A stretch of DNA of 64,000 nt, from the NCBI RefSeq assembly GCF_000559085.1, contig NZ_JALN02000001.1, forward strand, positions 5,270,001-5,334,000. Direction: 5' to 3'. Numbering within the stretch: position 1 is the stretch's first letter; every line of letters begins with the position of its first letter. The position numbers and the translations under genes were made by a program. Below the pieces are notes generated by a model. It saw only the letters and a list, made by a program, of their open reading frames with translations. It had not been told where the DNA came from and did not search any database. Shown piece after piece: positions 1-64,000 of the stretch. The DNA is from Mycolicibacterium aromaticivorans JS19b1 = JCM 16368 (GTDB lineage: Bacteria; Actinomycetota; Actinomycetes; Mycobacteriales; Mycobacteriaceae).

Positions 1-361
1 GTGCGAACGACGAGGCGCCCAGCAGTCCGTACAGCGGAACCACCGGGACGATCGACCCGATGGCGATGGACACCGCGGCGACGACGACCAGCAACGCCGA
101 CTCGGTACGGGTCGGCCAGCGATGCCGCAGCCAGATGAACGTCGATCCGAAGCACAGAGCTGACACCACGACCAGCAGTGATTGGCCGAACGGCCACTGC
201 ATGGCCGCCGAGCTCCCGATGGTCGACAACGTGATCAGGCCCAGCGTGAAGACGCTGCCGGCGATGACCCGAGAGGTGTACGTTTGCGCGCCGCGGGCCG
301 CGAGCAGGGCGGTCAAGGTGTAGTACTGATTCGCGGATCGGGTGGACAACGCCAGACGCAT
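1..361 (-). CDS. Membrane protein, N-terminal part only (cut by window edge)
   Basis: Reading the minus strand from the ATG at 361 gives an uninterrupted 120-residue frame that runs off the left edge. A GGTGGGG purine stretch lies just upstream of the ATG. The protein starts MRLALSTRSANQYY and then has at least three hydrophobic stretches (about residues 32-52, 59-77 and 86-119), so it is an integral membrane protein. The short soluble start followed by a helix bundle resembles the sensor half of mycobacterial GGDEF proteins, and a GGDEF gene lies nearby, but the catalytic part is outside the window, so the function is not established. Confidence 0.7.
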   Translation of the reverse strand, partial: MRLALSTRSANQYYTLTALLAARGAQTYTSRVIAGSVFTLGLITLSTIGSSAAMQWPFGQSLLVVVSALCFGSTFIWLRHRWPTRTESALLVVVAAVSIAIGSIVPVVPLYGLLGASSFA

Positions 362-537
362 TACCCCACCCTTCGTGATCGCACCGCTGCTGCACGACTT
401 GTCAGCAACGAAATCGCGGTTGCGCTACCGATGCCGGGTTCCGAGCCTAGCGAACGCTTTCTGCACTGGCCACCCCCGGTTTTCTCAGTTTTTCCGCATA
501 CGACAATTGGGTCGGCGTGGCGAACGGCCGGATTCCG

Positions 538-1284
538 TCACGCCGTGACGACGACGGTCAGCTCGTTGCCTGCCCGCTCGACGTGCATCCCGGCGCGGCG
601 TGCCACGGCGGCGACCGCGGCCGCGTCACCCGGTTCGGATCGCGACGTCGCGAGCGCCCTGGCGAAGTGGCCCTTATGCGCTTTGTTGAAATGCGTGACG
701 ACGGTCCGGCGGCCATCCGGGTGTTCGGCGAGGACGTCGACGCGTACCGCGCCGGGTAGCCGGCCCAGCGCGGCGTACGAGCCGGACCTCAGGTCGACGA
801 TCAACTCGGTGGCGGCCATCTCGGCCAGGACCGGCTCGAGGACCGGACGCCACCGCGCCGCGAGCGTCGCGCTGCCGGGCAGCTTGGAGGTGGCCGACAG
901 CCGGTAGGCGGGAATCAGGTCGTCGGCGCGGAGCACTCCGAACAGGGCGGAGCCCACTGCCAGCCGGGCGCGGGCCCGCGCCTTCGCGGCGCCGCGCAGC
1001 GACTCCACGTCCAGGGCGTCGTAGAGCACCCCGGTGTAGCGGACGATGGAAGGCAGCGTCGGGGAGGTGAGCAGCGCGGCATTGCGGTTGATCTCGGCGT
1101 CTTGGGCGGGCGAGATGCCCAGCGCCGCCCGGCACACCTCGGGGTCGGCGGCCAGCGTGACGAGCTCGTCGATGAGGTCCCGGCGCAGCGGCCCCAACGC
1201 GGGATTGCTCAGACCGTCGAGCTGCAGCGGGGGTCCGTCCCCGCCACTGAGTTTGGTCTCCGACGGCGGAAGCAGAACGATCAC
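538..1284 (-). CDS. yaaA: YaaA / UPF0246 family protein (peroxide stress response)
   Basis: The 248-residue protein starts VIVLLPPSETK and contains RYTGVLYDAL and a C-terminal THFNKAHKGHFARAL segment, all typical of the YaaA/DUF328 family. E. coli YaaA limits intracellular iron and damage during peroxide stress. The frame is open upstream, but family members begin at the LLPPSETK strand, so I chose the GTG at 1284. A TACCGT hexamer on the minus strand (1292-1297) lies seven bases upstream and would give a leaderless transcript. Length matches the family. It is divergent from the GGDEF gene and separated from it by about 125 bases. Confidence 0.88.
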   Translation of the reverse strand: MIVLLPPSETKLSGGDGPPLQLDGLSNPALGPLRRDLIDELVTLAADPEVCRAALGISPAQDAEINRNAALLTSPTLPSIVRYTGVLYDALDVESLRGAAKARARARLAVGSALFGVLRADDLIPAYRLSATSKLPGSATLAARWRPVLEPVLAEMAATELIVDLRSGSYAALGRLPGAVRVDVLAEHPDGRRTVVTHFNKAHKGHFARALATSRSEPGDAAAVAAVARRAGMHVERAGNELTVVVTA

Positions 1285-1410
1285 GGTCCAGACGGTAGCG
1301 GGCAGCGCACGACGCTGGTACCGGCCCCCGGCCGCGACGCTGATAAATTTGTCGGTCAGTGTTTTGACACAACAGGACACGACTCACCAGAAGCGCATCG
1401 AGGGGTAAAG

Positions 1411-2691
1411 GTGGCGTCGGCCGAGCAGCCGAACCCTGACGACGAACTCCGGCAACTGTGGCAACTCATCAACCATCTGCCGGGCATCGTCGGATATTGG
1501 GATCGCAATCTTCGCAACAGGATTGCCAATGACGCCTACCTGCAGTACTTCGCGATGGCGCCGCACCAGGTGCACGGCCGGCACATCCGCGAGGTGTTGG
1601 GCGAGACCGTCTACGCCCTGAATCTGCCCTACATCATGGGCGCCCTGGCCGGCCGCGAGCAGCTGTTCGAGCGTGAGATCGTCGGCCTCGGCGGGGTCAC
1701 ACGCCGCACCCTGCTCGCCTACATCCCCAACGTCGTCGACGGCGACGTGCACGGCTTCTACGTCCAGGGCACCGATCTCACCGCGGAGGCGCAGGCCGAG
1801 CGGACCCTCGACGACGCGCGGCGGCTGTTCGAGATCAGCATGGCCAACGCCCCTTATGGAAAAGCGGTCGCGATGACCACCGGCGAGATGTTGCTCGCCA
1901 ACCCGGCGCTGTGCGCGTTGACCGGGTACGCCGCAGACGAACTCGTCGGGCGCGACTACCGCGAATTCGTCCATCCCGACGACGTTGCGGCCGGTGAGGA
2001 GGAGATGGCAGGGCTGCTGGCCGGGACCGTCACCCAGGTCTCGTCCGAGCGCCGCTACATCCGCCGCGACGGCAGCGTGATCTGGATGCAGCGCAGCGCG
2101 GTCCTGGTGCCCGGCCGGTTACCGGGTGCCGAGGACCTCGTCATCGCGCAGTTCCAGGACGTCACCGCGCGGCGGATCGCCGAGGCCGAGCTGGCTCGGC
2201 TGGCCGTCACCGACCAGCTCACCGGGCTGTACAACCGCCGAGCTCTGGTCAGTCGCGTCGCACAACACCAGAGCGCCATGCCGGGGACTCCGGTCGGCAT
2301 GATCTTCATCGACCTGGACGGCTTCAAACATGTCAACGACTCGCACGGGCACGCCACCGGTGACGTCGTCCTCGCCGAGGTGGCTCGCCGCCTGAGTAAC
2401 GCTGTCGGGGAACCGAATTCGGCGTACCGCCTGGGCGGTGACGAATTCGTGGTCTTGCTTCCGGAGGCCGCGCGCGACGCGGAGGTGCGTGCTCTGTCGG
2501 TGGCCGTGTGCTCGGCGCTGACCGGCCGCTACACCGCCGACTCGAGCGCGTTCGACCTCACTGCGTCGGTGGGGTGGACGTGGGGTCACGCCAATACCGC
2601 CGAGGACCTCATCCGCAAGGCCGACATCGACATGTACCGGCACAAGGCGCGGCTTCACCAGTCCGCCGTCCGGAGCGACCGCGACGTCTGA
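1411..2691 (+). CDS. PAS-PAS-GGDEF protein, probable diguanylate cyclase
   Basis: A 426-residue protein. Residues about 18-125 form a first PAS-like domain (LPGIVGYWDRNLR start), about 140-265 a second PAS domain (LCALTGYAADELVGRDY), and 270-420 a GGDEF domain with LTGLYNRRAL and an intact RLGGDEF active-site loop. Such proteins make cyclic di-GMP from two GTP. The residues preceding the loop (GEPN) do not form the RxxD inhibitory site, so product inhibition through that site is unlikely. There is no EAL domain and no membrane segment. The start is the GTG at 1411, six bases after AGGGG; the frame is open further upstream, but only antisense to the YaaA gene. Confidence 0.88.
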   Translation: MASAEQPNPDDELRQLWQLINHLPGIVGYWDRNLRNRIANDAYLQYFAMAPHQVHGRHIREVLGETVYALNLPYIMGALAGREQLFEREIVGLGGVTRRTLLAYIPNVVDGDVHGFYVQGTDLTAEAQAERTLDDARRLFEISMANAPYGKAVAMTTGEMLLANPALCALTGYAADELVGRDYREFVHPDDVAAGEEEMAGLLAGTVTQVSSERRYIRRDGSVIWMQRSAVLVPGRLPGAEDLVIAQFQDVTARRIAEAELARLAVTDQLTGLYNRRALVSRVAQHQSAMPGTPVGMIFIDLDGFKHVNDSHGHATGDVVLAEVARRLSNAVGEPNSAYRLGGDEFVVLLPEAARDAEVRALSVAVCSALTGRYTADSSAFDLTASVGWTWGHANTAEDLIRKADIDMYRHKARLHQSAVRSDRDV

Positions 2692-2705
2692 TAAACCGTC
2701 TCACC

Positions 2706-3368
2706 GTGAAGGCAATCAGCACCGATATCTGGGATGTCATGTCGACGGCCAGAACCATCAGGCGATTCACCTCCGAGCCGGTCGATGACGCGACGCTGAG
2801 CCGCTGCCTGCAGGCCGCGACCTGGGCACCATCGGGTGCCAATGCCCAGGGCTGGCGATTCGTGGTGCTGCGTTCGCCCGCACAGCGGGCGGTGGTCGCC
2901 GAAGCGGCCGCCCGCGCCCTCGAGGTCATCGAGCCGGTGTACGGGATGAGCCGGCCCGCGCCGGAGGACACCGGCAGGCAGGCTCGCAACAATCGCGCGA
3001 CCTACGAATTGCACGACCGGGCAGGCGAATTCACGTCAGTGCTGTTCGCCCAGCAGCACTATCCCACCGCTTCGGAGCTGCTGCTCGGCGGATCGATCTT
3101 CCCGGCGATGCAGAACTTCCTGCTCGCCGCGCGCGCTCAAGGGCTCGGCGCATGCCCTACCGGTTGGGCGTCTTACGGCGGTGCGGAACTGTTGCGCGAG
3201 GCGGTCGGCGTGCCCGACGACTGGCTGATCGCCGGCCACGTCGTCGTCGGCTGGCCGCGGGGCAGGCACGGGCCGCTGCGGCGGCGACCGCTGTCCGCCG
3301 CGGTCAACCTGGACCGGTGGGACGCACCCGCCGACGAACTGCTGGCCGCCGACGACGCTCAGCCGTAG
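2706..3368 (+). CDS. Nitroreductase family oxidoreductase
   Basis: A 220-residue protein with the nitroreductase fold signatures: ARTIRRFTSEPVDDATL near the N-terminus (flavin phosphate-binding Arg-Arg), ATWAPSGANAQGWRF, and the C-terminal GHVVVGWPRG segment. The family uses FMN and NAD(P)H to reduce nitro groups, quinones or flavins; the substrate here cannot be read from sequence. The GTG at 2706 is 14 bases after the stop of the GGDEF gene; an in-frame ATG at 2739 is an alternative start. It is convergent with the phosphodiesterase gene and overlaps its end by ten bases. Confidence 0.85.
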   Translation: MKAISTDIWDVMSTARTIRRFTSEPVDDATLSRCLQAATWAPSGANAQGWRFVVLRSPAQRAVVAEAAARALEVIEPVYGMSRPAPEDTGRQARNNRATYELHDRAGEFTSVLFAQQHYPTASELLLGGSIFPAMQNFLLAARAQGLGACPTGWASYGGAELLREAVGVPDDWLIAGHVVVGWPRGRHGPLRRRPLSAAVNLDRWDAPADELLAADDAQP

Positions 3369-4495
3369 GCCAGCAGCAGCGGCACCCGCTGTTCGGCGCT
3401 GGTCAACGAACCGTGCTGGCCGATCAGTGCCGACTCCAGCGGTTCGGCCGTCCGTCGCACCAGCGCGGCGCGGTCGCGGGTGGCGGCCACCACGTCACCG
3501 ATGCGGGCACGCGCCCGATCGTCGACCACGTCGCCGAACCAGCCCGCGGTGATCGCCTCCTCACGCGAGACCACCCAGGCGTGCTCGGCCAGCGTCCCGC
3601 GCCAGGTGGCCAGAACGTCGGCGCAGGCACCGTCGCGTACGTAGATATGACGCGCCCGCGCTTCGCCGCCGATCGCGGCCACACCGTCGAGCAGATCCGC
3701 GGCGGTGTCGAGGTCCACGGTGGCCGCGCCGTCGACGGCCACCATGCCGTGATCGGCGACCACCGCGAGCAGCCCGCCGGCCGGCAGGGCCTCCACGACG
3801 GACTCCACCAGCCGGTCGACCTGCCGAAGCTCCATGCGCCAGGCCGGCGAGCCCGGTCCGTAGAGGTGGCCCATCAGGTCGAGATCCGCGTGGTAGCCGT
3901 AGCAGAAGCCGCCGCCGGTGACCGTGGCGCGGACTTCGGCTGCCAGATCACCGAGTCCGATCACCCCGACGTAGCGGCCGCCGCGCAGCACCGCCCTGGT
4001 CAGCCCGGAGCCGGTGAACTCCGCACCGGAGATCACGCTGACCGCCATGCCTGCTGATGCGGCGCGCTCGAAATTCGTCGGTAGCGGCTGGATCTCCTCC
4101 GGGACGGCTTGGTCGCGCGCGTCGTCGCCCCACGGGTGCGGACGCCACCGCAATGCGTTGATGATGCCCACCTCCGGCAGCCGGAAGGACAGGCCGACCA
4201 TGCCATGACCGCCCGACGGCAGCCCGGTGCCCACCGCCGCCAATCCGGCCGCGGTGGTCGACGGAAAGCCGACATGCAGGGTGCGACCGCGCAGGCCGGC
4301 CAGCACCGGGGCATCGGCGGCGTAGGTGTCGAGCAGTTCGGCGCCCAGACCGTCGATCAGCAGCACGCAGGCTCCGGCGACGGGTCCGGGCAACGCGATG
4401 CGCGGTTGGAAGCCGGCCACGCCCATCGCGGCCAACACCGATGGCACCACGTCGGCCAGGTGTGGAATGTCAGCGTCGAGCTGTGGCAGGTTCAC
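3359..4495 (-). CDS. Type I phosphodiesterase / nucleotide pyrophosphatase family protein
   Basis: A 378-residue alkaline-phosphatase superfamily hydrolase. Visible metal and nucleophile motifs are VLLIDGLGAEL (first metal Asp), GFPSTTAAGLAAVGTG (nucleophile Thr), GYHADLDLMGHLYGPGS (HxDxxGH) and VVADHGMV (DHG). No signal peptide is visible. The start is the GTG at 4495, 20 bases after the stop of the molybdate-binding lipoprotein gene, so it is probably in that operon. It takes the place where modB and modC are usually found. The family cleaves nucleotide or lipid phosphodiesters; the substrate is unknown. Confidence 0.85.
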   Translation of the reverse strand: MNLPQLDADIPHLADVVPSVLAAMGVAGFQPRIALPGPVAGACVLLIDGLGAELLDTYAADAPVLAGLRGRTLHVGFPSTTAAGLAAVGTGLPSGGHGMVGLSFRLPEVGIINALRWRPHPWGDDARDQAVPEEIQPLPTNFERAASAGMAVSVISGAEFTGSGLTRAVLRGGRYVGVIGLGDLAAEVRATVTGGGFCYGYHADLDLMGHLYGPGSPAWRMELRQVDRLVESVVEALPAGGLLAVVADHGMVAVDGAATVDLDTAADLLDGVAAIGGEARARHIYVRDGACADVLATWRGTLAEHAWVVSREEAITAGWFGDVVDDRARARIGDVVAATRDRAALVRRTAEPLESALIGQHGSLTSAEQRVPLLLAYG

Positions 4496-4515
4496 GGCAT
4501 GAGCCTGCCATGTCC

Positions 4516-5292
4516 TCAGGGCCTGCCGAAACCGGCTTTCGCCAGGATCTCCTGGCCGGCCGGGCTGGTGACCAGATCGACGAATTTGCCTGTCAGAGTT
4601 GGATTGCCGGACTGCTTGAGGGCTGCGATCGGATAGGTGTTGACCGCAGCGGCGGCCTCGGGGAACGACACCGCCAGAACTTTGTCGCCCGCGCCCGCGG
4701 TATCGGTGACATAGACCAGCCCGGCGTCGGCCTGACCGCTGGTGATCTTGTTCAGCACGTCGGTGACCGAGGACTCCTCGCTCACCGGAGTCAGCTTCAC
4801 CCCGGTCTTGTTCTCCACGCTCTGCGTGGCCGATCCGCACGGCACCTGCGGGGCGCACACCACGACGGTGAGGCCCGGTTTGGCAAGGTCGTGAAACGTT
4901 GTGATGCCCTTCGGGTTTCCAGGGGCGACGGCGATGGTCAAGGTGTTGGAGGCGAAATTTACCGGCGCCCCGGCGAGCAGCCCGGCTTGGCGGGCCTTGT
5001 CCATGTTCTTGGTGTCGGCGGAGGCGAAAACGTCCGCGGGAGCGCCTTGGGTCAGCTGGGTCACCAGATCCGAGGAGCCCGCGAACGAGAACTCCACGGA
5101 GGCACCGGGATTGTCCTTGCTGAACTGATCCCCGATCGCGGTGAAGGTTTTCTTCAGCGACGCGGCGGCGAACACGATGATCTTCTGGTTGCCCGCCGAG
5201 GACGTCGTGGACGAGGGTTGCTGTGACGAGGAACTGCAGCCTGCGACGAGAAGCAGACCGGCGGCCAGCGCCGGCATCAGACGTGTGATCAC
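4516..5292 (-). CDS. modA: Molybdate ABC transporter substrate-binding lipoprotein ModA
   Basis: A 258-residue exported lipoprotein with signal MITRLMPALAAGLLLVAGC and lipobox LVAGC (Cys19). The mature part has ModA hallmarks: IIVFAAASLKKTF, FSFAGSSDLVTQLTQGAPADVFASAD and GLVYVTDTAGAG. ModA binds molybdate or tungstate outside the membrane and hands it to the ModBC permease. The start ATG overlaps the stop of the HTH-TOBE regulator by four bases. No modB or modC follows within the window, which is unusual. Confidence 0.93.
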   Translation of the reverse strand: MITRLMPALAAGLLLVAGCSSSSQQPSSTTSSAGNQKIIVFAAASLKKTFTAIGDQFSKDNPGASVEFSFAGSSDLVTQLTQGAPADVFASADTKNMDKARQAGLLAGAPVNFASNTLTIAVAPGNPKGITTFHDLAKPGLTVVVCAPQVPCGSATQSVENKTGVKLTPVSEESSVTDVLNKITSGQADAGLVYVTDTAGAGDKVLAVSFPEAAAAVNTYPIAALKQSGNPTLTGKFVDLVTSPAGQEILAKAGFGRP

Positions 5293-5693
5293 TTAGCTCC
5301 TGACGTTTCGACGATGACCGTGGTGGCCTTGACGACCGCCACCGCAACGCTTCCTGGTTCGAGGTTCAGGTCCCGCACGGCCTCACTGCTCATCAGCGAA
5401 ACGACGGTGAACGGCCCGCACTGCATTTCCACCTGAGCCATCACCGTGTCGGTGACCACTCTGGTCACCAGCCCGGCGAATCGATTGCGGGCGGAGCTGG
5501 CGACCGACAGCGGGTCCTTCGGGCCCGCGGCGGCGCTCTTGCGCGAATACGCGGCCAGCGCTGCTCCGTCGACGGTCTTGCGGCCGGACTGGTCGTTGCC
5601 CGTCGGCAGGTCGCCGTCGTCGATCCAGCGCCGGATGGTGTCGTCGCTGACGCCGAGCAGCTCGGCGGCCTCTCGGATTCGCAGCATCGGCAC
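5289..5693 (-). CDS. HTH (excisionase/MerR-like) plus TOBE molybdate-binding regulator
   Basis: A 134-residue protein. Residues 3-50 form a helix-turn-helix of the excisionase/MerR type (LRIREAAELLGVSDDTIRRW). Residues 65-130 form one TOBE/MOP domain (ARNRFAGLVTRVVTD ... LEPGSVAVAVVKATTVIVE), which binds molybdate oxyanions. It probably senses molybdate and controls this operon. The GTG at 5693 sits six bases after a TAGTGT hexamer (5700-5705, minus strand), which suggests a leaderless start; an ATG at 5687 is the alternative. Repeated GCGGATGAAA elements lie immediately upstream. It overlaps modA by four bases. Confidence 0.88.
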   Translation of the reverse strand: MPMLRIREAAELLGVSDDTIRRWIDDGDLPTGNDQSGRKTVDGAALAAYSRKSAAAGPKDPLSVASSARNRFAGLVTRVVTDTVMAQVEMQCGPFTVVSLMSSEAVRDLNLEPGSVAVAVVKATTVIVETSGAK

Positions 5694-5705
5694 GGCCGAA
5701 CACTA

Positions 5706-5764
5706 GCGGATTTCATCCGCGTCCGCGGAGGCACTGACTGGTTTCATCCGCAGATACGGAAACC
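5706..5764. promoter_or_regulatory. Candidate operators of the HTH-TOBE regulator (repeats in divergent promoter)
   Basis: The intergenic region between the regulator and the CDP-diacylglycerol pyrophosphatase gene holds two exact copies of TTTCATCCGC (5711-5720 and 5742-5751), spaced 31 bases or about three helical turns. The first copy lies in a perfect inverted repeat, GCGGAT-TTC-ATCCGC (5706-5720), directly next to the regulator's putative -10 box. The second lies in GGTTTC (5740-5745) ... GAAACC (5759-5764). Position and spacing suggest cooperative autoregulation; this is inference. Confidence 0.55.
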
Positions 5765-5810
5765 CTGCGCATCGGTCGGCACGGTTGCGCCCGCGTCGTA
5801 GGGTGTGGCC

Positions 5811-6599
5811 GTGCGACTCATACGCGGTAGCGCACCGCTGGCGGCGGTACTGGCGCTGGGCCTGCTCGCGCCGCAGACGGCCAACGCCGATCCGGATGCG
5901 TTGTGGCGGATCGTCCACGACCAGTGCGTCGTCGATGTCCAGCAGCATCACGACCCGGCCCCGTGTTCCCGCGTCGACCTCGGCCGCGGAGAGAGCGGTG
6001 GTTACGCGGTGCTCAAGGACATCGTGGGAGACCGGCAGTATCTGCTGATCCCGACCGCCCGGATCCCGGGTATCGAGAGCCCCGAGCTATTGGCGCCCAG
6101 CGCCACCAACTACTTCGGCGCGGCATGGCAGTCCAGGTCGTTCGTCGAGCAGCAGGCCGGCGGAACCATCCCGCGAGACTGGATGAGTCTGGCCATCAAC
6201 TCGGCGATCGCGCGGACGCAGAACCAGCTCCACATCCACATCGACTGTCTGCGCGCCGACGTCCACGACGCGCTGCGCGCGGCGGCCGGTGCCATCGGCG
6301 CGACGTGGGCACCGGTCCCGGTTCCGCTGAGCGGCCACACCTATTGGGCGAAGGCCGTCGCCGGCACCGATCTCGACGCCAACCCGTTCACCCTCCTCGC
6401 CGACGGAATCGACGGCGCCCGCGACGACATGGGGGAGTACACGCTGGTGGTCGTCGGTACCACCGACCACGCCGGCCGGCCGGGCTTCGTCGTCTTGGCC
6501 GACCGCGCCGACGACACCGGCAACGCCGGCGGTGAAGAGTTGCAGGATCACGACTCCTGCCCGCCGACCGTTCCGCCGACGCCCAGCACCGCCAAATAA
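5811..6599 (+). CDS. cdh: CDP-diacylglycerol pyrophosphatase (Cdh family), exported
   Basis: About 262 residues. The N-terminus is a cleavable signal (SAPLAAVLALGLLAPQTANA, then DPD). The mature protein has the HIT-like core of CDP-diacylglycerol hydrolases: IVHDQCVVDVQ, YLLIPTARIPGIESPEL, and the active-site QNQLHIHIDCL with the HxH pair. The family cleaves CDP-diacylglycerol to phosphatidate and CMP outside the cytoplasm. A TAGGGT hexamer (5799-5804) lies six bases before the GTG at 5811, favouring that start over the GTG at 5805. A C-terminal Pro/Thr tail is extra to the domain. Confidence 0.88.
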   Translation: MRLIRGSAPLAAVLALGLLAPQTANADPDALWRIVHDQCVVDVQQHHDPAPCSRVDLGRGESGGYAVLKDIVGDRQYLLIPTARIPGIESPELLAPSATNYFGAAWQSRSFVEQQAGGTIPRDWMSLAINSAIARTQNQLHIHIDCLRADVHDALRAAAGAIGATWAPVPVPLSGHTYWAKAVAGTDLDANPFTLLADGIDGARDDMGEYTLVVVGTTDHAGRPGFVVLADRADDTGNAGGEELQDHDSCPPTVPPTPSTAK

Positions 6600-6607
6600 C
6601 CGACGGC

Positions 6608-7174
6608 TCAGTACGGCGGCATCTGCCCCTGGCCCGACGCCCCCGCCATTCCGTTGAGGGTGTCGAGAGCGTGGCGCAGCTGAAGCTGGGAGAGCAACGG
6701 GCCCGCCGGTGCCGGCGGCTGCTGATCGGTCAGCGTCCACGGCTGGCAGCCGTCGGTCTTGAATGTGGCGTCGCCCGGATCGATCTGCACCACCGCCGGT
6801 TTCTTGGTCAGCGCGTTGTCGACGTTGGTCTGGCCGTCGGGTCCGCCGATGCGCTTCCAGTAGCACGCACCGCCCTCGACGGGGCCTGCCGATGCGTAGG
6901 TGCCCGGCACGATGTCGACACCGACCTTGTAAGTGCCGTCGCTGTCGATGGTGGACTTCGGTGCACCGGCCGGCGTAGCGCCCGGGACCGGCGTCGGCGT
7001 CGCACCCGGCGTGGGTGTCGGGGCCGACGCATCGACCGGACCGGGTGCGGGCCCGGTCGGGGACGGCGTCGGCGCCGGGGTGGTGGTCGGGTCGGCGGCT
7101 GCGATACCCCCGCCGATGACGCCGGCGGCCATCGCCAGCGCGCTGATCGCGATCACATGTGTTATTCGACCCAC
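6608..7174 (-). CDS. Secreted Pro/Thr-rich protein, conserved in mycobacteria
   Basis: A 188-residue protein with signal ITHVIAISALAMAAGVIGGGIAAA and a low-complexity Pro/Thr/Ala linker (residues 30-72). Residues 77-140 form a small globular domain (DGTYKVGVDIVPGTYASAG ... CYWKRIGG) shared by many actinobacterial secreted proteins, with two Cys that could pair. Function unknown. The GTG at 7174 is seven bases after TACCCT (7182-7187, minus strand), a plausible leaderless start. It is convergent with the preceding pyrophosphatase gene. Confidence 0.8.
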   Translation of the reverse strand: MGRITHVIAISALAMAAGVIGGGIAAADPTTTPAPTPSPTGPAPGPVDASAPTPTPGATPTPVPGATPAGAPKSTIDSDGTYKVGVDIVPGTYASAGPVEGGACYWKRIGGPDGQTNVDNALTKKPAVVQIDPGDATFKTDGCQPWTLTDQQPPAPAGPLLSQLQLRHALDTLNGMAGASGQGQMPPY

Positions 7175-7233
7175 GTCAACTAGGGTAACCCGGCGCCGGG
7201 CCCGGCCGGTCCGGACTGCGTTAACGTCAGCTC

Positions 7234-8160
7234 ATGCCCAGCTTCACCGACGCCGTCGCGAGCGGGATTCCGGTGCTCACCGACGGTGCGATCGAAACGC
7301 GTGTCATGTTCGAAACACCGATCGCGATGGATCCCGATGTGCAGGTCGCCGGCCTGCTCGGCGACCGGCAGGGCGAGGCGGCCTTGTGCGCGATCTACCG
7401 CAGCTATCTCGATGCGGCGACCTCGAGCGGTGTGCCGCTGGTGATCGGCACGCCCACATTCCGGGCGAGCCTGAACTACACCCGCCACGCCGGCCTCGGC
7501 GGCACCGTGGCCGTCGGGCGGCTCAACAGCGCCGCCGTCGCCTTCCTCCACCAGTTGCTCGACGGGCAGTCCCGCTCGCCGGTATGGATTGCCGGGGTGC
7601 TCGGCCCGGCCGGCGATGCCTACCGGCCTGCCGAGGCGCCCCCGGAATCTGCCGCCTTCGACTACCACCGGCCGCAGATCGAGGCACTGGCCGAGGCCGG
7701 GGTGGATCTCGTCTTCGCGGCCACGTTCCCCGCGGTCGGCGAGGCTGTTGGTGCGGCCCGGGCGATGGCCCGAACCGGATTGCCGTTCGTCGTGTCGTGG
7801 GTGCTCGGTGCGGACACCCGAGTCCTGGACGGAACCCCGCTGGCCGAGGCGATCCGACAGGTGGACGACGCCGCTGCGCCCACATACTTCTCGCTGTCGT
7901 GCATCCATCCGACGGTCGCCGCCCGCGCCCTCGAAGGGAGCGGCGACGCGGTCCACCGGATCAACGAGGTGAAGGCGAACGGTTCGAGGCTAAGTCCCAC
8001 CGAATTGGTCGCGTTGGACCATGCCGACAGCGATCCGCCCGCTGAATTCGCCGCCGCCATGGACGACATCCGGCGCCGTTACGGGATAACGGTCGTCGGC
8101 GGATGTTGCGGCACCACCGACGAACACATGCGCGCCCTGGGGGCGCTGCTCACACGCTGA
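7234..8160 (+). CDS. Homocysteine S-methyltransferase family protein
   Basis: A 308-residue barrel enzyme. Zinc ligands of the family are visible: Cys223 (FSLSCIHP) and the pair Cys291-Cys292 (VVGGCCGTTDEHM). The family moves a methyl group from S-methylmethionine, betaine or a related donor to homocysteine, making methionine. Single-domain members of this size often use S-methylmethionine (MmuM-like), but the donor cannot be set from sequence. TAACGT (7222-7227) lies six bases before the ATG, so the mRNA is probably leaderless. It is convergent with the STAS gene. Confidence 0.87.
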   Translation: MPSFTDAVASGIPVLTDGAIETRVMFETPIAMDPDVQVAGLLGDRQGEAALCAIYRSYLDAATSSGVPLVIGTPTFRASLNYTRHAGLGGTVAVGRLNSAAVAFLHQLLDGQSRSPVWIAGVLGPAGDAYRPAEAPPESAAFDYHRPQIEALAEAGVDLVFAATFPAVGEAVGAARAMARTGLPFVVSWVLGADTRVLDGTPLAEAIRQVDDAAAPTYFSLSCIHPTVAARALEGSGDAVHRINEVKANGSRLSPTELVALDHADSDPPAEFAAAMDDIRRRYGITVVGGCCGTTDEHMRALGALLTR

Positions 8161-8167
8161 CAGTCGG

Positions 8168-8599
8168 TCAGGCGGTCTTGCTCAACAGGGGAAGCAGCAG
8201 GCGACGACGGTTGAGGACCGCGTCGTCGAACTCATGCTCGGCCTCGGCGACCGAACCTACGACCGGGAACACGACATCGCTGTCCCTGCGCAGCCGGCGG
8301 TTCACCGCGTCGCTGCCGACCACTGCCCATTCCACACCGGCGGCGGCGCAGACATCGTCGATATCACACAGCAACCGGATCGCCTGCGGAGTAAACGAGC
8401 TCACACCGGACAGGTCCAGAACGAACGGCTTCTCAGCGAGGACCAGCCGCTTGGCGCATTCGGTGACCCGGTCGACGTTCACCGAATCGATCCGTCCGCT
8501 GACCGCGACAACCGTTGCCATGTGCCGAGAGTGTGCTCGAACGTGGGCGCCCTCATAGTCGACAGCGGGGTTGCCGTATCGCGACGTGAAGCTCGTCAT
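8168..8599 (-). CDS. STAS-domain protein (anti-sigma-factor-antagonist-like)
   Basis: A 143-residue single STAS domain: VVAVSGRIDSVNVDRVTECAKRL and FVLDLSGVSSFTPQAIRLL. STAS proteins usually bind anti-sigma kinases and are switched by phosphorylation of a Ser in a DSxG loop. Here the loop reads FTPQAI, so the canonical phosphorylatable Ser is absent and a different mode of control is likely. I chose the ATG at 8599, preceded by GAGG; the frame is open for 21 more codons. No cognate kinase or sigma factor is adjacent. Confidence 0.78.
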   Translation of the reverse strand: MTSFTSRYGNPAVDYEGAHVRAHSRHMATVVAVSGRIDSVNVDRVTECAKRLVLAEKPFVLDLSGVSSFTPQAIRLLCDIDDVCAAAGVEWAVVGSDAVNRRLRRDSDVVFPVVGSVAEAEHEFDDAVLNRRRLLLPLLSKTA

Positions 8600-8769
8600 G
8601 GGTGCCTCATTTCGGTCCTGTTGCCTGTGTGACGGGGTGTAGACCGCCTCAACTTGACCCAAACGTTATGCCGCAAATTTAAGGTCACCGGGAGCAGTGG
8701 CTAAATCCTTGTTAAGAACCCAACTTTCGGATCCATCCCCGAAATCGGGCAACGTCGGCCACGTGACGG

Positions 8770-9732
8770 CTACCGGAGAGCGGGCAGAACATCATCCGTA
8801 AGCAGGGTTACGGACTTCCACGCTTCCTCCACCGGCATGCCGCCAACCAGCGGATGCATCACGATCGGGCCGTAGTTTGCCGATCCCCGCACCTCGTCGA
8901 TCAGCTGGTCGGGGGTGAGGAACCGGTATCTGCCGGAGGCCCGGACCTCAGCCAGGGTCTGGACACCCGGCAGGTGCATGGACGACCGCGACGGGTCGTC
9001 GGACCACGCCCCGTAGGTGACCGCCTCCCACAGAATGTGGCTACCGAGTTCGGCCCACGCCCGCTCGGGATCTTCGTGCAGATAGATCATTCCGCGGTTG
9101 ACCGCGGGCGGCATGAGGACGAACGGCTGAAGGCCGGCCTCCCGGCACAGCTCGGAGTAGTACTCCGCGAGGTCGGGCCGATGGTCGGGCAGGCTCAGCG
9201 GCAGACCGAACCGCACCGCCCGGCGGACGGTGGCCCGAACGCCACCGCCGACATAGAGCGGAGGGTGCGGCTTCGTCCACGTGCCCGACACGACGCCGGT
9301 GCCTCCGGTCCAGGCAGCCAGCATGGTCTCCAGCGACTGATCCATGAGTTCGCCGCGCCGGCCGAAGTCCACCCCGAGGGCCCGGTACTCCTCTTCCCGG
9401 TAGCCCAGACCGACCGTGGTGTGCAACCGGCCGCGGCTCATGGCATCGACGAGCGCGATGTCCTCGGCCATGCGCACGGGGTTCCACAGTGGTCCCAGCG
9501 CGCAGTCGATGCTCGCGAAGATGTTGGCCGTGCGGGCCAGAAACATCCCCGCGATCATCACCGGATTGCAGCTCCAGCCGTGGCCGGTGACGTGGTGTTC
9601 GTCGACGCTGATCGCGGCGATTCCGTGCCGATCACCGAACTGCGCCAACTCCATTGCAGCCGAAAGCAATTCACCCTGGACGCCCGGATCTCCTCCTGGA
9701 GAGGCGAAATTGAAGCGGAGAATTGCAAGCAT
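8770..9732 (-). CDS. LLM-class (luciferase-like) flavin-dependent oxidoreductase
   Basis: A 320-residue barrel protein: MLAILRFNFASPGGDPG, IAAISVDEHHVTGHGWSCNP, VDAMSRGRLHTTVGLGYREEEYRALGVDF. The last is a strong LLM-family signature. These enzymes use FMN or, often in mycobacteria, F420. The ATG at 9732 is preceded at six bases by TACAGT (9739-9744, minus strand), supporting this start over the in-frame ATG at 9762. Substrate unknown. Confidence 0.87.
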   Translation of the reverse strand: MLAILRFNFASPGGDPGVQGELLSAAMELAQFGDRHGIAAISVDEHHVTGHGWSCNPVMIAGMFLARTANIFASIDCALGPLWNPVRMAEDIALVDAMSRGRLHTTVGLGYREEEYRALGVDFGRRGELMDQSLETMLAAWTGGTGVVSGTWTKPHPPLYVGGGVRATVRRAVRFGLPLSLPDHRPDLAEYYSELCREAGLQPFVLMPPAVNRGMIYLHEDPERAWAELGSHILWEAVTYGAWSDDPSRSSMHLPGVQTLAEVRASGRYRFLTPDQLIDEVRGSANYGPIVMHPLVGGMPVEEAWKSVTLLTDDVLPALR

Positions 9733-9844
9733 CTGAGCACTGTATTGCCGTGATTGCGCCAAACTCGATGCGAACTGGTCACGATTTGGCCGCTGTGCTC
9801 GGTCGCCGGAAAGGACTGTCGGCGGCCGTCGCTACGGTGACGGC

Positions 9845-10435
9845 GTGCGCGAGGGCTCGGCCGCGGTGACGACGGCATTGCAGTGGCTGGGACTGTGGGT
9901 GGTCGCGACCGCGCTGTTGGGCTTCGTCGGCATGCTCAACAGCCTGGGGTGGGTGTTGGCCGCGCTGAGCGCGGTGGCGGTCGCGGTGAGCGCGTGGCGC
10001 GCACTGCTGGCCTGGCTGGATCACCGTCGAGATCTCCGGCGCGATGCGCTCTACCGAGCCACCGGGCAGGCTGCCGTCGACGCCATGACCGGTATCGAGT
10101 TCGAGCAGTACGTGGCCGCGGTGCTGCGAGGCCACGGCTATGCGGTCGAAATCACTAGGGCCACTGGTGATTTCGGTGTGGATCTGATCGCGACCCGCGA
10201 CGACATCCGCACCGCGGTGCAATGCAAGCGGCAGAGCCGGGTGGTCAACGGCTCCGCTGTCCAGCAGGTCGTCGCAGGCGCGGCCGTCCATGACTGCACG
10301 GCGACCATGGTGGTGTCCAATCACCGGTACACCAGGGCCGCTCAGCAACTCGCCGACGTCCACGGCTGCGTGCTGGTCGACCGCACCCGCCTGGCGCGGA
10401 TGTCGCGGGCTCAGCCGATGAACCGGTCCCGGTAG
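9845..10435 (+). CDS. Membrane-anchored Mrr-like restriction endonuclease-fold protein
   Basis: A 196-residue protein. Two hydrophobic helices (residues 8-30 and 35-57) precede a Mrr_cat nuclease domain: MTGIEFEQYVAAVLRGHGY, then GDFGVDLIA with Asp113, then VQCKRQ with Gln126-x-Lys128, the D...QxK active site. Such N-terminally anchored Mrr domains are known in bacteria, but their DNA target and role are unclear. TACGGT (9833-9838) lies six bases before the GTG start. The gene ends inside the convergent sulfotransferase gene (25-base overlap). No methyltransferase partner is nearby. Confidence 0.82.
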   Translation: MREGSAAVTTALQWLGLWVVATALLGFVGMLNSLGWVLAALSAVAVAVSAWRALLAWLDHRRDLRRDALYRATGQAAVDAMTGIEFEQYVAAVLRGHGYAVEITRATGDFGVDLIATRDDIRTAVQCKRQSRVVNGSAVQQVVAGAAVHDCTATMVVSNHRYTRAAQQLADVHGCVLVDRTRLARMSRAQPMNRSR

Positions 10436-11655
10436 GCGCCGAGCCGCTCGGCGACCTCACCCGCGTCGAGTCCCACGTCGGCGAGGTCGTAGATCACCTC
10501 GCCGTGGCGGCCGCGGGGATGCTCGGCGATGAAGTCGGCCATGGCCGCCCGCACCTCGTCGTCGAACGGCTGATCGGCCACCGCGTAGATCGCCGCCAGG
10601 GTGCCCTGCTCGTCGGCCATGAAGTCGGTGAACCGCACGTCGGTCGACTGATCGGCCGGGAGCACGTCGCGGTCGCGCAGGCAGCCGCTGAACAGGTCGT
10701 CGGCCCGGTCGAGCCAGTACCGCGCGATCATCACCGGATCCGGCTGGGCGCTGGCCATCCGCGAGGCGTAGGCGATCATGGTGACCATCGACCGCGTCAC
10801 CTCGACCGGATCCCGATGCGTCACAACGAAAGTCGCGTCGGGAAAGGTGGCGTACAGGGTGGGGAACTGCTCGAGGTGTTGCGGCGACTTCAGCACCCAC
10901 CGGGTGCCGCCACGCAGCCACTGCATGGCCTGCAGCTGACGCTTGAGGTAGGCGTACGACGGCCCCTGGTCATGGGATTTGTAGTGCGCGGCGAACGACG
11001 GCAGAGAGTAGGTGGTCTCGAACAGCATGCCGGAGATGTCGTTGGCCAGCAGCTGGATCTCCTCGTGCGCATGGTCGACGGTCATGTCGTGCATCCGCTT
11101 GAACTCCGGCATCATCGTCTCGATCAGGTCGAGTCCCGCCGTACAGCGGTCGCGCCGTGCCTGGTCCTCTTCACCGGGAGCGGGGAAGGGTTCCAGGCTC
11201 TCCCAGTAGGGCAGATACCGCATGTTCGGGTCGGCGGCGATCAGGTTGTGCAGGTGGGTAGTGCCGGTGCGGGGCAGCCCGCAGATGATGATCGGCCGGG
11301 CGATCTCGATGTCCTCGATCTCGGGGTGCTCGGCGATCAGCGCCTCCAGCCGCAGCCGGTTGACCAGATTGCCGACCAGCTGCTCGAAGACCACGGCCAC
11401 CCCGACGTCGGAGAGCCCGGCCTCCTCGCGCAGGGACGCGGTCAAGACGTCCAGTCGTTCCCGGAAGCTGTCGTCACCCCACCCGGTCAGCCCGGTGCGT
11501 TCGGTTGCCGTGTCCAGCAACGCCTTTGAGGTCAGCTCGAGGATGGATCCGTAACCGGCGAGCGCGTCCCGGATCGGCTGGGCGGCCTCGGGGAACACCG
11601 GCTGCGCCAGGTCGGTCAACCTGATCGGCTGGGGGCGCTGCACGTCGGCGGTCAT
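10411..11655 (-). CDS. Sulfotransferase family protein
   Basis: A 414-residue protein with the PAPS 5'-phosphate loop PIIICGLPRTGTTHLHNLI and the 3'-phosphate motif FVVTHRDPVEVTRSMV. It belongs to the large mycobacterial sulfotransferase group that may act on lipids or sterols. The start ATG overlaps the stop of the upstream DUF1214 gene by four bases, so it is co-transcribed with that gene and the TetR regulator. Some members of this group are annotated from fold alone, so the transferred group is an inference. Confidence 0.88.
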   Translation of the reverse strand: MTADVQRPQPIRLTDLAQPVFPEAAQPIRDALAGYGSILELTSKALLDTATERTGLTGWGDDSFRERLDVLTASLREEAGLSDVGVAVVFEQLVGNLVNRLRLEALIAEHPEIEDIEIARPIIICGLPRTGTTHLHNLIAADPNMRYLPYWESLEPFPAPGEEDQARRDRCTAGLDLIETMMPEFKRMHDMTVDHAHEEIQLLANDISGMLFETTYSLPSFAAHYKSHDQGPSYAYLKRQLQAMQWLRGGTRWVLKSPQHLEQFPTLYATFPDATFVVTHRDPVEVTRSMVTMIAYASRMASAQPDPVMIARYWLDRADDLFSGCLRDRDVLPADQSTDVRFTDFMADEQGTLAAIYAVADQPFDDEVRAAMADFIAEHPRGRHGEVIYDLADVGLDAGEVAERLGAYRDRFIG

Positions 11656-12731
11656 GCCAGACCCCCGGCGACCTGAGTGACGTCGACGACCCGGCAGGTA
11701 GGCCGTTTCGGGGTTTCCTCGGGCAGGAACCAGCGCAGCCAGATCAGGCCCTTGGTGCGCCCCGCCGTCGACACCCAGTTGGGGTGGCCGGGATCGGTGT
11801 CGCTCACCACGATTCGCCAAGACCCGTCGGGCTCGTAGGTGACGTGCGCGCCGTTGATCGTGACCCGCTCGTAGGTGTAGTCGTAGGTGTGCAGGAACGG
11901 ATTCCACAGGCACAGATTCCAGAACACGCACTCCGGCGACGTGCCGTCGATGATCAGTGCCTGGCCGGGCTGCAGCTCGTAGGCGCCCATCGCGTACGCC
12001 GCGTCGCCGGCGGCCCACCCGTAGGTCTGCTGCGGAACCGGGTAGGGCTCGGCGATCTCGTTGGCCGGCTCGACCTTGGTGGGGATGAACGAGTACTGCT
12101 CGGCAAGCCAGGTCCGCGCGGCGCGCAGCCGGCGGACCAGATCGGCGCGATCGTCCTGCTTGCGGGCCGGGGGATCGATGGCCTCGATCTTCCACTGCGC
12201 CCGGCGATCGGTCTCGGGGTTGTCCAGGTAATCGCGGGTCAGTGCGACGACGGCGTCGTCCTCCAGCTCGAGCCACGCACCCGCTTGCGGGTCAGGGCTG
12301 ATGGTGAAGTCGAAGTTGCCGTCGGCGTCGAACTGCAGGGAACGGTCGTTCAGCGTTCCGACGATGCGGTTGCTGTAGTGGCCGTCGTCGGGTCCGCCGT
12401 AGACGGTGATCGACAGGTAGACCGAATCGCCCCGGTTGCCGGTCACCCGGTAGGTGCGGGTGGGGTCGATCGGCGCCAGTTGATAGAACGCGTCCGAGTT
12501 GTCGCCGCCCCACCGCTGATAGGGGCCGATCACGTCGACGAACCGCGGATTGTCCTTGTCGCCCCAGACATAGGTGTCGACGGCGACGCGCAGCAGGCTG
12601 AACGTGAGCCGATACCCGTCGAGGATGTCGGCTTCCGGCAGTGGTGGGTCGCTGGCCAGGAACTTGCGTTCGATCCCGCCGAGTTCGTCGAGCAACTCGT
12701 GGAAAGCGGTCGACAATTCATCGTCTGCCAT
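11652..12731 (-). CDS. DUF1214 domain protein
   Basis: A 359-residue protein without signal peptide. The C-terminal half carries the DUF1214 pattern: QTYGWAAGDAAYAMGAYELQPGQALIIDG, ECVFWNLCLWNPFLHTYDY and GLIWLRWFLPEETPKRPTCRVVDV. DUF1214/DUF1254 proteins are frequent in mycobacteria and of unproven function. The ATG at 12731 is placed about six bases after AAAAGGA; an ATG at 12737 overlaps the TetR stop. It is the middle gene of a TetR / DUF1214 / sulfotransferase operon. Confidence 0.85.
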   Translation of the reverse strand: MADDELSTAFHELLDELGGIERKFLASDPPLPEADILDGYRLTFSLLRVAVDTYVWGDKDNPRFVDVIGPYQRWGGDNSDAFYQLAPIDPTRTYRVTGNRGDSVYLSITVYGGPDDGHYSNRIVGTLNDRSLQFDADGNFDFTISPDPQAGAWLELEDDAVVALTRDYLDNPETDRRAQWKIEAIDPPARKQDDRADLVRRLRAARTWLAEQYSFIPTKVEPANEIAEPYPVPQQTYGWAAGDAAYAMGAYELQPGQALIIDGTSPECVFWNLCLWNPFLHTYDYTYERVTINGAHVTYEPDGSWRIVVSDTDPGHPNWVSTAGRTKGLIWLRWFLPEETPKRPTCRVVDVTQVAGGLA

Positions 12732-12733
12732 GT

Positions 12734-13357
12734 TCATTCCTTTTCTCGTGTCTGGGCGCCGTGCATGACCAGAGAGCAGAGGGTGTCGACCAGGTGGTCG
12801 GTGCCGGCGCGCCCGTCGACGAGGGCGCCGTAGAACGTGGTGCCGACGAGCACGTTGAACAATGTGTCGGTGTCGACGTCGGCGCGCACCACCCCTTGGC
12901 CGGCGGCGGTCCGAACCAACGCGGCGAGCTCGGCCCGAATCTTGTCGTCGAGCAATTGCTGTGTGCGGATGTGCAATTCGGAGTCTCGGCGCCGTTCGGC
13001 GAGGATGCCCAACGTCGCGGCCGCGACCACCGGCTCGCGCCAGAAGGCCACCGCGCCGCGAACGAATTCCCGCAGATCGGTCTCGAAGTCGCCCGACCGC
13101 TGCAGTTCGGCTGTGCCGCCGTCGATTCCGAACGCCGCTTCGAAGACGACATGGGCCTTGGACGGCCAACGGCGATAGATGGTCGGGCGGCTGACGCCGG
13201 CGGCCCGCGCGATCGACTCCATGGTCACCTGGTCGTAGCCGACGTCGGTGAGCAATCGGCGGGTGGCCGCCATGATCGCGGCGTCGGTGCGCGGGTCCCG
13301 CGGCCGGCCTCGCACCGGCTCCGGCACTGCCGCCACATTGCGATCGGGAGCCGTCAT
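12734..13357 (-). CDS. TetR/AcrR family regulator
   Basis: A 207-residue protein. Residues 22-68 are a TetR DNA-binding domain (DAAIMAATRRLLTDVGYDQVTMESIARAAGVSRPTIYRRWPSK); the rest is a helical ligand domain. It is the first gene of an operon with the DUF1214 and sulfotransferase genes, and a perfect palindrome lies just upstream, so it probably represses its own operon. CATAAT (minus strand, 13363-13368) five bases before the ATG is a likely -10 box. The effector is unknown but may be the lipid or sterol handled by the operon. Confidence 0.92.
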   Translation of the reverse strand: MTAPDRNVAAVPEPVRGRPRDPRTDAAIMAATRRLLTDVGYDQVTMESIARAAGVSRPTIYRRWPSKAHVVFEAAFGIDGGTAELQRSGDFETDLREFVRGAVAFWREPVVAAATLGILAERRRDSELHIRTQQLLDDKIRAELAALVRTAAGQGVVRADVDTDTLFNVLVGTTFYGALVDGRAGTDHLVDTLCSLVMHGAQTREKE

Positions 13358-13372
13358 CGATGATTATGTTCC

Positions 13373-13387
13373 GTTACGTCACGTAAC
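13373..13387. promoter_or_regulatory. TetR operator candidate, perfect 7-1-7 palindrome
   Basis: GTTACGT-C-ACGTAAC is a perfect inverted repeat. It lies 15 bases upstream of the TetR start and only four bases upstream of the putative -10 CATAAT box, so it covers the spacer. This is the usual place for an autorepressing TetR protein. Confidence 0.75.
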
Positions 13388-13483
13388 CTGTCAACAAAGT
13401 ATGACGTCGGGATTGAACCGGTTCACCTCCGGGAATCGTGCTTAGACAATGAATGCGCCCCGACAGCCAGGAGGTCATGCGCC

Positions 13484-13972
13484 ATGAAACTCATGCTTCG
13501 AGCGCTGGCCGTGGTGCTGTCCGCGCTGAGCATCGCGGTCGCGGCGCCGCCGACGGCCGGCGCCGACGACCAGCTGGCGTTCACCGGCACGACGCTGAGC
13601 GGCGCGCCATTCAACGGCGCGAGCCTGCAGGGCAAGCCGGCGGTCCTCTGGTTCTGGACGCCGTGGTGCCCGTTCTGCAACGCCGAAGCCCCCAACGTCA
13701 GCCAGGTCGCCGCGGCCAATCCCAAGGTGACCTTCGTCGGCGTCGCCGCGCGTTCCGATGCCGGGCAGATGCAGGCCTTCGTGTCGAAGTACAACCTGAA
13801 CTTCACCAACCTCAACGACGCCGACGGATCCATCTGGGCGCGGTTCAACGTGCCATGGCAGCCCGCGTATGTGTTCCTGCGTCCCGACGGCTCGTCCACG
13901 TTCGTCAACAACCCCACCTCGGCGATGTCGGAGCAGGAGCTCAGCGACCGAGTGCACGCGCTGGTGTCCTGA
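13484..13972 (+). CDS. mpt53: Secreted thioredoxin-like disulfide oxidoreductase, MPT53 homologue
   Basis: A 162-residue protein with a signal peptide (MKLMLRALAVVLSALSIAVAA...AGA) and a thioredoxin domain with active site FWTPWCPFCNAEAP. The segments KYNLNFTNLNDADG and FNVPWQPAYVFLRPDG match what I recall of M. tuberculosis MPT53 (Rv2878c), a secreted DsbE-like protein that oxidises thiols of exported proteins. The CcdA-like membrane partner follows 11 bases downstream, as in M. tuberculosis. GCCAGGAGG precedes the ATG. Confidence 0.93.
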   Translation: MKLMLRALAVVLSALSIAVAAPPTAGADDQLAFTGTTLSGAPFNGASLQGKPAVLWFWTPWCPFCNAEAPNVSQVAAANPKVTFVGVAARSDAGQMQAFVSKYNLNFTNLNDADGSIWARFNVPWQPAYVFLRPDGSSTFVNNPTSAMSEQELSDRVHALVS

Positions 13973-13983
13973 GCTTTCGAAAA

Positions 13984-14841
13984 GTGAATGCCAATCTGAC
14001 CGGCCTGGCGCTGGCCGCGGGGATGGTGGCTGCGCTCAACCCGTGCGGGTTCGCGATGCTGCCGGCCTACCTGACACTGGTGGTACGCGGAGAGGACGCC
14101 GATCCCGGCCGCATCGCTGCGGTGGGCCGTGCGCTGGCGGCGACCGCGGCGATGGCGCTGGGCTTCCTCGCGGTGTTCGGCCTGTTCGGGTTGCTGACCG
14201 TCCCGATCGCCACCGCGGTCGAGCGCTATCTGCCCTACGCGACGATCGGTATCGGGATAGTCCTTGTCGCCCTTGGTATCTGGCTGGTCGCGGGCCGGGA
14301 ATTGACCTGGGGGCCGACCGGGCCCGGCTGGCGGGGGGCGCCGACGGCACGGCTGGGATCGATGTTCGGCTACGCGGTGGGCTACGCGGTGGCGTCGCTG
14401 TCGTGCACCATCGGGCCGTTCCTCGCGGTCACCGGAGCCACGCTGCGCGCCGGTTCTGCTGTCGACGGCGTGCTCGTCTATGCCGCCTACGCCGGCGGGC
14501 TGGCCCTGGTGGTCGGTGTGCTCGCCGTCGGAATCGCCCTGACCAGTACGGCTTTGGTGGACCGGCTGCGCCGGTTGTTGCCCTACATCAATCGGATCAG
14601 CGGCATCGTGCTGATCGCGGTGGGGGCCTACGTGAGCTATTACGGCCTCTACGAGATCCGGTTGTTCAGCGCGCAGGGGGATCCGGCCGACCCGGTGATC
14701 GCCGCCGCCGGCCGGCTGCAGGGTGCGGTGGCCGGCTGGGTCTACCGCACCAGCGCCTGGACGTGGGTCGTGGTGCTGGCGGGGCTGATCGCAGCGGCGG
14801 CGGTGGTCAGGGTTCGGCGCAGCCGTCACCAGCGGCGCTGA
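13984..14841 (+). CDS. CcdA/DsbD-type membrane thiol transporter
   Basis: A 285-residue protein with about six membrane helices and the CcdA signature ALNPCGFAMLPAYL plus a second conserved Cys in SLSCTIGPFLAVTG. These two Cys shuttle reducing equivalents from cytoplasmic thioredoxin to exported thioredoxin-like proteins. The GTG at 13984 follows the MPT53 stop directly. The pair probably works together: the membrane protein would recycle MPT53. It corresponds to Rv2877c by position and pattern. Confidence 0.9.
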   Translation: MNANLTGLALAAGMVAALNPCGFAMLPAYLTLVVRGEDADPGRIAAVGRALAATAAMALGFLAVFGLFGLLTVPIATAVERYLPYATIGIGIVLVALGIWLVAGRELTWGPTGPGWRGAPTARLGSMFGYAVGYAVASLSCTIGPFLAVTGATLRAGSAVDGVLVYAAYAGGLALVVGVLAVGIALTSTALVDRLRRLLPYINRISGIVLIAVGAYVSYYGLYEIRLFSAQGDPADPVIAAAGRLQGAVAGWVYRTSAWTWVVVLAGLIAAAAVVRVRRSRHQRR

Positions 14842-14909
14842 TCGCCCGAATCCGTCCGTCGCGCGTGGATATACTCCGCAGCACGTTCGACGCAGGGAAA
14901 GGGGACGCG

Positions 14910-15224
14910 ATGAAGCGACAGTCGATGCGAACCTGGGGGGTCGCGGGAGCGGCAGTCCTGGCGCTCACCGGAGTGCCCGCCGCGATCGTGACGGTCCAGC
15001 CCGGCGGTCAGGCCCACGCCGACGTCTGCGCCAGCGCGGGCCGCCGGGTCACGGTCAGTGGGTGTGCGAACCTGTCCGACGTGATGGCGCCCTACGTGCC
15101 GCCGCCGTCGTACTACGCGCCGCTGCCGGAGGACTACCCGCCGCCACCGCCGCCACCACCGCCGCCGGTGACCGGCTGCGTGGGCTACAACGGCCGCTGG
15201 GTCAGCGCCGGCGGCTGTCGCTAG
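14910..15224 (+). CDS. Small secreted Pro-rich protein
   Basis: A 104-residue exported protein: signal segment WGVAGAAVLALTGVPAAIVTV, cleavage near AHA-DVC, then a short domain with four Cys split by a run of ten prolines. The two halves look alike in their Cys pattern: CASAGRRVTVSGC before and CVGYNGRWVSAGGC after the proline run. This suggests two copies of a small disulfide unit joined by a stiff linker. The start ATG has a strong GGAAAGGGG site. It is followed by a clear terminator. Function unknown. Confidence 0.8.
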   Translation: MKRQSMRTWGVAGAAVLALTGVPAAIVTVQPGGQAHADVCASAGRRVTVSGCANLSDVMAPYVPPPSYYAPLPEDYPPPPPPPPPPVTGCVGYNGRWVSAGGCR

Positions 15225-15246
15225 CCACACCACACACCACAACGAC

Positions 15247-15277
15247 GAAACCCCGCGGGCAGTGCCCGCGGGGTTTC
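15247..15277. terminator. Bidirectional hairpin terminator
   Basis: GAAACCCCGCGGGC / AGT / GCCCGCGGGGTTTC forms a perfect 14-bp stem with a 3-base loop. It lies between the convergent Pro-rich protein gene (stop at 15224) and katG (stop at 15294) and, being symmetrical with A and T ends, can serve both. Confidence 0.9.
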
Positions 15278-15293
15278 GCTTACGGCAACAGAT

Positions 15294-17465
15294 CTAGGTC
15301 AGGTCGTACCGGTCGGCATTCATGACCTTGACCCATGCCGCGACGAAGTCCTCGACGAACTTGCCGGCGTTGTCGTCCTGGGCGTAGACCTCGACCAGGG
15401 CGCGCAGGATCGAGTTCGAACCGAACACCAGATCGTTGGCGGTCGCCGTCCACTTGAGCGCACCGGTGGTCCGGTCGGTGCCCTCGTAGACGTTTTCGGA
15501 GTTCGCCGACGGCTTCCACTCCGTGCCCATGTCGAGCAGGTTGGTGAAGAAGTCGTTCGAGAGCACGCCGACCCGGTCGGTGAACACGCCGTGCTTGGTG
15601 CCGCCGTGGTTGGCGCCGAGCACCCGCAGCCCGCCCAGCAACACCGTCATCTCCGGAGCGGTGACACCCACCAGGTAGGCCTTCTCGATCAGCAGCTCCT
15701 CCAAGGCAGCCTTCTCGCCGGGCCGCACATAGTTGCGGAACCCGTCGGCGCGCGGCTCGAGAACCGCGAACGCCTCCACGTCGGTCTGCTCCTGCGCGGC
15801 GTCGGTGCGGCCGGGTGCGAAGTGAACGTCGATCGCATAGCCGGCCTCCTTGGCCGCCTTCTCGATCGCGGCGTTGCCGCCGAGCACGATCACGTCGGCC
15901 AGCGACACGGTCTTGCCACCTGCGGCGTTGAACTCCTGCTGGATCTTCTCCAGCACAGGAAGCACCTTGGCCAGCTCGGCGGGCTCGTTGGCCTCCCAGC
16001 TGCGCTGCGGCTCCAGCCGCAGCCGGGCGCCGTTGGCGCCGCCGCGCTTGTCGGTGTTGCGGTAGCTCGACGCCGACGCCCATGCCGTCTTGACCAGCTG
16101 CTGAACCGTCAGGCCGGACTCCAGGATCCTGGCCTTGAGCGTGGCGGCATCGGAGTCGTCGATCAGCTCACCCTGTACCGGCGGCACCGGATCCTGCCAG
16201 AGCTGCGGCTCGGCAACCCAGGGGCCCAGGTAGCGGGTGATCGGACCCAGATCGCGGTGCAGCAGCTTGTACCAGGCTTTGGCGAACGCCTCGTTGAGCT
16301 CTTCGGGGTGATCGAGCCAGCGCCGGGTGATCGCACCGAATTCCGGGTCGACCCGCATCGAGACGTCGGTGACCAGCATCGTGGGCTTGCGGTTAGGGCC
16401 GCCGAACGGATCGGGGATGATCGCCTCGGCGTCCTTGGCCTGGAACTGCCACGCCCCCGCCGGGCTCTTGACCAGCTCCCACTCGTAGCCGTAGAGGATC
16501 TCCAGGAACGAGTTGCTCCACTTGGTCGGGGTGGTGGTCCACACCACCTCCAGGCCGCTGGTGATGGTGTCGCCGGCCTTGCCCGAACCGAACGGGCACT
16601 TCCAGCCCAGACCCAGCTGCTCGATCGGGGCGCCTTCGGGCTCAGGTCCCATGCCCTCGTCCGAGCCGGCACCGTGGGTCTTGCCCAGCGTGTGCCCGCC
16701 AACGATCAGCGCCGCGGTCTCCTCGACGTTCATCGCCATCCGGCCGAAGGTTTCCTTGATATCGATGGCAGCCTTCAGCGGATCCGGATTGCCCTCCGGC
16801 CCTTCGGGATTGACGTAGATCAGACCCATGGTTGTGGCGCCGTACGGCTCTGCCAGCGTGCGCTCATCGGAGTAGCGCTTGTTGGTGCCCAACCACTCGT
16901 CTTCCTCGCCGAACAGGATCTCTTCGGGCTCCCAGATGTCGGGGCGGCCGAAGCCGAAACCGAAGGTCTTGAAGCCGGCCGACTCCAGCGCCACGTTGCC
17001 GGCGAACACCAGCAGGTCGGCCCAGGAGATCGTGTTGCCGTACTTCTTCTTCACCGGCCACAGCAGGCGGCGCGCCTTGTCCAGGTTGGCGTTGTCGGGC
17101 CAGCTGTTGAGCGGGGCGAACCGCTGCATGCCCTGACCGCCGCCACCGCGGCCGTCGAAGATGCGGTAGGTGCCCGCGGCGTGCCAGCTCATCCGGATGA
17201 ACAGGCCGGCGTAGCTGCCGTAGTCGGCGGGCCACCAGTCCTGCGAGGTGGTGATCACCGAAAGGAGGTCAGCCTTGAGCGCCTCGGGGTCGAGCTTGGC
17301 GAATTCGGTGGCGTAATCGAAGTCATCGCCGAGCGGGTTGGAGTACGGCGAGTGCGGGTGCAGCTTGGTGACGTCGACCTGATTCGGCCACCAATCCTGA
17401 TTGGTGCGGGGGCCGTGGGCTTTCGGCTCCGGCGCGTCGATGACCGGATTCTCGCTCTCGGACAC
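15294..17465 (-). CDS. katG: Catalase-peroxidase KatG
   Basis: About 723 residues. The heme pocket is intact: distal Arg91-Trp94-His95 ([12 protein letters not shown]), the Tyr217 and Met245 that form the covalent Met-Tyr-Trp adduct ([17 protein letters not shown]), and proximal His258 ([11 protein letters not shown]). The isoniazid-linked Ser region ([10 protein letters not shown]) has Ser. It destroys hydrogen peroxide and organic peroxides and activates isoniazid. I chose the GTG at 17465 because GGAAAGG lies six bases upstream; ATGs at 17480 and 17492 are alternatives. furA lies immediately upstream and should control it. Confidence 0.96.
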
Positions 17466-17515
17466 TTTTTGCCTTTCCATTCCATATTTCATTTGGGTGA
17501 TTGGGCTGTGATCAC

Positions 17516-17956
17516 TTATGTGATCGCAGAAGGTTCATTCGGCGAGCAGTCGGGACATAGTCCCCAGTAGATGACCTCGGCTTCGTCGAGCACGAAACCG
17601 TTGTGCTCAGACGGCGTCAAACAGGGCGCCTCGCCGACAGCGCAGTCGACGTCGCCGATGACACCGCACGATCGGCACACCACATGGTGGTGGTTGTCGC
17701 CCACCCGCGCCTCGTACCGGGCCACCGAGCCCGACGGCTGGATGCGCCGCACCAGGCCGGCCGCGGTCAGCGCGTGCAGCACGTCGTACACCGCCTGCCG
17801 GGACACGTCGGGCAGGCCGGTGCGGACGGCTCCGAAGATGGTGTCGGTGTCGGCGTGCGGGTGGGTGTGCACTGCGTCGAGTACCGCCAGACGAGGGCGG
17901 GTGACCCGCAGCTGCGCTGCCCGCAGCTGGTCGGAGAGATCCGAGACGGAGGTCAC
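17516..17956 (-). CDS. furA: Ferric uptake regulator family protein FurA
   Basis: A 146-residue Fur protein: winged helix at residues 10-80 ([14 protein letters not shown] ... [21 protein letters not shown]), metal-site His89-91 ([11 protein letters not shown]) and two CxxC pairs (Cys94/97 and Cys134/137) that hold structural zinc. In mycobacteria FurA represses furA-katG and is relieved by oxidative stress. The GTG start lies at the predicted transcription start, so translation is probably leaderless. katG begins about 50 bases after its stop. Confidence 0.95.
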
Positions 17957-17991
17957 GTTTTGATAGTCGTCTCTTTTCTGGAACCAGTCAA
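17957..17991 (-). promoter_or_regulatory. furA promoter, leaderless
   Basis: On the minus strand TTGACT (17986-17991) and GACTAT (17963-17968) are spaced 17 bases. Only six bases separate the -10 box from the GTG start codon of furA, so the transcript should begin at or next to the start codon. The region is AT-rich compared with its surroundings, as known for mycobacterial furA promoters, and is where FurA would bind. Confidence 0.72.
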
Positions 17992-18023
17992 GAGTTGTCC
18001 TGAAATGGATCCTGCACGCCTGG

Positions 18024-18254
18024 TCAGGGCCGTTGGGCTGGATCGTTCTTCGGACTGACAGTGGGGTTCAGCGGCGCAATCGGGGCCGGGCTGAAGCTGT
18101 TCGGCCCGGGCAGGGTGGCCTTGCTGGTGGGCTGCACCGACGAACTCGACGGAGCGGGTGCAGGAGTGCTGTCGGTGGATCCGCATGCCGGGAACGCGAC
18201 GACACCCACGCCGGCCAGCGTGACCAGCCAGATCGCTCTCCTGGGACCCTGCAT
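18024..18254 (-). CDS. Small lipoprotein upstream of furA
   Basis: A 76-residue protein: a signal WLVTLAGVGVVAFPAC with a lipobox-like FPAC at Cys24, then a Ser/Pro/Thr-rich tail with no recognisable domain. It is on the same strand as furA and ends about 67 bases before the furA start, with the furA promoter between them. The unusual Pro at -2 of the lipobox makes lipidation likely but not certain. Function unknown. Confidence 0.65.
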   Translation of the reverse strand: MQGPRRAIWLVTLAGVGVVAFPACGSTDSTPAPAPSSSSVQPTSKATLPGPNSFSPAPIAPLNPTVSPKNDPAQRP

Positions 18255-18385
18255 CGCTGAAAGCTACCGCGTTTGGCGGCGAAGTAAGGCCGCGACCGCG
18301 CTTTCTGTATGGTGATCGGCGGATCGCGTCCGGCGGCCACCTCGGACCGCACCCGGAAATCAGTCGTCTCGTCAGGAGCAGTTTC

Positions 18386-19285
18386 GTGCCCCTCAACACC
18401 GTTGCGCTCGAACTCGTGCCGCCCAACGTCGACCGCACGCCGGACGAGATGCTGGAGGAGGCGCGCAAGGTCGTGCAGCTGTCCGCGGAGACCGGACTGG
18501 ACGGCCGGATCCGGCACGTGATGATCCCCGGGATGATCGAAGAGGACAGCGGCCGTCCGGTCGAGATGAAGCCCAAGCTCGATGTGCTCGACTACTGGTC
18601 CCGCATCTCGCCGGAGCTGCCCGGTGTGCGCGGATTGTGCACCCAGGTGACCGCTTTCATGGATGAGCCGACGCTGGTCAGCCGTCTGACCGCCCTGCTC
18701 GACGCGGGCATGGAAGGCGTGGCGTTCGTCGGTGTCCCGCGGACCATGAACGACGGCGAGGGCGCCGGTGTGGCACCCACCGACGCGCTGACGATCTTCT
18801 CCGAACTGGTCCCCAATCGCGGCGCGATCCTGATTCCGACCCGGGCCGAGGAGGCCGGCCGGTTCGGTTTCAAGTGCGGCCGGGGCGCCACCTACGGGAT
18901 GACGCAGCTGCTCTACTCCGACGCGATCGTCGGCTTTTTGACCGAGTTCGCCGCCACCACCGACTACCGCCCGGAGATTCTGCTGTCGTTCGGTTTCGTG
19001 CCGAAGGTCGAGTCCCGGGTGGGTCTCATCAACTGGCTCATCCAAGACCCTGGCAATGCCGCCGTCGCCGCCGAGCAGGACTTCGTCCGCACCCTCGCCG
19101 AGAGTGAGCCGCAGGTCAAACGGCAGCTGCTGGTGGACCTCTACAAGCGGGTCATCGACGGCGTCGCCGACCTCGGGTTCCCGCTGAGCATCCACTTCGA
19201 GGCCACCTACGGGATGTCCCGCCCGGCCTTCGACACCTTCGCCGAGATGCTGGCGTACTGGTCGCCGGCGACATCCGCATCCTGA
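18386..19285 (+). CDS. Mycobacterial MTHFR-like protein (methylenetetrahydrofolate reductase fold)
   Basis: A 299-residue barrel-type protein. From memory it closely matches the M. tuberculosis Rv2172c / M. smegmatis flavin-free methylenetetrahydrofolate reductase group, e.g. LDGRIRHVMIPGMIEED, EGVAFVGVPRTMNDGEG and ATYGMTQLLYSDAIVGFL. That group reduces 5,10-methylene- to 5-methyl-tetrahydrofolate with NADH and is reported to work without bound flavin. The GTG start follows AGGAG by seven bases. The MenC-like gene begins 13 bases after the stop, so the two are probably co-transcribed. Confidence in the reaction is moderate. Confidence 0.75.
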   Translation: MPLNTVALELVPPNVDRTPDEMLEEARKVVQLSAETGLDGRIRHVMIPGMIEEDSGRPVEMKPKLDVLDYWSRISPELPGVRGLCTQVTAFMDEPTLVSRLTALLDAGMEGVAFVGVPRTMNDGEGAGVAPTDALTIFSELVPNRGAILIPTRAEEAGRFGFKCGRGATYGMTQLLYSDAIVGFLTEFAATTDYRPEILLSFGFVPKVESRVGLINWLIQDPGNAAVAAEQDFVRTLAESEPQVKRQLLVDLYKRVIDGVADLGFPLSIHFEATYGMSRPAFDTFAEMLAYWSPATSAS

Positions 19286-19298
19286 CGCCTCACCGCCC

Positions 19299-20255
19299 AT
19301 GAAGGAAATGATCGACTTCGACGGCGCACCGATTTTCGCGATCCCGGCGCGTGCGGGCTATCGCGGGTTCGGCGGCTGCGAGGGAATGCTGCTCGAAGGC
19401 CCGCAGGGCTGGGGTGAGTTCTGCCCGCCGCGCACCGGCAGTGATCTGGTGGCGGCCCGCTGGTTGACCTCGGCCATCGAAGGCGGAACGGTCGGCTGGC
19501 CGGACCCGATGCGCGGCCGCGTGCCGGTCGCGGTCGCGGTGCCCGCGGTGGGAGCCGAGGAGGCGGCCGCGATCGCCGTCGGCAGTGGGTGTCAAGCGGC
19601 CGACGTGGTGGTCACCGGTCTGCCGGACGATGCCGACCGGCTGGCAGCGGTGCGCTCAGCGCTCGGGCCGGACGCGTCGATCCGTTGCCTGGTCGACCGG
19701 TGGTGGGATGTCGACACCGCCGCCGAGACGATCCCCGGGCTGGACGTGGCGGCCGGTGGTCTGCAGTTCGTGCAGCAGCCGTGCGCGACCGCGCGGGAGC
19801 TGGCCGCGCTGCGGCGCCGGATCGACGTGCGGGTGGCGGTCGACGTCTCCGACCTCGGCAGCGACGGGCTGACCATGTCCGAGGTCGCCGACATCGTGGT
19901 GCTGGACGCCGCCCCGCTCGGCGGCGTGCGCCGGGCATTGCGGTTCGCCGAGAAATGCGACCTACCGGTTGTGGTGTCCGGCGCCGGTCAAACCAGCATG
20001 GGACTGGCCAGCGGCGTGGCGTTGGCCGGTGTGCTGCCCGAGCTTCCCTTCGCCTGCGGGCTGGGCACCGCCGCGGCCCTGGCCGGCGACATCGTGCCCG
20101 CCGGACGCACATTGATCACCGCCGACGGGTACCTGCCGGTGGCGCCCTCGGCCCCGGCGCCAGACCTGGATCGCGTCGCGGAATTCACCATCGACGACGT
20201 CGAGCGCATCGCGTGGTGGCGCGAGCGGCTGCGCACCGCCCGAGAACTTCTCTGA
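19299..20255 (+). CDS. MenC-like enolase-superfamily protein lacking catalytic lysines
   Basis: A 318-residue homologue of actinobacterial o-succinylbenzoate synthase (MenC), recognisable from GPQGWGEFCPP, VPVAVAVPAVGAEEA, VVSGAGQTSMGL and ACGLGTAAALAGD. The KxK acid-base motif is replaced (AADVVVTG, Asp102 and Val104). The metal-binding Glu of the EQPC motif is Gln159 (VQQPC), and the second catalytic Lys is Asp203 (VVLDAAPLGG). Asp133 and Asp182 of the metal site remain. It is full length and in frame, so it is more likely a pseudoenzyme or repurposed protein than a working MenC. It probably forms an operon with the MTHFR-like gene. Confidence 0.85.
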   Translation: MKEMIDFDGAPIFAIPARAGYRGFGGCEGMLLEGPQGWGEFCPPRTGSDLVAARWLTSAIEGGTVGWPDPMRGRVPVAVAVPAVGAEEAAAIAVGSGCQAADVVVTGLPDDADRLAAVRSALGPDASIRCLVDRWWDVDTAAETIPGLDVAAGGLQFVQQPCATARELAALRRRIDVRVAVDVSDLGSDGLTMSEVADIVVLDAAPLGGVRRALRFAEKCDLPVVVSGAGQTSMGLASGVALAGVLPELPFACGLGTAAALAGDIVPAGRTLITADGYLPVAPSAPAPDLDRVAEFTIDDVERIAWWRERLRTARELL

Positions 20256-20271
20256 GTCTCTGAGTCGCGCG

Positions 20272-20463
20272 TCAGCGCCGCGGGCGCCAGGCCGCGACGG
20301 CCACCACGACGCCGACCAGCACGACGATCGGGCCGAGCACCGACCACGTCGTGGTGTTGCTCATCGGGCTACCCTGAACCGCTCCGAAACCCTGCAGGGT
20401 GAACAGCACTCCGAACAGCGCGACCAGCACGCCGAGACCTCCGACAACGTGACGCATGGTCAC
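20272..20463 (-). CDS. Small two-helix membrane protein
   Basis: A 63-residue protein with two hydrophobic segments (VVGGLGVLVALFGVLFTL and WSVLGPIVVLVGVVVAVAA) and a basic C-terminus RPRR. Its GTG start overlaps the stop of the MOSC gene by four bases, so it is translationally coupled. An ATG two codons in is an alternative start. No known family; it may be an accessory to the MOSC protein. Confidence 0.68.
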   Translation of the reverse strand: MTMRHVVGGLGVLVALFGVLFTLQGFGAVQGSPMSNTTTWSVLGPIVVLVGVVVAVAAWRPRR

Positions 20464-21440
20464 CCCTTCTTTCCGCTGGGCATGGCCGCCGACACCGCAC
20501 GCATGACGGCCCTCTTCACTGTCGCCGCGCCGCCACCGGCGGTAGCACTCAGCGCGGTCCGGTTCGGTGGATTCAGGTGCAGCACATCACCTTCGGCGAT
20601 TCGGCCGGCGCGGGTGACATTGCCGTAGACGCCGAAGCAGCGGCGGGTGTGCGCGGCGATGGTGCGGGTGACCTCCTTGTCCCGCTTGAGTTCGGGCTGC
20701 TCGTGGGACGGCATCACGCAGCGAATCGTCGGGATCATCGGCGCAAGCTCGGCGTGCGGAGCGTGCAGTCGTCCGCCGCACCACTCCCACTCCGGGTGAG
20801 CGGCCGGGCTGGGGGAGTCCACCACGAGCGTCGGGCGGAACCGTCGCACGTCGAAATCGGAGTCCGGCGCCAACGACCCGAGCGTCGCCAGGCTCTGCTC
20901 GGTGATGATGTGCACGGGATAGGCGTCCACATAGCTGCCGACCGGCGTCGCATAGCGGCTGATCTCCGCGAGCTTGCGCACCGGGAACATCGACAGATCG
21001 GGCAGCGGCTCGTCGTCGTCGAGTCCGAAGATCGTGCGCAGGTCGGTCTTGGTGGCCATCGGCGCCCGGTATTCGCTGCGCCGGTCGATCGGCGGCAGTG
21101 GCCGAAGTTCCACCTCATGGTCGAGGTACCGCGAGAGTGTCTGGTGCACAGCCGGATCCGAGCTCGACACTTCGGTACCGTCGGGGAAGCCGATCAGCAC
21201 CTCCGGTGCGTGTCCCGGCCCGGCATCGGGGCCGGGTGGCTGCGCGTAGCGCGCCGTCAACCACAACAGGCCGGGCAGCCGTTTGGCACTGGTGGTCGCG
21301 TCGGACTCGACATCACGCACCGCCCACGTCCGGTCGGCGTGCACGCCCAGGTCGCCGACTTCGGCCTCGGTGACCTGCTCGCCCTGCATCGACTTCACCG
21401 GATAGCGCCAGATCGAGGTGATACGGCCGGCCTGAATCAT
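20460..21440 (-). CDS. MOSC domain protein
   Basis: A 326-residue protein: N-terminal MOSC beta-barrel domain (ITSIWRYPVKSMQGEQVTEAEV) and a C-terminal MOSC domain (FRPTLVVDSP, TIRCVMPSHEQPEL, HTRRCFGVYGNVTRAGRIAEGDVL). MOSC domains act in molybdenum-cofactor chemistry, from Moco sulfuration to N-hydroxylated substrate reduction (mARC-like). No heme or ferredoxin domain is attached. TAGGCT (minus strand, 21447-21452) lies six bases before the ATG, a likely leaderless start. Coupled to the small membrane protein gene. Confidence 0.88.
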   Translation of the reverse strand: MIQAGRITSIWRYPVKSMQGEQVTEAEVGDLGVHADRTWAVRDVESDATTSAKRLPGLLWLTARYAQPPGPDAGPGHAPEVLIGFPDGTEVSSSDPAVHQTLSRYLDHEVELRPLPPIDRRSEYRAPMATKTDLRTIFGLDDDEPLPDLSMFPVRKLAEISRYATPVGSYVDAYPVHIITEQSLATLGSLAPDSDFDVRRFRPTLVVDSPSPAAHPEWEWCGGRLHAPHAELAPMIPTIRCVMPSHEQPELKRDKEVTRTIAAHTRRCFGVYGNVTRAGRIAEGDVLHLNPPNRTALSATAGGGAATVKRAVMRAVSAAMPSGKKG

Positions 21441-21457
21441 CCACTCAGCCTAGAACC

Positions 21458-22465
21458 TCACTCCGCCGGTGAACGGCGAAGCGTCCGGGACGCCACGATC
21501 AGGGCGGCCAAGCTGACCACCAACCACAGCCCCAGCACGATGAACGGCAGCGGCCGCTGGTTGTGCGGGAAGTAGGTCGCGGCGTGGATCGCCGACACCG
21601 TCGCGCCGCTGGGCAGCGCATGGTTGAAGAACGCGAACGGCTGGGGCAGCAGCGACGCCGACACCGCCCCGCCCGACGAGGTGTTGCCCAGCAGGATGAA
21701 CACCAGCCAGGTCGGGATGATCGCCCACCGGTGGATCAGCACCAGCATGGTCGAGTTGAACGACGCGGCGACCGCGATCTGGACCGAGATCAGCAACCAC
21801 AGCTGAGCAAACGGTGTGCTCAGCGCGCCCAACACCGGGCCGGTCACCGCCGCCAAAGCCGCGCCGCCGACGACGGCGAGTACCGCCATGCTGAGCAGCC
21901 AGCGGCGCAAGGTCAGCGTTTTGACGTTGGCCCGCAGCTGGAACATCGTGGTGAAGCCCAGGATCGTGGCGGCGATGACCAGATAGAAGGTGGCCAGCCC
22001 GGCCGGGTCGGACGGCGGCAAGGGATGCAGGTCGACGATCGGCAGGATGAACTGTCCCGGTTGCGTCTGGTCCAGCTGGATCAGCGCGCGCGTCCCCGAC
22101 GGATCGCTGGCGCTGGACAACAACAGTTGCGGCGGCTTCGACGTGGCGTCAATGGCGGCGGTGATGCGTTGCTGATTGATCTCGGCGACTGCGGCGTCCC
22201 GGGTCGCGTACTCGTGGACGTCGAACTCATTGCGGTTGGTGCGCAACGCTTTCTCGAACGGTGCGGTGTCGGCCGTCGACCCGATGACTCCGACGGGCAG
22301 GTTCCGCGGGGAGGGCCGGCCCAGCGCGACGGTGTAGGCCGCGGCAAAGCTCGACGCCAGCACGATGGCGATCGCGAGCACCGTGGCGACCTTGCGGATC
22401 TCCAGCGGGATCCGCCGAATGCCGCGCAGGGGAGCCTCCGGCGATTCCTCGGTCACTGCGGCCAC
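21458..22465 (-). CDS. ABC-2-type / YhgE-like membrane protein
   Basis: A 335-residue protein with an N-terminal helix (VATVLAIAIVLASSFAAAYTVAL), an extracytoplasmic domain of about 140 residues, and five further helices in the C-terminal half. The layout matches single-chain ABC-2/DUF3533-like permeases. No ATPase gene is adjacent, so transport is not proven. The GTG start follows GAGGAG. It is divergent from the qcrB-like gene. Confidence 0.75.
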   Translation of the reverse strand: MAAVTEESPEAPLRGIRRIPLEIRKVATVLAIAIVLASSFAAAYTVALGRPSPRNLPVGVIGSTADTAPFEKALRTNRNEFDVHEYATRDAAVAEINQQRITAAIDATSKPPQLLLSSASDPSGTRALIQLDQTQPGQFILPIVDLHPLPPSDPAGLATFYLVIAATILGFTTMFQLRANVKTLTLRRWLLSMAVLAVVGGAALAAVTGPVLGALSTPFAQLWLLISVQIAVAASFNSTMLVLIHRWAIIPTWLVFILLGNTSSGGAVSASLLPQPFAFFNHALPSGATVSAIHAATYFPHNQRPLPFIVLGLWLVVSLAALIVASRTLRRSPAE

Positions 22466-22645
22466 AGCACTCCTCGTCCTTGAGATGGCAGATCAACCTA
22501 CCTCGGTGACGCGGCCGCTGACCGCAAGCGCCAGGAAGTCTGACGTAAGAATGACCGACAGTCCCCACGGCCATCCGCGCTCGCTCCGGCTCCGAACCAC
22601 TGACGCCTGCTCAGTTCAGCCCGGGCGCAGCTTCGGAGGATCGCT

Positions 22646-24289
22646 ATGAAATCAGCCGCCACGCTCGCCGCATCCCAAGGCGATGCGATCGACTCTCGCT
22701 ACCACCCGTCGGCCGCGGTCCGGCGGCAGTTGAACAAGGTCTTCCCCACGCATTGGTCGTTTCTGCTGGGCGAGATCGCGCTGTACAGCTTCGTCGTTCT
22801 GCTGATCACGGGCGTCTATCTGACGTTGTTCTTCGACCCGTCGATGACGGAGGTCACCTACAACGGCGTGTACCAGCCGCTGCGCGGCATCGAGATGTCG
22901 AAGGCGTACGCCTCCACCCTCGACATCACCTTCGAGGTGCGCGGCGGCCTGTTCGTCCGCCAGGTACACCATTGGGCCGCGCTGCTTTTCGCCGCCGCGA
23001 TCATGGTGCACCTCGCGCGGATCTTCTTCACCGGAGCCTTCCGCCGGCCGCGCGAGGCCAACTGGGTGATCGGGTCACTGCTGTTGATTTTGGCCATGTT
23101 CGAAGGGTTCTTCGGCTACTCACTGCCCGACGATCTGCTGTCGGGCACCGGAATCCGGGCGGCGCTGTCCTCGATCACGCTGGGGATTCCGGTGATCGGC
23201 ACCTGGATGCACTGGGCGCTGTTCGGCGGCGACTTCCCGGGTGACGTCCTGATCCCGCGGCTCTACGCCATCCACATCCTGATCTTCCCCGGAATCATGT
23301 TGGCGCTCATCGGTCTTCATCTGGCGCTGGTGTGGTTCCAGAAGCACACCCAGTTCCCCGGCCCCGGCCGCACCGAGAATAACGTCGTCGGCGTGCGAGT
23401 GATGCCGGTGTTCGCGGTCAAGTCCGGTGCGTTCTTCGCGATGACCGTCGGTGTCCTGGGCCTGATGGGTGGCCTGTTGCAGATCAACCCGATCTGGCAG
23501 ATCGGCCCCTACAAACCCGCCCAGGTGTCGGCGGGCAGCCAGCCCGACTTCTACCTGATGTGGACCGACGGGCTGATCCGGTTGTGGCCGGCGTGGGAGA
23601 TCTACCTCGGCCACCACACCATCCCGGCGGCGGTGGCGGTCGCGGTCCTGATGGGCGTCATCTTCCTGCTGCTCATCGCCTACCCGTGGATCGAGAAGCG
23701 GCTCACCGGCGGTGACGCGCACCATAACCTGCTGCAGCGGCCACGGGACGCTCCGGTGCGAACGGGCATCGGCGCCATGGCAATTGCCTTCTACATCGTT
23801 TTGACCTACAGCGCGATGAACGACATCATCGCCTATCAGTTCCACATCTCGCTGAACGCGACGACCTGGATCGGCCGGATCGGAATAGTGGTGCTGCCGC
23901 CGCTGGTCTTCTTCATCACCTACCGCTGGGCTATCGCCTTGCAGCGCAGTGACCGTGAGGTGCTCGAGCACGGCGTCGAGACCGGCATCCTCAAGCGGCT
24001 GCCGCACGGTGCGTACGTCGAGTTGCATCAGCCGCTGGGCCCGCTCGACGCAGAGGGCCACCCGATCGCGCTGGAATACCAGGGCGCCCCGGTGCCCAAG
24101 CGGATGAACAAGCTCGGCTCTGGCGGGGCACCCGGTCGCGGCAGCTTCCTCACCGCCGACCCTGCCGACGAGGACGCCGCGCTCAGCGAGGCGGCCCACG
24201 CCGCCGAGCAGCGCGCGCGCACCGCGTTGATGGAACGGCAGACCCTCGACCGGGCGGCCGAGAGGCGGGTCGGCACAATCGAGCTATGA
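22646..24289 (+). CDS. qcrB: Cytochrome bc1 complex cytochrome b subunit, isolated QcrB paralogue
   Basis: A 547-residue cytochrome b of the actinobacterial type with a long C-terminal extension. The heme ligand histidines are in place (VHHW near 108-109 with His122; His210 and His225 in YAIHILIF and IGLHLALVW), and the quinol-site region [20 protein letters not shown] is conserved. QcrB oxidises menaquinol in the bcc-aa3 supercomplex. Here it lies alone, without ctaE, qcrC or qcrA, so it is probably a second copy. Its stop overlaps the start of the dehydrogenase gene. CGGAGG precedes the ATG. Confidence 0.9.
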
Positions 24290-25214
24290 TGCGCGCCGTC
24301 CGTTCGATCCAGGGGTCAGCCACCGTCGTCGACGTCGACGAGCCCGCGGGTGACTGGCCGATCGTCGAGGTCGGATCGGCCAGCATCTGCGGCAGCGACC
24401 TCGGCATGCTGTCGTTCGGCCTGCCGGTCACGATCGGTCACGAGATCGCAGGCACGGTGGACGGCCGGACCTACTGTGTCGAACCGACAGTGGGCTGCGG
24501 GCAGTGCGATCAGTGCCGTGGCGGGTCACCGCAACGGTGCCGGGGAAGCGCACCGCACGGGCTGCTCGGAGTCGCGTTCGACGGTGGCCTCGCCGACCGG
24601 GTCCGGGTGCCCGCCGAGTGCCTCGTGCCACTGCCCGACGGTCTACCCGTCTCCGACGCCTGCCTGGTCGAACCGCTCGCGGTCTCCTGGCATGCGTTGC
24701 GTAAGGTCGGCGCCGACACCACCGATCGGGTCCTGGTCGTCGGCGGCGGAAGCGTCGGGTTGCTGGCCGTCGCCGCGGCCCGCGCCATGAGCCTCGGCGT
24801 CGACCTGCACGCCCGCCACCCGCATCAGATCGAGGCGGGCCAGCGACTCGGCGCTGGGCGCCCAGACGGCGAGTACGAGGTCGTGGTGGAGGCGGTGGGC
24901 ACCGACGAGGCGGTGGCCGACTGTGTGCGCCGTGCCGTGCCGGGCGGCCGGATCGCGATAGTCGGTGTGTCGCACGGCAACCGAGCGGTTCCGGGCATTC
25001 CCTGGATGCTGAAGGAACTGACGCTGACCGCCTCGATGTGCTACGACCGCGGGCGTGACAACCGCGAATTCGTAGACGCGGCTGCGGCGTTGGCCGCAGA
25101 TCCGGAGATCGCGGCCACCGTCGTCACGCACCGCTTCCCACTGGCCGACGCGGCGCGGGCGTTCGGGGTTGCCGCCGACCGGCGAAGCGGGGCGATCAAG
25201 GTGGTGTTGGAACC

Positions 25215-25218
<4 letters not shown>
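24286..25218 (+). CDS. Zinc-type alcohol dehydrogenase family protein
   Basis: A 310-residue medium-chain dehydrogenase/reductase. Catalytic zinc: [10 protein letters not shown] (Cys) and TIGHEIAGT (His-Glu). Structural zinc: [15 protein letters not shown]. The cofactor site is [17 protein letters not shown]. It is 30-40 residues shorter than the usual 340-350, mainly in the loops around the zinc-binding N-terminal half, but looks intact. It overlaps qcrB by four bases (ATGA), suggesting coupled translation. Substrate unknown. Confidence 0.88.
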
Positions 25219-27743
<2,525 letters not shown>

Positions 27744-28032
27744 TGCGTTCTCCTGGTCCCAGACCACTTCTCGATCTCGTACGCGACCCGCAGTTTGACA
27801 CCGTCGTATTTCAGCGAGGCGAGGTCCATGAGTCGGTCCCGTGAACTGTTGCCTGTGGGTCCTACGATCGCGACGACGACCACCGTGGCGAACCAGCCGA
27901 ACAGCGAAGACGGCCCCGACCGGTGACATCGTCCGGTAATCGCTCCCGCCGAGCAGTTCCGGGCTATACAGTTTTCCGAAATTGTTCACTAAAGTTGAGC
28001 TGCCGCGCCAGCAGATCGGACACGACTCGGAA

Positions 28033-29223
28033 ATGACTCAGACGTCGACTGTGCAGTCCACGACCCGGCCGCTCGGGTTGGCCCGCGGCATGCGCGATCT
28101 GGTGGTGGCGCAGGCCGGTGAGTCCGAGCGGCTGCGCACCATTGCCCCGTCCATCGTCGACGAGATGTGGGCCAGCGGACTGATGTCGTCGTTCAATCCC
28201 GTCGCGGCCGGTGGGGTCGAGCCCTCGTTCGCCGAGATGATCGAGACCTGGATCGAGATGGCCTGGCAGGACGGCTCGTTCGGCTGGATCGGGATCGCAA
28301 ACCTGCCGTCGTCGTTCGCCGCCGCGGCCTATATGTCGGACGAGGGTTTCGCCGAGGTCTTCACCGCGAACGACAACCGCGTCACGATGGGTGGCCAGTT
28401 CTTCCCCAACGGTCAGGGCGTCGTGGTCGACGGCGGCTACCGGGTGACCGGATCGTGGAGTTTCGGGTCGGGCACCGGCCATGCCGAGTACGTCTGTGCG
28501 GGTTTCTTCCCGATGGTGGACGGCCAGCCGGTGATGGGATCCGGTGGACTGCCGGAGATGCATGTGGCCGTCGTCCCGCGTGCGGATGTCGTGTTCACGG
28601 ACGGCTGGCATGTCCAGGGTCTCAAGGGAACCGGATCGTATGACTACGGTCTCGATGACGTGTTCGTGCCGGCCGGCCGGACCTTCCCGCTGTTCTCCAG
28701 CTCGCCGTACCGGGGCAGCTCGCCGGCGACCCGGATGGGACTGATGCCGGTGACCGCGGCCGGGCACGCGGCGTGGGCGCTCGGGGTTGCCAAGAGCATG
28801 CTCGATGACGTCGAGGAATTGGCGGCCACCAAGTTCCGGATGAGCGACATGGCCTCACTGGCCAGCCGGCCGACCTTCCAGAAGGGGCTGGCGCATCACG
28901 TCGCGGCGTGGCGGGCGGCACGGCTGCTGGTGCTGGATGCCTTCGGCACCGCCGAGGCCGCGGTCGCCGCCGGCGAGGACCTGACCCCCGGGCTGCGCGC
29001 CGACATGCGGGTGGCCGCGGTGTACGCCACCGACGTGGCGCGCGAGGCAGCCGAGTGGGCACACCTGGCGGCGGGCACCACCTCGATTCGTGAGGGCAGC
29101 CGCCTCGAGCGCGCGTTCCGCGACATCTACACCGGCACCCAGCACGCGTTCATCAGCGAGAAAGTCTCCATCGACGTGGCCCAGATCTGGCTCGGCATCA
29201 TCGACGATCAGCCGGGGTTGTGA
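28033..29223 (+). CDS. Acyl-CoA dehydrogenase-fold flavoprotein (HsaA-like monooxygenase)
   Basis: A 396-residue acyl-CoA dehydrogenase-fold protein: LRTIAPSIVDEMWASGLM, GYRVTGSWSFGSGTGHAEYVCAGF, VQGLKGTGSYDYGLDDVFVPAG, and a C-terminal helical domain ending TQHAFISEKVSIDVAQIWLG. This pattern is that of class D flavin monooxygenases such as HsaA (sterol ring hydroxylation), not of true acyl-CoA dehydrogenases, since the WSFGSGTGHA loop is characteristic. Such enzymes take reduced flavin from a partner reductase, which is not adjacent. The ATG at 28033 is one of two possible starts (27982). The 289 bases before it, back to glgP, show no gene. Confidence 0.8.
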   Translation: MTQTSTVQSTTRPLGLARGMRDLVVAQAGESERLRTIAPSIVDEMWASGLMSSFNPVAAGGVEPSFAEMIETWIEMAWQDGSFGWIGIANLPSSFAAAAYMSDEGFAEVFTANDNRVTMGGQFFPNGQGVVVDGGYRVTGSWSFGSGTGHAEYVCAGFFPMVDGQPVMGSGGLPEMHVAVVPRADVVFTDGWHVQGLKGTGSYDYGLDDVFVPAGRTFPLFSSSPYRGSSPATRMGLMPVTAAGHAAWALGVAKSMLDDVEELAATKFRMSDMASLASRPTFQKGLAHHVAAWRAARLLVLDAFGTAEAAVAAGEDLTPGLRADMRVAAVYATDVAREAAEWAHLAAGTTSIREGSRLERAFRDIYTGTQHAFISEKVSIDVAQIWLGIIDDQPGL

Positions 29224-29277
29224 CGCCCCGGCATTTCGCGCGCGGCGCAGGTCCGGCCGCACTAATGTCCAACGGTT

Positions 29278-29625
29278 ATGACCGACTGGTCCGATCCGCG
29301 GCTGCCGACCAACCAGACGAGTAGCCCCCGCCAGCTCAAACGGCTGAGCCGCAACTTCGCCGGCGTCGGCGTCGGAATCCCGCCCGAGCGTCTACAGCAG
29401 ATCGCGATGGGCCACGCGGCCACCGAGGACGAACTCGTCGACGTGTCGTTCGCGCTGACCGCGACTGCGCTCCGCAGCGAGCAGCGGCGATCCAAAGTCG
29501 GCCGCGCACAACGGCGCTGTGTGCGCGGCGCCATCGTGTTCGTCGCGATCCTGATCGCGATCAACGTGCTGATGTGTCTGGGTCTGTTCCTGTTCGTCCT
29601 GACCCAGCACACTTCTCCCTATTAG
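29278..29625 (+). CDS. Hypothetical protein with C-terminal membrane anchor
   Basis: A 115-residue protein: a polar, basic region, then one hydrophobic helix near the end (AIVFVAILIAINVLMCLGLFLFVLT). The soluble part contains LSRNFAGVGVGIPPERLQQIAMGHAATEDELVDV. It looks tail-anchored. TAATGT lies nine bases before the ATG. No family recognised. Confidence 0.7.
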   Translation: MTDWSDPRLPTNQTSSPRQLKRLSRNFAGVGVGIPPERLQQIAMGHAATEDELVDVSFALTATALRSEQRRSKVGRAQRRCVRGAIVFVAILIAINVLMCLGLFLFVLTQHTSPY

Positions 29626-29647
29626 GTCCCTATTGGGCCGCCAGGCC

Positions 29648-31033
29648 CTAGCCCGTCACGTACCCGTCGGCGACATCGAGCGCCTTGTCCAGAATGGCCA
29701 GTCCCTCGGCCACCTCGGCGTCGCTGATGTTGCATGCCGGCACCGCGTGGATCCGGTTGAAGTTCGCGAACGGCAGCAGCCCGCCGGACTTGCATGCGGC
29801 CAGCACCGCGTTCATGGCTGGGCTCGAACCGCCGTAGGGCGCCAGCGGTTCCCGCGTCTGCTGGTTGGCCACCAGCTCGAGCGCCCAGAACACGCCGAGT
29901 CCGCGGACCTCACCGACCGACGGGTGGCGGGACGCCAGCTCGCGCAGACCCGGGCCGAGCACCTGCTCGCCGATTCGCGCGGCATTGGCCACCATGCCTT
30001 CGTCTTCCATCGCGTTGATCGTCGCGACCGCCGCACCGCAGGCCAGCGGATGCCCTGAATAGGTCAGCCCGCCCGGGTAGGCGCGGTCGGCGAACGTCGA
30101 GTAGATCGCGTCGTTGATGGCCACGCCACCCAGCGGCACATACCCCGACGTCACACCCTTGGCGAACGTCATGAGGTCCGGCACCACGTCGAAGTTCTGG
30201 ATTGCGAACCACTTTCCGGTCCGGCCGAAGCCCGCCATCACCTCGTCGGCGATGAACACGATGCCGTGGCGATCGCAGATCTCCCGCACGCCGGCCATGT
30301 ACCCGGGCGGCGGCACCATGATGCCGGCGGTCCCGGGCACCGATTCCAGGATGATCGCGGCGATCGAGTCCGCGCCCTCGTGCTGGATCAGCCGCTCGAG
30401 GTAGTCCAGCGCCCGCTCGGACTCCTGCTGCTCGGTCTCTGCGAAGAACGACGAGCGATACAGGAACGGGCCGTTGAAGTGCACGACGCCGGAGCTGGCG
30501 TAGTCGTTGGGATAGCGCCGCGGGTCACCGGTGAGGTTGACCGCGGTGTCGGTGCCGCCGTGGTAGGAGCGGTAGCGGGAAAGCACCTTGTAGCGCCCGG
30601 TGTGCAGCCGCGCCATCCGGACGGCGTGCTCGACGGCGTCGGCGCCGCCGTTGGTGAAGAACACCCGGTTCAGGTCACCGGGGGTGCGCTCGGCGACCAG
30701 CCGGGCCGCCTCGGAGCGGGCGGCGTTGGCGTGCTGCGGCGCGATCGTGCACAGCTTCGCGGCCTGTTCGGCGATTGCGGCGACGACCTTGGGGTGCTGA
30801 TGGCCGATGTTGGTGAACACCAGCTGGGAAGAGAAGTCGAGCAGCTTGTTACCCTCCCCGTCCCACACGTAGGAGCCCTCCGACGCGACGATTGTCATCG
30901 GCTTGATCTGGGCCTGCGCCGACCACGAGTGGAATACGTGCGCACGGTCCAGTTCGTAGGCCCGGGCGGCCTCGGCGCGTGCGGTGTCGAGGTCCTGACC
31001 GTTGGGCAGGAGGTGGGATTCGGTCGTCGTCAT
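29648..31033 (-). CDS. Class III aminotransferase (omega-amino acid : pyruvate type)
   Basis: A 461-residue class III PLP aminotransferase: FFTNGGADAVEHAVRMAR, the Asp263 cofactor contact (FIADEVMAGFGRTG), and the Schiff-base Lys292 (MTFAKGVTSGYVPLGG). It follows mmsA by 27 bases and the pair is divergent from a PucR regulator. Deamination of beta-alanine or a similar omega-amino acid gives a semialdehyde that MmsA can oxidise to an acyl-CoA. Beta-alanine, 3-aminoisobutyrate or putrescine-derived amines are all possible. Confidence 0.88.
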   Translation of the reverse strand: MTTTESHLLPNGQDLDTARAEAARAYELDRAHVFHSWSAQAQIKPMTIVASEGSYVWDGEGNKLLDFSSQLVFTNIGHQHPKVVAAIAEQAAKLCTIAPQHANAARSEAARLVAERTPGDLNRVFFTNGGADAVEHAVRMARLHTGRYKVLSRYRSYHGGTDTAVNLTGDPRRYPNDYASSGVVHFNGPFLYRSSFFAETEQQESERALDYLERLIQHEGADSIAAIILESVPGTAGIMVPPPGYMAGVREICDRHGIVFIADEVMAGFGRTGKWFAIQNFDVVPDLMTFAKGVTSGYVPLGGVAINDAIYSTFADRAYPGGLTYSGHPLACGAAVATINAMEDEGMVANAARIGEQVLGPGLRELASRHPSVGEVRGLGVFWALELVANQQTREPLAPYGGSSPAMNAVLAACKSGGLLPFANFNRIHAVPACNISDAEVAEGLAILDKALDVADGYVTG

Positions 31034-31060
31034 GCGTGCCTCTTTCGAGCTCGGTGGTGC

Positions 31061-32578
31061 TCAGTGGTTCTGGGGGAAGCCGAGGTTGATGCCGCCGTGG
31101 GAGGGATCGAGCCACCGCGTCGTCACCACTTTGCCACGGGTGAAGAAGTGCACGCCTTCGGTGCCGTGGGCGTGAGTGTCACCGAACAGCGAACTCTTCC
31201 AGCCGCCGAAGCTGTAGTAGGCGGTCGGAACCGGGATCGGCACGTTGATGCCGACCATGCCGACCTCGACCTCGTTCTGGAAACGCCGTGCCGCGCCGCC
31301 GTCGTTGGTGAAGATCGCGGTGCCGTTGCCGTATGGGTTGGAGTTGATCAGCTCCAAGGCCTCGTCGTAGGTGTCGACACGGACCACCGACAGCACCGGG
31401 CCGAAGATCTCGTCGGTGTAGACGCTCATCTCGGGGGTGACGTTGTCGATCAGGGTGGGCCCCAGCCAGAAGCCGTCTGCCTCCCCGTCCACGGCCGTAC
31501 CGCGGCCGTCGACGACGATCGTGGCGCCGTCGGCTTCGCCGGCGTCGATGTAGGAGGCGACCTTGTCGCGGTGGGCCTTGGTCACCAGCGGGCCCATATC
31601 GGTGTTGCGGGTGCCGTCGCCGATCTTCAACGTCGTTGTGCGCTCGGCGATCTTGGCGACCAGCTCGTCGGCGATCGGGCCGACCGCCACGGCTGCCGAG
31701 ATCGCCATGCAGCGCTCACCGGCCGAACCGAAGCCGGCGTTGACCATCGCATCGGCGGCCAGATCGAGGTCGGCGTCGGGCAGGATCACTGCGTGGTTCT
31801 TGGCGCCGCCCAGGGCCTGCACCCGCTTGCCGTGCAGGGTCGCGGTCGAGTAGATGTACTGCGCGATCGGCGTGGAGCCGACGAACGACACCGCCTTGAT
31901 CGACTTATTGGTCAGCAGCTCGTCGACGGCGACCTTGTCGCCCTGCAGTACATTGAACACCCCGGCGGGCAGACCGGCCTCGGCCCACAGGTTGGCGATC
32001 CACAGCGCCGCCGACGGATCCTTCTCAGAAGGCTTGAGCACCACGGTGTTTCCGGCTGCGATGGCGATGGGGAAGAACCACATCGGCACCATCGCGGGGA
32101 AGTTGAACGGACTGATGACGGCCACCGGGCCGAGCGGCTGGCGGATCGAGGCGACGTCGACGTTGGTCGAGGCGTTCTCGGTCATCCCACCCTTGAGCAG
32201 ATGCGATATGCCGCAGGCGAATTCGACGACCTCCTGGCCGCGGCTGACCTCGCCGAGGGCATCGGAGAGCACCTTGCCGTGTTCGGCGGTGATGATCGCG
32301 GCCAGCTCTTCCTTGCGGGCGTTGAGCAGTTCGCGGAACGCGAAGAGGATCGTGGTGCGCTTGGCCAGCGAGGTGTCGCGCCAGGCCGGGAACGCGGCGG
32401 CCGCGGCGGCGATGACCGCCTGCGCGTCGGCGACGTCGGCCAGCGCGACCTGACCGGTCACCTGGCCGGTGGCCGGGTTGGTCACCGCGGCCGTCCGGTC
32501 GCTGCTGCCTGCGAAGTTCTTCCCGTCGGCCCAGTGGGCGATGGTCCGGACGCGGGTGTTGGGCGCTGTGAGGGTCAT
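31061..32578 (-). CDS. mmsA: CoA-acylating methylmalonate-/malonate-semialdehyde dehydrogenase
   Basis: A 505-residue aldehyde dehydrogenase with catalytic Cys290 (GSAGERCMAIS) and Asn158 (SPFNFP). The general-base Glu of other aldehyde dehydrogenases is replaced by Asn261 (GGAKNHAVI), the mark of the CoA-acylating MmsA family. It converts (methyl)malonate semialdehyde with CoA and NAD to propionyl- or acetyl-CoA and carbon dioxide. It is the first gene of the operon with the aminotransferase and is divergent from the PucR gene. Confidence 0.93.
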   Translation of the reverse strand: MTLTAPNTRVRTIAHWADGKNFAGSSDRTAAVTNPATGQVTGQVALADVADAQAVIAAAAAAFPAWRDTSLAKRTTILFAFRELLNARKEELAAIITAEHGKVLSDALGEVSRGQEVVEFACGISHLLKGGMTENASTNVDVASIRQPLGPVAVISPFNFPAMVPMWFFPIAIAAGNTVVLKPSEKDPSAALWIANLWAEAGLPAGVFNVLQGDKVAVDELLTNKSIKAVSFVGSTPIAQYIYSTATLHGKRVQALGGAKNHAVILPDADLDLAADAMVNAGFGSAGERCMAISAAVAVGPIADELVAKIAERTTTLKIGDGTRNTDMGPLVTKAHRDKVASYIDAGEADGATIVVDGRGTAVDGEADGFWLGPTLIDNVTPEMSVYTDEIFGPVLSVVRVDTYDEALELINSNPYGNGTAIFTNDGGAARRFQNEVEVGMVGINVPIPVPTAYYSFGGWKSSLFGDTHAHGTEGVHFFTRGKVVTTRWLDPSHGGINLGFPQNH

Positions 32579-32659
32579 ACCTGCGATTCTGGTGCAGGAT
32601 GGCCCAGGTCGAGGCCGACGATATGTAAATGAATTACTGTTCTCTCTTACACTGTGTTA
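32579..32659. promoter_or_regulatory. Divergent mmsA / pucR promoter region
   Basis: This 81-base AT-rich intergenic segment separates mmsA from the PucR gene. TACACT (32648-32653) ends six bases before the PucR ATG, giving a leaderless transcript. The same box lies in the palindrome ACAC-T-GTGT (32649-32657), a candidate PucR site that would mask its own -10 box. GTAA-N5-TTAC (32625-32637) is a second weak inverted repeat. Confidence 0.5.
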
Positions 32660-34246
32660 ATGCAGTTGACCCTTGCCGACATCCTCGAGCTGCCGTCGGT
32701 GCGCCGGGGCGATCCGGAGATGGTGTGCACCGGACCGATGGACCAGCCGGTGCGTTGGGTGCACGTCAGCGATCTCGCCGACCTGTCGGGCCTGCTGACC
32801 GGCGGGGAATTGGTGCTGACCACGGGTCAGGCATTGGCCGATCCGTCGCGCCGGGACGCCTATCTGCCCGGCCTTGCGAAGGCCGGCGCGGTGGGCGTGG
32901 TGATCGAGCTCGGGCTGCACATCGACCGGCTTCCGGAGTCTGTGCGCGCCATCGGCTCGGCGCTGTCGCTGCCGGTGATCGTGCTGCACCGGACGGTGCG
33001 CTTCATCGATGTCACCGAGGAGGTGCATCGCCGGATCGTCGCCGACCAGTACGCCGAAGTCGAGTACGCCCAACGGGTACACGAGGAGTTCACCGCGCTG
33101 AGCATGCGCCGGGCATCGATCGACGAGATCGTCAGTGCGGCAGCCCAGATGCTCGACACACCCGTGGTGTTGGAAGACCTCAACCGTCAGGTGCTGGCGT
33201 TCGACGGCCGGGGCCTGTCGGCGGCGACACTGCTGGTCGACTGGGAGCGGCGCTCCCGGCTGGCGGGTGGTGACGCCTGGACCGCGTGCCCGGTGGGCCC
33301 GCACCGCGAGGAGTGGGGCCGGTTGATCGCGCCGCGGATGGCCGCGGCCGACGGCCGGTCGGTGATGACCCTGGAGCGCGCGGCGCAAGCGCTGGCGTTG
33401 AACCGGATGGTCGAGCAGAACCGCAGCTCACTGGAGCTACGCGCGCAGAGCGGCCTCGTCGACGACCTGCGCCGCGGTCGCATCACCGACGAGGCCGAGG
33501 CCACCGCCCGTGCGCATGCGCTGGGGCTGCGGCCGGCGCTGACGTATGTGCCGATGGCGGTGCGGCTGCGGGAGACGCCGGGCGCCGATCAGGTCGCGAT
33601 CGCCCAGCGGCGGGTCCGCACCCTGGACGCGATCATGCACACCGTGCGTGCGGCCGGCCATACCGGTTTGGCGGCCACCCGTGACGACGGCCAGATCGAC
33701 GTGGTGTTGGCGCCGCAGCGCACCAGCCGGGTCCCCGGATCGCTCGATACCGTGTTGACCGACGTGTGTTCGGCTACTCGGCGCGCGGTCGCCCATCTAG
33801 ACGGGGTGAGCGGATGTGCCATCGGCGTGGGCCCGGAGAACAGCCGGCTGGTCGACGCGGTGGGCGGCCTGCGCGAAGCAGGGCACGTCGCCGAGGTGGC
33901 GATGTCGATGCCCTTGCAGGACAAGCCGTTTCATCGAGCGTCGGATGTCCGCTTGCGCGGCCTGCTGTCGCTGATCCGTAGTGATCCTCGTGTGCAGGCG
34001 TTCGCCGAGACTGAGCTGGCCGGGTTGCTGGCGGATCGGGCCAAGCACGGCGACGAGGCCTTCGACCTGCTGTGGCACTTCCTGCAGGCGGGCGGCAACA
34101 AAGCCGAGCTCGCCAGGACGCTACACATGTCGCGGCCCACGCTGTACGCGCGGTTGGAGGCGCTGCAACGGACCGTCGGACTAGATCTCGACGACGCCGA
34201 GTCCAGGACGTCGCTGCAGGTGGCGATGTTGATCCTCAACGTCTAG
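32660..34246 (+). CDS. PucR family transcriptional regulator
   Basis: A 528-residue regulator: N-terminal PucR domain (MQLTLADILELPSVRRGDPEMVCTG... cut to the first 120 residues), a central GGDEF-like degenerate domain, and a C-terminal helix-turn-helix (NKAELARTLHMSRPTLYARLEAL). PucR proteins often govern degradation of purines, GABA or other nitrogen compounds. Its divergent position makes the mmsA-aminotransferase operon the likely target. The ATG at 32660 fits the leaderless promoter; GTG at 32654 is the alternative. Confidence 0.88.
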   Translation: MQLTLADILELPSVRRGDPEMVCTGPMDQPVRWVHVSDLADLSGLLTGGELVLTTGQALADPSRRDAYLPGLAKAGAVGVVIELGLHIDRLPESVRAIGSALSLPVIVLHRTVRFIDVTEEVHRRIVADQYAEVEYAQRVHEEFTALSMRRASIDEIVSAAAQMLDTPVVLEDLNRQVLAFDGRGLSAATLLVDWERRSRLAGGDAWTACPVGPHREEWGRLIAPRMAAADGRSVMTLERAAQALALNRMVEQNRSSLELRAQSGLVDDLRRGRITDEAEATARAHALGLRPALTYVPMAVRLRETPGADQVAIAQRRVRTLDAIMHTVRAAGHTGLAATRDDGQIDVVLAPQRTSRVPGSLDTVLTDVCSATRRAVAHLDGVSGCAIGVGPENSRLVDAVGGLREAGHVAEVAMSMPLQDKPFHRASDVRLRGLLSLIRSDPRVQAFAETELAGLLADRAKHGDEAFDLLWHFLQAGGNKAELARTLHMSRPTLYARLEALQRTVGLDLDDAESRTSLQVAMLILNV

Positions 34247-35070
34247 TCCGCTGTCGGATCGTCGGCGTCGCGACGCTCGTCTTTGATCCGTTCTTTGCTC
34301 CGCAGTAGACGCAGCAGCGTCACCAGCACCAGGCCGCCGACCATATTGCCGACGAGCGTGTACCAGAACCACCCCAGCCAGTCGAGATAGCCGAAGGGTG
34401 CCTCACCGGTCGACAGGGCGCCAAAGATCAACAGCGAGTCCAGGATCGAGTGGAACAGCTGCAGTCCGGCCAGGACGAAGGCACCGGCCACCGCGGCCGC
34501 GATCTTGCCGGGAACCGAGTCGGTGCCGTGCTGCATGCGGGTCATCAGCGTGATCACCATGCCACCCAGCACTGCCAGCGCCATCGTCTGCACCGACAGC
34601 GGTTCACCGACGAAATGCTCAGCGGAGGTGATGGTTTGGCTCCTGAGCTTGGGGAATGCCGCGATGATCAGCGCCATGATCAGCCACCCGCCGACCAGGT
34701 TGGCCACCAGCGTGCCGCTCCACAGTTTGGCGAGCTGGCCGACGCTGGCCCGCTTGGCGGCCACCGTCGTGACGGGAACCAGGAAGCCTTCGGTGAACAG
34801 CTCGCTGCGGCCGAGCAGCAGCGCCAGGAATCCGATCGCGAATGCGACTCCGGCCAGCAGCTGATTGTGGGTTTCGTGCAACACGGACAGGTAGGCCAGC
34901 ACCCCTATCGCAACCTCGGTACCACCGAAGAATCCGGTGACCAGGACTTCACGCCAGCTGCGGTGCAGTCGTTGACTGCCCTCGTCGATCATTCGGTTGA
35001 AGGCGGCTTCGAGTTCGTCCTCGATCGGGCTGTCGGACTCGCCGAGTTGGCGCTGGCTCGTTGAACTCAC
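34243..35070 (-). CDS. Formate/nitrite transporter (FNT) family channel, YfdC-like
   Basis: A 275-residue protein with six membrane helices. It has FNT-type features such as the broken-helix loops (LLLGRSELFTEGFLVPVTTVAA and AGLQLFHSILDSLLIFGAL). The loop GRSELFTE places it in the YfdC-like branch rather than the classic FocA/NirC branch with its formate-filter motif, so the substrate is open. A charged N-terminal 40 residues and a basic tail lie in the cytoplasm. Its end overlaps the convergent PucR gene by four bases. Confidence 0.82.
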   Translation of the reverse strand: MSSTSQRQLGESDSPIEDELEAAFNRMIDEGSQRLHRSWREVLVTGFFGGTEVAIGVLAYLSVLHETHNQLLAGVAFAIGFLALLLGRSELFTEGFLVPVTTVAAKRASVGQLAKLWSGTLVANLVGGWLIMALIIAAFPKLRSQTITSAEHFVGEPLSVQTMALAVLGGMVITLMTRMQHGTDSVPGKIAAAVAGAFVLAGLQLFHSILDSLLIFGALSTGEAPFGYLDWLGWFWYTLVGNMVGGLVLVTLLRLLRSKERIKDERRDADDPTAD

Positions 35071-35153
35071 GAATCCGTGTACCCACCTGCAGCCTTCCCG
35101 ACACCGGACGCCGCTGAGCAGTCGCTCAACTTACGCCCATAGACTGGGCCACC

Positions 35154-35933
35154 GTGGGTATTCTCGTCGGCTTTGCGCCGTGGATCGTCTATTGGGTTCT
35201 GGTGGGCAATGCGCCGTTCACGACGGCCGTCCTGGTGGCCCTCGCCGTCGCGATCATCGGACTGGTGATGAGCCGCACCAGGAAGGTGGCCGGTCTGACC
35301 TTCGAAATCGGTTCTGTCGCTGTGTTCTTCGTGCTGACGGTGCTGACCTTCGTGGCCAGCCATGGGTTCTTGGAGCAGTGGATCTTGTCGCTGAGCACTG
35401 CGGGGATCTTCGTCATCACGCTGGCCGGGGCGCTGGCCGGCGCGCCGTTCGTGCGGGGATTCGCCGCGGCCGGACGCTCCGAGGAGATCGTCACCAGCGA
35501 GCTGTTCACGGCCATCACGTCGCTGCTGACCTGGATCTGGATCGGTGCTTTCGCGGGGATGACGGTGTCCTCGGCGATCCCGCCGATCGTCTCCGGGGAC
35601 GCCACGATCCTCGACTCCGCGAACCCGCTGTCCGTGCTGTGCTACTGGGTGATCCCGTTCGCGTTGCTGGGGCTGGCTGCGATCGCCTCGCGCATCCTGC
35701 CCGACACGATGGTTCTCAGCGACGACGTCGTGCGCGAGACGTCCTTTGTCGCGTACAGCGAAGCCGCGATCGACGAGCTGTACTACCTGGCTCAGGAGCA
35801 CGCCAACCGCGAGGTCGGCGCGGGCAAGGAAGCCTACGACGTCAAAGTCGGCGGGATGGGGATGACGCTGACCGGCGACGAGTCCCGCAAGTCGTGGCCG
35901 TCGACATATCGAGTGCGCGACCGCCGCCGCTGA
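35154..35933 (+). CDS. Hypothetical polytopic membrane protein
   Basis: A 259-residue protein with about six hydrophobic helices in the first 185 residues (VGFAPWIVYWVLVG, TAVLVALAVAIIGLVM, IGSVAVFFVLTVLTFVAS, others) and a soluble C-terminal tail of about 70 residues. The GTG start is eight bases after TAGACT (35140-35145). It is divergent from the FNT channel gene. No family assigned. Confidence 0.78.
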   Translation: MGILVGFAPWIVYWVLVGNAPFTTAVLVALAVAIIGLVMSRTRKVAGLTFEIGSVAVFFVLTVLTFVASHGFLEQWILSLSTAGIFVITLAGALAGAPFVRGFAAAGRSEEIVTSELFTAITSLLTWIWIGAFAGMTVSSAIPPIVSGDATILDSANPLSVLCYWVIPFALLGLAAIASRILPDTMVLSDDVVRETSFVAYSEAAIDELYYLAQEHANREVGAGKEAYDVKVGGMGMTLTGDESRKSWPSTYRVRDRRR

Positions 35934-36044
35934 ACCGCCCCGGCGCCGGGCTCTGCTCGTTGCTGACGTCGGCGGCATGATCGCAACCGATCGGGCAAGG
36001 ATGCACACCGCTTTGGACACCTTTGCGTCACGGATCGGCTAAAA

Positions 36045-36058
36045 GGCCTGTTCAGGCC
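36045..36058. terminator. Small perfect hairpin, possible terminator
   Basis: GGCCTG-TT-CAGGCC is a 6-bp perfect stem preceded by AAAA. It lies about 110 bases after the membrane protein gene and about 105 bases before the RipD-like gene. It is a weak candidate for a terminator or part of the downstream leader. Confidence 0.35.
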
Positions 36059-36163
36059 GCCAGCGTGGTATGCGGCTGTCAGCTGATTGCGGTAGAAAGT
36101 GACAGAAGTGACCTCTGTGAAGAGGACGGAGCTTTGCTCGGAGGCGCCCGGAAGGTGGAGATC

Positions 36164-36658
36164 ATGATGAAGAAGCGCTTTTACGCCCTGGCGATCAGCC
36201 TGATGATGCTGCTCGCCATTCCCGGCCTGGTGGCCCCGACGGCGACCGCCGCTCCGGTGGGCCGGGATCAGTACGTCAACCTGGTGATCCAGCGCGGGCT
36301 CGCCCAGCGGGGCGTGCCCTACGCCTGGGCCGGCGGCGACATCAACGGACCCACTCTCGGCAAAGGCCCGAGCGCAGCGGTCGTCGGTTTCGACTCCTCG
36401 GGCCTGATCCAGTACATCTACGCCGGCGTCGGCGCCAAGCTGCCGCGTTCCTCGGGAGACATGTACAAGGTCGGCCAGCACGTCACCGCGGACCAGGCGT
36501 TGCCGGGGGATCTGATCTTCTACGGGCCCGACGGCACCCAGAGCGTCGCGATGTTCCTGGGCAACAACCAGATGCTGGAAGTCACCGACACGGTCGTCGC
36601 GGTGTCCGCGGTGCGCGCCAAAGACATGGCGCCCTACCTCGTCCGCGTCATCGCCTGA
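36164..36658 (+). CDS. ripD: RipD-like secreted NlpC/P60-fold protein, catalytic residues lost
   Basis: A 164-residue exported protein: signal MMKKRFYALAISLMMLLAIPGLVAP...AA, then an NlpC/P60 domain (QYVNLVIQRGLAQRGVPYAWAGG, LPGDLIFYGPDG). The catalytic Cys is Ser78 (GFDSSGLIQYIY) and the catalytic His is replaced (GTQSVAMFLG, Ser127). It matches M. tuberculosis RipD (Rv1566c), which binds peptidoglycan but does not cut it. The C-terminal repeat tail of RipD is absent here. GGTGGAG precedes the double ATG. A 7-base direct repeat AAGTGAC (36097-36103, 36106-36112) lies upstream. Confidence 0.85.
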   Translation: MMKKRFYALAISLMMLLAIPGLVAPTATAAPVGRDQYVNLVIQRGLAQRGVPYAWAGGDINGPTLGKGPSAAVVGFDSSGLIQYIYAGVGAKLPRSSGDMYKVGQHVTADQALPGDLIFYGPDGTQSVAMFLGNNQMLEVTDTVVAVSAVRAKDMAPYLVRVIA

Positions 36659-36754
36659 GTGTCACGCGGGGGCGCGCCGTCGACCCGCCGTGCAGATATT
36701 CACGGCGCGACGACGAGCACGCCCACCGCTAGGCGGGACCCTGCCGGCCGCCGG

Positions 36755-37045
36755 CTAGGCGCAGTCGGTGCAGACCAGACTGGCGGCGTCCGCCAGCCGG
36801 CTGCGGTGGTGAACCAGAAAGCAGCTGCTGCAGGTGAACTCGTCCGCTTGCTTCGGGACGACGCGCACTGTGAGCTCTTCGTCTGACAAGTCGGCGCCGG
36901 GCAGCTCGAAGGAATCAGCCGCTTCCGCCTCATCGATGTCTATCACGGCCGTGGCCGTATCTTTGCGCCGTCCCGCCAGGTCTTCAAGCGACTCTTCCTC
37001 AGGCTCGGCCTGGGTGCGGCGGGGGGCGTCGTAATCAACCGTCAT
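36755..37045 (-). CDS. DUF4193 family protein (small zinc-ribbon-like)
   Basis: A 96-residue acidic protein starting MTVDYDAPRRTQAEPEEE and ending with two CxxC pairs (EFTCSSCFLVHHRSRL ... SLVCTDCA) that can hold a zinc ion. The segment SFELPGADLSDEELTVRVVPKQADEFTCSSC is near-identical in pattern to the mycobacterial DUF4193 protein Rv2699c. Its function is unknown, but the family is strongly conserved in Actinobacteria. The ATG at 37045 matches the family start; 13 further codons upstream are open. Confidence 0.88.
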   Translation of the reverse strand: MTVDYDAPRRTQAEPEEESLEDLAGRRKDTATAVIDIDEAEAADSFELPGADLSDEELTVRVVPKQADEFTCSSCFLVHHRSRLADAASLVCTDCA

Positions 37046-37215
37046 GATCCGTGCCTTTCGTTTCCGCATTCGACGTCGCGTCAACGCGGTCGAATGCGAG
37101 TTTGTTCCCGTAGCCGGTCTCTGCTAAACACCGTTGTTTCCGGCTGTGTGTGCGCTGGGTCCTGCCTTGCTGTGGCCTGCGGATTCGCACGCCATAGGCA
37201 CGTAGAAAGCTGGGC

Positions 37216-38001
37216 TCAGGTTCGCCAGAGAGATTCCTGGGCGACGCTGGCGATCAGGGTACCGTCATCACGCTGAAATGAGCCGTGCGCCAACCCCCGC
37301 GCGTCGCTGTGACTGACCGCGGTGGCGTCGTAGAGATGCCACTGGTGGGGGTCGGTCGGCCGGTGCAGCCACACCGCGTGGTCGAGGCTGGCGGCACCGC
37401 CCGGACCGGGGAGCTCCGGCCCCGGCGGCCGCGCCGAGGACACCATGCCCAGGTCAGAGATGAAGGTCAGCGCACAGGCCCGCAGCAGGGGGTCGTCCTC
37501 GACGGGTTCGCGGGTGCGGAACCAGAACGGCTGGGTGGGCCAGTCGACGCGGCTCTGCGGACCTGGCGCGAGCCGGATGTCGAAGTGATCGGCCCACTCG
37601 ACCGGCAGTCGTGTGAGAATCGTCGCCTCGGTCAGCGGCACCCGTGGTTCCCGCGGCAGCTGCCAGTCGGTAGTCGTCTCCGGTTTGTGGAACGACGCCA
37701 GCATTTCGAATATCGCGACGCCATCCTGTGTAGCGGTGACACGGCGGGTGTTGAAAGAACGCCCGTCCCGGGTGATCTCGACGGTGAAGTGGATGTCGAC
37801 GCCGATTCGGCCGCCTTTGATGAAGTAGGCATGCAGCGACTGTGGCAACCGGCCGGGTTCCACGGTGGCGCCCGCGGCCGCCAGCGCCTGCGCGGCGATC
37901 AACCCGCCGAAGAGCCGGGGACCCGCACCATAGGCCGCCGATGCGCGAAAAGTGTGCTCGCTGCGGTCGAGTCGGACCAGCTCGGCGATCCAGCTCGACA
38001 T
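37216..38001 (-). CDS. Acyl-CoA thioesterase II-like (double hotdog)
   Basis: A 261-residue TesB-like protein of two hotdog domains: GPRLFGGLIAAQALAAAG with LHAYFIKGG in the first, and LDHAVWLHRPTDPHQWHLYDATAVSHSDARGLAHG in the second, including the Asp-His and Ser/Thr region of the active site. It hydrolyses acyl-CoA to free fatty acid and CoA. The ATG at 38001 follows GAGGGAGAG. It is divergent from the fatty acyl-AMP ligase gene by about 60 bases, which suggests shared control. Confidence 0.87.
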   Translation of the reverse strand: MSSWIAELVRLDRSEHTFRASAAYGAGPRLFGGLIAAQALAAAGATVEPGRLPQSLHAYFIKGGRIGVDIHFTVEITRDGRSFNTRRVTATQDGVAIFEMLASFHKPETTTDWQLPREPRVPLTEATILTRLPVEWADHFDIRLAPGPQSRVDWPTQPFWFRTREPVEDDPLLRACALTFISDLGMVSSARPPGPELPGPGGAASLDHAVWLHRPTDPHQWHLYDATAVSHSDARGLAHGSFQRDDGTLIASVAQESLWRT

Positions 38002-38060
38002 GCTCTCCCTCGGTGTCGTGGTCGAAAATCGCACTCACGATAGCGCCCTACACTTCTGGC

Positions 38061-39914
38061 ATGGACCGCGGCCATGTCGATGCACCCGAGGGTCTGCTTC
38101 GGATCGAAGACTGCCTGGACGCCGACGGGAACGTCGTCTTACCGGCGGGCGTGACGCTGATCTCGTTGATCGACCGCAACATCGCGAACGTCGGCGACAC
38201 CGTCGCCTACCGCTACCTCGACTACAGCCGCTCGGCCCAACCGGCGGTCTTCGAGCTGACCTGGACGCAACTCGGTGAACGCCTGCGCGCGATCGCGGCC
38301 CATGTACAGCGCAGCGCTGCGCGCGGTGACCGGGTCGCCATATTGGCGCCCCAGGGGCTGGACTACATCACCGGATTCTTCGCCGCGATAAAGGCGGGAA
38401 CCATCGCGGTGCCGCTGTTCGCTCCTGAATTGCCCGGCCACGCCGAACGTCTCGACACCGCGCTCGGTGATTCGCAGCCCGCCCTGGTGCTCACCACTGC
38501 GGCCGCCGCTGACAGTGTGCGCGGGTTTCTGGCCAAGCTGCCATCGGCCCGGCAACCGCGGCTGCTCGTCATCGACGACATTCCCGATTCCTCTGGCGCC
38601 GACTTCGTCGAGACCGTTGTCGACGTCGACGACGTGTCGCATCTGCAGTACACGTCGGGCTCCACCCGGCCGCCGGCCGGAGTGGAGATCACCCACCGGG
38701 CCGTTGGCACCAACTTGATCCAGATGATCCTGTCGATAGACCTGCTCGACCGAAACACCCACGGCGTCAGCTGGTTACCGCTGTACCACGATATGGGCTT
38801 GTCGATGATCGGCTTCCCGACGGTGTACGGCGGACATTCCACCCTGCTGTCCCCGACCGCCTTCATCCGCAGACCGCAACGCTGGATCCGGGCGCTCTCC
38901 GATGCGTCCCGGGACGGCCACGTCATCACCGCCGCACCGAATTTCGCATACGAGTGGACCGCCGCACGCGGCGTTCCCGACGCCGGTGACGACATCGACC
39001 TCAGCAACGTGGTGATGATCATCGGGTCCGAACCGGTCAGCGCCGACGCCATCACCACGTTCTCCGAGGCGTTCGCGCCGCATGGTCTGCCACCGACGGC
39101 CTTCAAGCCGTCCTACGGCATCGCCGAGGCCACCTTGTTCGTCGCGACCATCGCACCGACCGCACAGCCCACCGTCATTCGCCTGGACCGCGAGCAGTTG
39201 GCGCAGGGAATCGCGCAGGAGGCCGGCGAGGGCGCCGACGCGGTCACCCAGGTGTCGTGCGGCCAGGTGGCTCGCAGCCTGTGGGCGGTGATCGCCGACC
39301 CGGCGACCGGCGGAGAACTGCCCGACGGCCGCATCGGTGAAATCTGGTTGCACGGCAACAACGTCGGCCGCGGCTATTGGGGGCAGCCGCAGGAAAGCCG
39401 GCGGGTCTTCGGGGCGAAGCTCACGCACCGGCGGTCCGAGGGCAGCCACGCCGTCGGCGTGCCCGCCGACGGCGTCTGGTTGCGCACCGGCGACCTCGGC
39501 TTCTATCGCGGCGGCGAACTCTACGTCGCCGGGCGCCTCGCCGACATCGTGGTGCTCGACGGCCGGACGTTGTATCCGCACGACATCGAGCAGACCGCCG
39601 CGGATTCCTCATCCCTTGTCCGGCGCGGGTACGTGGCGGCTTTCACCGTTCCGGCAAACCAGATGCCCGGTGCGACAACGCAAGACACCACAGAGCAGCT
39701 GGTGGTCATCGCCGAACGGGCGGCAGGCACCAGTCGCAGCGACCCGGCGACGGCGATTGCAGCAATCCGGTCGGCGGTGTTCCGGCGCCACGGTGTCGAG
39801 GCCGCCGATGTGCGGCTGCTGCCCGCGGGCGGCATTCCGCGCACGACCAGCGGCAAACTGGCCCGGCGGGCCTGCCGCGCCGAATACCTCTCCGATGCGC
39901 TGCGGTTGCGGTGA
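38061..39914 (+). CDS. Fatty acyl-AMP ligase (FadD, FAAL type)
   Basis: A 617-residue adenylate-forming enzyme: HLQYTSGSTRPPAGV (residues 195-208, AMP-binding P-loop), SWLPLYHDMGLSMIGFP, FKPSYGIAEATLFVA, and WLRTGDLGFYRGGELYVAGRLADIVVLDGRTLYPHDIE. The last two patterns are those of FAALs, which make acyl-adenylates for polyketide synthases, not acyl-CoA. No polyketide synthase or acyl carrier gene is adjacent. TACACT (38049-38054) lies six bases before the ATG: leaderless. The PheC-like gene begins four bases after its stop. Confidence 0.9.
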   Translation: MDRGHVDAPEGLLRIEDCLDADGNVVLPAGVTLISLIDRNIANVGDTVAYRYLDYSRSAQPAVFELTWTQLGERLRAIAAHVQRSAARGDRVAILAPQGLDYITGFFAAIKAGTIAVPLFAPELPGHAERLDTALGDSQPALVLTTAAAADSVRGFLAKLPSARQPRLLVIDDIPDSSGADFVETVVDVDDVSHLQYTSGSTRPPAGVEITHRAVGTNLIQMILSIDLLDRNTHGVSWLPLYHDMGLSMIGFPTVYGGHSTLLSPTAFIRRPQRWIRALSDASRDGHVITAAPNFAYEWTAARGVPDAGDDIDLSNVVMIIGSEPVSADAITTFSEAFAPHGLPPTAFKPSYGIAEATLFVATIAPTAQPTVIRLDREQLAQGIAQEAGEGADAVTQVSCGQVARSLWAVIADPATGGELPDGRIGEIWLHGNNVGRGYWGQPQESRRVFGAKLTHRRSEGSHAVGVPADGVWLRTGDLGFYRGGELYVAGRLADIVVLDGRTLYPHDIEQTAADSSSLVRRGYVAAFTVPANQMPGATTQDTTEQLVVIAERAAGTSRSDPATAIAAIRSAVFRRHGVEAADVRLLPAGGIPRTTSGKLARRACRAEYLSDALRLR

Positions 39915-39918
39915 TCTT

Positions 39919-40707
39919 ATGCGGCCGTTGACCTTTGGCGCGCTCGCAATCACCGTGGCGCTCACCGCCTGCGTCGCGCCGGCGGTCGCCAGGGCCGGCG
40001 GCCCGGCCATCCTGAAGGTCTGCACCACCGGCGACTACCGACCATTGACTTACCGCGACCCGGCGACAGGACAGTACAGCGGGGTCGACATCGACATGGC
40101 CGCCGATTTGGCCCAGCATCTCGGGCGCACCGCGGTGTTCGTGCCCACGACCTGGTCGACGCTCGTGGCGGACCTCACCTCACCGGGGCGATGCGATATC
40201 GCGATGGGCGGGATCACCGACACCCCCGAGCGCCGCCGTGTCGTCGACGTGACCCGGCCCTACCTGGCCGGCGGCAAGACCGCGCTGGTCCGGGCCGCCG
40301 ACACCGAGCGGCTCGCCAGCATCGAGCAGATCAACCAGCCTGGTGTGCGTGTCATCGAGAACAACGGCGGCACCAACGAGCAGTTCGCCCGCACACACCT
40401 GCCCGAGGCGCAGCTCATCACCTGGCCGGACAACACCACCATCTTCGATCAGCTCGCGGCCGGCGGCGCCGACGTCATGGTCACCGACGCCATCGAAGCC
40501 ATCTACCAGTCGTCGCTGCACCCCGAGTTGGTAGCCGAGCACCCCGCGGATCCCTTCACCTCCGAGGCGAAGGCGTATCTGCTGCCCAAGGGCAGCCCCA
40601 TCGCTGCCGCGACCGATGCCTGGCTGGCCGGTGCGCTCCGCGACGGCACCTACGCCGGCAGCTACGAACGGTGGTTGCACGTGCCGGCACCCGACCCGCC
40701 GAGTTAG
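39919..40707 (+). CDS. Exported PheC-like (cyclohexadienyl dehydratase / solute-binding) lipoprotein
   Basis: A 262-residue periplasmic-binding-fold protein with a short signal ending in lipobox LTAC (Cys18). Its core is far closer to cyclohexadienyl dehydratase PheC than to amino-acid-binding proteins: VCTTGDYRPLTYRDP, IAMGGITDTPERRR, INQPGVRVIENNGGTNEQFA and DNTTIFDQLAAGGADVMVTDAIEA, with a Glu193 in the place of the catalytic acid. PheC converts prephenate or arogenate to phenylpyruvate or Phe. It could be that enzyme at the cell surface or a solute receptor. No permease gene is nearby. It follows the FAAL gene in an apparent operon. Confidence 0.78.
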   Translation: MRPLTFGALAITVALTACVAPAVARAGGPAILKVCTTGDYRPLTYRDPATGQYSGVDIDMAADLAQHLGRTAVFVPTTWSTLVADLTSPGRCDIAMGGITDTPERRRVVDVTRPYLAGGKTALVRAADTERLASIEQINQPGVRVIENNGGTNEQFARTHLPEAQLITWPDNTTIFDQLAAGGADVMVTDAIEAIYQSSLHPELVAEHPADPFTSEAKAYLLPKGSPIAAATDAWLAGALRDGTYAGSYERWLHVPAPDPPS

Positions 40708-40710
40708 GGT

Positions 40711-41484
40711 TCAGCGGCCCTTCCACTGCGGCTTTCGCTTCTCTCGCCATGCCTGCAGGCCTTCGCCGACGTCCTCGGTGGCGCCGGCTACCCTGCGCAT
40801 CACCTCGCCGAAGCGCACCGACTCGATCCAGCCCATGTCGGCGGTCCGCCAGGCCACTTCTTTGGTGGCTCGTTGCGCAAGCGGGGCGGCTTCGGTCAGG
40901 GTTCTGGCCCACGCCTGGGCCTCGGCCTGCAGGTCCTGGGGTTCGACGAGCTTCCACACCAGCCCGATCTCCTTGGCCCGCTCGGCGCTGATGGGCTTGC
41001 CGGTGAGCAGCAGCTCCATGGCGTTGGCCCAGCCGACGCGGTGCGGCAACCGAATGGCACCGACGATGGTCGGCACGCCGAGCGACACCTCGGGGAAACT
41101 GAACGTGGCTTCGGTCGATGCGATCACAAAGTCGCAGAACAGGACTCCGGTCACCCCGTACCCGACGCAGGGACCGTGCACGGCGGCGATCGTGGGCTTG
41201 AAGAGTTCCATGCCGGACTCGAACGAATTGATCGTCGGCTTCTCCCAGAAGGTCCCGCCGAAGGTGCCCACCGAGCCCTCGCCGTCCTTGAGATCACCAC
41301 CCGCGCAGAAGACGTCGCCGTTGGCGGTCAGAATTCCCACCCAGGCCTCCTCCTCGTCCCGGAACCGATCCCACGCGGCATTGATGGCCTGGCGGAGCGG
41401 GCCGTTGATGGCGTTGCGGGCTTCGGGCCGGTTGAGGGTGATCGTCGCGACGTGTTCTTCCAGGTGATACGTGACGAGGCTCAT
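40711..41484 (-). CDS. Enoyl-CoA hydratase/isomerase family protein
   Basis: A 257-residue crotonase-fold protein: ITLNRPEARNAINGPL, oxyanion-hole segments FCAGGDLKDG and VHGPCVGYGVTGVLFCDFVIAS, and FSFPEVSLGVPTIVGAIRLPHRVG. The usual catalytic Glu near the last motif is not evident, so hydration is not certain and another crotonase reaction is possible. It is convergent with the PheC-like gene (3-base gap). Confidence 0.85.
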   Translation of the reverse strand: MSLVTYHLEEHVATITLNRPEARNAINGPLRQAINAAWDRFRDEEEAWVGILTANGDVFCAGGDLKDGEGSVGTFGGTFWEKPTINSFESGMELFKPTIAAVHGPCVGYGVTGVLFCDFVIASTEATFSFPEVSLGVPTIVGAIRLPHRVGWANAMELLLTGKPISAERAKEIGLVWKLVEPQDLQAEAQAWARTLTEAAPLAQRATKEVAWRTADMGWIESVRFGEVMRRVAGATEDVGEGLQAWREKRKPQWKGR

Positions 41485-41519
41485 TGCTGCACTCTAGTTT
41501 CGGCCGACGCCGCCCATGC

Positions 41520-42320
41520 TCAGTCGCGCGGGCGGGTGCCCGTGCGGGCCGCCGGATTGGCGACCGCGGTGACCATGCTGGTGCCGAATGCACCCGCATC
41601 GTCGAAGAGGGTGGCGCTGCCCACCGACACTCCGTTCTCGGCGAAGTGGGTGTCGGCTTGCACGCCGATGAAAACACCGCGGGGCAACCGCGACAGGGCC
41701 ACCGTCAGGTCCCCGTTGAGGTAGCCGATCTCACCGGTGCCCAGATTGGTCACCAGGTTCGCGGCGGCCTCGGCGACCACCGCCGCACGGACGAAGGGCG
41801 TCGCCTGCAGACCGGCCACGGCGTCAAGACCGCCGTAGTACGCGCGCTTGCGTCCGGCAGTGCTCTGGTCCCCGGCGTCGGACGGTATGCCGACGGCCCG
41901 TGCGGGCACGGGGTCCGTCCCATCCGGTGTATGAGAAAGCCGGTATTGCAACAGAGTTGCGCGTGCCACGATCCAGTCGTCCTGGACGATGTCGCATTCG
42001 GCGGTACGCATGCGGTTTCCGTGCCGGATCAGCCGGGTTTGAGTATGGGTGGGAACGGCACGGGCAGGTTTGAGCAGGTCGAGCGTCAGCCGGGTGGGCA
42101 GGTATCCGACGCTGCCGTACTTGCGTTCCAGCGTCGATGCCGCGAGCCCGGCGATCGCCTGACCGCTGAGCAGACCCTCGCTCCCGGATGCCGCCGCCGA
42201 CGGGGTGGGACGGAAGATGCCGTTTCCGTGCTGGACGAAATACGCTGGGCGGATACCGATTGTGCCGGAAGCCGCTGCCGTGCGCTTTGACAAGACCATG
42301 CCGCTGTTCACCGTTGTCAT
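41520..42320 (-). CDS. Thioesterase-like (acyl-CoA thioesterase, hotdog) protein
   Basis: A 266-residue double-hotdog protein: IRPAYFVQHGNGIFRPTPSAA, SGQAIAGLAASTLERKYG, PTRLTLDLLKPARAVPTHTQTRLIRHGNRMRTAEC, and a second half ending FIGVQADTHFAENGVSVGSATLFDDAG. This matches the mycobacterial thioesterase-like (4HBT_3-type) family; the substrate is unknown. The ATG at 42320 sits directly after GAAGG, so the GTG three codons in may be the true start. It is downstream of the nitrile hydratase genes on the same strand with a gap of 140 bases. Confidence 0.75.
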   Translation of the reverse strand: MTTVNSGMVLSKRTAAASGTIGIRPAYFVQHGNGIFRPTPSAAASGSEGLLSGQAIAGLAASTLERKYGSVGYLPTRLTLDLLKPARAVPTHTQTRLIRHGNRMRTAECDIVQDDWIVARATLLQYRLSHTPDGTDPVPARAVGIPSDAGDQSTAGRKRAYYGGLDAVAGLQATPFVRAAVVAEAAANLVTNLGTGEIGYLNGDLTVALSRLPRGVFIGVQADTHFAENGVSVGSATLFDDAGAFGTSMVTAVANPAARTGTRPRD

Positions 42321-42460
42321 CCTTCGAGTTGGGGAGCCGCCGCTTGCTTGACGGCTCACCAGCCAACTATGACCCGGCGGGGCTTCTTGCCATATCCACC
42401 GATCGGCCGCAACACAGGATGAATGAGCTGTCCACCGATCGGGGGACACGCCCGCTGGTG

Positions 42461-42796
42461 TCAGGCCTCCAGGCGGGTGCGGACGGCGGAAAGTCGTTGC
42501 TGCAGTTCGTCTTCGGTGATGACGCCCCGGGACAGCAGCGAGTGCGCCAATGAGACCAGCTGGCTCTCGGGGTAGGGCAGGTCGGAATACACGGTGGCCG
42601 ACAGATCGTCCTCTTCGTCGCGGCGTTCTTTGAAGGTCGGGAGGTCGGTCGCGCACGCCGCGTGATCCAGTGCGTCACAGAGCCCGTCGAGGCTGGTCTT
42701 CCACGGCGGCACGGGGTTTTCCACCCCATATTTGGCGGCCATGACCGGCCAGACCTGGTTGCGGTCGACGATCCGTTGTAAAGGCTCGGGTTTCAT
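42461..42796 (-). CDS. Nitrile hydratase accessory protein / beta-N-terminal-like
   Basis: A 111-residue helical protein that resembles the N-terminal domain of nitrile hydratase beta subunits and the accessory (activator) family: LPYPESQLVSLAHSLLSRGVITEDELQQRLSAVRTRLEA. Activators in this place insert the metal and help oxidise the active-site Cys. Alternatively it is a third structural subunit, as in thiocyanate hydrolase. The start ATG overlaps the alpha-subunit stop by four bases, so it is coupled to it. Confidence 0.8.
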   Translation of the reverse strand: MKPEPLQRIVDRNQVWPVMAAKYGVENPVPPWKTSLDGLCDALDHAACATDLPTFKERRDEEDDLSATVYSDLPYPESQLVSLAHSLLSRGVITEDELQQRLSAVRTRLEA

Positions 42797-43503
42797 TCGC
42801 CGACCGGATGCATGGCGGGGCGGGTGGCGGTGATGACATTGGTGGTCACCCCGGGCTTCGGCAGGGCGACGCCGATCAGACAGTCCCGGGTGATGATCTC
42901 GGTCAGCTGGTCTTCGCTCCAGCCGTCGGTGCCCTCAGGTCGCATGGGCATGACCATGAAGCGGTGCTTCTGATTGGAATCCTGGACACGGACTTCGATG
43001 TCGTCAGAGAGGTAGAGGCCGAACTCGGCGAGAACCTGTCGGGGCCAGCGCACCAGCCGCCGACGGTAGTTCGGTGTGCGGTACCACTCGGGGGAGTTGC
43101 CGAGGATGGGCCGCGGATAGCAGGAGCAGAGGGCGCACACGATCACGTTGTGCACGGCCGGGGTGTCTTCGAGGATCTGGAATGCGGTGAAGTCGCTGGG
43201 GGTGCCGAAGCCGGTCGGCTCGAGCCAGTCCACCCCGACCTCCTTGCTGGCGGTCATCGGTTCGGCGAGGGCGAGGGCTTTGAAATCGGGATCCAGCCAG
43301 GCGCGGGCCACCAGGCGAGCCGCCGGCGTCGGGCCGATCTGCTCGGCGAACTCGGTGAAGCGGCGGTGCTCCTCGGCGGTGAAAATGCCCTTCTCGATGC
43401 ACAATTCGCGCAGCGCGATCTCGAGCACCTCGAAGTCGGTGATCTCATCGACCATCGGCTTGACGGTGCGGGCGTGGTCGTGGTCGTGGCCGTGGTCGGT
43501 CAT
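42793..43503 (-). CDS. nthA: Nitrile hydratase alpha subunit-like, atypical VCALCSC metal site
   Basis: A 236-residue protein of the nitrile hydratase alpha / thiocyanate hydrolase gamma family. The metal motif is VCALCSC (residues 122-128), with ligands Cys123, Cys126 and Cys128 and the Ser127 backbone. The third position is Ala124, where Co enzymes have Thr and Fe enzymes Ser. Downstream WYRTPNYRRRLVRWPRQVLAEFG and GTDGWSEDQLTEIITRD are as in the family. The N-terminus is His-rich (His4, 6, 8, 10), perhaps for metal delivery. It lies between the beta gene and the accessory gene, all on one strand. Substrate unknown: nitrile or thiocyanate-like. Confidence 0.88.
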   Translation of the reverse strand: MTDHGHDHDHARTVKPMVDEITDFEVLEIALRELCIEKGIFTAEEHRRFTEFAEQIGPTPAARLVARAWLDPDFKALALAEPMTASKEVGVDWLEPTGFGTPSDFTAFQILEDTPAVHNVIVCALCSCYPRPILGNSPEWYRTPNYRRRLVRWPRQVLAEFGLYLSDDIEVRVQDSNQKHRFMVMPMRPEGTDGWSEDQLTEIITRDCLIGVALPKPGVTTNVITATRPAMHPVGE

Positions 43504-43515
43504 GTCCGTCCGTTC

Positions 43516-44352
43516 CTATGCGGGCTGAAGCCAGTGCTCGGGGATTTCGGTGCGCAAGCTGTCGCTGTCCGGGCCGTTGAAGTCGTCCCACAGCTCGGAC
43601 ATGCTGAATTTGACGACGTAGAACCATTCGGGCTTGGCGTCGGGGATGTCCCACGTCTCGTCCTCGGCGGCCGGACTCTCATAGGCCACCGCGTCGATGA
43701 CGCCCGCGGCGCCGCGGACATACTCGGGGGTGCGGGTGTAGAACAGCACCGGCAGTTCGCGCACGACGACGGCGTCGCCGACCTTGAACCTCGGCTCGCC
43801 GGCCTTGCCTGCGTACACCTGCGGGTCGCCCTTCCCCTGGGCGTGCACGATGTGACTGTTGCGCTTGACCTGCGATCCGTCGCCTTCGAATCTGGGCTTG
43901 GCCGCCAGCGCCTTTCCTTCCAGGCCGCCGGCGTAGCGCTCCTTGACCTCCGCCATCCGCTCGGTCAACTCGGTGAGGCCGATGTGGTGCTTTTCGATCA
44001 GGACCCGGGCCACCGACAGCAGCCAACGGCCGTAGTACGGGAAGCCGAGGTAGACGGCGCGCTGGACGTCGACGTTGCCGATCCGCCGCCGTTCCTCGGA
44101 GAGCCAGATTCCGCGCCACGCGAGCACCTCGCAGATGACGTACGTCATGTGCTCCCAGTACTCGTAGTCCTTGTTCTCGTACTTCATCGGAGCGTCCGGT
44201 TCGCCGCCGACATCGTGCACCGGCTTCATGTAGGCGACGAACCTGGCGTGGTCGAGCAGATCCGGGGTGGGAGCATCAGGCAGTTCCGGATACGCGGACT
44301 TTAGCCGTGCCACCAAAGCGAGCTGGTCGGCGCGTTCGGCAGCAGTGCTCAT
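43516..44352 (-). CDS. nthB: Nitrile hydratase beta subunit-like
   Basis: A 278-residue protein. The N-terminal helical part has KPVHDVGGEPDAP (the nitrile hydratase beta start, HDxGG) and YYGRWLLSVARVLIEKHHIGLTELTERM. The C-terminal SH3-like barrel has FKVGDAVVVREL and FYTRTPEYVRGAAGVIDAV. It pairs with the alpha subunit to form the hydratase. AAGGGG precedes the ATG at 44352. A perfect CAGAC-A-GTCTG palindrome (44478-44488) lies in the gap to the methyltransferase gene and could be an operator. Confidence 0.88.
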   Translation of the reverse strand: MSTAAERADQLALVARLKSAYPELPDAPTPDLLDHARFVAYMKPVHDVGGEPDAPMKYENKDYEYWEHMTYVICEVLAWRGIWLSEERRRIGNVDVQRAVYLGFPYYGRWLLSVARVLIEKHHIGLTELTERMAEVKERYAGGLEGKALAAKPRFEGDGSQVKRNSHIVHAQGKGDPQVYAGKAGEPRFKVGDAVVVRELPVLFYTRTPEYVRGAAGVIDAVAYESPAAEDETWDIPDAKPEWFYVVKFSMSELWDDFNGPDSDSLRTEIPEHWLQPA

Positions 44353-44495
44353 TGAAGGCCCCTTGGTGTGGCTGTGCACAACTCCAACAAGGACCCAACG
44401 TAGCACCCGAAACCCTTGCGGGCAGCCGAAACGGCCTCATCGGCGAAAGGCGTTGCGATTCAGCGGCTCTGACAACCCAGACAGTCTGCCGGGCC

Positions 44496-45011
44496 TCAGG
44501 CATACCCCAGCGCCGTGTTCTCGGCGCGAATCCGCACGGTCAGCACCGCAGCGTTGGCGATGCTGAAAACGATCGCGGTCACCCAGGCCGAATGCACCAT
44601 CGGCAGCGCAGCCACTTCAGCTGCGACGGCCGTGTAGTTCGGGTGATGCAGCCATCGGTACGGTCCATTGCTGACCAGGGGAGCTCCCTTGATCACGATC
44701 AGCCGGGGGTTCCAGTGCTTGCCGAGCACGGCCACACACCACCAGCGCACCACCGTGCTGGCCACGACGACGGCCACCATCGGCCAACCGAGCCACGGCA
44801 GGAACGGACGGTGCTGGGTCGCCACCTCGGCTACGCACGACGCGAGCAGCACGGTGTGCATCGTCACCATCGCCGGATAGTGTCCACGTCCAAATTCTCT
44901 GCCGCCCTGGGAAAACGACCATCGGGCGTTGCGACGTGACACCACCAACTCGACGAGCCGCTCCACTGCGATCAGCAGGATGAACAGGTAGTAAATACTC
45001 ACCTCGCTCAC
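44496..45011 (-). CDS. Isoprenylcysteine carboxyl methyltransferase-like membrane methyltransferase
   Basis: A 171-residue protein with about four membrane helices and the ICMT-family core VIKGAPLVSNGPYRWLHHPNYTAVAAEVAALP (cut here: SNGPYRWLHHPNY is the cofactor-binding signature). The GTG start overlaps the stop of the type III polyketide synthase gene by four bases. In Streptomyces SrsAB and in mycobacterial polyketide-quinone clusters, such an enzyme methylates the phenolic product of a neighbouring type III synthase. The same role is likely here. Confidence 0.87.
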   Translation of the reverse strand: MSEVSIYYLFILLIAVERLVELVVSRRNARWSFSQGGREFGRGHYPAMVTMHTVLLASCVAEVATQHRPFLPWLGWPMVAVVVASTVVRWWCVAVLGKHWNPRLIVIKGAPLVSNGPYRWLHHPNYTAVAAEVAALPMVHSAWVTAIVFSIANAAVLTVRIRAENTALGYA

Positions 45012-46114
45012 CAACCCAACAGCAGCAGCTCGAAGCTGAAGCCAGGCCCCATCGCCAGCATCAGCCCCAGCGAACCCGCCGTGGGGCCGTCGGCGACGGT
45101 GCGGTCGAGGACGTCGAGAACCGATGCCGAGGAGATGTTGCCGTTGTCCCGCATCGACTGCCAGCTGTGCCGCAGCGCCTCCGGTGGCGTGCCGATCGCG
45201 TTGTGCATGGCGTCGAGCACCTTGGGCCCGCCGGGGTGACACACCCAGGTCGATATGTCGGCGGTGGCCAATCCCTGGTCGGCAAGGAACCGGTCGACCT
45301 CGTCGCGCAGATGGTCGTCGGCCATCTTCGGGACGTCACGCGACATCACCAGCTGGAATCCGCTGGAGCTGACGTTCCAGCCCATGACGTCGACGGTGTC
45401 GGCGAACAGCCTGCTGCGGGTCGCCAGAATGCGCGGGCCCGGATGAAGGGGGAGCCCGGCCGGCACCCGATCGGCGCCGGCGGCGACGACGGCCGCCGCG
45501 CCGTCACCGAATAGGCACACACCGATCAATGCGGGGATCGATGTGTCGTCGCGTTGCAGCGTGAGGGAACACAGCTCCACCGACAGCAGCACGGCGACCT
45601 GATCGGGGAAGCCGCGCAGGTAATCGTGCACTCGGGCCAGCCCGGCCGCACCGGCCACGCAACCGAGCCCGAACAACGGGATGCGTTTGACGTCGGGGCG
45701 CAACCCCACCGCTGACGCGATCCGGGCATCGATGGTCGGCACCGCCACCCCTGTGCTCGACACCGTCACGATCGCGTCGACCTCGTCGGGACGTACGTGT
45801 GCGGCGTCGAGCGCTCGCCGCACGGCCTGCTCACCGAGCTCCGCGGCCACCTCGAGGTACGCCGCGTTGGCCTCGGTGAAACCGGTCAGCCCCGAGTAGC
45901 GCTCCAACGGCAGTGCCAGGCTGCGGTATTCGACCCCGCTGCTGGCGGCGAACCGCGCGAAGCCGGGTTCGGCGAACGAGGTGAGCTGGGCTGACACCTC
46001 GTCCTGGTTGTACCGATGTTCGGTGAACGCCACCGCGGTGCCGGTCACGCGCGGGTCGCCGTGTCGGCGAACCGTGATCGGGTTCATGGATTCAGTAAAA
46101 ATTGTATCTGTCAT
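45008..46114 (-). CDS. Type III polyketide synthase
   Basis: A 368-residue chalcone-synthase-fold enzyme with the full catalytic triad: Cys152 (PLFGLGCVAGAAG), His293 (WVCHPGGPKVLDA) and Asn326 (RDNGNISSASV). Mycobacterial relatives (PKS10, PKS11, PKS18) use long fatty acyl starters to make alkylpyrones, resorcinols or quinone precursors. The coupled ICMT-like gene points to a methylated lipid phenol or quinone. The first codons are AT-rich (MTDTIFTE). An ATG ten codons in is an alternative start. Confidence 0.92.
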   Translation of the reverse strand: MTDTIFTESMNPITVRRHGDPRVTGTAVAFTEHRYNQDEVSAQLTSFAEPGFARFAASSGVEYRSLALPLERYSGLTGFTEANAAYLEVAAELGEQAVRRALDAAHVRPDEVDAIVTVSSTGVAVPTIDARIASAVGLRPDVKRIPLFGLGCVAGAAGLARVHDYLRGFPDQVAVLLSVELCSLTLQRDDTSIPALIGVCLFGDGAAAVVAAGADRVPAGLPLHPGPRILATRSRLFADTVDVMGWNVSSSGFQLVMSRDVPKMADDHLRDEVDRFLADQGLATADISTWVCHPGGPKVLDAMHNAIGTPPEALRHSWQSMRDNGNISSASVLDVLDRTVADGPTAGSLGLMLAMGPGFSFELLLLGW

Positions 46115-46394
46115 GGCCGCTATAGCGCGTGAATGCGATTCTCAATTCCGCGTGGACCCGCTGCGGTGAAATATCGCACAGCGCGGCGGATTATCGTCGA
46201 AGTGGCGGTATAAGCACAGTTCAAGCGCGTTTTCTTATGCCCAGTCGCGTAATGGGTAAATGCGGGCTGAGAATTCCCAGGAATGTGTCCGAATCTTGTA
46301 GCGAATTGAATACCGGCTGCGGGTGCACTGGGAATCCCCGGAACCAGTGAACGTTTTCCGGCAACATTTCGTGCACGGTCGAAAAGGCTCCGGC
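46115..46394. other. AT-rich 280-base intergenic region
   Basis: No gene is supported between the type III synthase start and the Tex stop. The region is clearly poorer in G+C than its surroundings. It includes poly-T/poly-A stretches such as TTTTCTTATG and AAAAATTG near the synthase start, so it probably holds the promoter and upstream elements of the polyketide operon. Confidence 0.5.
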
Positions 46395-48737
46395 TTACCG
46401 ACCGAAGCCTGCGTCGCGGAGCGCCTGAGCCATCGAACCGGTGGAGCGCTTGTCATCGCGCCGGCGGTGGTCTGTGCGGGCGGGCTGGCGTCGCTCCCGG
46501 CTTGGGGTAGGCCGGGTGCCCTGTTCAGGCCGCTTCGGCTGATCACCTTTGGGCGAATCGCCCAACCGCAAAGTGAGCCCGATCCGCTGCCGATCGACAT
46601 CGACGTCGACGACCTTCACCCGGACCACCTGACCCGAACGCACCACTTCGTGCGGATCGGACACGAATCGGTCCGACATCGCCGAGACGTGCACCAAACC
46701 GTCCTGATGCACGCCGACGTCGACGAAGGCACCGAACGCCGCGACATTGGTCACCACACCTTCGAGCACCATGCCGACCTTGAGATCGGCCACCTTCTCC
46801 ACACCCGCGGCGAACGTCGCGGTAGAGAATGCCGGCCGCGGATCGCGGCCCGGCTTCTCCAGCTCGGCGAGGATGTCGGTCACCGTGGGCACGCCGAAGC
46901 GGTCGTCGGCGAAGTCGGCGGGCCGCAGTGTCCGCAACGCTCGTTCGTTACCGATCAGCTCGGCCATCGTGATGCCTGAGCGGTCCAGGATGCGCCGCAC
47001 CACCGGATAGGCCTCCGGATGGACCCCCGATGCGTCGAGGGCGTCGTCACCGCCGCGAATCCGCAGGAAGCCGGCGCACTGTTCAAAAGCCTTGGGGCCC
47101 AGCCGCGGAACGTCGAGCAAGGCGGTACGGCTGCGGAACGGTCCGGTCTTCTCCCGATAGGCCACGATCGCTTCGGCCAGCGACTCGGAGACCCCCGACA
47201 CCCGCGACAGCAACGGAACCGATGCTGTGTTCAGGTCGACCCCGACGGCGTTCACCGCATCCTCCACCACCGCGTCGAGGCTGCGGGCCAGGGTGCCGGG
47301 GGTGACGTCGTGCTGGTATTGGCCGACGCCGATCGACTTCGGTTCGATCTTCACCAGTTCGGCCAGCGGATCCTGCAGGCGGCGGGCGATCGATACCGCG
47401 CCGCGGACCGTCACATCCAGGGCAGGCAGCTCACGGGCGGCGTAGGCCGACGCCGAATACACCGACGCGCCCGCCTCGCTGACCATGGCCTTGGCCGGTG
47501 CGTTCGCCCCGGCATTGCGAATGTCGGCGATGAGTTCGGTGGCCAGTGCGTCGGTCTCTCGCGACGCGGTGCCATTACCGATCGCAATCAGCTCGACCCC
47601 GTGCCGGGCGACCAGCGCGGCCAGGGTCGCCTTGGCCGAATCCCATTGGCGCTGAGGCTGATGTGGGTAGATCGCACAGGTTTCGAGTACCTTGCCGGTG
47701 TCGTCGACCACGGCGACCTTGACCCCGGTGCGGAACCCCGGATCCAGTCCGAGGGTGGTGCGGGTACCGGCCGGCGCCGCCAGCAGCAGATCTTTGAGGT
47801 TCTTGGCGAAGACGGCGACCGCGTCCTCTTCGGCTCGCTGACGCAGCCGCATCCGGGCATCGACTGCGCCGGAGATCATCAGCCGGGTGCGCCAGGCCAA
47901 CCGGACCGTGGTGGCCAACCAGGGGGTGGCCGCCGCTCGAGCGGTCAGATCGACGCCGAGGGCGTTGGCGACCATCACCTCGTAGGCGTCGTCGCTGCCG
48001 CCGTCGAAGCGCACCGCGAGGGCTTGTTCCTTCTCGCCGCGCAGCACCGCCAGCACCCGGTGCGACGGCATGTCCTCCAGCCGCTCGGTGAACTCGAAGT
48101 AGTCCCGAAACTTCTGTGCCGCTGGGCTCTTGGCGGCCTCGTCGGAAAACGGTGCGGTCCGTACCGCCCCCTCGGCCCAAAACCTGGTCCGGATCGCACC
48201 CACCAGTTCGGCGTCCTCGGCTGCCCGTTCGACGAGGATGTGCCGCGCACCGTCGAGTGCCGCCGCGGCGTCGGCGACGTCGGCGGTGAGGAATTCGGCA
48301 GCCACGGCTTCTGGGGCGATGGCCGGGTCGGCGAGCAGGCGATCGGCGAGCGGCTCCAGGCCGGCTTCCCGGGCGATCTGGGCTTTGGTGCGCCGTTTCG
48401 GCTTGTACGGCAGGTAGATGTCCTCGATCCGAGACTTCGTGTCGGCGCCCAGCAGCGCGGCCTTCAGCTCGTCGGTCAGCTTGCCCTGCTCGTCGATCGA
48501 CGCGAGCACCGCGTCCCGCCGTTCGTCGAGCTCGCGAAGATAGCGCAGCCGCTCCTCGAGGTCGCGCAGTTGGCCGTCGTCGAGGCTGCCGGTGACTTCC
48601 TTGCGGTAGCGGGCGATGAACGGAACCGTCGCACCTTCGTCGAGCAGCCGGACAGCGGCGGCTACCCGGGCCTCTGCGACCGCGAGTTCTTCAGCAAGAC
48701 GGGCATTTACAGATTTCAGGGTTGGGCTCGAAGTCAC
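46395..48737 (-). CDS. tex: Tex family RNA-binding protein
   Basis: A 780-residue protein with the Tex layout: N-terminal helical region (VPFIARYRKEVTGSLDDGQLRDLEERL), a YqgF-like nuclease-fold domain (TTLGLDPGFRTGVKVAVVD), helix-hairpin-helix motifs (VGVDLNTASVPLLSRVSGVS), and a C-terminal S1 RNA-binding domain (VGMVLEGVVTNVAAFGAFVDVGVHQDGLVHVS). Tex is a widespread cytoplasmic factor linked to transcription. A basic Arg/Lys-rich tail of about 50 residues ends the protein. Confidence 0.95.
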   Translation of the reverse strand: MTSSPTLKSVNARLAEELAVAEARVAAAVRLLDEGATVPFIARYRKEVTGSLDDGQLRDLEERLRYLRELDERRDAVLASIDEQGKLTDELKAALLGADTKSRIEDIYLPYKPKRRTKAQIAREAGLEPLADRLLADPAIAPEAVAAEFLTADVADAAAALDGARHILVERAAEDAELVGAIRTRFWAEGAVRTAPFSDEAAKSPAAQKFRDYFEFTERLEDMPSHRVLAVLRGEKEQALAVRFDGGSDDAYEVMVANALGVDLTARAAATPWLATTVRLAWRTRLMISGAVDARMRLRQRAEEDAVAVFAKNLKDLLLAAPAGTRTTLGLDPGFRTGVKVAVVDDTGKVLETCAIYPHQPQRQWDSAKATLAALVARHGVELIAIGNGTASRETDALATELIADIRNAGANAPAKAMVSEAGASVYSASAYAARELPALDVTVRGAVSIARRLQDPLAELVKIEPKSIGVGQYQHDVTPGTLARSLDAVVEDAVNAVGVDLNTASVPLLSRVSGVSESLAEAIVAYREKTGPFRSRTALLDVPRLGPKAFEQCAGFLRIRGGDDALDASGVHPEAYPVVRRILDRSGITMAELIGNERALRTLRPADFADDRFGVPTVTDILAELEKPGRDPRPAFSTATFAAGVEKVADLKVGMVLEGVVTNVAAFGAFVDVGVHQDGLVHVSAMSDRFVSDPHEVVRSGQVVRVKVVDVDVDRQRIGLTLRLGDSPKGDQPKRPEQGTRPTPSRERRQPARTDHRRRDDKRSTGSMAQALRDAGFGR

Positions 48738-48834
48738 GCGCAGACCCTACCGAACCGCGCCGACAATCCCACCACCCGTCGAGGGGTGTTGTGCGCGCAG
48801 GAATAGCCCCGCAGATCGCGGAGTTGGCCGCTAT

Positions 48835-49266
48835 ATGCCCAGACAACTGACCGAGTCCGAGCGGCAGGAGTTCCTCGCCGCCAAACATGTGGCGGTGCTG
48901 TCCGTCGCCACCACCGACGGCCGGCCGCCGGCCAGCATTCCGATCTGGTACCAGTACACCCCGGGTGGGGACATCCAGATCTCCACCGGGCCGTCGACGC
49001 GCAAGGCGCGGCTGATCGCGGAGGCCGGCGCAGCCACGCTCGTGGTTCAGGACGAGGATCCGCCCTATCGCTACGTCGTGGTCGAGGGCACCTTGGTCGA
49101 CACCACCGACCCGACGCCGCCGGAGGTCTTGGAGAAGACCGCGGTGCGCTACCTCGGTGAGGAAGGCGGGCGTCAATTCGTCCAATCCATGGCGGGCCAC
49201 GCCAACGTGTTGTTCACGATCCGGCCCGACCGTTGGCTGACCGCCGACTTCTCCGACGAGCTGTAG
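48835..49266 (+). CDS. Pyridoxamine 5'-phosphate oxidase-like flavin/F420-binding protein
   Basis: A 143-residue split-barrel protein: KHVAVLSVATTDGRPPASIPIWYQYTPGGDIQIST and STRKARLIAEAGAATLVVQDEDPPYRYVVVEG. The family binds FMN or F420; in mycobacteria many members are F420-dependent reductases or F420-binding proteins. The ATG at 48835 is the first that fits the family start. Substrate unknown. Confidence 0.85.
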   Translation: MPRQLTESERQEFLAAKHVAVLSVATTDGRPPASIPIWYQYTPGGDIQISTGPSTRKARLIAEAGAATLVVQDEDPPYRYVVVEGTLVDTTDPTPPEVLEKTAVRYLGEEGGRQFVQSMAGHANVLFTIRPDRWLTADFSDEL

Positions 49267-49369
49267 CCGTCGGCAGATCCGGTCCGAGTTGGGATCGGTA
49301 GCAGTCCGGTAGTTCTTCACTTCTCTCATCGACGCCACCGAGGCGGCGGACAACGAGAGGAAGAACCCC

Positions 49370-49654
49370 ATGAAGATCGTGCCGACCCCCATCGCGCAGC
49401 ACATCGACCGCGTCGAGCGCCAGCACAGTCTCTACATCGCGATCAGCACCGGCCTGCTGGCCTTCTGGTCGATCTACCGGGTGCTCTGGTCGATCTACCT
49501 GGCGGTGACCTACCACGTCATCGTCGGGTCGCTGGTCTTCCCGATCGTCCTGTGGGGCGTCATCGGTGGGGTGGCGGCGGTCGCGTCGATCGGCTTTGCG
49601 ACCCGCTACCTGAAGGGATCGGCCACCGGCAGCACCGAGACCAATCAGGTCTGA
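49370..49654 (+). CDS. Small membrane protein
   Basis: A 94-residue protein with two hydrophobic segments (LYIAISTGLLAFWSIYRVLWSIYLAV and VIVGSLVFPIVLWGVIGGVAAVASIGFA). A good GAGAGGAAG ribosome site precedes the ATG. No family recognised. Confidence 0.72.
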   Translation: MKIVPTPIAQHIDRVERQHSLYIAISTGLLAFWSIYRVLWSIYLAVTYHVIVGSLVFPIVLWGVIGGVAAVASIGFATRYLKGSATGSTETNQV

Positions 49655-49809
49655 GCCGGCCCAGCGCGCTGAAACGGGATGTGTCGGCCGTGCGATAGGA
49701 CGGAAAGTACACCGGCTTTGCCGCGGCACGCCGAGGGCCGATGTGTGCGACGATGCCTCTACGTCTAGGGGCAACCCTTCGCAGGGAGATCGAGAGGACC
49801 GCCGGATTC

Positions 49810-50415
49810 ATGAGTGAACGGCACCGCACCGCGGCATTTGTCCACGCAGTCGCCATCGCGAGCGTCACCGTCGGCGCTGCCCTCGCCGGAGCCGCGGTGG
49901 CCGCCGCCGACCCGATGACACCGACGCCCATTCCGGTCCCGTCGGATCCTGCCGCCGTCCCGCCGGGTCAACCGGTGGCGATGCCGGTCGATCCGGCGGC
50001 TCCACCCGCACCCGCACCTCCGCCGCCCGGGGCGCCGCCCTCGGTGCCCGAGATCCCCAACCCGAGCTACGGTTCGCACAACACCCCCGGCATCCTCGGC
50101 TCACTCAAGGACATGTGGCATAACGTCCGCGACCCGTACTACGGGCCCGACGAGTCCGCATCGGCCGGCGGCTCGGTCGCGCCGCCACCGGGTGCTGGAG
50201 CGCCGCCGCCGCTGCCGCCCGGATACAAGTCCTATACCGCGCCCGGTTCGGAGGCGCCCCCGAGTGATTCCGGACCGGGTAAACCGCCGCCACCCGGAAC
50301 TCCGGCGCTGCCGCCGGGCTATTACCCGCTGAATGGTCCGCCGCCGCCGGGCTATGAGTTCAACACCCCCGGCCAGCCTGCCCCCATCACGGCGACGCCC
50401 GCACCGACGCCCTGA
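49810..50415 (+). CDS. Secreted Pro-rich protein
   Basis: A 201-residue exported protein: signal AAFVHAVAIASVTVGAALAGAAVAAA, then more than half Pro/Ala/Gly. A short conserved island, SYGSHNTPGILGSLKDMWHNVRDPYYGPDE, sits in the middle and is the only part that could fold. The upstream ATG/GTG codons (49741) would put the signal too far in, so I chose 49810. Function unknown; such proteins are often cell-wall associated. Confidence 0.72.
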   Translation: MSERHRTAAFVHAVAIASVTVGAALAGAAVAAADPMTPTPIPVPSDPAAVPPGQPVAMPVDPAAPPAPAPPPPGAPPSVPEIPNPSYGSHNTPGILGSLKDMWHNVRDPYYGPDESASAGGSVAPPPGAGAPPPLPPGYKSYTAPGSEAPPSDSGPGKPPPPGTPALPPGYYPLNGPPPPGYEFNTPGQPAPITATPAPTP

Positions 50416-50516
50416 CCGCGCGACGCGCGACGTTCCGGGGTAGGGGATTACCTGCGCCGCCTGCTGGTTATGCTTGCTAAGTATCTCGATGACGTCCGGA
50501 CGTTGGAGTCGTGCTC

Positions 50517-50780
50517 ATGACCTTGATCAGAACCGCGCTGACCGCTGTCGGCGCACTCGCGGTGGGACTCGCGATCGGTATCGCGCCCGCGAGCGCGGAC
50601 CCGCCGCCACCGGATCAGAACGCGGGCGAGGTGGCCCCGGACTGGGCACCCCGCAAACCGGCTGAGGTGTGGGCCGGCCATCCGGTGGTGTGGACGCACA
50701 TGTGGGGCGGCCGCTGGGGTGTGTGGATCAACGACCAATTCATCACTTTGTCGTCCAACCCGGTGACCAACGGCGGCTGA
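50517..50780 (+). CDS. Small secreted Trp-rich protein
   Basis: An 87-residue protein with a signal (LIRTALTAVGALAVGLAIGIAPASA-DPP) and a mature part of about 60 residues rich in Trp and Pro, with VWAGHPVVWTHMWGGRWGVWINDQF. TTGGAG lies eight bases before the ATG; the GTG at 50511 is an alternative. No family recognised. Confidence 0.7.
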   Translation: MTLIRTALTAVGALAVGLAIGIAPASADPPPPDQNAGEVAPDWAPRKPAEVWAGHPVVWTHMWGGRWGVWINDQFITLSSNPVTNGG

Positions 50781-50905
50781 GCTGTTTCCGGCGGCGAGTC
50801 TCACTCGTCACATTCGCCGTCCAATCGCGGGCAGGGGTGGATACTGCGATGTGGACCGCTATATAGTTAGCGCGCTTAAGGTTTTAGGTATAGGGCAGGA
50901 GAACG

Positions 50906-51376
50906 ATGGCTGGTTTGATGAGTCGCGCGAAGCTGGCAGGTCTCGCGCTGAGTGCGGCGGCGGCTGCAAGCGTCATCACCGCCGGCCCCGCTGCCGCCGA
51001 TGCCAGTGACGACTTCCCGATCCCGCACCGCATCATCATCACCCAGTGCGATGTCGAGCAGTACATGGCCGCGGCACGCGACACCAGTCCGGTGTACTTC
51101 GAGCGCTACATGATCGACCGCAGTAACCGGCCCGCCGATGTGCAGCAGCTCGCCTTCGATCGCATCCACTGGTTCTTCTCGCTCGACCCCGTCGCGCGCC
51201 GGCAGTACTCCGAGGACACCGCGACCAACGTCTACTACGAGTTCGTCGCGACCCGCTGGGGCAACTGGGCCAAGCTGTTCTTCAACAACAAAGGCGTCGT
51301 CGCCAAGGCCACCGACGTCTGCATGAATTACCCGCCCGGCGACATGTCGGTCTGGGACTGGCCCGTCGCCCGGTAA
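50906..51376 (+). CDS. DUF5078 family secreted protein
   Basis: A 156-residue protein: signal [21 protein letters not shown], then a compact domain ([79 protein letters not shown] as discontinuous parts) with two Cys likely bonded. It fits the mycobacterial DUF5078 family, function unknown. AGGAGAACG precedes the ATG, with an AT-rich stretch upstream (TATATAGTTA, TTTTAGGTATAG) that probably holds its promoter. Confidence 0.82.
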
Positions 51377-51466
51377 CTTCGGCTAATTCCTGAACGGCGG
51401 TAACATCGCCGTCAATTCCAGCTATGTACAGGCATCAACGGTGATGCCCCAGTACGTAGGTGGACT

Positions 51467-52000
51467 ATGAAGCAAACCCAACTGATGGCGGTCGCGGCAC
51501 TCGTGACCTGCACCTCGACCGTCGTGGCGCCGCCGGTCGCCGCCGATCCCGGCCGAGTGCCCTGCGGGGTGCTCGACCAAGTCCGCGAGAGCCTCGACGA
51601 CGACATCAACGCAGGTATCGGCGGAGTGCGGATCGTGATCAGCTCGCCCTATGCCAGCGGAGCCGCCCAGCAGCGCGACACGAACGTGAAGCTCGCGATG
51701 ATCAGTCACGGCGTCCACTACATGGAAGACGTCAACGGCCCCGGCATCGTCCCGGGCCTGGCTCCGGCCTTGGTGGACCTCCGCCGGGCCACCGACGACA
51801 TGCGAGACGCCGTAAGCGCGCTGTTCGTCGTCTCGCCCGGTTACGGATATGGCGACGGCTACGGTTACGGAAATTACGGGCCGACGGTGTCGAACGCCTG
51901 GCCACAGCCGTCGACCTGGACCGCGATCGACTATGCGGACCAGAAGAAGGACGAGATCTACGCGCTGGTGAACGGCCTGCACGGCACCTGTGTGCCGTAG
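51467..52000 (+). CDS. Secreted protein with Gly-Tyr segment
   Basis: A 177-residue exported protein: signal MAVAALVTCTSTVVAPPVAA, a helical middle part, then a Gly-Tyr-rich loop (PGYGYGDGYGYGNYGP, residues about 125-140), and a Cys at each end (PCGVLDQ and GTCVP) that may pair. No family recognised. It ends five bases before the convergent FKBP gene. Confidence 0.72.
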   Translation: MKQTQLMAVAALVTCTSTVVAPPVAADPGRVPCGVLDQVRESLDDDINAGIGGVRIVISSPYASGAAQQRDTNVKLAMISHGVHYMEDVNGPGIVPGLAPALVDLRRATDDMRDAVSALFVVSPGYGYGDGYGYGNYGPTVSNAWPQPSTWTAIDYADQKKDEIYALVNGLHGTCVP

Positions 52001-52005
52001 TCCGG

Positions 52006-52635
52006 CTACGACGCGCTGAGAATCTTGATGGCGAAGACCAGTGTGTCACCCGGCAGGATGCCGGCCCGCGGCTGGCCTTGCGGGTAGCCGTCGGCGGACA
52101 CCATGGCGACCGCGACGGTCGATCCGACCTTCTGGCCCGCGATGGCCTTCTGGAAGCCGGGAACGACGCCGTCGAGCGAGAACTGGGCCGGCTCGCCACG
52201 CTGGTAGCTGCTGTCGAAGACGCTGCCATCGCGGCCGTTGACCCCCTCGTAGCAGACCGACACGGTGGCCGTCGGCGCGACCACCGGTCCGCTACCTGCT
52301 TGCAGCGTGTGCACCTCGGTCGCGTTCACGCTGAAGGGGGCAGTCACCGTGACGACCGGGGCCGCGGTGTCCGTCGATCCGGTGACAGCGACACTGCCGG
52401 TCGCGCCGGGCAACGTCCACTCCGGCGCTCCCGGGTTGGCCGGCGGAGCGGTCGGGCAGCTGGCATCCGGGCCTGCCGCCTGCGTGACGGTGGCGGAGAC
52501 CGCCGGGACGGTCGAGGACTTGCTCGCCGACGGGGTGGTGTCGGAGCCGCAGGCCGCAAGAGTCACGGCAAACGCGGCAGTGCAGGCACCAAAGGCAACA
52601 ACAGAGGGCAGGCGGGAGAAGTTCACGCTCGTCAC
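52006..52635 (-). CDS. FKBP-type peptidyl-prolyl isomerase lipoprotein
   Basis: A 209-residue protein with a lipoprotein signal (FAVTLAACGSD, lipobox LAAC), a Ser/Thr-rich linker, a beta-rich middle and a C-terminal FKBP domain (VCYEGVNGRDGSVFDSSYQRGEPAQFSLDGVVPGFQKAIAGQKVGSTVAV in parts; FDSSY and VVPGFQKA are typical). It would help fold exported proteins outside the membrane. It is divergent from the PepD-like protease gene, another envelope quality-control factor. Confidence 0.88.
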   Translation of the reverse strand: MTSVNFSRLPSVVAFGACTAAFAVTLAACGSDTTPSASKSSTVPAVSATVTQAAGPDASCPTAPPANPGAPEWTLPGATGSVAVTGSTDTAAPVVTVTAPFSVNATEVHTLQAGSGPVVAPTATVSVCYEGVNGRDGSVFDSSYQRGEPAQFSLDGVVPGFQKAIAGQKVGSTVAVAMVSADGYPQGQPRAGILPGDTLVFAIKILSAS

Positions 52636-52683
52636 GCTACAGCGGATTGATTCGGCGAAAGTCTTGGCTCACACCGAACTCAT

Positions 52684-52702
52684 TCTCAGCAAAGCCTCAG
52701 AT
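52684..52702 (+). promoter_or_regulatory. CTCAG direct repeat upstream of pepD (MprA-box-like)
   Basis: TCTCAGCA (52684-52691) and CCTCAGAT (52695-52702) share CTCAG with an 11-base period, about one helical turn, roughly 75 bases before the PepD start. In M. tuberculosis, pepD is controlled by the envelope-stress regulator MprA, which binds tandem repeats of this general kind. The match is to pattern only. Confidence 0.4.
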
Positions 52703-52775
52703 GGCATAGGCAAACTGCTTTCAGGCGCCGCGGGGCGCAGATGATCCTTGTCACGAGAAAGCGAAGCTGAACACA

Positions 52776-54194
52776 ATGGACTACAGGTCAGGACACTCGC
52801 CGCAGGAAGGCCACTACCCGTGGCAGCCGAAAGATTCTGTGGAACATTCTAATTCACGACAGTGGCACTCAGCCGGGTCTCAATACGGTTACGGCGCCAC
52901 CGACACGACGCAGATGTATCCCCCTCCTTACGGGGCTCAGCCCAGGGGTGGGAGATCCACGTCACAGCAAAATCCTCGGCAACGGATGAAGTCGCGGGTG
53001 GGTGTATTGGTCGGTGGAACGGCCGTGGTTGCGATGATCGCCGGGGCTGCCGGCGCGGTTGCGGTGGTCGATCACTCCGGACGCCCGACGGCTATCCCAC
53101 AGGGGCAGCTCGCGGCCGGGGCTCCGGCGCCGAAGAACACCGCGGTTGCCGGCCAGCCGGCCGGCTCGGCACCTGTCGGTTCGGTCGAGCAGGTATCGGA
53201 CAAGGTGCTGCCCAGCGTGGTGAAACTGCAGATCACCACTGGTCAGGGCAGTGAAGAGGGGTCCGGAATCATCCTGAGCTCCGACGGGCTGATCTTGACC
53301 AACAATCACGTCGTCGCTGCCGCTGCGCAGGGCGCGGGTAGTACGCCGATGCCTGCCGGGGACGCGCCGGACGGCCAACTCCCCGACGGACCTGGCGGCC
53401 GGTCGCTCGGCCAGAGCGGCGGCGGCATGGCCGCGACCGTGACGTTCTCCGACGGCCGGACCGTGCCGTTCACAGTCGTCGGCGCCGACCCGACCGACGA
53501 CATCGCGGTGGTTCGGGCTCAGAACGTTTCGGGGCTCACCCCGATCACGATCGGATCGTCGAAGGATCTGAAGGTGGGCCAGAACGTCGTCGCGGTCGGC
53601 TCCCCACTGGGTCTGCAGGGCACCGTGACAACGGGCATCATCAGCGCGCTGGACCGTCCGGTCGCGACCGGTGACGGGCAGTCCGGCCAGCATTCGGTCA
53701 TGAGCGCCATCCAGACCGATGCGGCGATCAACCCCGGCAACTCCGGCGGCGCGCTGGTGGACATGAACGGTGATCTGATCGGCGTCAACTCCGCGATCGC
53801 ATCCCTTGGTGGCGGCCAGGATTCGCAGGCGGCCCAGAGCGGATCGATCGGCCTCGGCTTCGCTATCCCGGTTGACCAAGCGAAACGTATTGCCGACGAA
53901 CTGGTTTCGACCGGGACCGTGCAGCGTGCCTCGCTCGGCGTTCAGCTCAGCTCCGACGACAGCGCCCGGGGCGCACTGGTCGCCGGTGTCGCGGACGGTA
54001 GCCCGGCGGCTGCGGCAGGCATGTCGAAGGGTGCGGTGATCACGAAGGTCGACAACTTGGTGATCGACGGCCCGGAGGCGCTCGTCGCCGCCATCCATTC
54101 CAAGGCGCCCGGCGACAACGTCACGCTGACCTACAACGACCCGTCGGGCGCGTCACGCACGGTGCAGGTCACCCTCGGACAGATTCAGTCCTAG
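52776..54194 (+). CDS. pepD: PepD/HtrA-type membrane serine protease with PDZ domain
   Basis: A 472-residue protein: a Gln/Pro-rich cytoplasmic start of 72 residues, one membrane helix (VGVLVGGTAVVAMIAGAAGAVAVV), and a trypsin-like domain with triad His178 (TNNHVVAA), Asp242 (TDDIAVVRAQ) and Ser323 (NPGNSGGALV). A PDZ domain follows (GVQLSSDDSARGALVAGV ... GAVITKVDNLVIDG). It matches M. tuberculosis PepD (Rv0983), which degrades misfolded exported proteins under envelope stress. Unlike there, no mprAB genes lie next to it. An extra Gly/Pro loop (185-218) follows the His. Confidence 0.93.
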   Translation: MDYRSGHSPQEGHYPWQPKDSVEHSNSRQWHSAGSQYGYGATDTTQMYPPPYGAQPRGGRSTSQQNPRQRMKSRVGVLVGGTAVVAMIAGAAGAVAVVDHSGRPTAIPQGQLAAGAPAPKNTAVAGQPAGSAPVGSVEQVSDKVLPSVVKLQITTGQGSEEGSGIILSSDGLILTNNHVVAAAAQGAGSTPMPAGDAPDGQLPDGPGGRSLGQSGGGMAATVTFSDGRTVPFTVVGADPTDDIAVVRAQNVSGLTPITIGSSKDLKVGQNVVAVGSPLGLQGTVTTGIISALDRPVATGDGQSGQHSVMSAIQTDAAINPGNSGGALVDMNGDLIGVNSAIASLGGGQDSQAAQSGSIGLGFAIPVDQAKRIADELVSTGTVQRASLGVQLSSDDSARGALVAGVADGSPAAAAGMSKGAVITKVDNLVIDGPEALVAAIHSKAPGDNVTLTYNDPSGASRTVQVTLGQIQS

Positions 54195-54210
54195 CGGCAC
54201 AACCCATCTC

Positions 54211-54252
54211 GAGGTGGACGGTGGCCATCGTCTGATGGCCACCGTCCATCTC
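54211..54252 (+). terminator. Long hairpin after pepD, tail-less terminator candidate
   Basis: Two 19-base arms (54211-54229 and 54234-54252) pair perfectly except for one G-T wobble, around a GTCT loop. The hairpin starts 16 bases after the pepD stop. There is no T-tract after it, as is common for mycobacterial terminators. The rest of the 300-base stretch to the next gene (54253-54494) shows no supported gene. Confidence 0.72.
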
Positions 54253-54494
54253 GGCATCGGGGGAGAGACCGATGGTGAACCACCACCACCACCACCGCCG
54301 CCATCGCGAGCTGCGCCGAGGCCGAGTCGCCGTGAGTCCGCGTTGCGGTTGGCCCATCGGGCCGTACCACGCTCAACGTGACCGGCGTGCCGTCCGGCGC
54401 GAATCTGGAACTCGCGCAGGATCTCGGCACGATGTCAACAGCTTCCTGTGGAAGGGCGATCCGCCCCGATAAGGCCGTCGTACGCTCAACGGCG

Positions 54495-55535
54495 ATGCTC
54501 GAGAAATCCGAGATTCGCTTCCTGCCGATTGGCGAGCGGCGTCTGGCGTACGAGGTGCGCGGCGACGGTCCGCCGCTGGTGGCTCCCGCGTGGTGGATAA
54601 GCCACCTCGAACTGGACTGGCGGAACCCCGGCGTGCGGCGGTTCTGGGAGGGGGTCGCGGACGGCTACACCCTGATTCGCTATGACCGGCTCGGGGCCGG
54701 AATGTCGGACCGCGACGTACGGCAGCTCGACAGGAGCCTCGACAGCGAGGTCGCGACGTTGCGTGCACTGGTCGACGAGCTCGGGCTTGACCGGGTGTCG
54801 CTGATCGGCGGTTCATCGGGCAGCTGTACCGCGACGGCCTTCGCCGCGGCGTTCCCGGATCGCGTGGAGCGGCTGGTGCTGTACGGGTCGTACCCGCACG
54901 GTGAGGAGCTGACGGCCCCCGGGGTCGGCGACGCGATCGTGGCGGCGGTACGCGCGCACTGGGGGCTCGGTTCGCGGATGCTCAGCGATATCTTCCTCGG
55001 CAGTGCCGAGGCGGGGGAGCATGAGGTTTTCGCGCGGCTGCAGCGCGAGTCGGCGTCCGCGGACACCGCCGCCGAACTGTTGAGCCTGGTGTACGGCTTC
55101 GATGTCCGCGCGCATCTTCCGCGGGTGCGCCGGCCGGCGACGGTCGTGCACCGGCGTGATGATCGCGCGGTCCCGTACCGGCTCGGACGCGAGGTCGCGG
55201 CCGCGATTCCCGGTGCGAAGTTCATTCCGCTGCAGGGGCAATCGCACTTTCCCTGGCACGGTGACGTCGATTCGGTCATTCGGGCCTGCCGCCAGGGGCT
55301 GAATCCCGATCAGACGGCGGAGCCCGATGCCGGCCATGAAGCCGTCCTGCTGTCACTGCGGGAACGCGAAATTCTCGGTTGCGTCGCACACGGTCTCGGC
55401 GATCGCGAGATCGCCGAGCACCTCCAGCTGAGCCCGCACACCGTGCACCGCCACGTCGCGAACATTCGCCGCAAATTGGGGGCGACGTCCCGGACGGCGG
55501 CGGTGGCGCAGGCGGCAAGACTCGGACTCGTTTAG
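54495..55535 (+). CDS. Alpha/beta hydrolase fused to LuxR-type DNA-binding domain
   Basis: A 346-residue fusion. Residues 1-270 are an alpha/beta hydrolase with nucleophile Ser107 in GGSSG (LIGGSSGS), an acid at Asp222/223 (HRRDDRAVPY) and His251 (GQSHFPWHG). Residues 284-346 are a LuxR/GerE helix-turn-helix (LREREILGCVAHGLGDREIAEHLQLSPHTVHRHVANIRRKLGA). The hydrolase half may bind or cut a small-molecule signal to control DNA binding. TACGCT (54481-54486) lies eight bases before the ATG. The frame is open upstream to 54378. Confidence 0.85.
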   Translation: MLEKSEIRFLPIGERRLAYEVRGDGPPLVAPAWWISHLELDWRNPGVRRFWEGVADGYTLIRYDRLGAGMSDRDVRQLDRSLDSEVATLRALVDELGLDRVSLIGGSSGSCTATAFAAAFPDRVERLVLYGSYPHGEELTAPGVGDAIVAAVRAHWGLGSRMLSDIFLGSAEAGEHEVFARLQRESASADTAAELLSLVYGFDVRAHLPRVRRPATVVHRRDDRAVPYRLGREVAAAIPGAKFIPLQGQSHFPWHGDVDSVIRACRQGLNPDQTAEPDAGHEAVLLSLREREILGCVAHGLGDREIAEHLQLSPHTVHRHVANIRRKLGATSRTAAVAQAARLGLV

Positions 55536-55730
55536 CCGCTCAACGACGCACGGCTGCATTGTTCAGCTTGCTGATACGGCGCAGAGGTGGTGCATTCACC
55601 GACTCGTCATGGCGCCGCGTGGAGATGTATCCGATTCCGGCATCGCAATGTCGGCTCACCAGCTTCAACGCGGAGGCGTGCGGTGTTTGTTGCAGACGGC
55701 CCGACAGGTTGGGGGTCAAGTCTTGGCCTG

Positions 55731-57065
55731 GTGCACATTTCGTTGATGCACGAGCCGATCCCGGTGGTGCTGCAGGCGGCCGCCGGAGCCGCACTGATCG
55801 TGGCGATCGGAGCCCGGTCGCGCAAGTGGTGGCTGCTCTGGGGTCCGGCCGCGGTGCTGTGCGGTTCCCTCCTGGCGCTGTGGGCGTATGCACTGATCTC
55901 GACAGAGGGCGTTGCCGGCGAGCCGGCGCCCGTCGCGTTTTGGGGCTGGCTCGCGATTACCGGTGCGGCCGCTCTGGTGCTGCTGGCCGGCTGGCAGGGC
56001 ATCCGCTGGTGGCGGCGTGTGGTTTCCGTGCTTGCGGTACCGCTGGCGGCGCTGTGTGCCGGCCAATCATTAAACGCGTGGCTGGGCTACGTTCCCACCG
56101 TCGGTGCAGCGTGGACCCAGTTGTTCGCCGCGGCACTGCCCGGCCAGACCGACGCGGCCACCGTCACCGCCATGCAACGAGCGGGCAAGCTACCTCCCAA
56201 AGGCGTTGTGGTGTCGGTGATGATCGATACCGGTGCGGTGAAATTCAAGCACCGCAATGAGTTGGTATACCTTCCGCCGGCCTGGTTCATCAGCAACCCG
56301 CCGCCGCGCCTTCCGGCTGTCATGATGATCGGCGGCGAATTCAACACCCCGACCGACTGGATCCTCGCCGGTGACGCGGTTGCCACGCTGGACGACTATG
56401 CGGCACAACATGGCGGCAACGCGCCGGTCGCGGTGTTCGTCGACTCCGGTGGCGCGTTCAACATCGACACGGAATGCGTCGATGGACCGCGTGGTGATGC
56501 CGCAACGCATCTGGCTCAGGAAGTGCCCCCGTTCATGGCGTCGCACTTTGGTGTCAGCCCCGATCCAGCCGATTGGGCGATCGTGGGATTCTCGGCAGGC
56601 GGTACGTGCGCAATCGATTTGACCGTGATGCATCCCGAACGGTTCAGGACCTTCGTCGACATCGCCGGCGACATGGGGCCGAACAGCGGCAACAAAGCGC
56701 AGACCGTGTCGCGGCTCTTCGGTGGGAGCGTGAGCGCGTGGGACGCATTCGACCCCGCCACCGTGATGGCAAACCACGGTCGATACGAGGGAGTCGCCGC
56801 ATTATTCACGGTCTCTGGTGCACGCGTCGACGCCGGCGGCGGGGTCACCGGCGCGAACGAGAACGAACGCAGCGTCGCGAACAGGCTCTGCGACCTCGGG
56901 CGCACACAGAACATCCGGTGCGCGGTCGAGGCCTACCCCGGCAAGCACGACTGGCCGTTCGCCGGGCGGTCATTCGCCGCCGCTCTGCAGTGGCTGGCGG
57001 CGTGCATTCACATCCGCGGCTCCCGGCCGGCGGAATCGGCGCAGCGATCCTGCAGCGTTCGCTGA
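55731..57065 (+). CDS. Membrane-anchored esterase (esterase D / antigen 85-like fold)
   Basis: A 444-residue protein. The first 130 residues hold about four membrane helices (VVLQAAAGAALIVAIG, WWLLWGPAAVLCGSLLALWAYAL, VAFWGWLAITGAAALVLLAGW, VVSVLAVPLAALCAG). The rest is an alpha/beta hydrolase domain of the putative-esterase family, with nucleophile in AIVGFSAGGTC and His in PGKHDWPFAG. The catalytic half should face outward. GTG at 55731 and ATG at 55746 are both possible starts. The fold is that of mycolyltransferases and esterases; the substrate is unknown. Confidence 0.82.
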   Translation: MHISLMHEPIPVVLQAAAGAALIVAIGARSRKWWLLWGPAAVLCGSLLALWAYALISTEGVAGEPAPVAFWGWLAITGAAALVLLAGWQGIRWWRRVVSVLAVPLAALCAGQSLNAWLGYVPTVGAAWTQLFAAALPGQTDAATVTAMQRAGKLPPKGVVVSVMIDTGAVKFKHRNELVYLPPAWFISNPPPRLPAVMMIGGEFNTPTDWILAGDAVATLDDYAAQHGGNAPVAVFVDSGGAFNIDTECVDGPRGDAATHLAQEVPPFMASHFGVSPDPADWAIVGFSAGGTCAIDLTVMHPERFRTFVDIAGDMGPNSGNKAQTVSRLFGGSVSAWDAFDPATVMANHGRYEGVAALFTVSGARVDAGGGVTGANENERSVANRLCDLGRTQNIRCAVEAYPGKHDWPFAGRSFAAALQWLAACIHIRGSRPAESAQRSCSVR

Positions 57066-57068
57066 GTC

Positions 57069-57929
57069 TCAGTGCGGGGGCAGAAACACGTCATTGAGCG
57101 TGACGGTGCGCAGGTGGCGCGCGCGAATGATGTCGACGAGCTGACCGTAGACATGGGTCACCGGCGCATGGTTGAGATGGCCCAGCACGATCATCTGCGG
57201 TGTGAAGTACTGGTTGGCCATCGTGACGATGTAGTCCTCGGTGATGACTGTGGAGTCGGCCAGGGATCCCGACCACAACGTCGGGACGGTGTAGCCGAGG
57301 TCGGCGGCGACCGCGTCCACCGACGTGTTGTGCTTGCCGTAGGGGGGACGGAAATACGGCGCGGTGTTGACGCCGTAGGTGTCTTTGACGAAGCGGTCGT
57401 TGCGGGTGAGTTCGTCGCGGATTCTCGACCTGGACACCGTGGTGAGGTCGGGGTGCGACCAGGTGTGGTTGCCGAGCTGAATCTGCCCGGAGTCGACCAG
57501 CGGACGTAGCTCGTCTCGGTTCTCGGTCCAGGACCGGTACACCCCGTTGAGGAAGAACGTCAGCCGAACCCCGGTGTCCCGGGCGAAGTGGATGTAGTCC
57601 CGCACCACCTCGCTACTCACGCCGTCATCGACGGTGAGGGCCATGGTGTCGTCGTTGGCGGGTAGACGGCTGAGCACTCCGTTGGCGGGTAGGCGGACGC
57701 GGTGGCGAGGATCAGGTGGCGGTAGGATTCGCGGTGACTGTGGGGGTGACAGAGCCGGCTTGGCCGTCGTCCCCGCAAGCGCCGACGATGAATGCGACGG
57801 GGCCGGTTGACCGGCGAGCGCGTGTTGTGGGCGGTCGTAGATCCAGTCGGCGGCGGTAACTGCGCCACCGGCGACCACCGTCGCGGCGAGCAACAGCATT
57901 CGGCGCCGGCTCACCTCGCCTCTGTCCAC
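57069..57929 (-). CDS. Polysaccharide deacetylase (NodB-like), exported
   Basis: A 286-residue protein with a Tat-like start (VSRRRMLLLAATVVAGGA), a Pro/Ser linker, and a NodB domain from residue 95: catalytic and metal Asp101-Asp102 (LTVDDG), metal His155 and His159 (GNHTWSH), and FRPPYGKHN. The family removes acetyl groups from N-acetylglucosamine polymers such as peptidoglycan. The GTG at 57929 gives a five-residue lead; a second GTG at 57914 is equally good. It lies downstream of the glycosyltransferase on the same strand. Confidence 0.88.
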   Translation of the reverse strand: MDRGEVSRRRMLLLAATVVAGGAVTAADWIYDRPQHALAGQPAPSHSSSALAGTTAKPALSPPQSPRILPPPDPRHRVRLPANGVLSRLPANDDTMALTVDDGVSSEVVRDYIHFARDTGVRLTFFLNGVYRSWTENRDELRPLVDSGQIQLGNHTWSHPDLTTVSRSRIRDELTRNDRFVKDTYGVNTAPYFRPPYGKHNTSVDAVAADLGYTVPTLWSGSLADSTVITEDYIVTMANQYFTPQMIVLGHLNHAPVTHVYGQLVDIIRARHLRTVTLNDVFLPPH

Positions 57930-58014
57930 CTCGTCATCACCGCCTGTACGCGCTGAGCGCCGCCCCGCGCGGCGGCGTGCACGTTAGCAGGCCCAGATAA
58001 ACAATCCGCCTGGG

Positions 58015-59259
58015 TCACGGCGTTCGCAGCGGCCATTTCTGCAGCAGGCCCTCCACGCGGTCGGCGCCGTGTCGCACCCCGCCGGTGGCCTCGAACCCGG
58101 CTGCCACCCTGGCCGCACCCGCACCCATCGTCATCGCTTCTTCGACGGCTGAGCGCAGGCGTTGTCTGGTGAGCCGGCGGGCCGGTAAGCGCGTCCCGCA
58201 CCGAGCGATCTCGACCCGGCGCGCCACTTCGAACTGGTCGCGCCCGAACGGCACCACGCAGACCGGAATTCCACGGGCCAAAGCCTTTTGCGTGATGCCC
58301 ATCCCGCCGTGGGTGATGACGCACACGGTACGGTCCAGGATCGCCGAGTGCGCGGTGAAGCGCGACAGGGTCGCGCCGGGGCGTTGCCGCACATCGACGT
58401 TCCCGCCGCCGGGCAGTGTCGCCACCACGTGCACCGGCAGTCCTTCCAGTGCGTCGATGGCGGTGCCGACCAGTTCGTTGTCGGCCTGGGCCAACGAGGA
58501 GGTTGTCACCAGCACGACGGGGTCGTCGATGTCATCGAGCCAGGATTCGTCTCCGGTGCGGGGTGGATCGAAGGCGGCCGGACCGATCAGCTCCACGTTC
58601 GGGCCCCAATCGGTGTGCGGGTACTCGAACGGCTTCCCAGTCGCGATCAGCAGCACCGGGGCCCGTCGCAGCAGCCGGCCGGCGCTGCGGACCTTCGGCA
58701 GCCCCAAACGTCTTCGCACCGGCGATATTTCGGATCTGAAGGGCACGTCGAACACCACACTGGTGACCAGTTGGATACCCCAGTCGCGCACGAAGCCGAC
58801 CGGGCCGGGGCGGGGTGCGACACCGGCGCCGAACGGCGCAGAGCCGGGGGACCGCAGGTAGGGGATGAACGGACTGAGCACCACCCACGGTCCGGGCATC
58901 GTCTCGGCGGCCGACTGGGCTCCCCAGCTGTTGGCGTCGATCAGGCAGATATCGGGTTCGACCGCGGCGACCGCGTCGTGGAAGTCGTCGACTTCGTACT
59001 GTGCGCACTGCCCCAGCACGCGCACCGTGTTGCCTGCCGCCCGCAGCACCCCGCTGGCGGCCGGGCCTGCGCTCTGCAGCGCCTCGATGCGCGGATCAAC
59101 GGCCTCGGCCTCGAAACCCAACTGGCGGCACAGCTCTACTCCCGCGGCGAGCGTGCGCACGTGCACCCGGTGACCGCGCGACGCGAGCTCGGTCAACAGC
59201 GCGCAAAAGGGAAAGAGGTGCCCCAGCGCGGGTGCGGTGTAGGCCAGTACTACCGCCAT
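58015..59259 (-). CDS. Glycosyltransferase family 1 (UGT-like)
   Basis: A 414-residue GT-B enzyme: YTAPALGHLFPFCALLTELASRGH (N-terminal acceptor domain) and a C-terminal nucleotide-sugar motif (CVITHGGMGITQKALARGIPVCVVPFGRDQFEVARRVE; key HGGMG and PFGRDQ). Related enzymes glycosylate macrolides, sterols, carotenoids or mycobacterial lipids. It begins 38 bases after the phytoene synthase stop, so a carotenoid-like isoprenoid is the natural candidate acceptor. Confidence 0.88.
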   Translation of the reverse strand: MAVVLAYTAPALGHLFPFCALLTELASRGHRVHVRTLAAGVELCRQLGFEAEAVDPRIEALQSAGPAASGVLRAAGNTVRVLGQCAQYEVDDFHDAVAAVEPDICLIDANSWGAQSAAETMPGPWVVLSPFIPYLRSPGSAPFGAGVAPRPGPVGFVRDWGIQLVTSVVFDVPFRSEISPVRRRLGLPKVRSAGRLLRRAPVLLIATGKPFEYPHTDWGPNVELIGPAAFDPPRTGDESWLDDIDDPVVLVTTSSLAQADNELVGTAIDALEGLPVHVVATLPGGGNVDVRQRPGATLSRFTAHSAILDRTVCVITHGGMGITQKALARGIPVCVVPFGRDQFEVARRVEIARCGTRLPARRLTRQRLRSAVEEAMTMGAGAARVAAGFEATGGVRHGADRVEGLLQKWPLRTP

Positions 59260-59297
59260 CGCGGCTCAGGCCGAATCGCGGCGCCACAGGAACCCAT

Positions 59298-60245
59298 TCA
59301 ACGGCTCCTGTCACGGATGCGGGCGGCCCAGGCCCGTCCGAGGCCGCCCGCGGCGACGACGACACGCTGCGGAGTGCCCACGGTGGCCCGCTCGGTGAAG
59401 ATCTCGAAGTCCAGCGCTTCGATGCGCGACAAGATCTTGGAGTACAGGGTCAATGCGGTCTCGACGCAGGGTCGCGAAATCGGTGCCAGCATCGCGATTC
59501 CCGGCCGCGCCTGCGCATACACGGCGCGAGTGAGCGCATGTTGTTCCATCAGCGCCGAACGTACCCGTGCATCGGTTCGCCGGTGCGCCTGGCACCACGA
59601 CAGCAGGTCGCGGTCGACTCCGTGCGCGGCCAGCTCGTCGGCGGGCAGATACACCCGGCCGCGAGCGAGGTCTTCGTCGACATCGCGCAGGAAATTGGTC
59701 AGCTGAAAGGCTTTTCCCAGAGCCGCGGCGTACGGTGCGGCCTCCTCGCGCGGCACGACGGTGCCCAAAACCGGCAACGTCTGGAAGCCGATGACCTCGG
59801 CTGAGCCGTACGTGTAGCGCTCGAGGGCGCTGCGATCCGGATAGTCGGTGACGGTGAGGTCCATCCGCATCGAGGCCAAGAAGTCGTCGAACAACTCCCA
59901 ACCGATGGAGTATCGCCGTGCGGTGTCGACGACTGCCGCCAGGATGGGGTCGTCATCGCACGGTTCGTGGTCGACGAGACCGGTGAACAGCTTGTTCGAC
60001 AGCGCGGTGAGCTCCGAGGTGCGCTGGTCCGGACTCAGGCCGGTGTCGCGATCGTCGAGGATGTCGTCGGCACGACGGGCGAAGGCGTACAGCGCGTGCA
60101 CCGCCGGGCGCTGATAGGGGGCGAGCAGGCGGGTGGCCAGGAAGAAGGTCCTGCCGTGCCGGGCGTTGAGCACGCGGCACTGCCGGTAGGCCTCGCGGAG
60201 CGCGGGCTGGTGCACACCGGCGGCGTCGAGTTCGGAGCCGATCAT
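59298..60245 (-). CDS. crtB: Phytoene / squalene synthase family protein (CrtB)
   Basis: A 315-residue head-to-head prenyl synthase with both Asp-rich motifs: ARRADDILDD (Asp60, 61, 64, 65) and LRDVDED (Asp188, 190, 192), plus YTYGSAEVIGFQTLPVLG and GRVYLPADEL. It joins two prenyl diphosphates; beside a GGPP synthase this should give phytoene (C40). It starts 34 bases after the GGPP synthase stop. No desaturase (CrtI) is in the window. Confidence 0.9.
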   Translation of the reverse strand: MIGSELDAAGVHQPALREAYRQCRVLNARHGRTFFLATRLLAPYQRPAVHALYAFARRADDILDDRDTGLSPDQRTSELTALSNKLFTGLVDHEPCDDDPILAAVVDTARRYSIGWELFDDFLASMRMDLTVTDYPDRSALERYTYGSAEVIGFQTLPVLGTVVPREEAAPYAAALGKAFQLTNFLRDVDEDLARGRVYLPADELAAHGVDRDLLSWCQAHRRTDARVRSALMEQHALTRAVYAQARPGIAMLAPISRPCVETALTLYSKILSRIEALDFEIFTERATVGTPQRVVVAAGGLGRAWAARIRDRSR

Positions 60246-60279
60246 GGGTCTCACCGTGGCTTCGGTCGGTCGTCGTACA

Positions 60280-61395
60280 TCATGCCACCCGCACCGTGCA
60301 CGCGTGCGCCATGCCGGCCAGTGCGCTGCGCGGTTGTTCTGGAATCTGAACGCCGTCAAGCAGATTCAGCGCGCGGGTGCGCAACTGGAGAATCCGGTCC
60401 TCGACCCACTGCACGGCGCCGCTGGCGCGCACCAGGGCGCGCCAGCGCTCGACGGCATCGTCGTCGAGTTCGGGCAGAGCCCGCAGCTCGTCGAGCTGTG
60501 AACGCACCCGTGGCTCAGCCAGCTCGCGCGCAGCGACGAGCACACTGGTCGCTTTGTGGGACTCCATGTCTGTGCATGCCGACTTCCCGGTCACCTCGGG
60601 CGATCCGAAGACGCCCAGCACGTCGTCGCGCAGCTGAAAGGCCTCACCGATGGCTGCGCCGTATCCCGACAGCGCATCCAGGACCGCGGCGTCACACCCC
60701 GCCATCTCCGCGCCGAGCTCCAAGGGTCGCCGCACGGTGTAGTTCCCCGACTTGCGGCGCAGCATGTCCAGCACGGCGTCCAGCGTCGGCAGGCCGCCGG
60801 AACCGCCCACCAGGTCCGCGAACTGGCCGACGGCCAACTCGACGCGCATGTCGTCGTAGCGCGGCCACACCCGGGCCAGGGCATCGGCGTCGACGCCGCT
60901 GCGCCGCAGCATCTGCTCGGCCCACACCAGGCACAGGTCTGCCAGCAGTGTCGCCGCCGACTCGCCGAAACGGTCGGCGGGCCCGCCGAGGGAGCGGTCG
61001 CGATGCCATTGCCGCAACCGGACGTGGACCGACGGCTTGGCCCGGCGCATCACCGAACCGTCCATCACGTCATCCTGGATCAGCGCGAACGCGTGGAGCA
61101 ACTCCAAGCTGGCCGACGCCCGCAGTGCGGCCTCGCTGGCCTCGGCACCCGACAACCAGCCCAGATACATGAACGTCGAGCGCAGATACTTGCCCCCGTC
61201 CACGAAGTCCTGCAGGACGTCACCCGCGGTGTCTACGCCCGAGTGCGCCAGCCGCGGCACACACTCGGTCCGCACGAAATCCCCCACGTGGGCGCGCGCC
61301 GCGGCCCGCACGTCGTCGAGCCAGCGGGTCGACTCGGCTGAAAGGGGGCTGGTGGACGTGTGCTGCGCACCCGGTGTCCCGACGTTGTGCGTCAT
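60280..61395 (-). CDS. crtE: Polyprenyl (geranylgeranyl) diphosphate synthase
   Basis: A 371-residue trans-prenyl synthase: first Asp-rich motif IQDDVMDGSVMRR (108-112), GGKYLRSTFMYLG for the diphosphate, and second motif FQLRDDVLGVFG (about 257-261). The size and pattern match the actinobacterial IdsB/CrtE group that makes GGPP. It precedes crtB in the same operon. The residue set for chain length is not conclusive, so farnesylgeranyl or farnesyl products cannot be excluded. Confidence 0.9.
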   Translation of the reverse strand: MTHNVGTPGAQHTSTSPLSAESTRWLDDVRAAARAHVGDFVRTECVPRLAHSGVDTAGDVLQDFVDGGKYLRSTFMYLGWLSGAEASEAALRASASLELLHAFALIQDDVMDGSVMRRAKPSVHVRLRQWHRDRSLGGPADRFGESAATLLADLCLVWAEQMLRRSGVDADALARVWPRYDDMRVELAVGQFADLVGGSGGLPTLDAVLDMLRRKSGNYTVRRPLELGAEMAGCDAAVLDALSGYGAAIGEAFQLRDDVLGVFGSPEVTGKSACTDMESHKATSVLVAARELAEPRVRSQLDELRALPELDDDAVERWRALVRASGAVQWVEDRILQLRTRALNLLDGVQIPEQPRSALAGMAHACTVRVA

Positions 61396-61486
61396 GACTG
61401 GTGTCCCGGCTCTGTCACCGCTGGTCAACGGCCCAATCCTTCCTGAAGCAAACGATGGCCCTTCCTGAGGCAAACGATGGCATCCA

Positions 61487-63733
61487 TCATTCGGAGTCGA
61501 CGCCGCCATGGATGGGTTCTTTCTTAAGCGGCTCCGGCCGCGGCGTCGGATGACCGGCGATGCGGGCATGCCAGCGGGCAATCGGAGCCGGTGCCCACCA
61601 GTTGTGCCGGCCCAACAGGTGCATGAAGGCGGGCAGAAGCATCATCCGCACCACCGTGGCGTCGAGGACGATCGCCAAGGTCAGACCCACTCCGAACATG
61701 CGCATGAAGGACACCTTGGCCGCGAACAGCGCGCCGAACGAGATCGTCATGATCGCGGCGGCGGCAGTGACCACCCGGCCGGTGTGAGCAAGCCCCTGCG
61801 CCACGGCTTCGTCGTTGGCCAGCCGAGTTCGATCGCTGGCCAGCCAGAACTCACGGATGCGCGCAACGATGAAGACCTCGTAGTCCATCGACAGCCCGAA
61901 CGCGATGCAGAACAGCAGGATCGGCATGTTGGCGACCAGCGTTCCGGTGACCGTCGTGCCCAGCGCCCCGAGATGACCTTCCTGAAACACCCAGACCAGA
62001 GCCCCGAACGACGCTGTCAGCGACAGTAGCGTCAGGACCAATGACTTGACCGGCAGCACCACACTGCCGGTCAGGATGAACATCACCGCGAACATGACCG
62101 CGGCGATGATGCCCAGCACCACCGGCAGTCGCGAGGTGATCGCGGCCACGCTGTCCTGGCCGACCTGCGTCGCACCGGTCAACCAGATGTCTCGGCCGCC
62201 CGGGCCCGGCACCGCCTTGACGCCGCGGAGGGTGTCGACCGCCTCGGGGGAGAACGCCGACTCGGTGGTGTTGACCGTCAGAAAGGCCGATCCATCGCGC
62301 ACGGCTGCCATTCCTGCCGGCGGACCCGCGCGCACCCCGGCGGCGAAGACAGCCGTCGGGGTGCTCACCTCGGCGACGCCGCGCACCTGTGACACGGCCA
62401 TGGCGTACGTGTCGATGTCCTGGCTCGACAGCCCTGCGGCGTCGGGCACGACGATCTTTATTGCGCCTTCGGCCTTCTCGGTGAAGTCGGAGCGCAGCAT
62501 GTCGCCCACCTGGTGAGCCGATGCCGAAGTCGGCAGCACCCGCTCATCGGGCAGCCCCCAGCGGACATCCAGGAAGGGTAGGCACAGCGTCAGCAAGGCG
62601 GCCGAGCCCAGCACCGCGACGATCCCGGCGCGTCCCGTCATCAATACCGTTGTGCGATACCAGAATCGGTCGTCGGGTCGACGGTGCTTGCCGCCGGCGT
62701 CTCGGGCGGTCAGCCGGCTGCCCAGCAGGACGATCGCCGCAGGCGTGATCACCATCGCGGCAAGGGAACACAGCGCCACCGTGGCTACGCCGGCGTAGGC
62801 GAACGACTTGAGGAAGTAGAGCGGAAACACCGCCAGCGCGGCCATCGACATCGCCACGGTGAGCGCGGAGAACAGAACAGTTCGCCCCGCCGTCGCCATC
62901 GTGGCCAGCAGGGCGGCGTTCGGTTGCGCACCGGCGGCGATCTCGTCCCGGTACCGGCTGAGGATGAGCAGGGTGTAGTCCACCGCCAAAGCGAGTCCGA
63001 GCGCCGCGCTGAGGCTCAGAGCGAAGACCGACACGTCGGTGATCGACGCGATGACGCGGAGCAACGCCAGCGAGCCCACGATCGAGAACGTGCCGACCGA
63101 CACCGGCAGCAGCGCGGCCCATACGCCTCTGAACACCCAGATCAGCACCACGAACGTCAGGGGTATCGCGATCGACTCCATGACCACCACGTCGCGCTGG
63201 GTCTGCGAATTGATCTGTGAGAAGACCATCGCCGAGCCGCCCGCCATCACGTCGACCTGGGGGTATTTGCCGTCCCGACTGGCCGCGACGGCCTCGGCCA
63301 GGCGCTGCGCATGCCGGGGTGCGGCGTCCTCGCCGCCACGAAGACCCACCACGACCAGTCCGGATCGGCCATCCGTGCTGATCAGCGATCCGGATACCGC
63401 CGCCGGTGCCGTCCACGGCGAGGCCACCGCGGTGACGGCTGGGTCCTTGCTCGCGCGATCGGCGATGGCTGTCCCGACGGCGCGAGCGGCCGCGCTCTGA
63501 GCGTTCTGTGGGTCGGTGACGGTGAAGACCAGCTGCATGTCGCCCTGGCCGAACGTGTCGGTCAGAATGCGCGTTGCCTGCGCGGATTCGGCAGCGGGAT
63601 CCACAAAGCCGCCCGCCTTGAGGTTGCCTGCCGCCGAGGCACCGAACAGGCCCGCCGCGATCATCACGAAGACCGCGCACGCCACGATCCGACCCGGTGC
63701 TGCCAGAGCCAGCAAGGTCATCCGGTGCAGCAC
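61487..63733 (-). CDS. MmpL family RND transporter
   Basis: A 748-residue transporter with twelve membrane helices in two halves, each after an external loop domain of about 150 residues. The proton-relay region GLALAVDYTLLILSRYRDE and its twin FGLSMDYEVFIVARIREFWL carry the Asp-Tyr pairs that mark MmpL proteins. MmpL proteins export lipids across the inner membrane. No MmpS partner is adjacent. Its gene ends 91 bases before crtE on the same strand, so it may export the isoprenoid product. GTG at 63733 (GAGG upstream) or ATG at 63721 is the start. Confidence 0.93.
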   Translation of the reverse strand: MLHRMTLLALAAPGRIVACAVFVMIAAGLFGASAAGNLKAGGFVDPAAESAQATRILTDTFGQGDMQLVFTVTDPQNAQSAAARAVGTAIADRASKDPAVTAVASPWTAPAAVSGSLISTDGRSGLVVVGLRGGEDAAPRHAQRLAEAVAASRDGKYPQVDVMAGGSAMVFSQINSQTQRDVVVMESIAIPLTFVVLIWVFRGVWAALLPVSVGTFSIVGSLALLRVIASITDVSVFALSLSAALGLALAVDYTLLILSRYRDEIAAGAQPNAALLATMATAGRTVLFSALTVAMSMAALAVFPLYFLKSFAYAGVATVALCSLAAMVITPAAIVLLGSRLTARDAGGKHRRPDDRFWYRTTVLMTGRAGIVAVLGSAALLTLCLPFLDVRWGLPDERVLPTSASAHQVGDMLRSDFTEKAEGAIKIVVPDAAGLSSQDIDTYAMAVSQVRGVAEVSTPTAVFAAGVRAGPPAGMAAVRDGSAFLTVNTTESAFSPEAVDTLRGVKAVPGPGGRDIWLTGATQVGQDSVAAITSRLPVVLGIIAAVMFAVMFILTGSVVLPVKSLVLTLLSLTASFGALVWVFQEGHLGALGTTVTGTLVANMPILLFCIAFGLSMDYEVFIVARIREFWLASDRTRLANDEAVAQGLAHTGRVVTAAAAIMTISFGALFAAKVSFMRMFGVGLTLAIVLDATVVRMMLLPAFMHLLGRHNWWAPAPIARWHARIAGHPTPRPEPLKKEPIHGGVDSE

Positions 63734-63961
63734 AGCGGCTTACCTCGCTTCCCGACCGACGGCGACCATGTACAGACCAGCTTGTGGAAGATCGACAACC
63801 CGGGGAACCGAACTGACGCGTTCGTCACTGAGATGTCACGGTTGGTCGACCCCGGTCAGACGTGCTTGATGTCGGCCGCCTGTGTGCAGCAGAGTGAGGT
63901 GCGGATCGGGTCGATCACCTGAGCGGCGCGATGACGGACAGGGACGCAAAGGAGCGTGTTC

Positions 63962-64000
63962 GTGATGCAGGTAAGCATGTTCTCCCAACTCAGTGGTTCG
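63962..64000 (+). CDS. Start of a coding region cut by the right edge
   Basis: AAAGGAG (63948-63954) is followed after seven bases by GTG-ATG at 63962, with an open frame to the window end (MQVSMFSQLSGS). A competing open frame starts at the ATG at 63931. The upstream gap of about 230 bases to the divergent MmpL gene would hold both promoters. Too little is visible to say what it encodes. Confidence 0.45.
   Translation, partial: MMQVSMFSQLSGS

What the first reader, a model, noticed from the sequence alone, without database searches (positions are those of the whole stretch)
19299..20255. MenC-like protein that has lost both catalytic lysines
The protein is a full-length, in-frame homologue of o-succinylbenzoate synthase. 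The KxK motif is Asp102-x-Val104, the opposite Lys is Asp203, and one metal ligand Glu is Gln159. Two metal Asp residues remain. An intact reading frame with several active-site changes suggests selection for a new role. It appears to be in an operon with an MTHFR-like gene, so a folate- or menaquinone-linked function is possible.
Basis: partly seen in the sequence, partly recalled or inferred. Interest (0 to 1): 0.72.

Follow-up and report, generated by a model that had tools for sequence, protein, structure and literature searches.

The report
Mycobacterial MenC lookalike without catalytic residues
Many environmental mycobacteria carry a second copy of a vitamin-K-pathway enzyme that has lost its catalytic residues yet is kept intact, which suggests that the protein fold has been reused for some other, still unknown job.

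Summary
The ORF at 19299-20255 (+) is an intact MenC-fold protein. Lys-x-Lys is Asp102-x-Val104, the opposite Lys is Asp203, one metal Glu is Gln159. However, only one metal Asp remains (Asp182); the other position is Leu131, and Asp133 sits at the neighbouring Asn site. The genome has a canonical menC elsewhere. At least 78 of 248 genus genomes carry such a second copy; 77 of the 78 lack all three lysines, one keeps a single Lys. 78 of 78 also match canonical menC (in one assembly split over two frames). The copies form one clade (62 of 62 rows) inside Pseudonocardiaceae-type MenC, next to Actinophytocola and three metagenomic Lys-containing proteins, not next to mycobacterial menC. That fits one transfer followed by loss of catalysis. 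dN/dS is 0.16-0.36: purifying, but looser than canonical menC. All six catalytic positions vary freely, while a set in the cap, linker and C-terminal segment (Q36, R54, D69, G73, R270, P283, R308) is nearly invariant, though most of it already stood in the nearest catalytic relatives. Best reading: a pseudoenzyme working through a non-catalytic surface. The partner is unknown. The MTHFR neighbour is real but clade-restricted (38 of 111 loci).

The parts
19299..20255 (+). MenC-like pseudoenzyme gene, 318 aa
19602..19604 (+). codon of Asp102, first Lys position of KxK
19608..19610 (+). codon of Val104, second Lys position of KxK
19689..19691 (+). codon of Leu131, first metal-ligand Asp position
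19773..19775 (+). codon of Gln159, metal-ligand Glu position
19842..19844 (+). codon of Asp182, the only catalytic-site residue kept
19905..19907 (+). codon of Asp203, opposite Lys position
19395..19421 (+). cap hairpin segment EGPQGWGEF (residues 33-41); Q36 in 82 of 82 of the set not chosen by pattern
19458..19517 (+). cap helix and linker, residues 54-73 (R54, T57, TVGWPD, RG), nearly invariant in the clade
20106..20162 (+). return segment, residues 270-288 (R270, P280, P283, P288), nearly invariant in the clade
18386..19285 (+). MTHFR_2 (PF19345, mycobacterial methylenetetrahydrofolate reductase), 13 nt upstream, probable operon partner in this clade
17516..17956 (-). Fur/PerR-family regulator (furA-like), divergent
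15294..17492 (-). catalase-peroxidase katG, downstream of the furA-like gene

Best explanation
The gene encodes a pseudo-MenC. Shown by calls: a second MenC of Pseudonocardiaceae (Actinophytocola-like) type is present in part of the genus alongside the genus's own canonical menC; all catalytic positions of this copy were released from constraint; the frame is maintained under purifying selection. Inferred: it entered an ancestor by horizontal transfer, and because it was redundant its catalysis was lost once, early. Inferred mechanism: it no longer makes o-succinylbenzoate. It acts as a non-catalytic module that binds a partner (protein, or a ligand outside the barrel pocket) through a surface built from the cap hairpin (E33-F41), the cap helix and linker (R54-G73), the return segment (R270-P288) and R308. 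That these segments form one surface is not shown (no coordinates). The partner, and whether it is MTHFR in the clade where the genes are paired, are unknown.
For: Loss of catalysis: 110 of 111 distinct Lys-less loci keep none of three Lys and one keeps one; metal ligands kept of three: 0 in 15, 1 in 62, 2 in 21, 3 in 13; 85 of 85 canonical loci keep all six. 68 distinct six-residue states among 83 proteins from genome searches. Score 260.5 bits, under the PRK02901 cut-off of 288, while the MenC of G607, identical to that of Actinophytocola gossypii, scores 439.6. One origin: 62 of 62 rows form a clade, SH-aLRT 100, beside Actinophytocola (99), apart from Mycobacteriaceae-type canonical MenC (100); FastTree with 120 Lys-containing relatives gives the same clade (support 1.0), with three metagenomic Lys-containing proteins as sister, support 0.898. 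Retention: 108 of 111 loci full length, the other 3 cut by contig ends; dN/dS (NG86) 0.164-0.360 in 15 pairs, canonical menC 0.072-0.154, MTHFR_2 0.020-0.104. Shift of constraint: against close Lys-containing relatives 39 sites are freer (all six catalytic ones included) and 27 tighter, among them Q36 (0 changes vs 13), R54 (2/19), D69 (1/17), G73 (0/11), R270 (0/21), P283 (0/8), R308 (0/8); in the set not chosen by pattern Q36 82 of 82, G73 83 of 83, R270 81 of 81, P283 81 of 81. The most divergent member (L040, 44%) keeps these segments although it has lost nearly all pocket motifs; R54 is one it does not keep. The model is a confident one, pLDDT 89.8, pTM 0.89.
Against: Most of the tightly kept residues are already present in the nearest Lys-containing relatives, so they may be a structural network inherited from the donor and not a new binding site; clearly peculiar to the clade are R54 (0 of 85 canonical loci, 1 of 120 Lys-containing proteins) and the replacement of Asn78 (Asn in 85 of 85 and 119 of 120). 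With the close-relative control the cap enrichment is weaker (18 of 27 tighter sites, Fisher p 0.007) than with the first control (19 of 21, p 6e-7). Parsimony counts saturate on the longer pseudoenzyme tree, which can make some sites look tighter. Low model confidence in the linker (pLDDT 59 for residues 61-70) is no argument for a binding segment, because the Lys-containing control shows 58 there. No partner was identified and no expression data were looked at. No copy stronger than E 1e-60 was found in 170 of 248 genus genomes.
Confidence: 0.6

Rival explanations
1. A redundant transferred copy that is slowly decaying: catalysis was lost and the rest is just drifting before the gene is deleted.
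For: dN/dS is higher than that of canonical menC in 15 of 15 pairs, from 1.3 to 3.6 times; patchy presence, 78 of 248 genomes; mean site entropy 1.36 against 0.78 in Pseudonocardiaceae-type MenC.
Against: dN/dS is far below 1; 0 of 111 loci show an internal disruption (a protein search may favour intact copies); more than ten positions stay invariant or nearly so over a subtree of total length about 28 to 32 changes per site.
Confidence: 0.15
2. A new enzyme of the enolase fold that uses other residues in the same barrel pocket, possibly different chemistry in different subclades.
For: OSBS enzymes of this superfamily are known to be promiscuous and to have evolved a second reaction, N-succinyl amino acid racemization (PMC4215206, passages); within subclades some pocket residues are shared, e.g. 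D-x-V/L-Q-D-D near P0001.
Against: Pocket positions turn over freely across the clade: 21-30 changes at each catalytic site versus 0 in relatives, 68 states of 83; positions 20-22, 44, 47, 78 and 227-229, conserved or nearly so in canonical MenC, are freed or replaced too.
Confidence: 0.15
3. The invariant cap and linker residues are only a fold-stabilising network inherited from the donor lineage; the protein's function is a weak one, such as sequestering a menaquinone intermediate or forming mixed oligomers with canonical MenC.
For: D69, G73, R270 and P283 already occur in 29 of the 31 next-nearest and in the 3 nearest catalytic relatives; several of the kept residues are Gly, Pro or Trp.
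Against: The pocket that would bind an intermediate is not conserved; R54, Q36 and R308 are tighter here than in the catalytic relatives; canonical mycobacterial MenC is only 39% identical.
Confidence: 0.1

Closest known systems
o-succinylbenzoate synthase MenC, actinobacterial type (NCBIfam PRK02901; PDB 2opj/2qvh)
   Same: Length, domain order, 55-57% identity to the nearest catalytic relatives P0081, P0098, P0118; predicted cap-plus-barrel secondary structure
   Different: Five of six catalytic residues replaced; score below the family cut-off
Canonical mycobacterial MenC (this genome's G000:C1:3472530-3473453, L002)
   Same: Homologous, same genome, six catalytic residues intact
   Different: 39% identity, separate clade; next to an acyl-CoA synthetase-like ORF (my reading of the translation)
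Actinophytocola MenC (e.g. P0098) and metagenomic P0081, P0118, P0122
   Same: Nearest catalytic sequences in the trees; P0081, P0098 and P0118 share the EGP.GWGEF, TVGWPD..RGR and DGYLPVAP segments
   Different: All six catalytic residues intact
Pseudoenzymes in general (recalled concept)
   Same: Catalytic residues lost, fold kept under selection
   Different: My searches of the held papers, judged by titles and abstract starts only, listed no study of a MenC or enolase-superfamily pseudoenzyme clade in mycobacteria; most listed papers were not opened, and the library is partial

Membership tests
o-succinylbenzoate synthase (MenC) | KxK on the second barrel strand (motif recalled) | tested here: not met
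   Asp102-x-Val104
o-succinylbenzoate synthase (MenC) | Lys on the sixth barrel strand, opposite the substrate (recalled) | tested here: not met
   Asp203
o-succinylbenzoate synthase (MenC) | three acidic metal ligands D, E, D (recalled) | tested here: not met
   Leu131, Gln159, Asp182: one of three
o-succinylbenzoate synthase (MenC) | NCBIfam equivalog cut-off (288 bits) | tested here: not met
   260.5 bits
o-succinylbenzoate synthase (MenC) | dehydration of SHCHC to o-succinylbenzoate | not testable with these tools
   no assay
MenC phylogenetic clade | branches within actinobacterial MenC | tested here: met
Enolase superfamily fold | Pfam Enolase_like_N and MR_MLE_C above cut-off; cap plus barrel | tested here: met
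   45.9 and 57.8 bits; model pLDDT 89.8; a structure search could not be run
Pseudogene | disrupted frame or dN/dS near 1 | tested here: not met
Pseudoenzyme | no catalytic activity with a separate function | tested here: inconclusive
   residues lost and selection shown; inactivity and function need the bench

The most novel reading that the evidence does not exclude
A horizontally acquired menaquinone enzyme became, by one early loss of catalysis, a widespread mycobacterial family of non-catalytic partner-binding proteins, with selective constraint moved from the barrel pocket to a cap, linker and C-terminal surface; in one large subclade it is co-transcribed with MTHFR_2 (the only PF19345 gene of this genome) and may bind or regulate that enzyme.
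Probability: 0.25. Interest if true: 0.75.

Novelty: new variant of a known kind. Interest (0 to 1): 0.58.

Why it matters
It gives a natural series of 225 distinct Lys-less MenC-fold proteins with catalytic sister sequences still available, so the transition from enzyme to pseudoenzyme can be dissected. It also warns that database names such as 'O-succinylbenzoate synthase', given by sources to several of these copies, are probably wrong, which matters for counting menaquinone genes and for drug-target lists in mycobacteria.

Tried and rejected
Considered and dropped: a general folate link (MTHFR_2 upstream in 38 of 111 loci, and one further locus with MTHFR_2 in opposite orientation); katG-furA as the constant partner (by my count a furA-like match upstream in 47 and katG in 44 of 111 loci; matches under 55% identity for katG and 40% for furA were dropped, and some loci are too short); a constant functional neighbour across loci (neighbours were acyltransferase, GDSL lipase, MOSC, redoxin, TENA, NlpC/P60, P450 and others in changing sets). 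The idea that the linker's low model confidence marks a partner-binding segment was dropped after the Lys-containing control gave the same. The first thought that the cap residues were new in this clade was corrected after reading the nearest Lys-containing relatives. In one search two catalytic sequences (L178 Actinophytocola, L194 Amycolatopsis) were mislabelled as Lys-less by my list; for L194 was relabelled and L178 (identical to L093) dropped; one search left both out; the clade counts of 62 exclude them. The 62 rows are a thinned set (under 78% identity to each other) of about 110. Loci were found with a pattern that includes part of the invariant cap segment, so the invariance counts were repeated on 83 proteins alone; those calls start from the window protein and may still favour its like. 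The count 78 of 248 uses matches stronger than E 1e-60 and is a minimum; weaker second and third matches in some genomes were not read.

Full report
What is there. The ORF 19299-20255 (+) gives 318 aa without interruption. It matches the actinobacterial MenC model PRK02901 over nearly its whole length at 260.5 bits, below that model's cut-off of 288, and both enolase-fold Pfam domains above their cut-offs. The closest solved structure by sequence is 2opj. AlphaFold2 gives a confident cap-plus-barrel model, pLDDT 89.8, pTM 0.89.

Active site. Aligned with 2opj and with the genome's own canonical MenC, the six positions K, K, D, E, D, K read D102, V104, L131, Q159, D182, D203.

The genome and the genus. 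The same genome has a canonical menC at G000:C1:3472530-3473453, 39% identical to the query, with all six residues. Of 248 genus genomes at least 78 carry a copy of the present type (loci read). 77 of these lack all three lysines; one (L065, G008) keeps the last. 78 of 78 also match canonical MenC at E 1e-60 or better. In one, G009, that canonical gene matches in two frames, which may be real or an assembly error. Catalytic residues of the canonical copies were read for the 58 loci that were fetched (58 of 58 intact), not for all 78. Named carriers found in genome contigs include M. rhodesiae JS60, M. litorale F4, M. peregrinum, M. brisbanense, M. hodleri, M. wolinskyi, M. porcinum, M. septicum and M. 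frederiksbergense (80 of 215 confirmed loci are listed there, and some are Actinophytocola, Amycolatopsis, Pseudonocardia or Saccharothrix with catalytic MenC).

Origin. In a tree of 108 rows the 62 mycobacterial (or unnamed actinobacterial) Lys-less sequences form one clade (SH-aLRT 100). It lies beside Actinophytocola MenC (99) inside the Pseudonocardiaceae-type MenC group, and Mycobacteriaceae-type canonical MenC forms another clade (100). The canonical protein of this genome has a match in 81 of 81 genomes drawn from the family; not all of those are of the same type, since six sequences of the same-family genus g2 group with the Pseudonocardiaceae type. With 120 Lys-containing relatives (120 of 120 with all six catalytic residues), the nearest to the clade are three metagenomic proteins, P0081, P0118 and P0122, support 0.898. 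One horizontal acquisition and one early loss of catalysis is the simplest reading; this is inference from the tree.

Selection. In 15 pairs from six close genomes dN/dS (NG86) is 0.164-0.360, higher in 15 of 15 pairs than canonical menC (0.072-0.154) and MTHFR_2 (0.020-0.104); YN00 gives 0.130-0.240 for the copy (two YN00 values for canonical menC failed). 108 of 111 distinct loci are full length and 3 are cut by contig ends.

Where constraint went. Residues invariant or nearly so in both canonical groups, such as R20-F21-R22 and R27 (canonical letters), F44, Y47, K102, K104, D131, N133, E159, Q160, D182, E183, S184, K203, S227, S228, are free here. Comparing parsimony changes with 45 canonical sequences, 23 of 292 sites are freer and 21 tighter at p below 0.001; 19 of the 21 lie in the cap, linker or C-terminal part (residues up to 73 or from 262; Fisher p 6e-7). 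Against 120 close Lys-containing relatives, a stricter control, 39 of 308 are freer (32 in the barrel) and 27 tighter (18 in the cap part; Fisher p 0.007). Ten sites are tighter in both tests: Q36, R54, residue 58, V65, D69, G73, R215, R270, P283, R308. No multiple-testing correction was made, and parsimony saturates on the longer pseudoenzyme tree. In 83 proteins not chosen by the pattern, Q36 is 82 of 82, T64 83 of 83, G73 83 of 83, R270 81 of 81, P283 81 of 81, while the six catalytic positions show 68 different states. Asn78, in 85 of 85 canonical loci and 119 of 120 further Lys-containing proteins, is Ala in 76, Ser in 6 and Thr in 1 of 83. Against a simple 'gained site' story: most of these residues already stand in the nearest catalytic relatives. 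R54 is nearly peculiar to the clade (0 of 85 canonical loci, 1 of 120 Lys-containing proteins), and Q36 is shared with the three nearest catalytic proteins and rare beyond them (1 of 117 others; 1 of 85 canonical loci).

Structure control. The Lys-containing relative P0098 was folded with the same 60 sequences: pLDDT 91.1. Its model has a long hairpin (strands 11-21 and 24-34) where the window protein's model has only strands 12-15 and 27-34, so in the models the loop that carries canonical R20-F21-R22 is not formed in the same way. The linker block 61-70 is of low confidence in both (58 and 59), so that is no evidence for a binding segment.

Context. The gene starts 13 nt after MTHFR_2, the only PF19345 gene found in the genome. 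In M. tuberculosis Rv2172c is reported as an NADH-dependent MTHFR, apparently the only copy and essential for growth in vitro (PMC8765232, passages only; that Rv2172c is the counterpart of PF19345 here is inferred from the Pfam name). Of 111 distinct loci, 38 have MTHFR_2 immediately upstream on the same strand and one has it in opposite orientation; several loci are cut too short to tell. In the 29 other genomes that I picked, one MTHFR_2 locus each was examined and showed no furA, katG or MenC-like match within 1.5 kb. A furA-like gene lies divergently upstream in 47 and katG in 44 of 111 loci, with or without MTHFR_2 (my count). The MTHFR_2 pairing is stable within its clade but is not general, so a folate role is possible only for that clade. 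Co-transcription is inferred from the 13-nt gap; the promoter scan, which covers only sigma-70-type consensus, found nothing, and two terminator-like matches lie inside the MTHFR_2 gene and one after the MenC-like gene.

Literature. Searches of the held library, judged by titles and abstract starts, listed no study of this clade. PMC1431709 (passages) states that OSBS enzymes are believed to use the same catalytic residues, which this clade lacks. PMC4215206 was also seen in passages. The paper on ligand binding in the OSBS family cited there was not held.

Judgement. Not an OSBS: about 0.9. A maintained pseudoenzyme working through a non-catalytic surface: about 0.6. The identity of the partner is open.

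Noticed in passing
22646-24289 (+): Stand-alone cytochrome b (QcrB) gene, NCBIfam bc1_QcrB_actin 759 bits; the genome has a second QcrB-like gene at G000:C1:4751864-4753474 (83% identity), so this looks like a QcrB paralogue; its neighbours in the window are a gene with a weak YhgE/Pip match and an alcohol dehydrogenase-like gene.
   Followed up: partly
L285 (G009:C1:904000-907200): The canonical menC of one carrier genome matches in two reading frames that change near codon 214; may be a real frameshift or an assembly error.
   Followed up: no
L065 (G008): A member of the clade that keeps Lys at the last catalytic position (state DVLQDK), possibly an intermediate or a reversion.
   Followed up: no
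L040 (G174): The most divergent member (44% identity, long branch) keeps LEGPQGWGEFSP, GTVGWPDPVRG and LPVAPMPPAPDP while its barrel active-site motifs are almost gone.
   Followed up: partly
20460-21440 (-): MOSC-domain protein near the MenC-like gene; a different MOSC protein (cluster 11) lies directly upstream of the MenC-like gene in 10 of the 60 loci.
   Followed up: no
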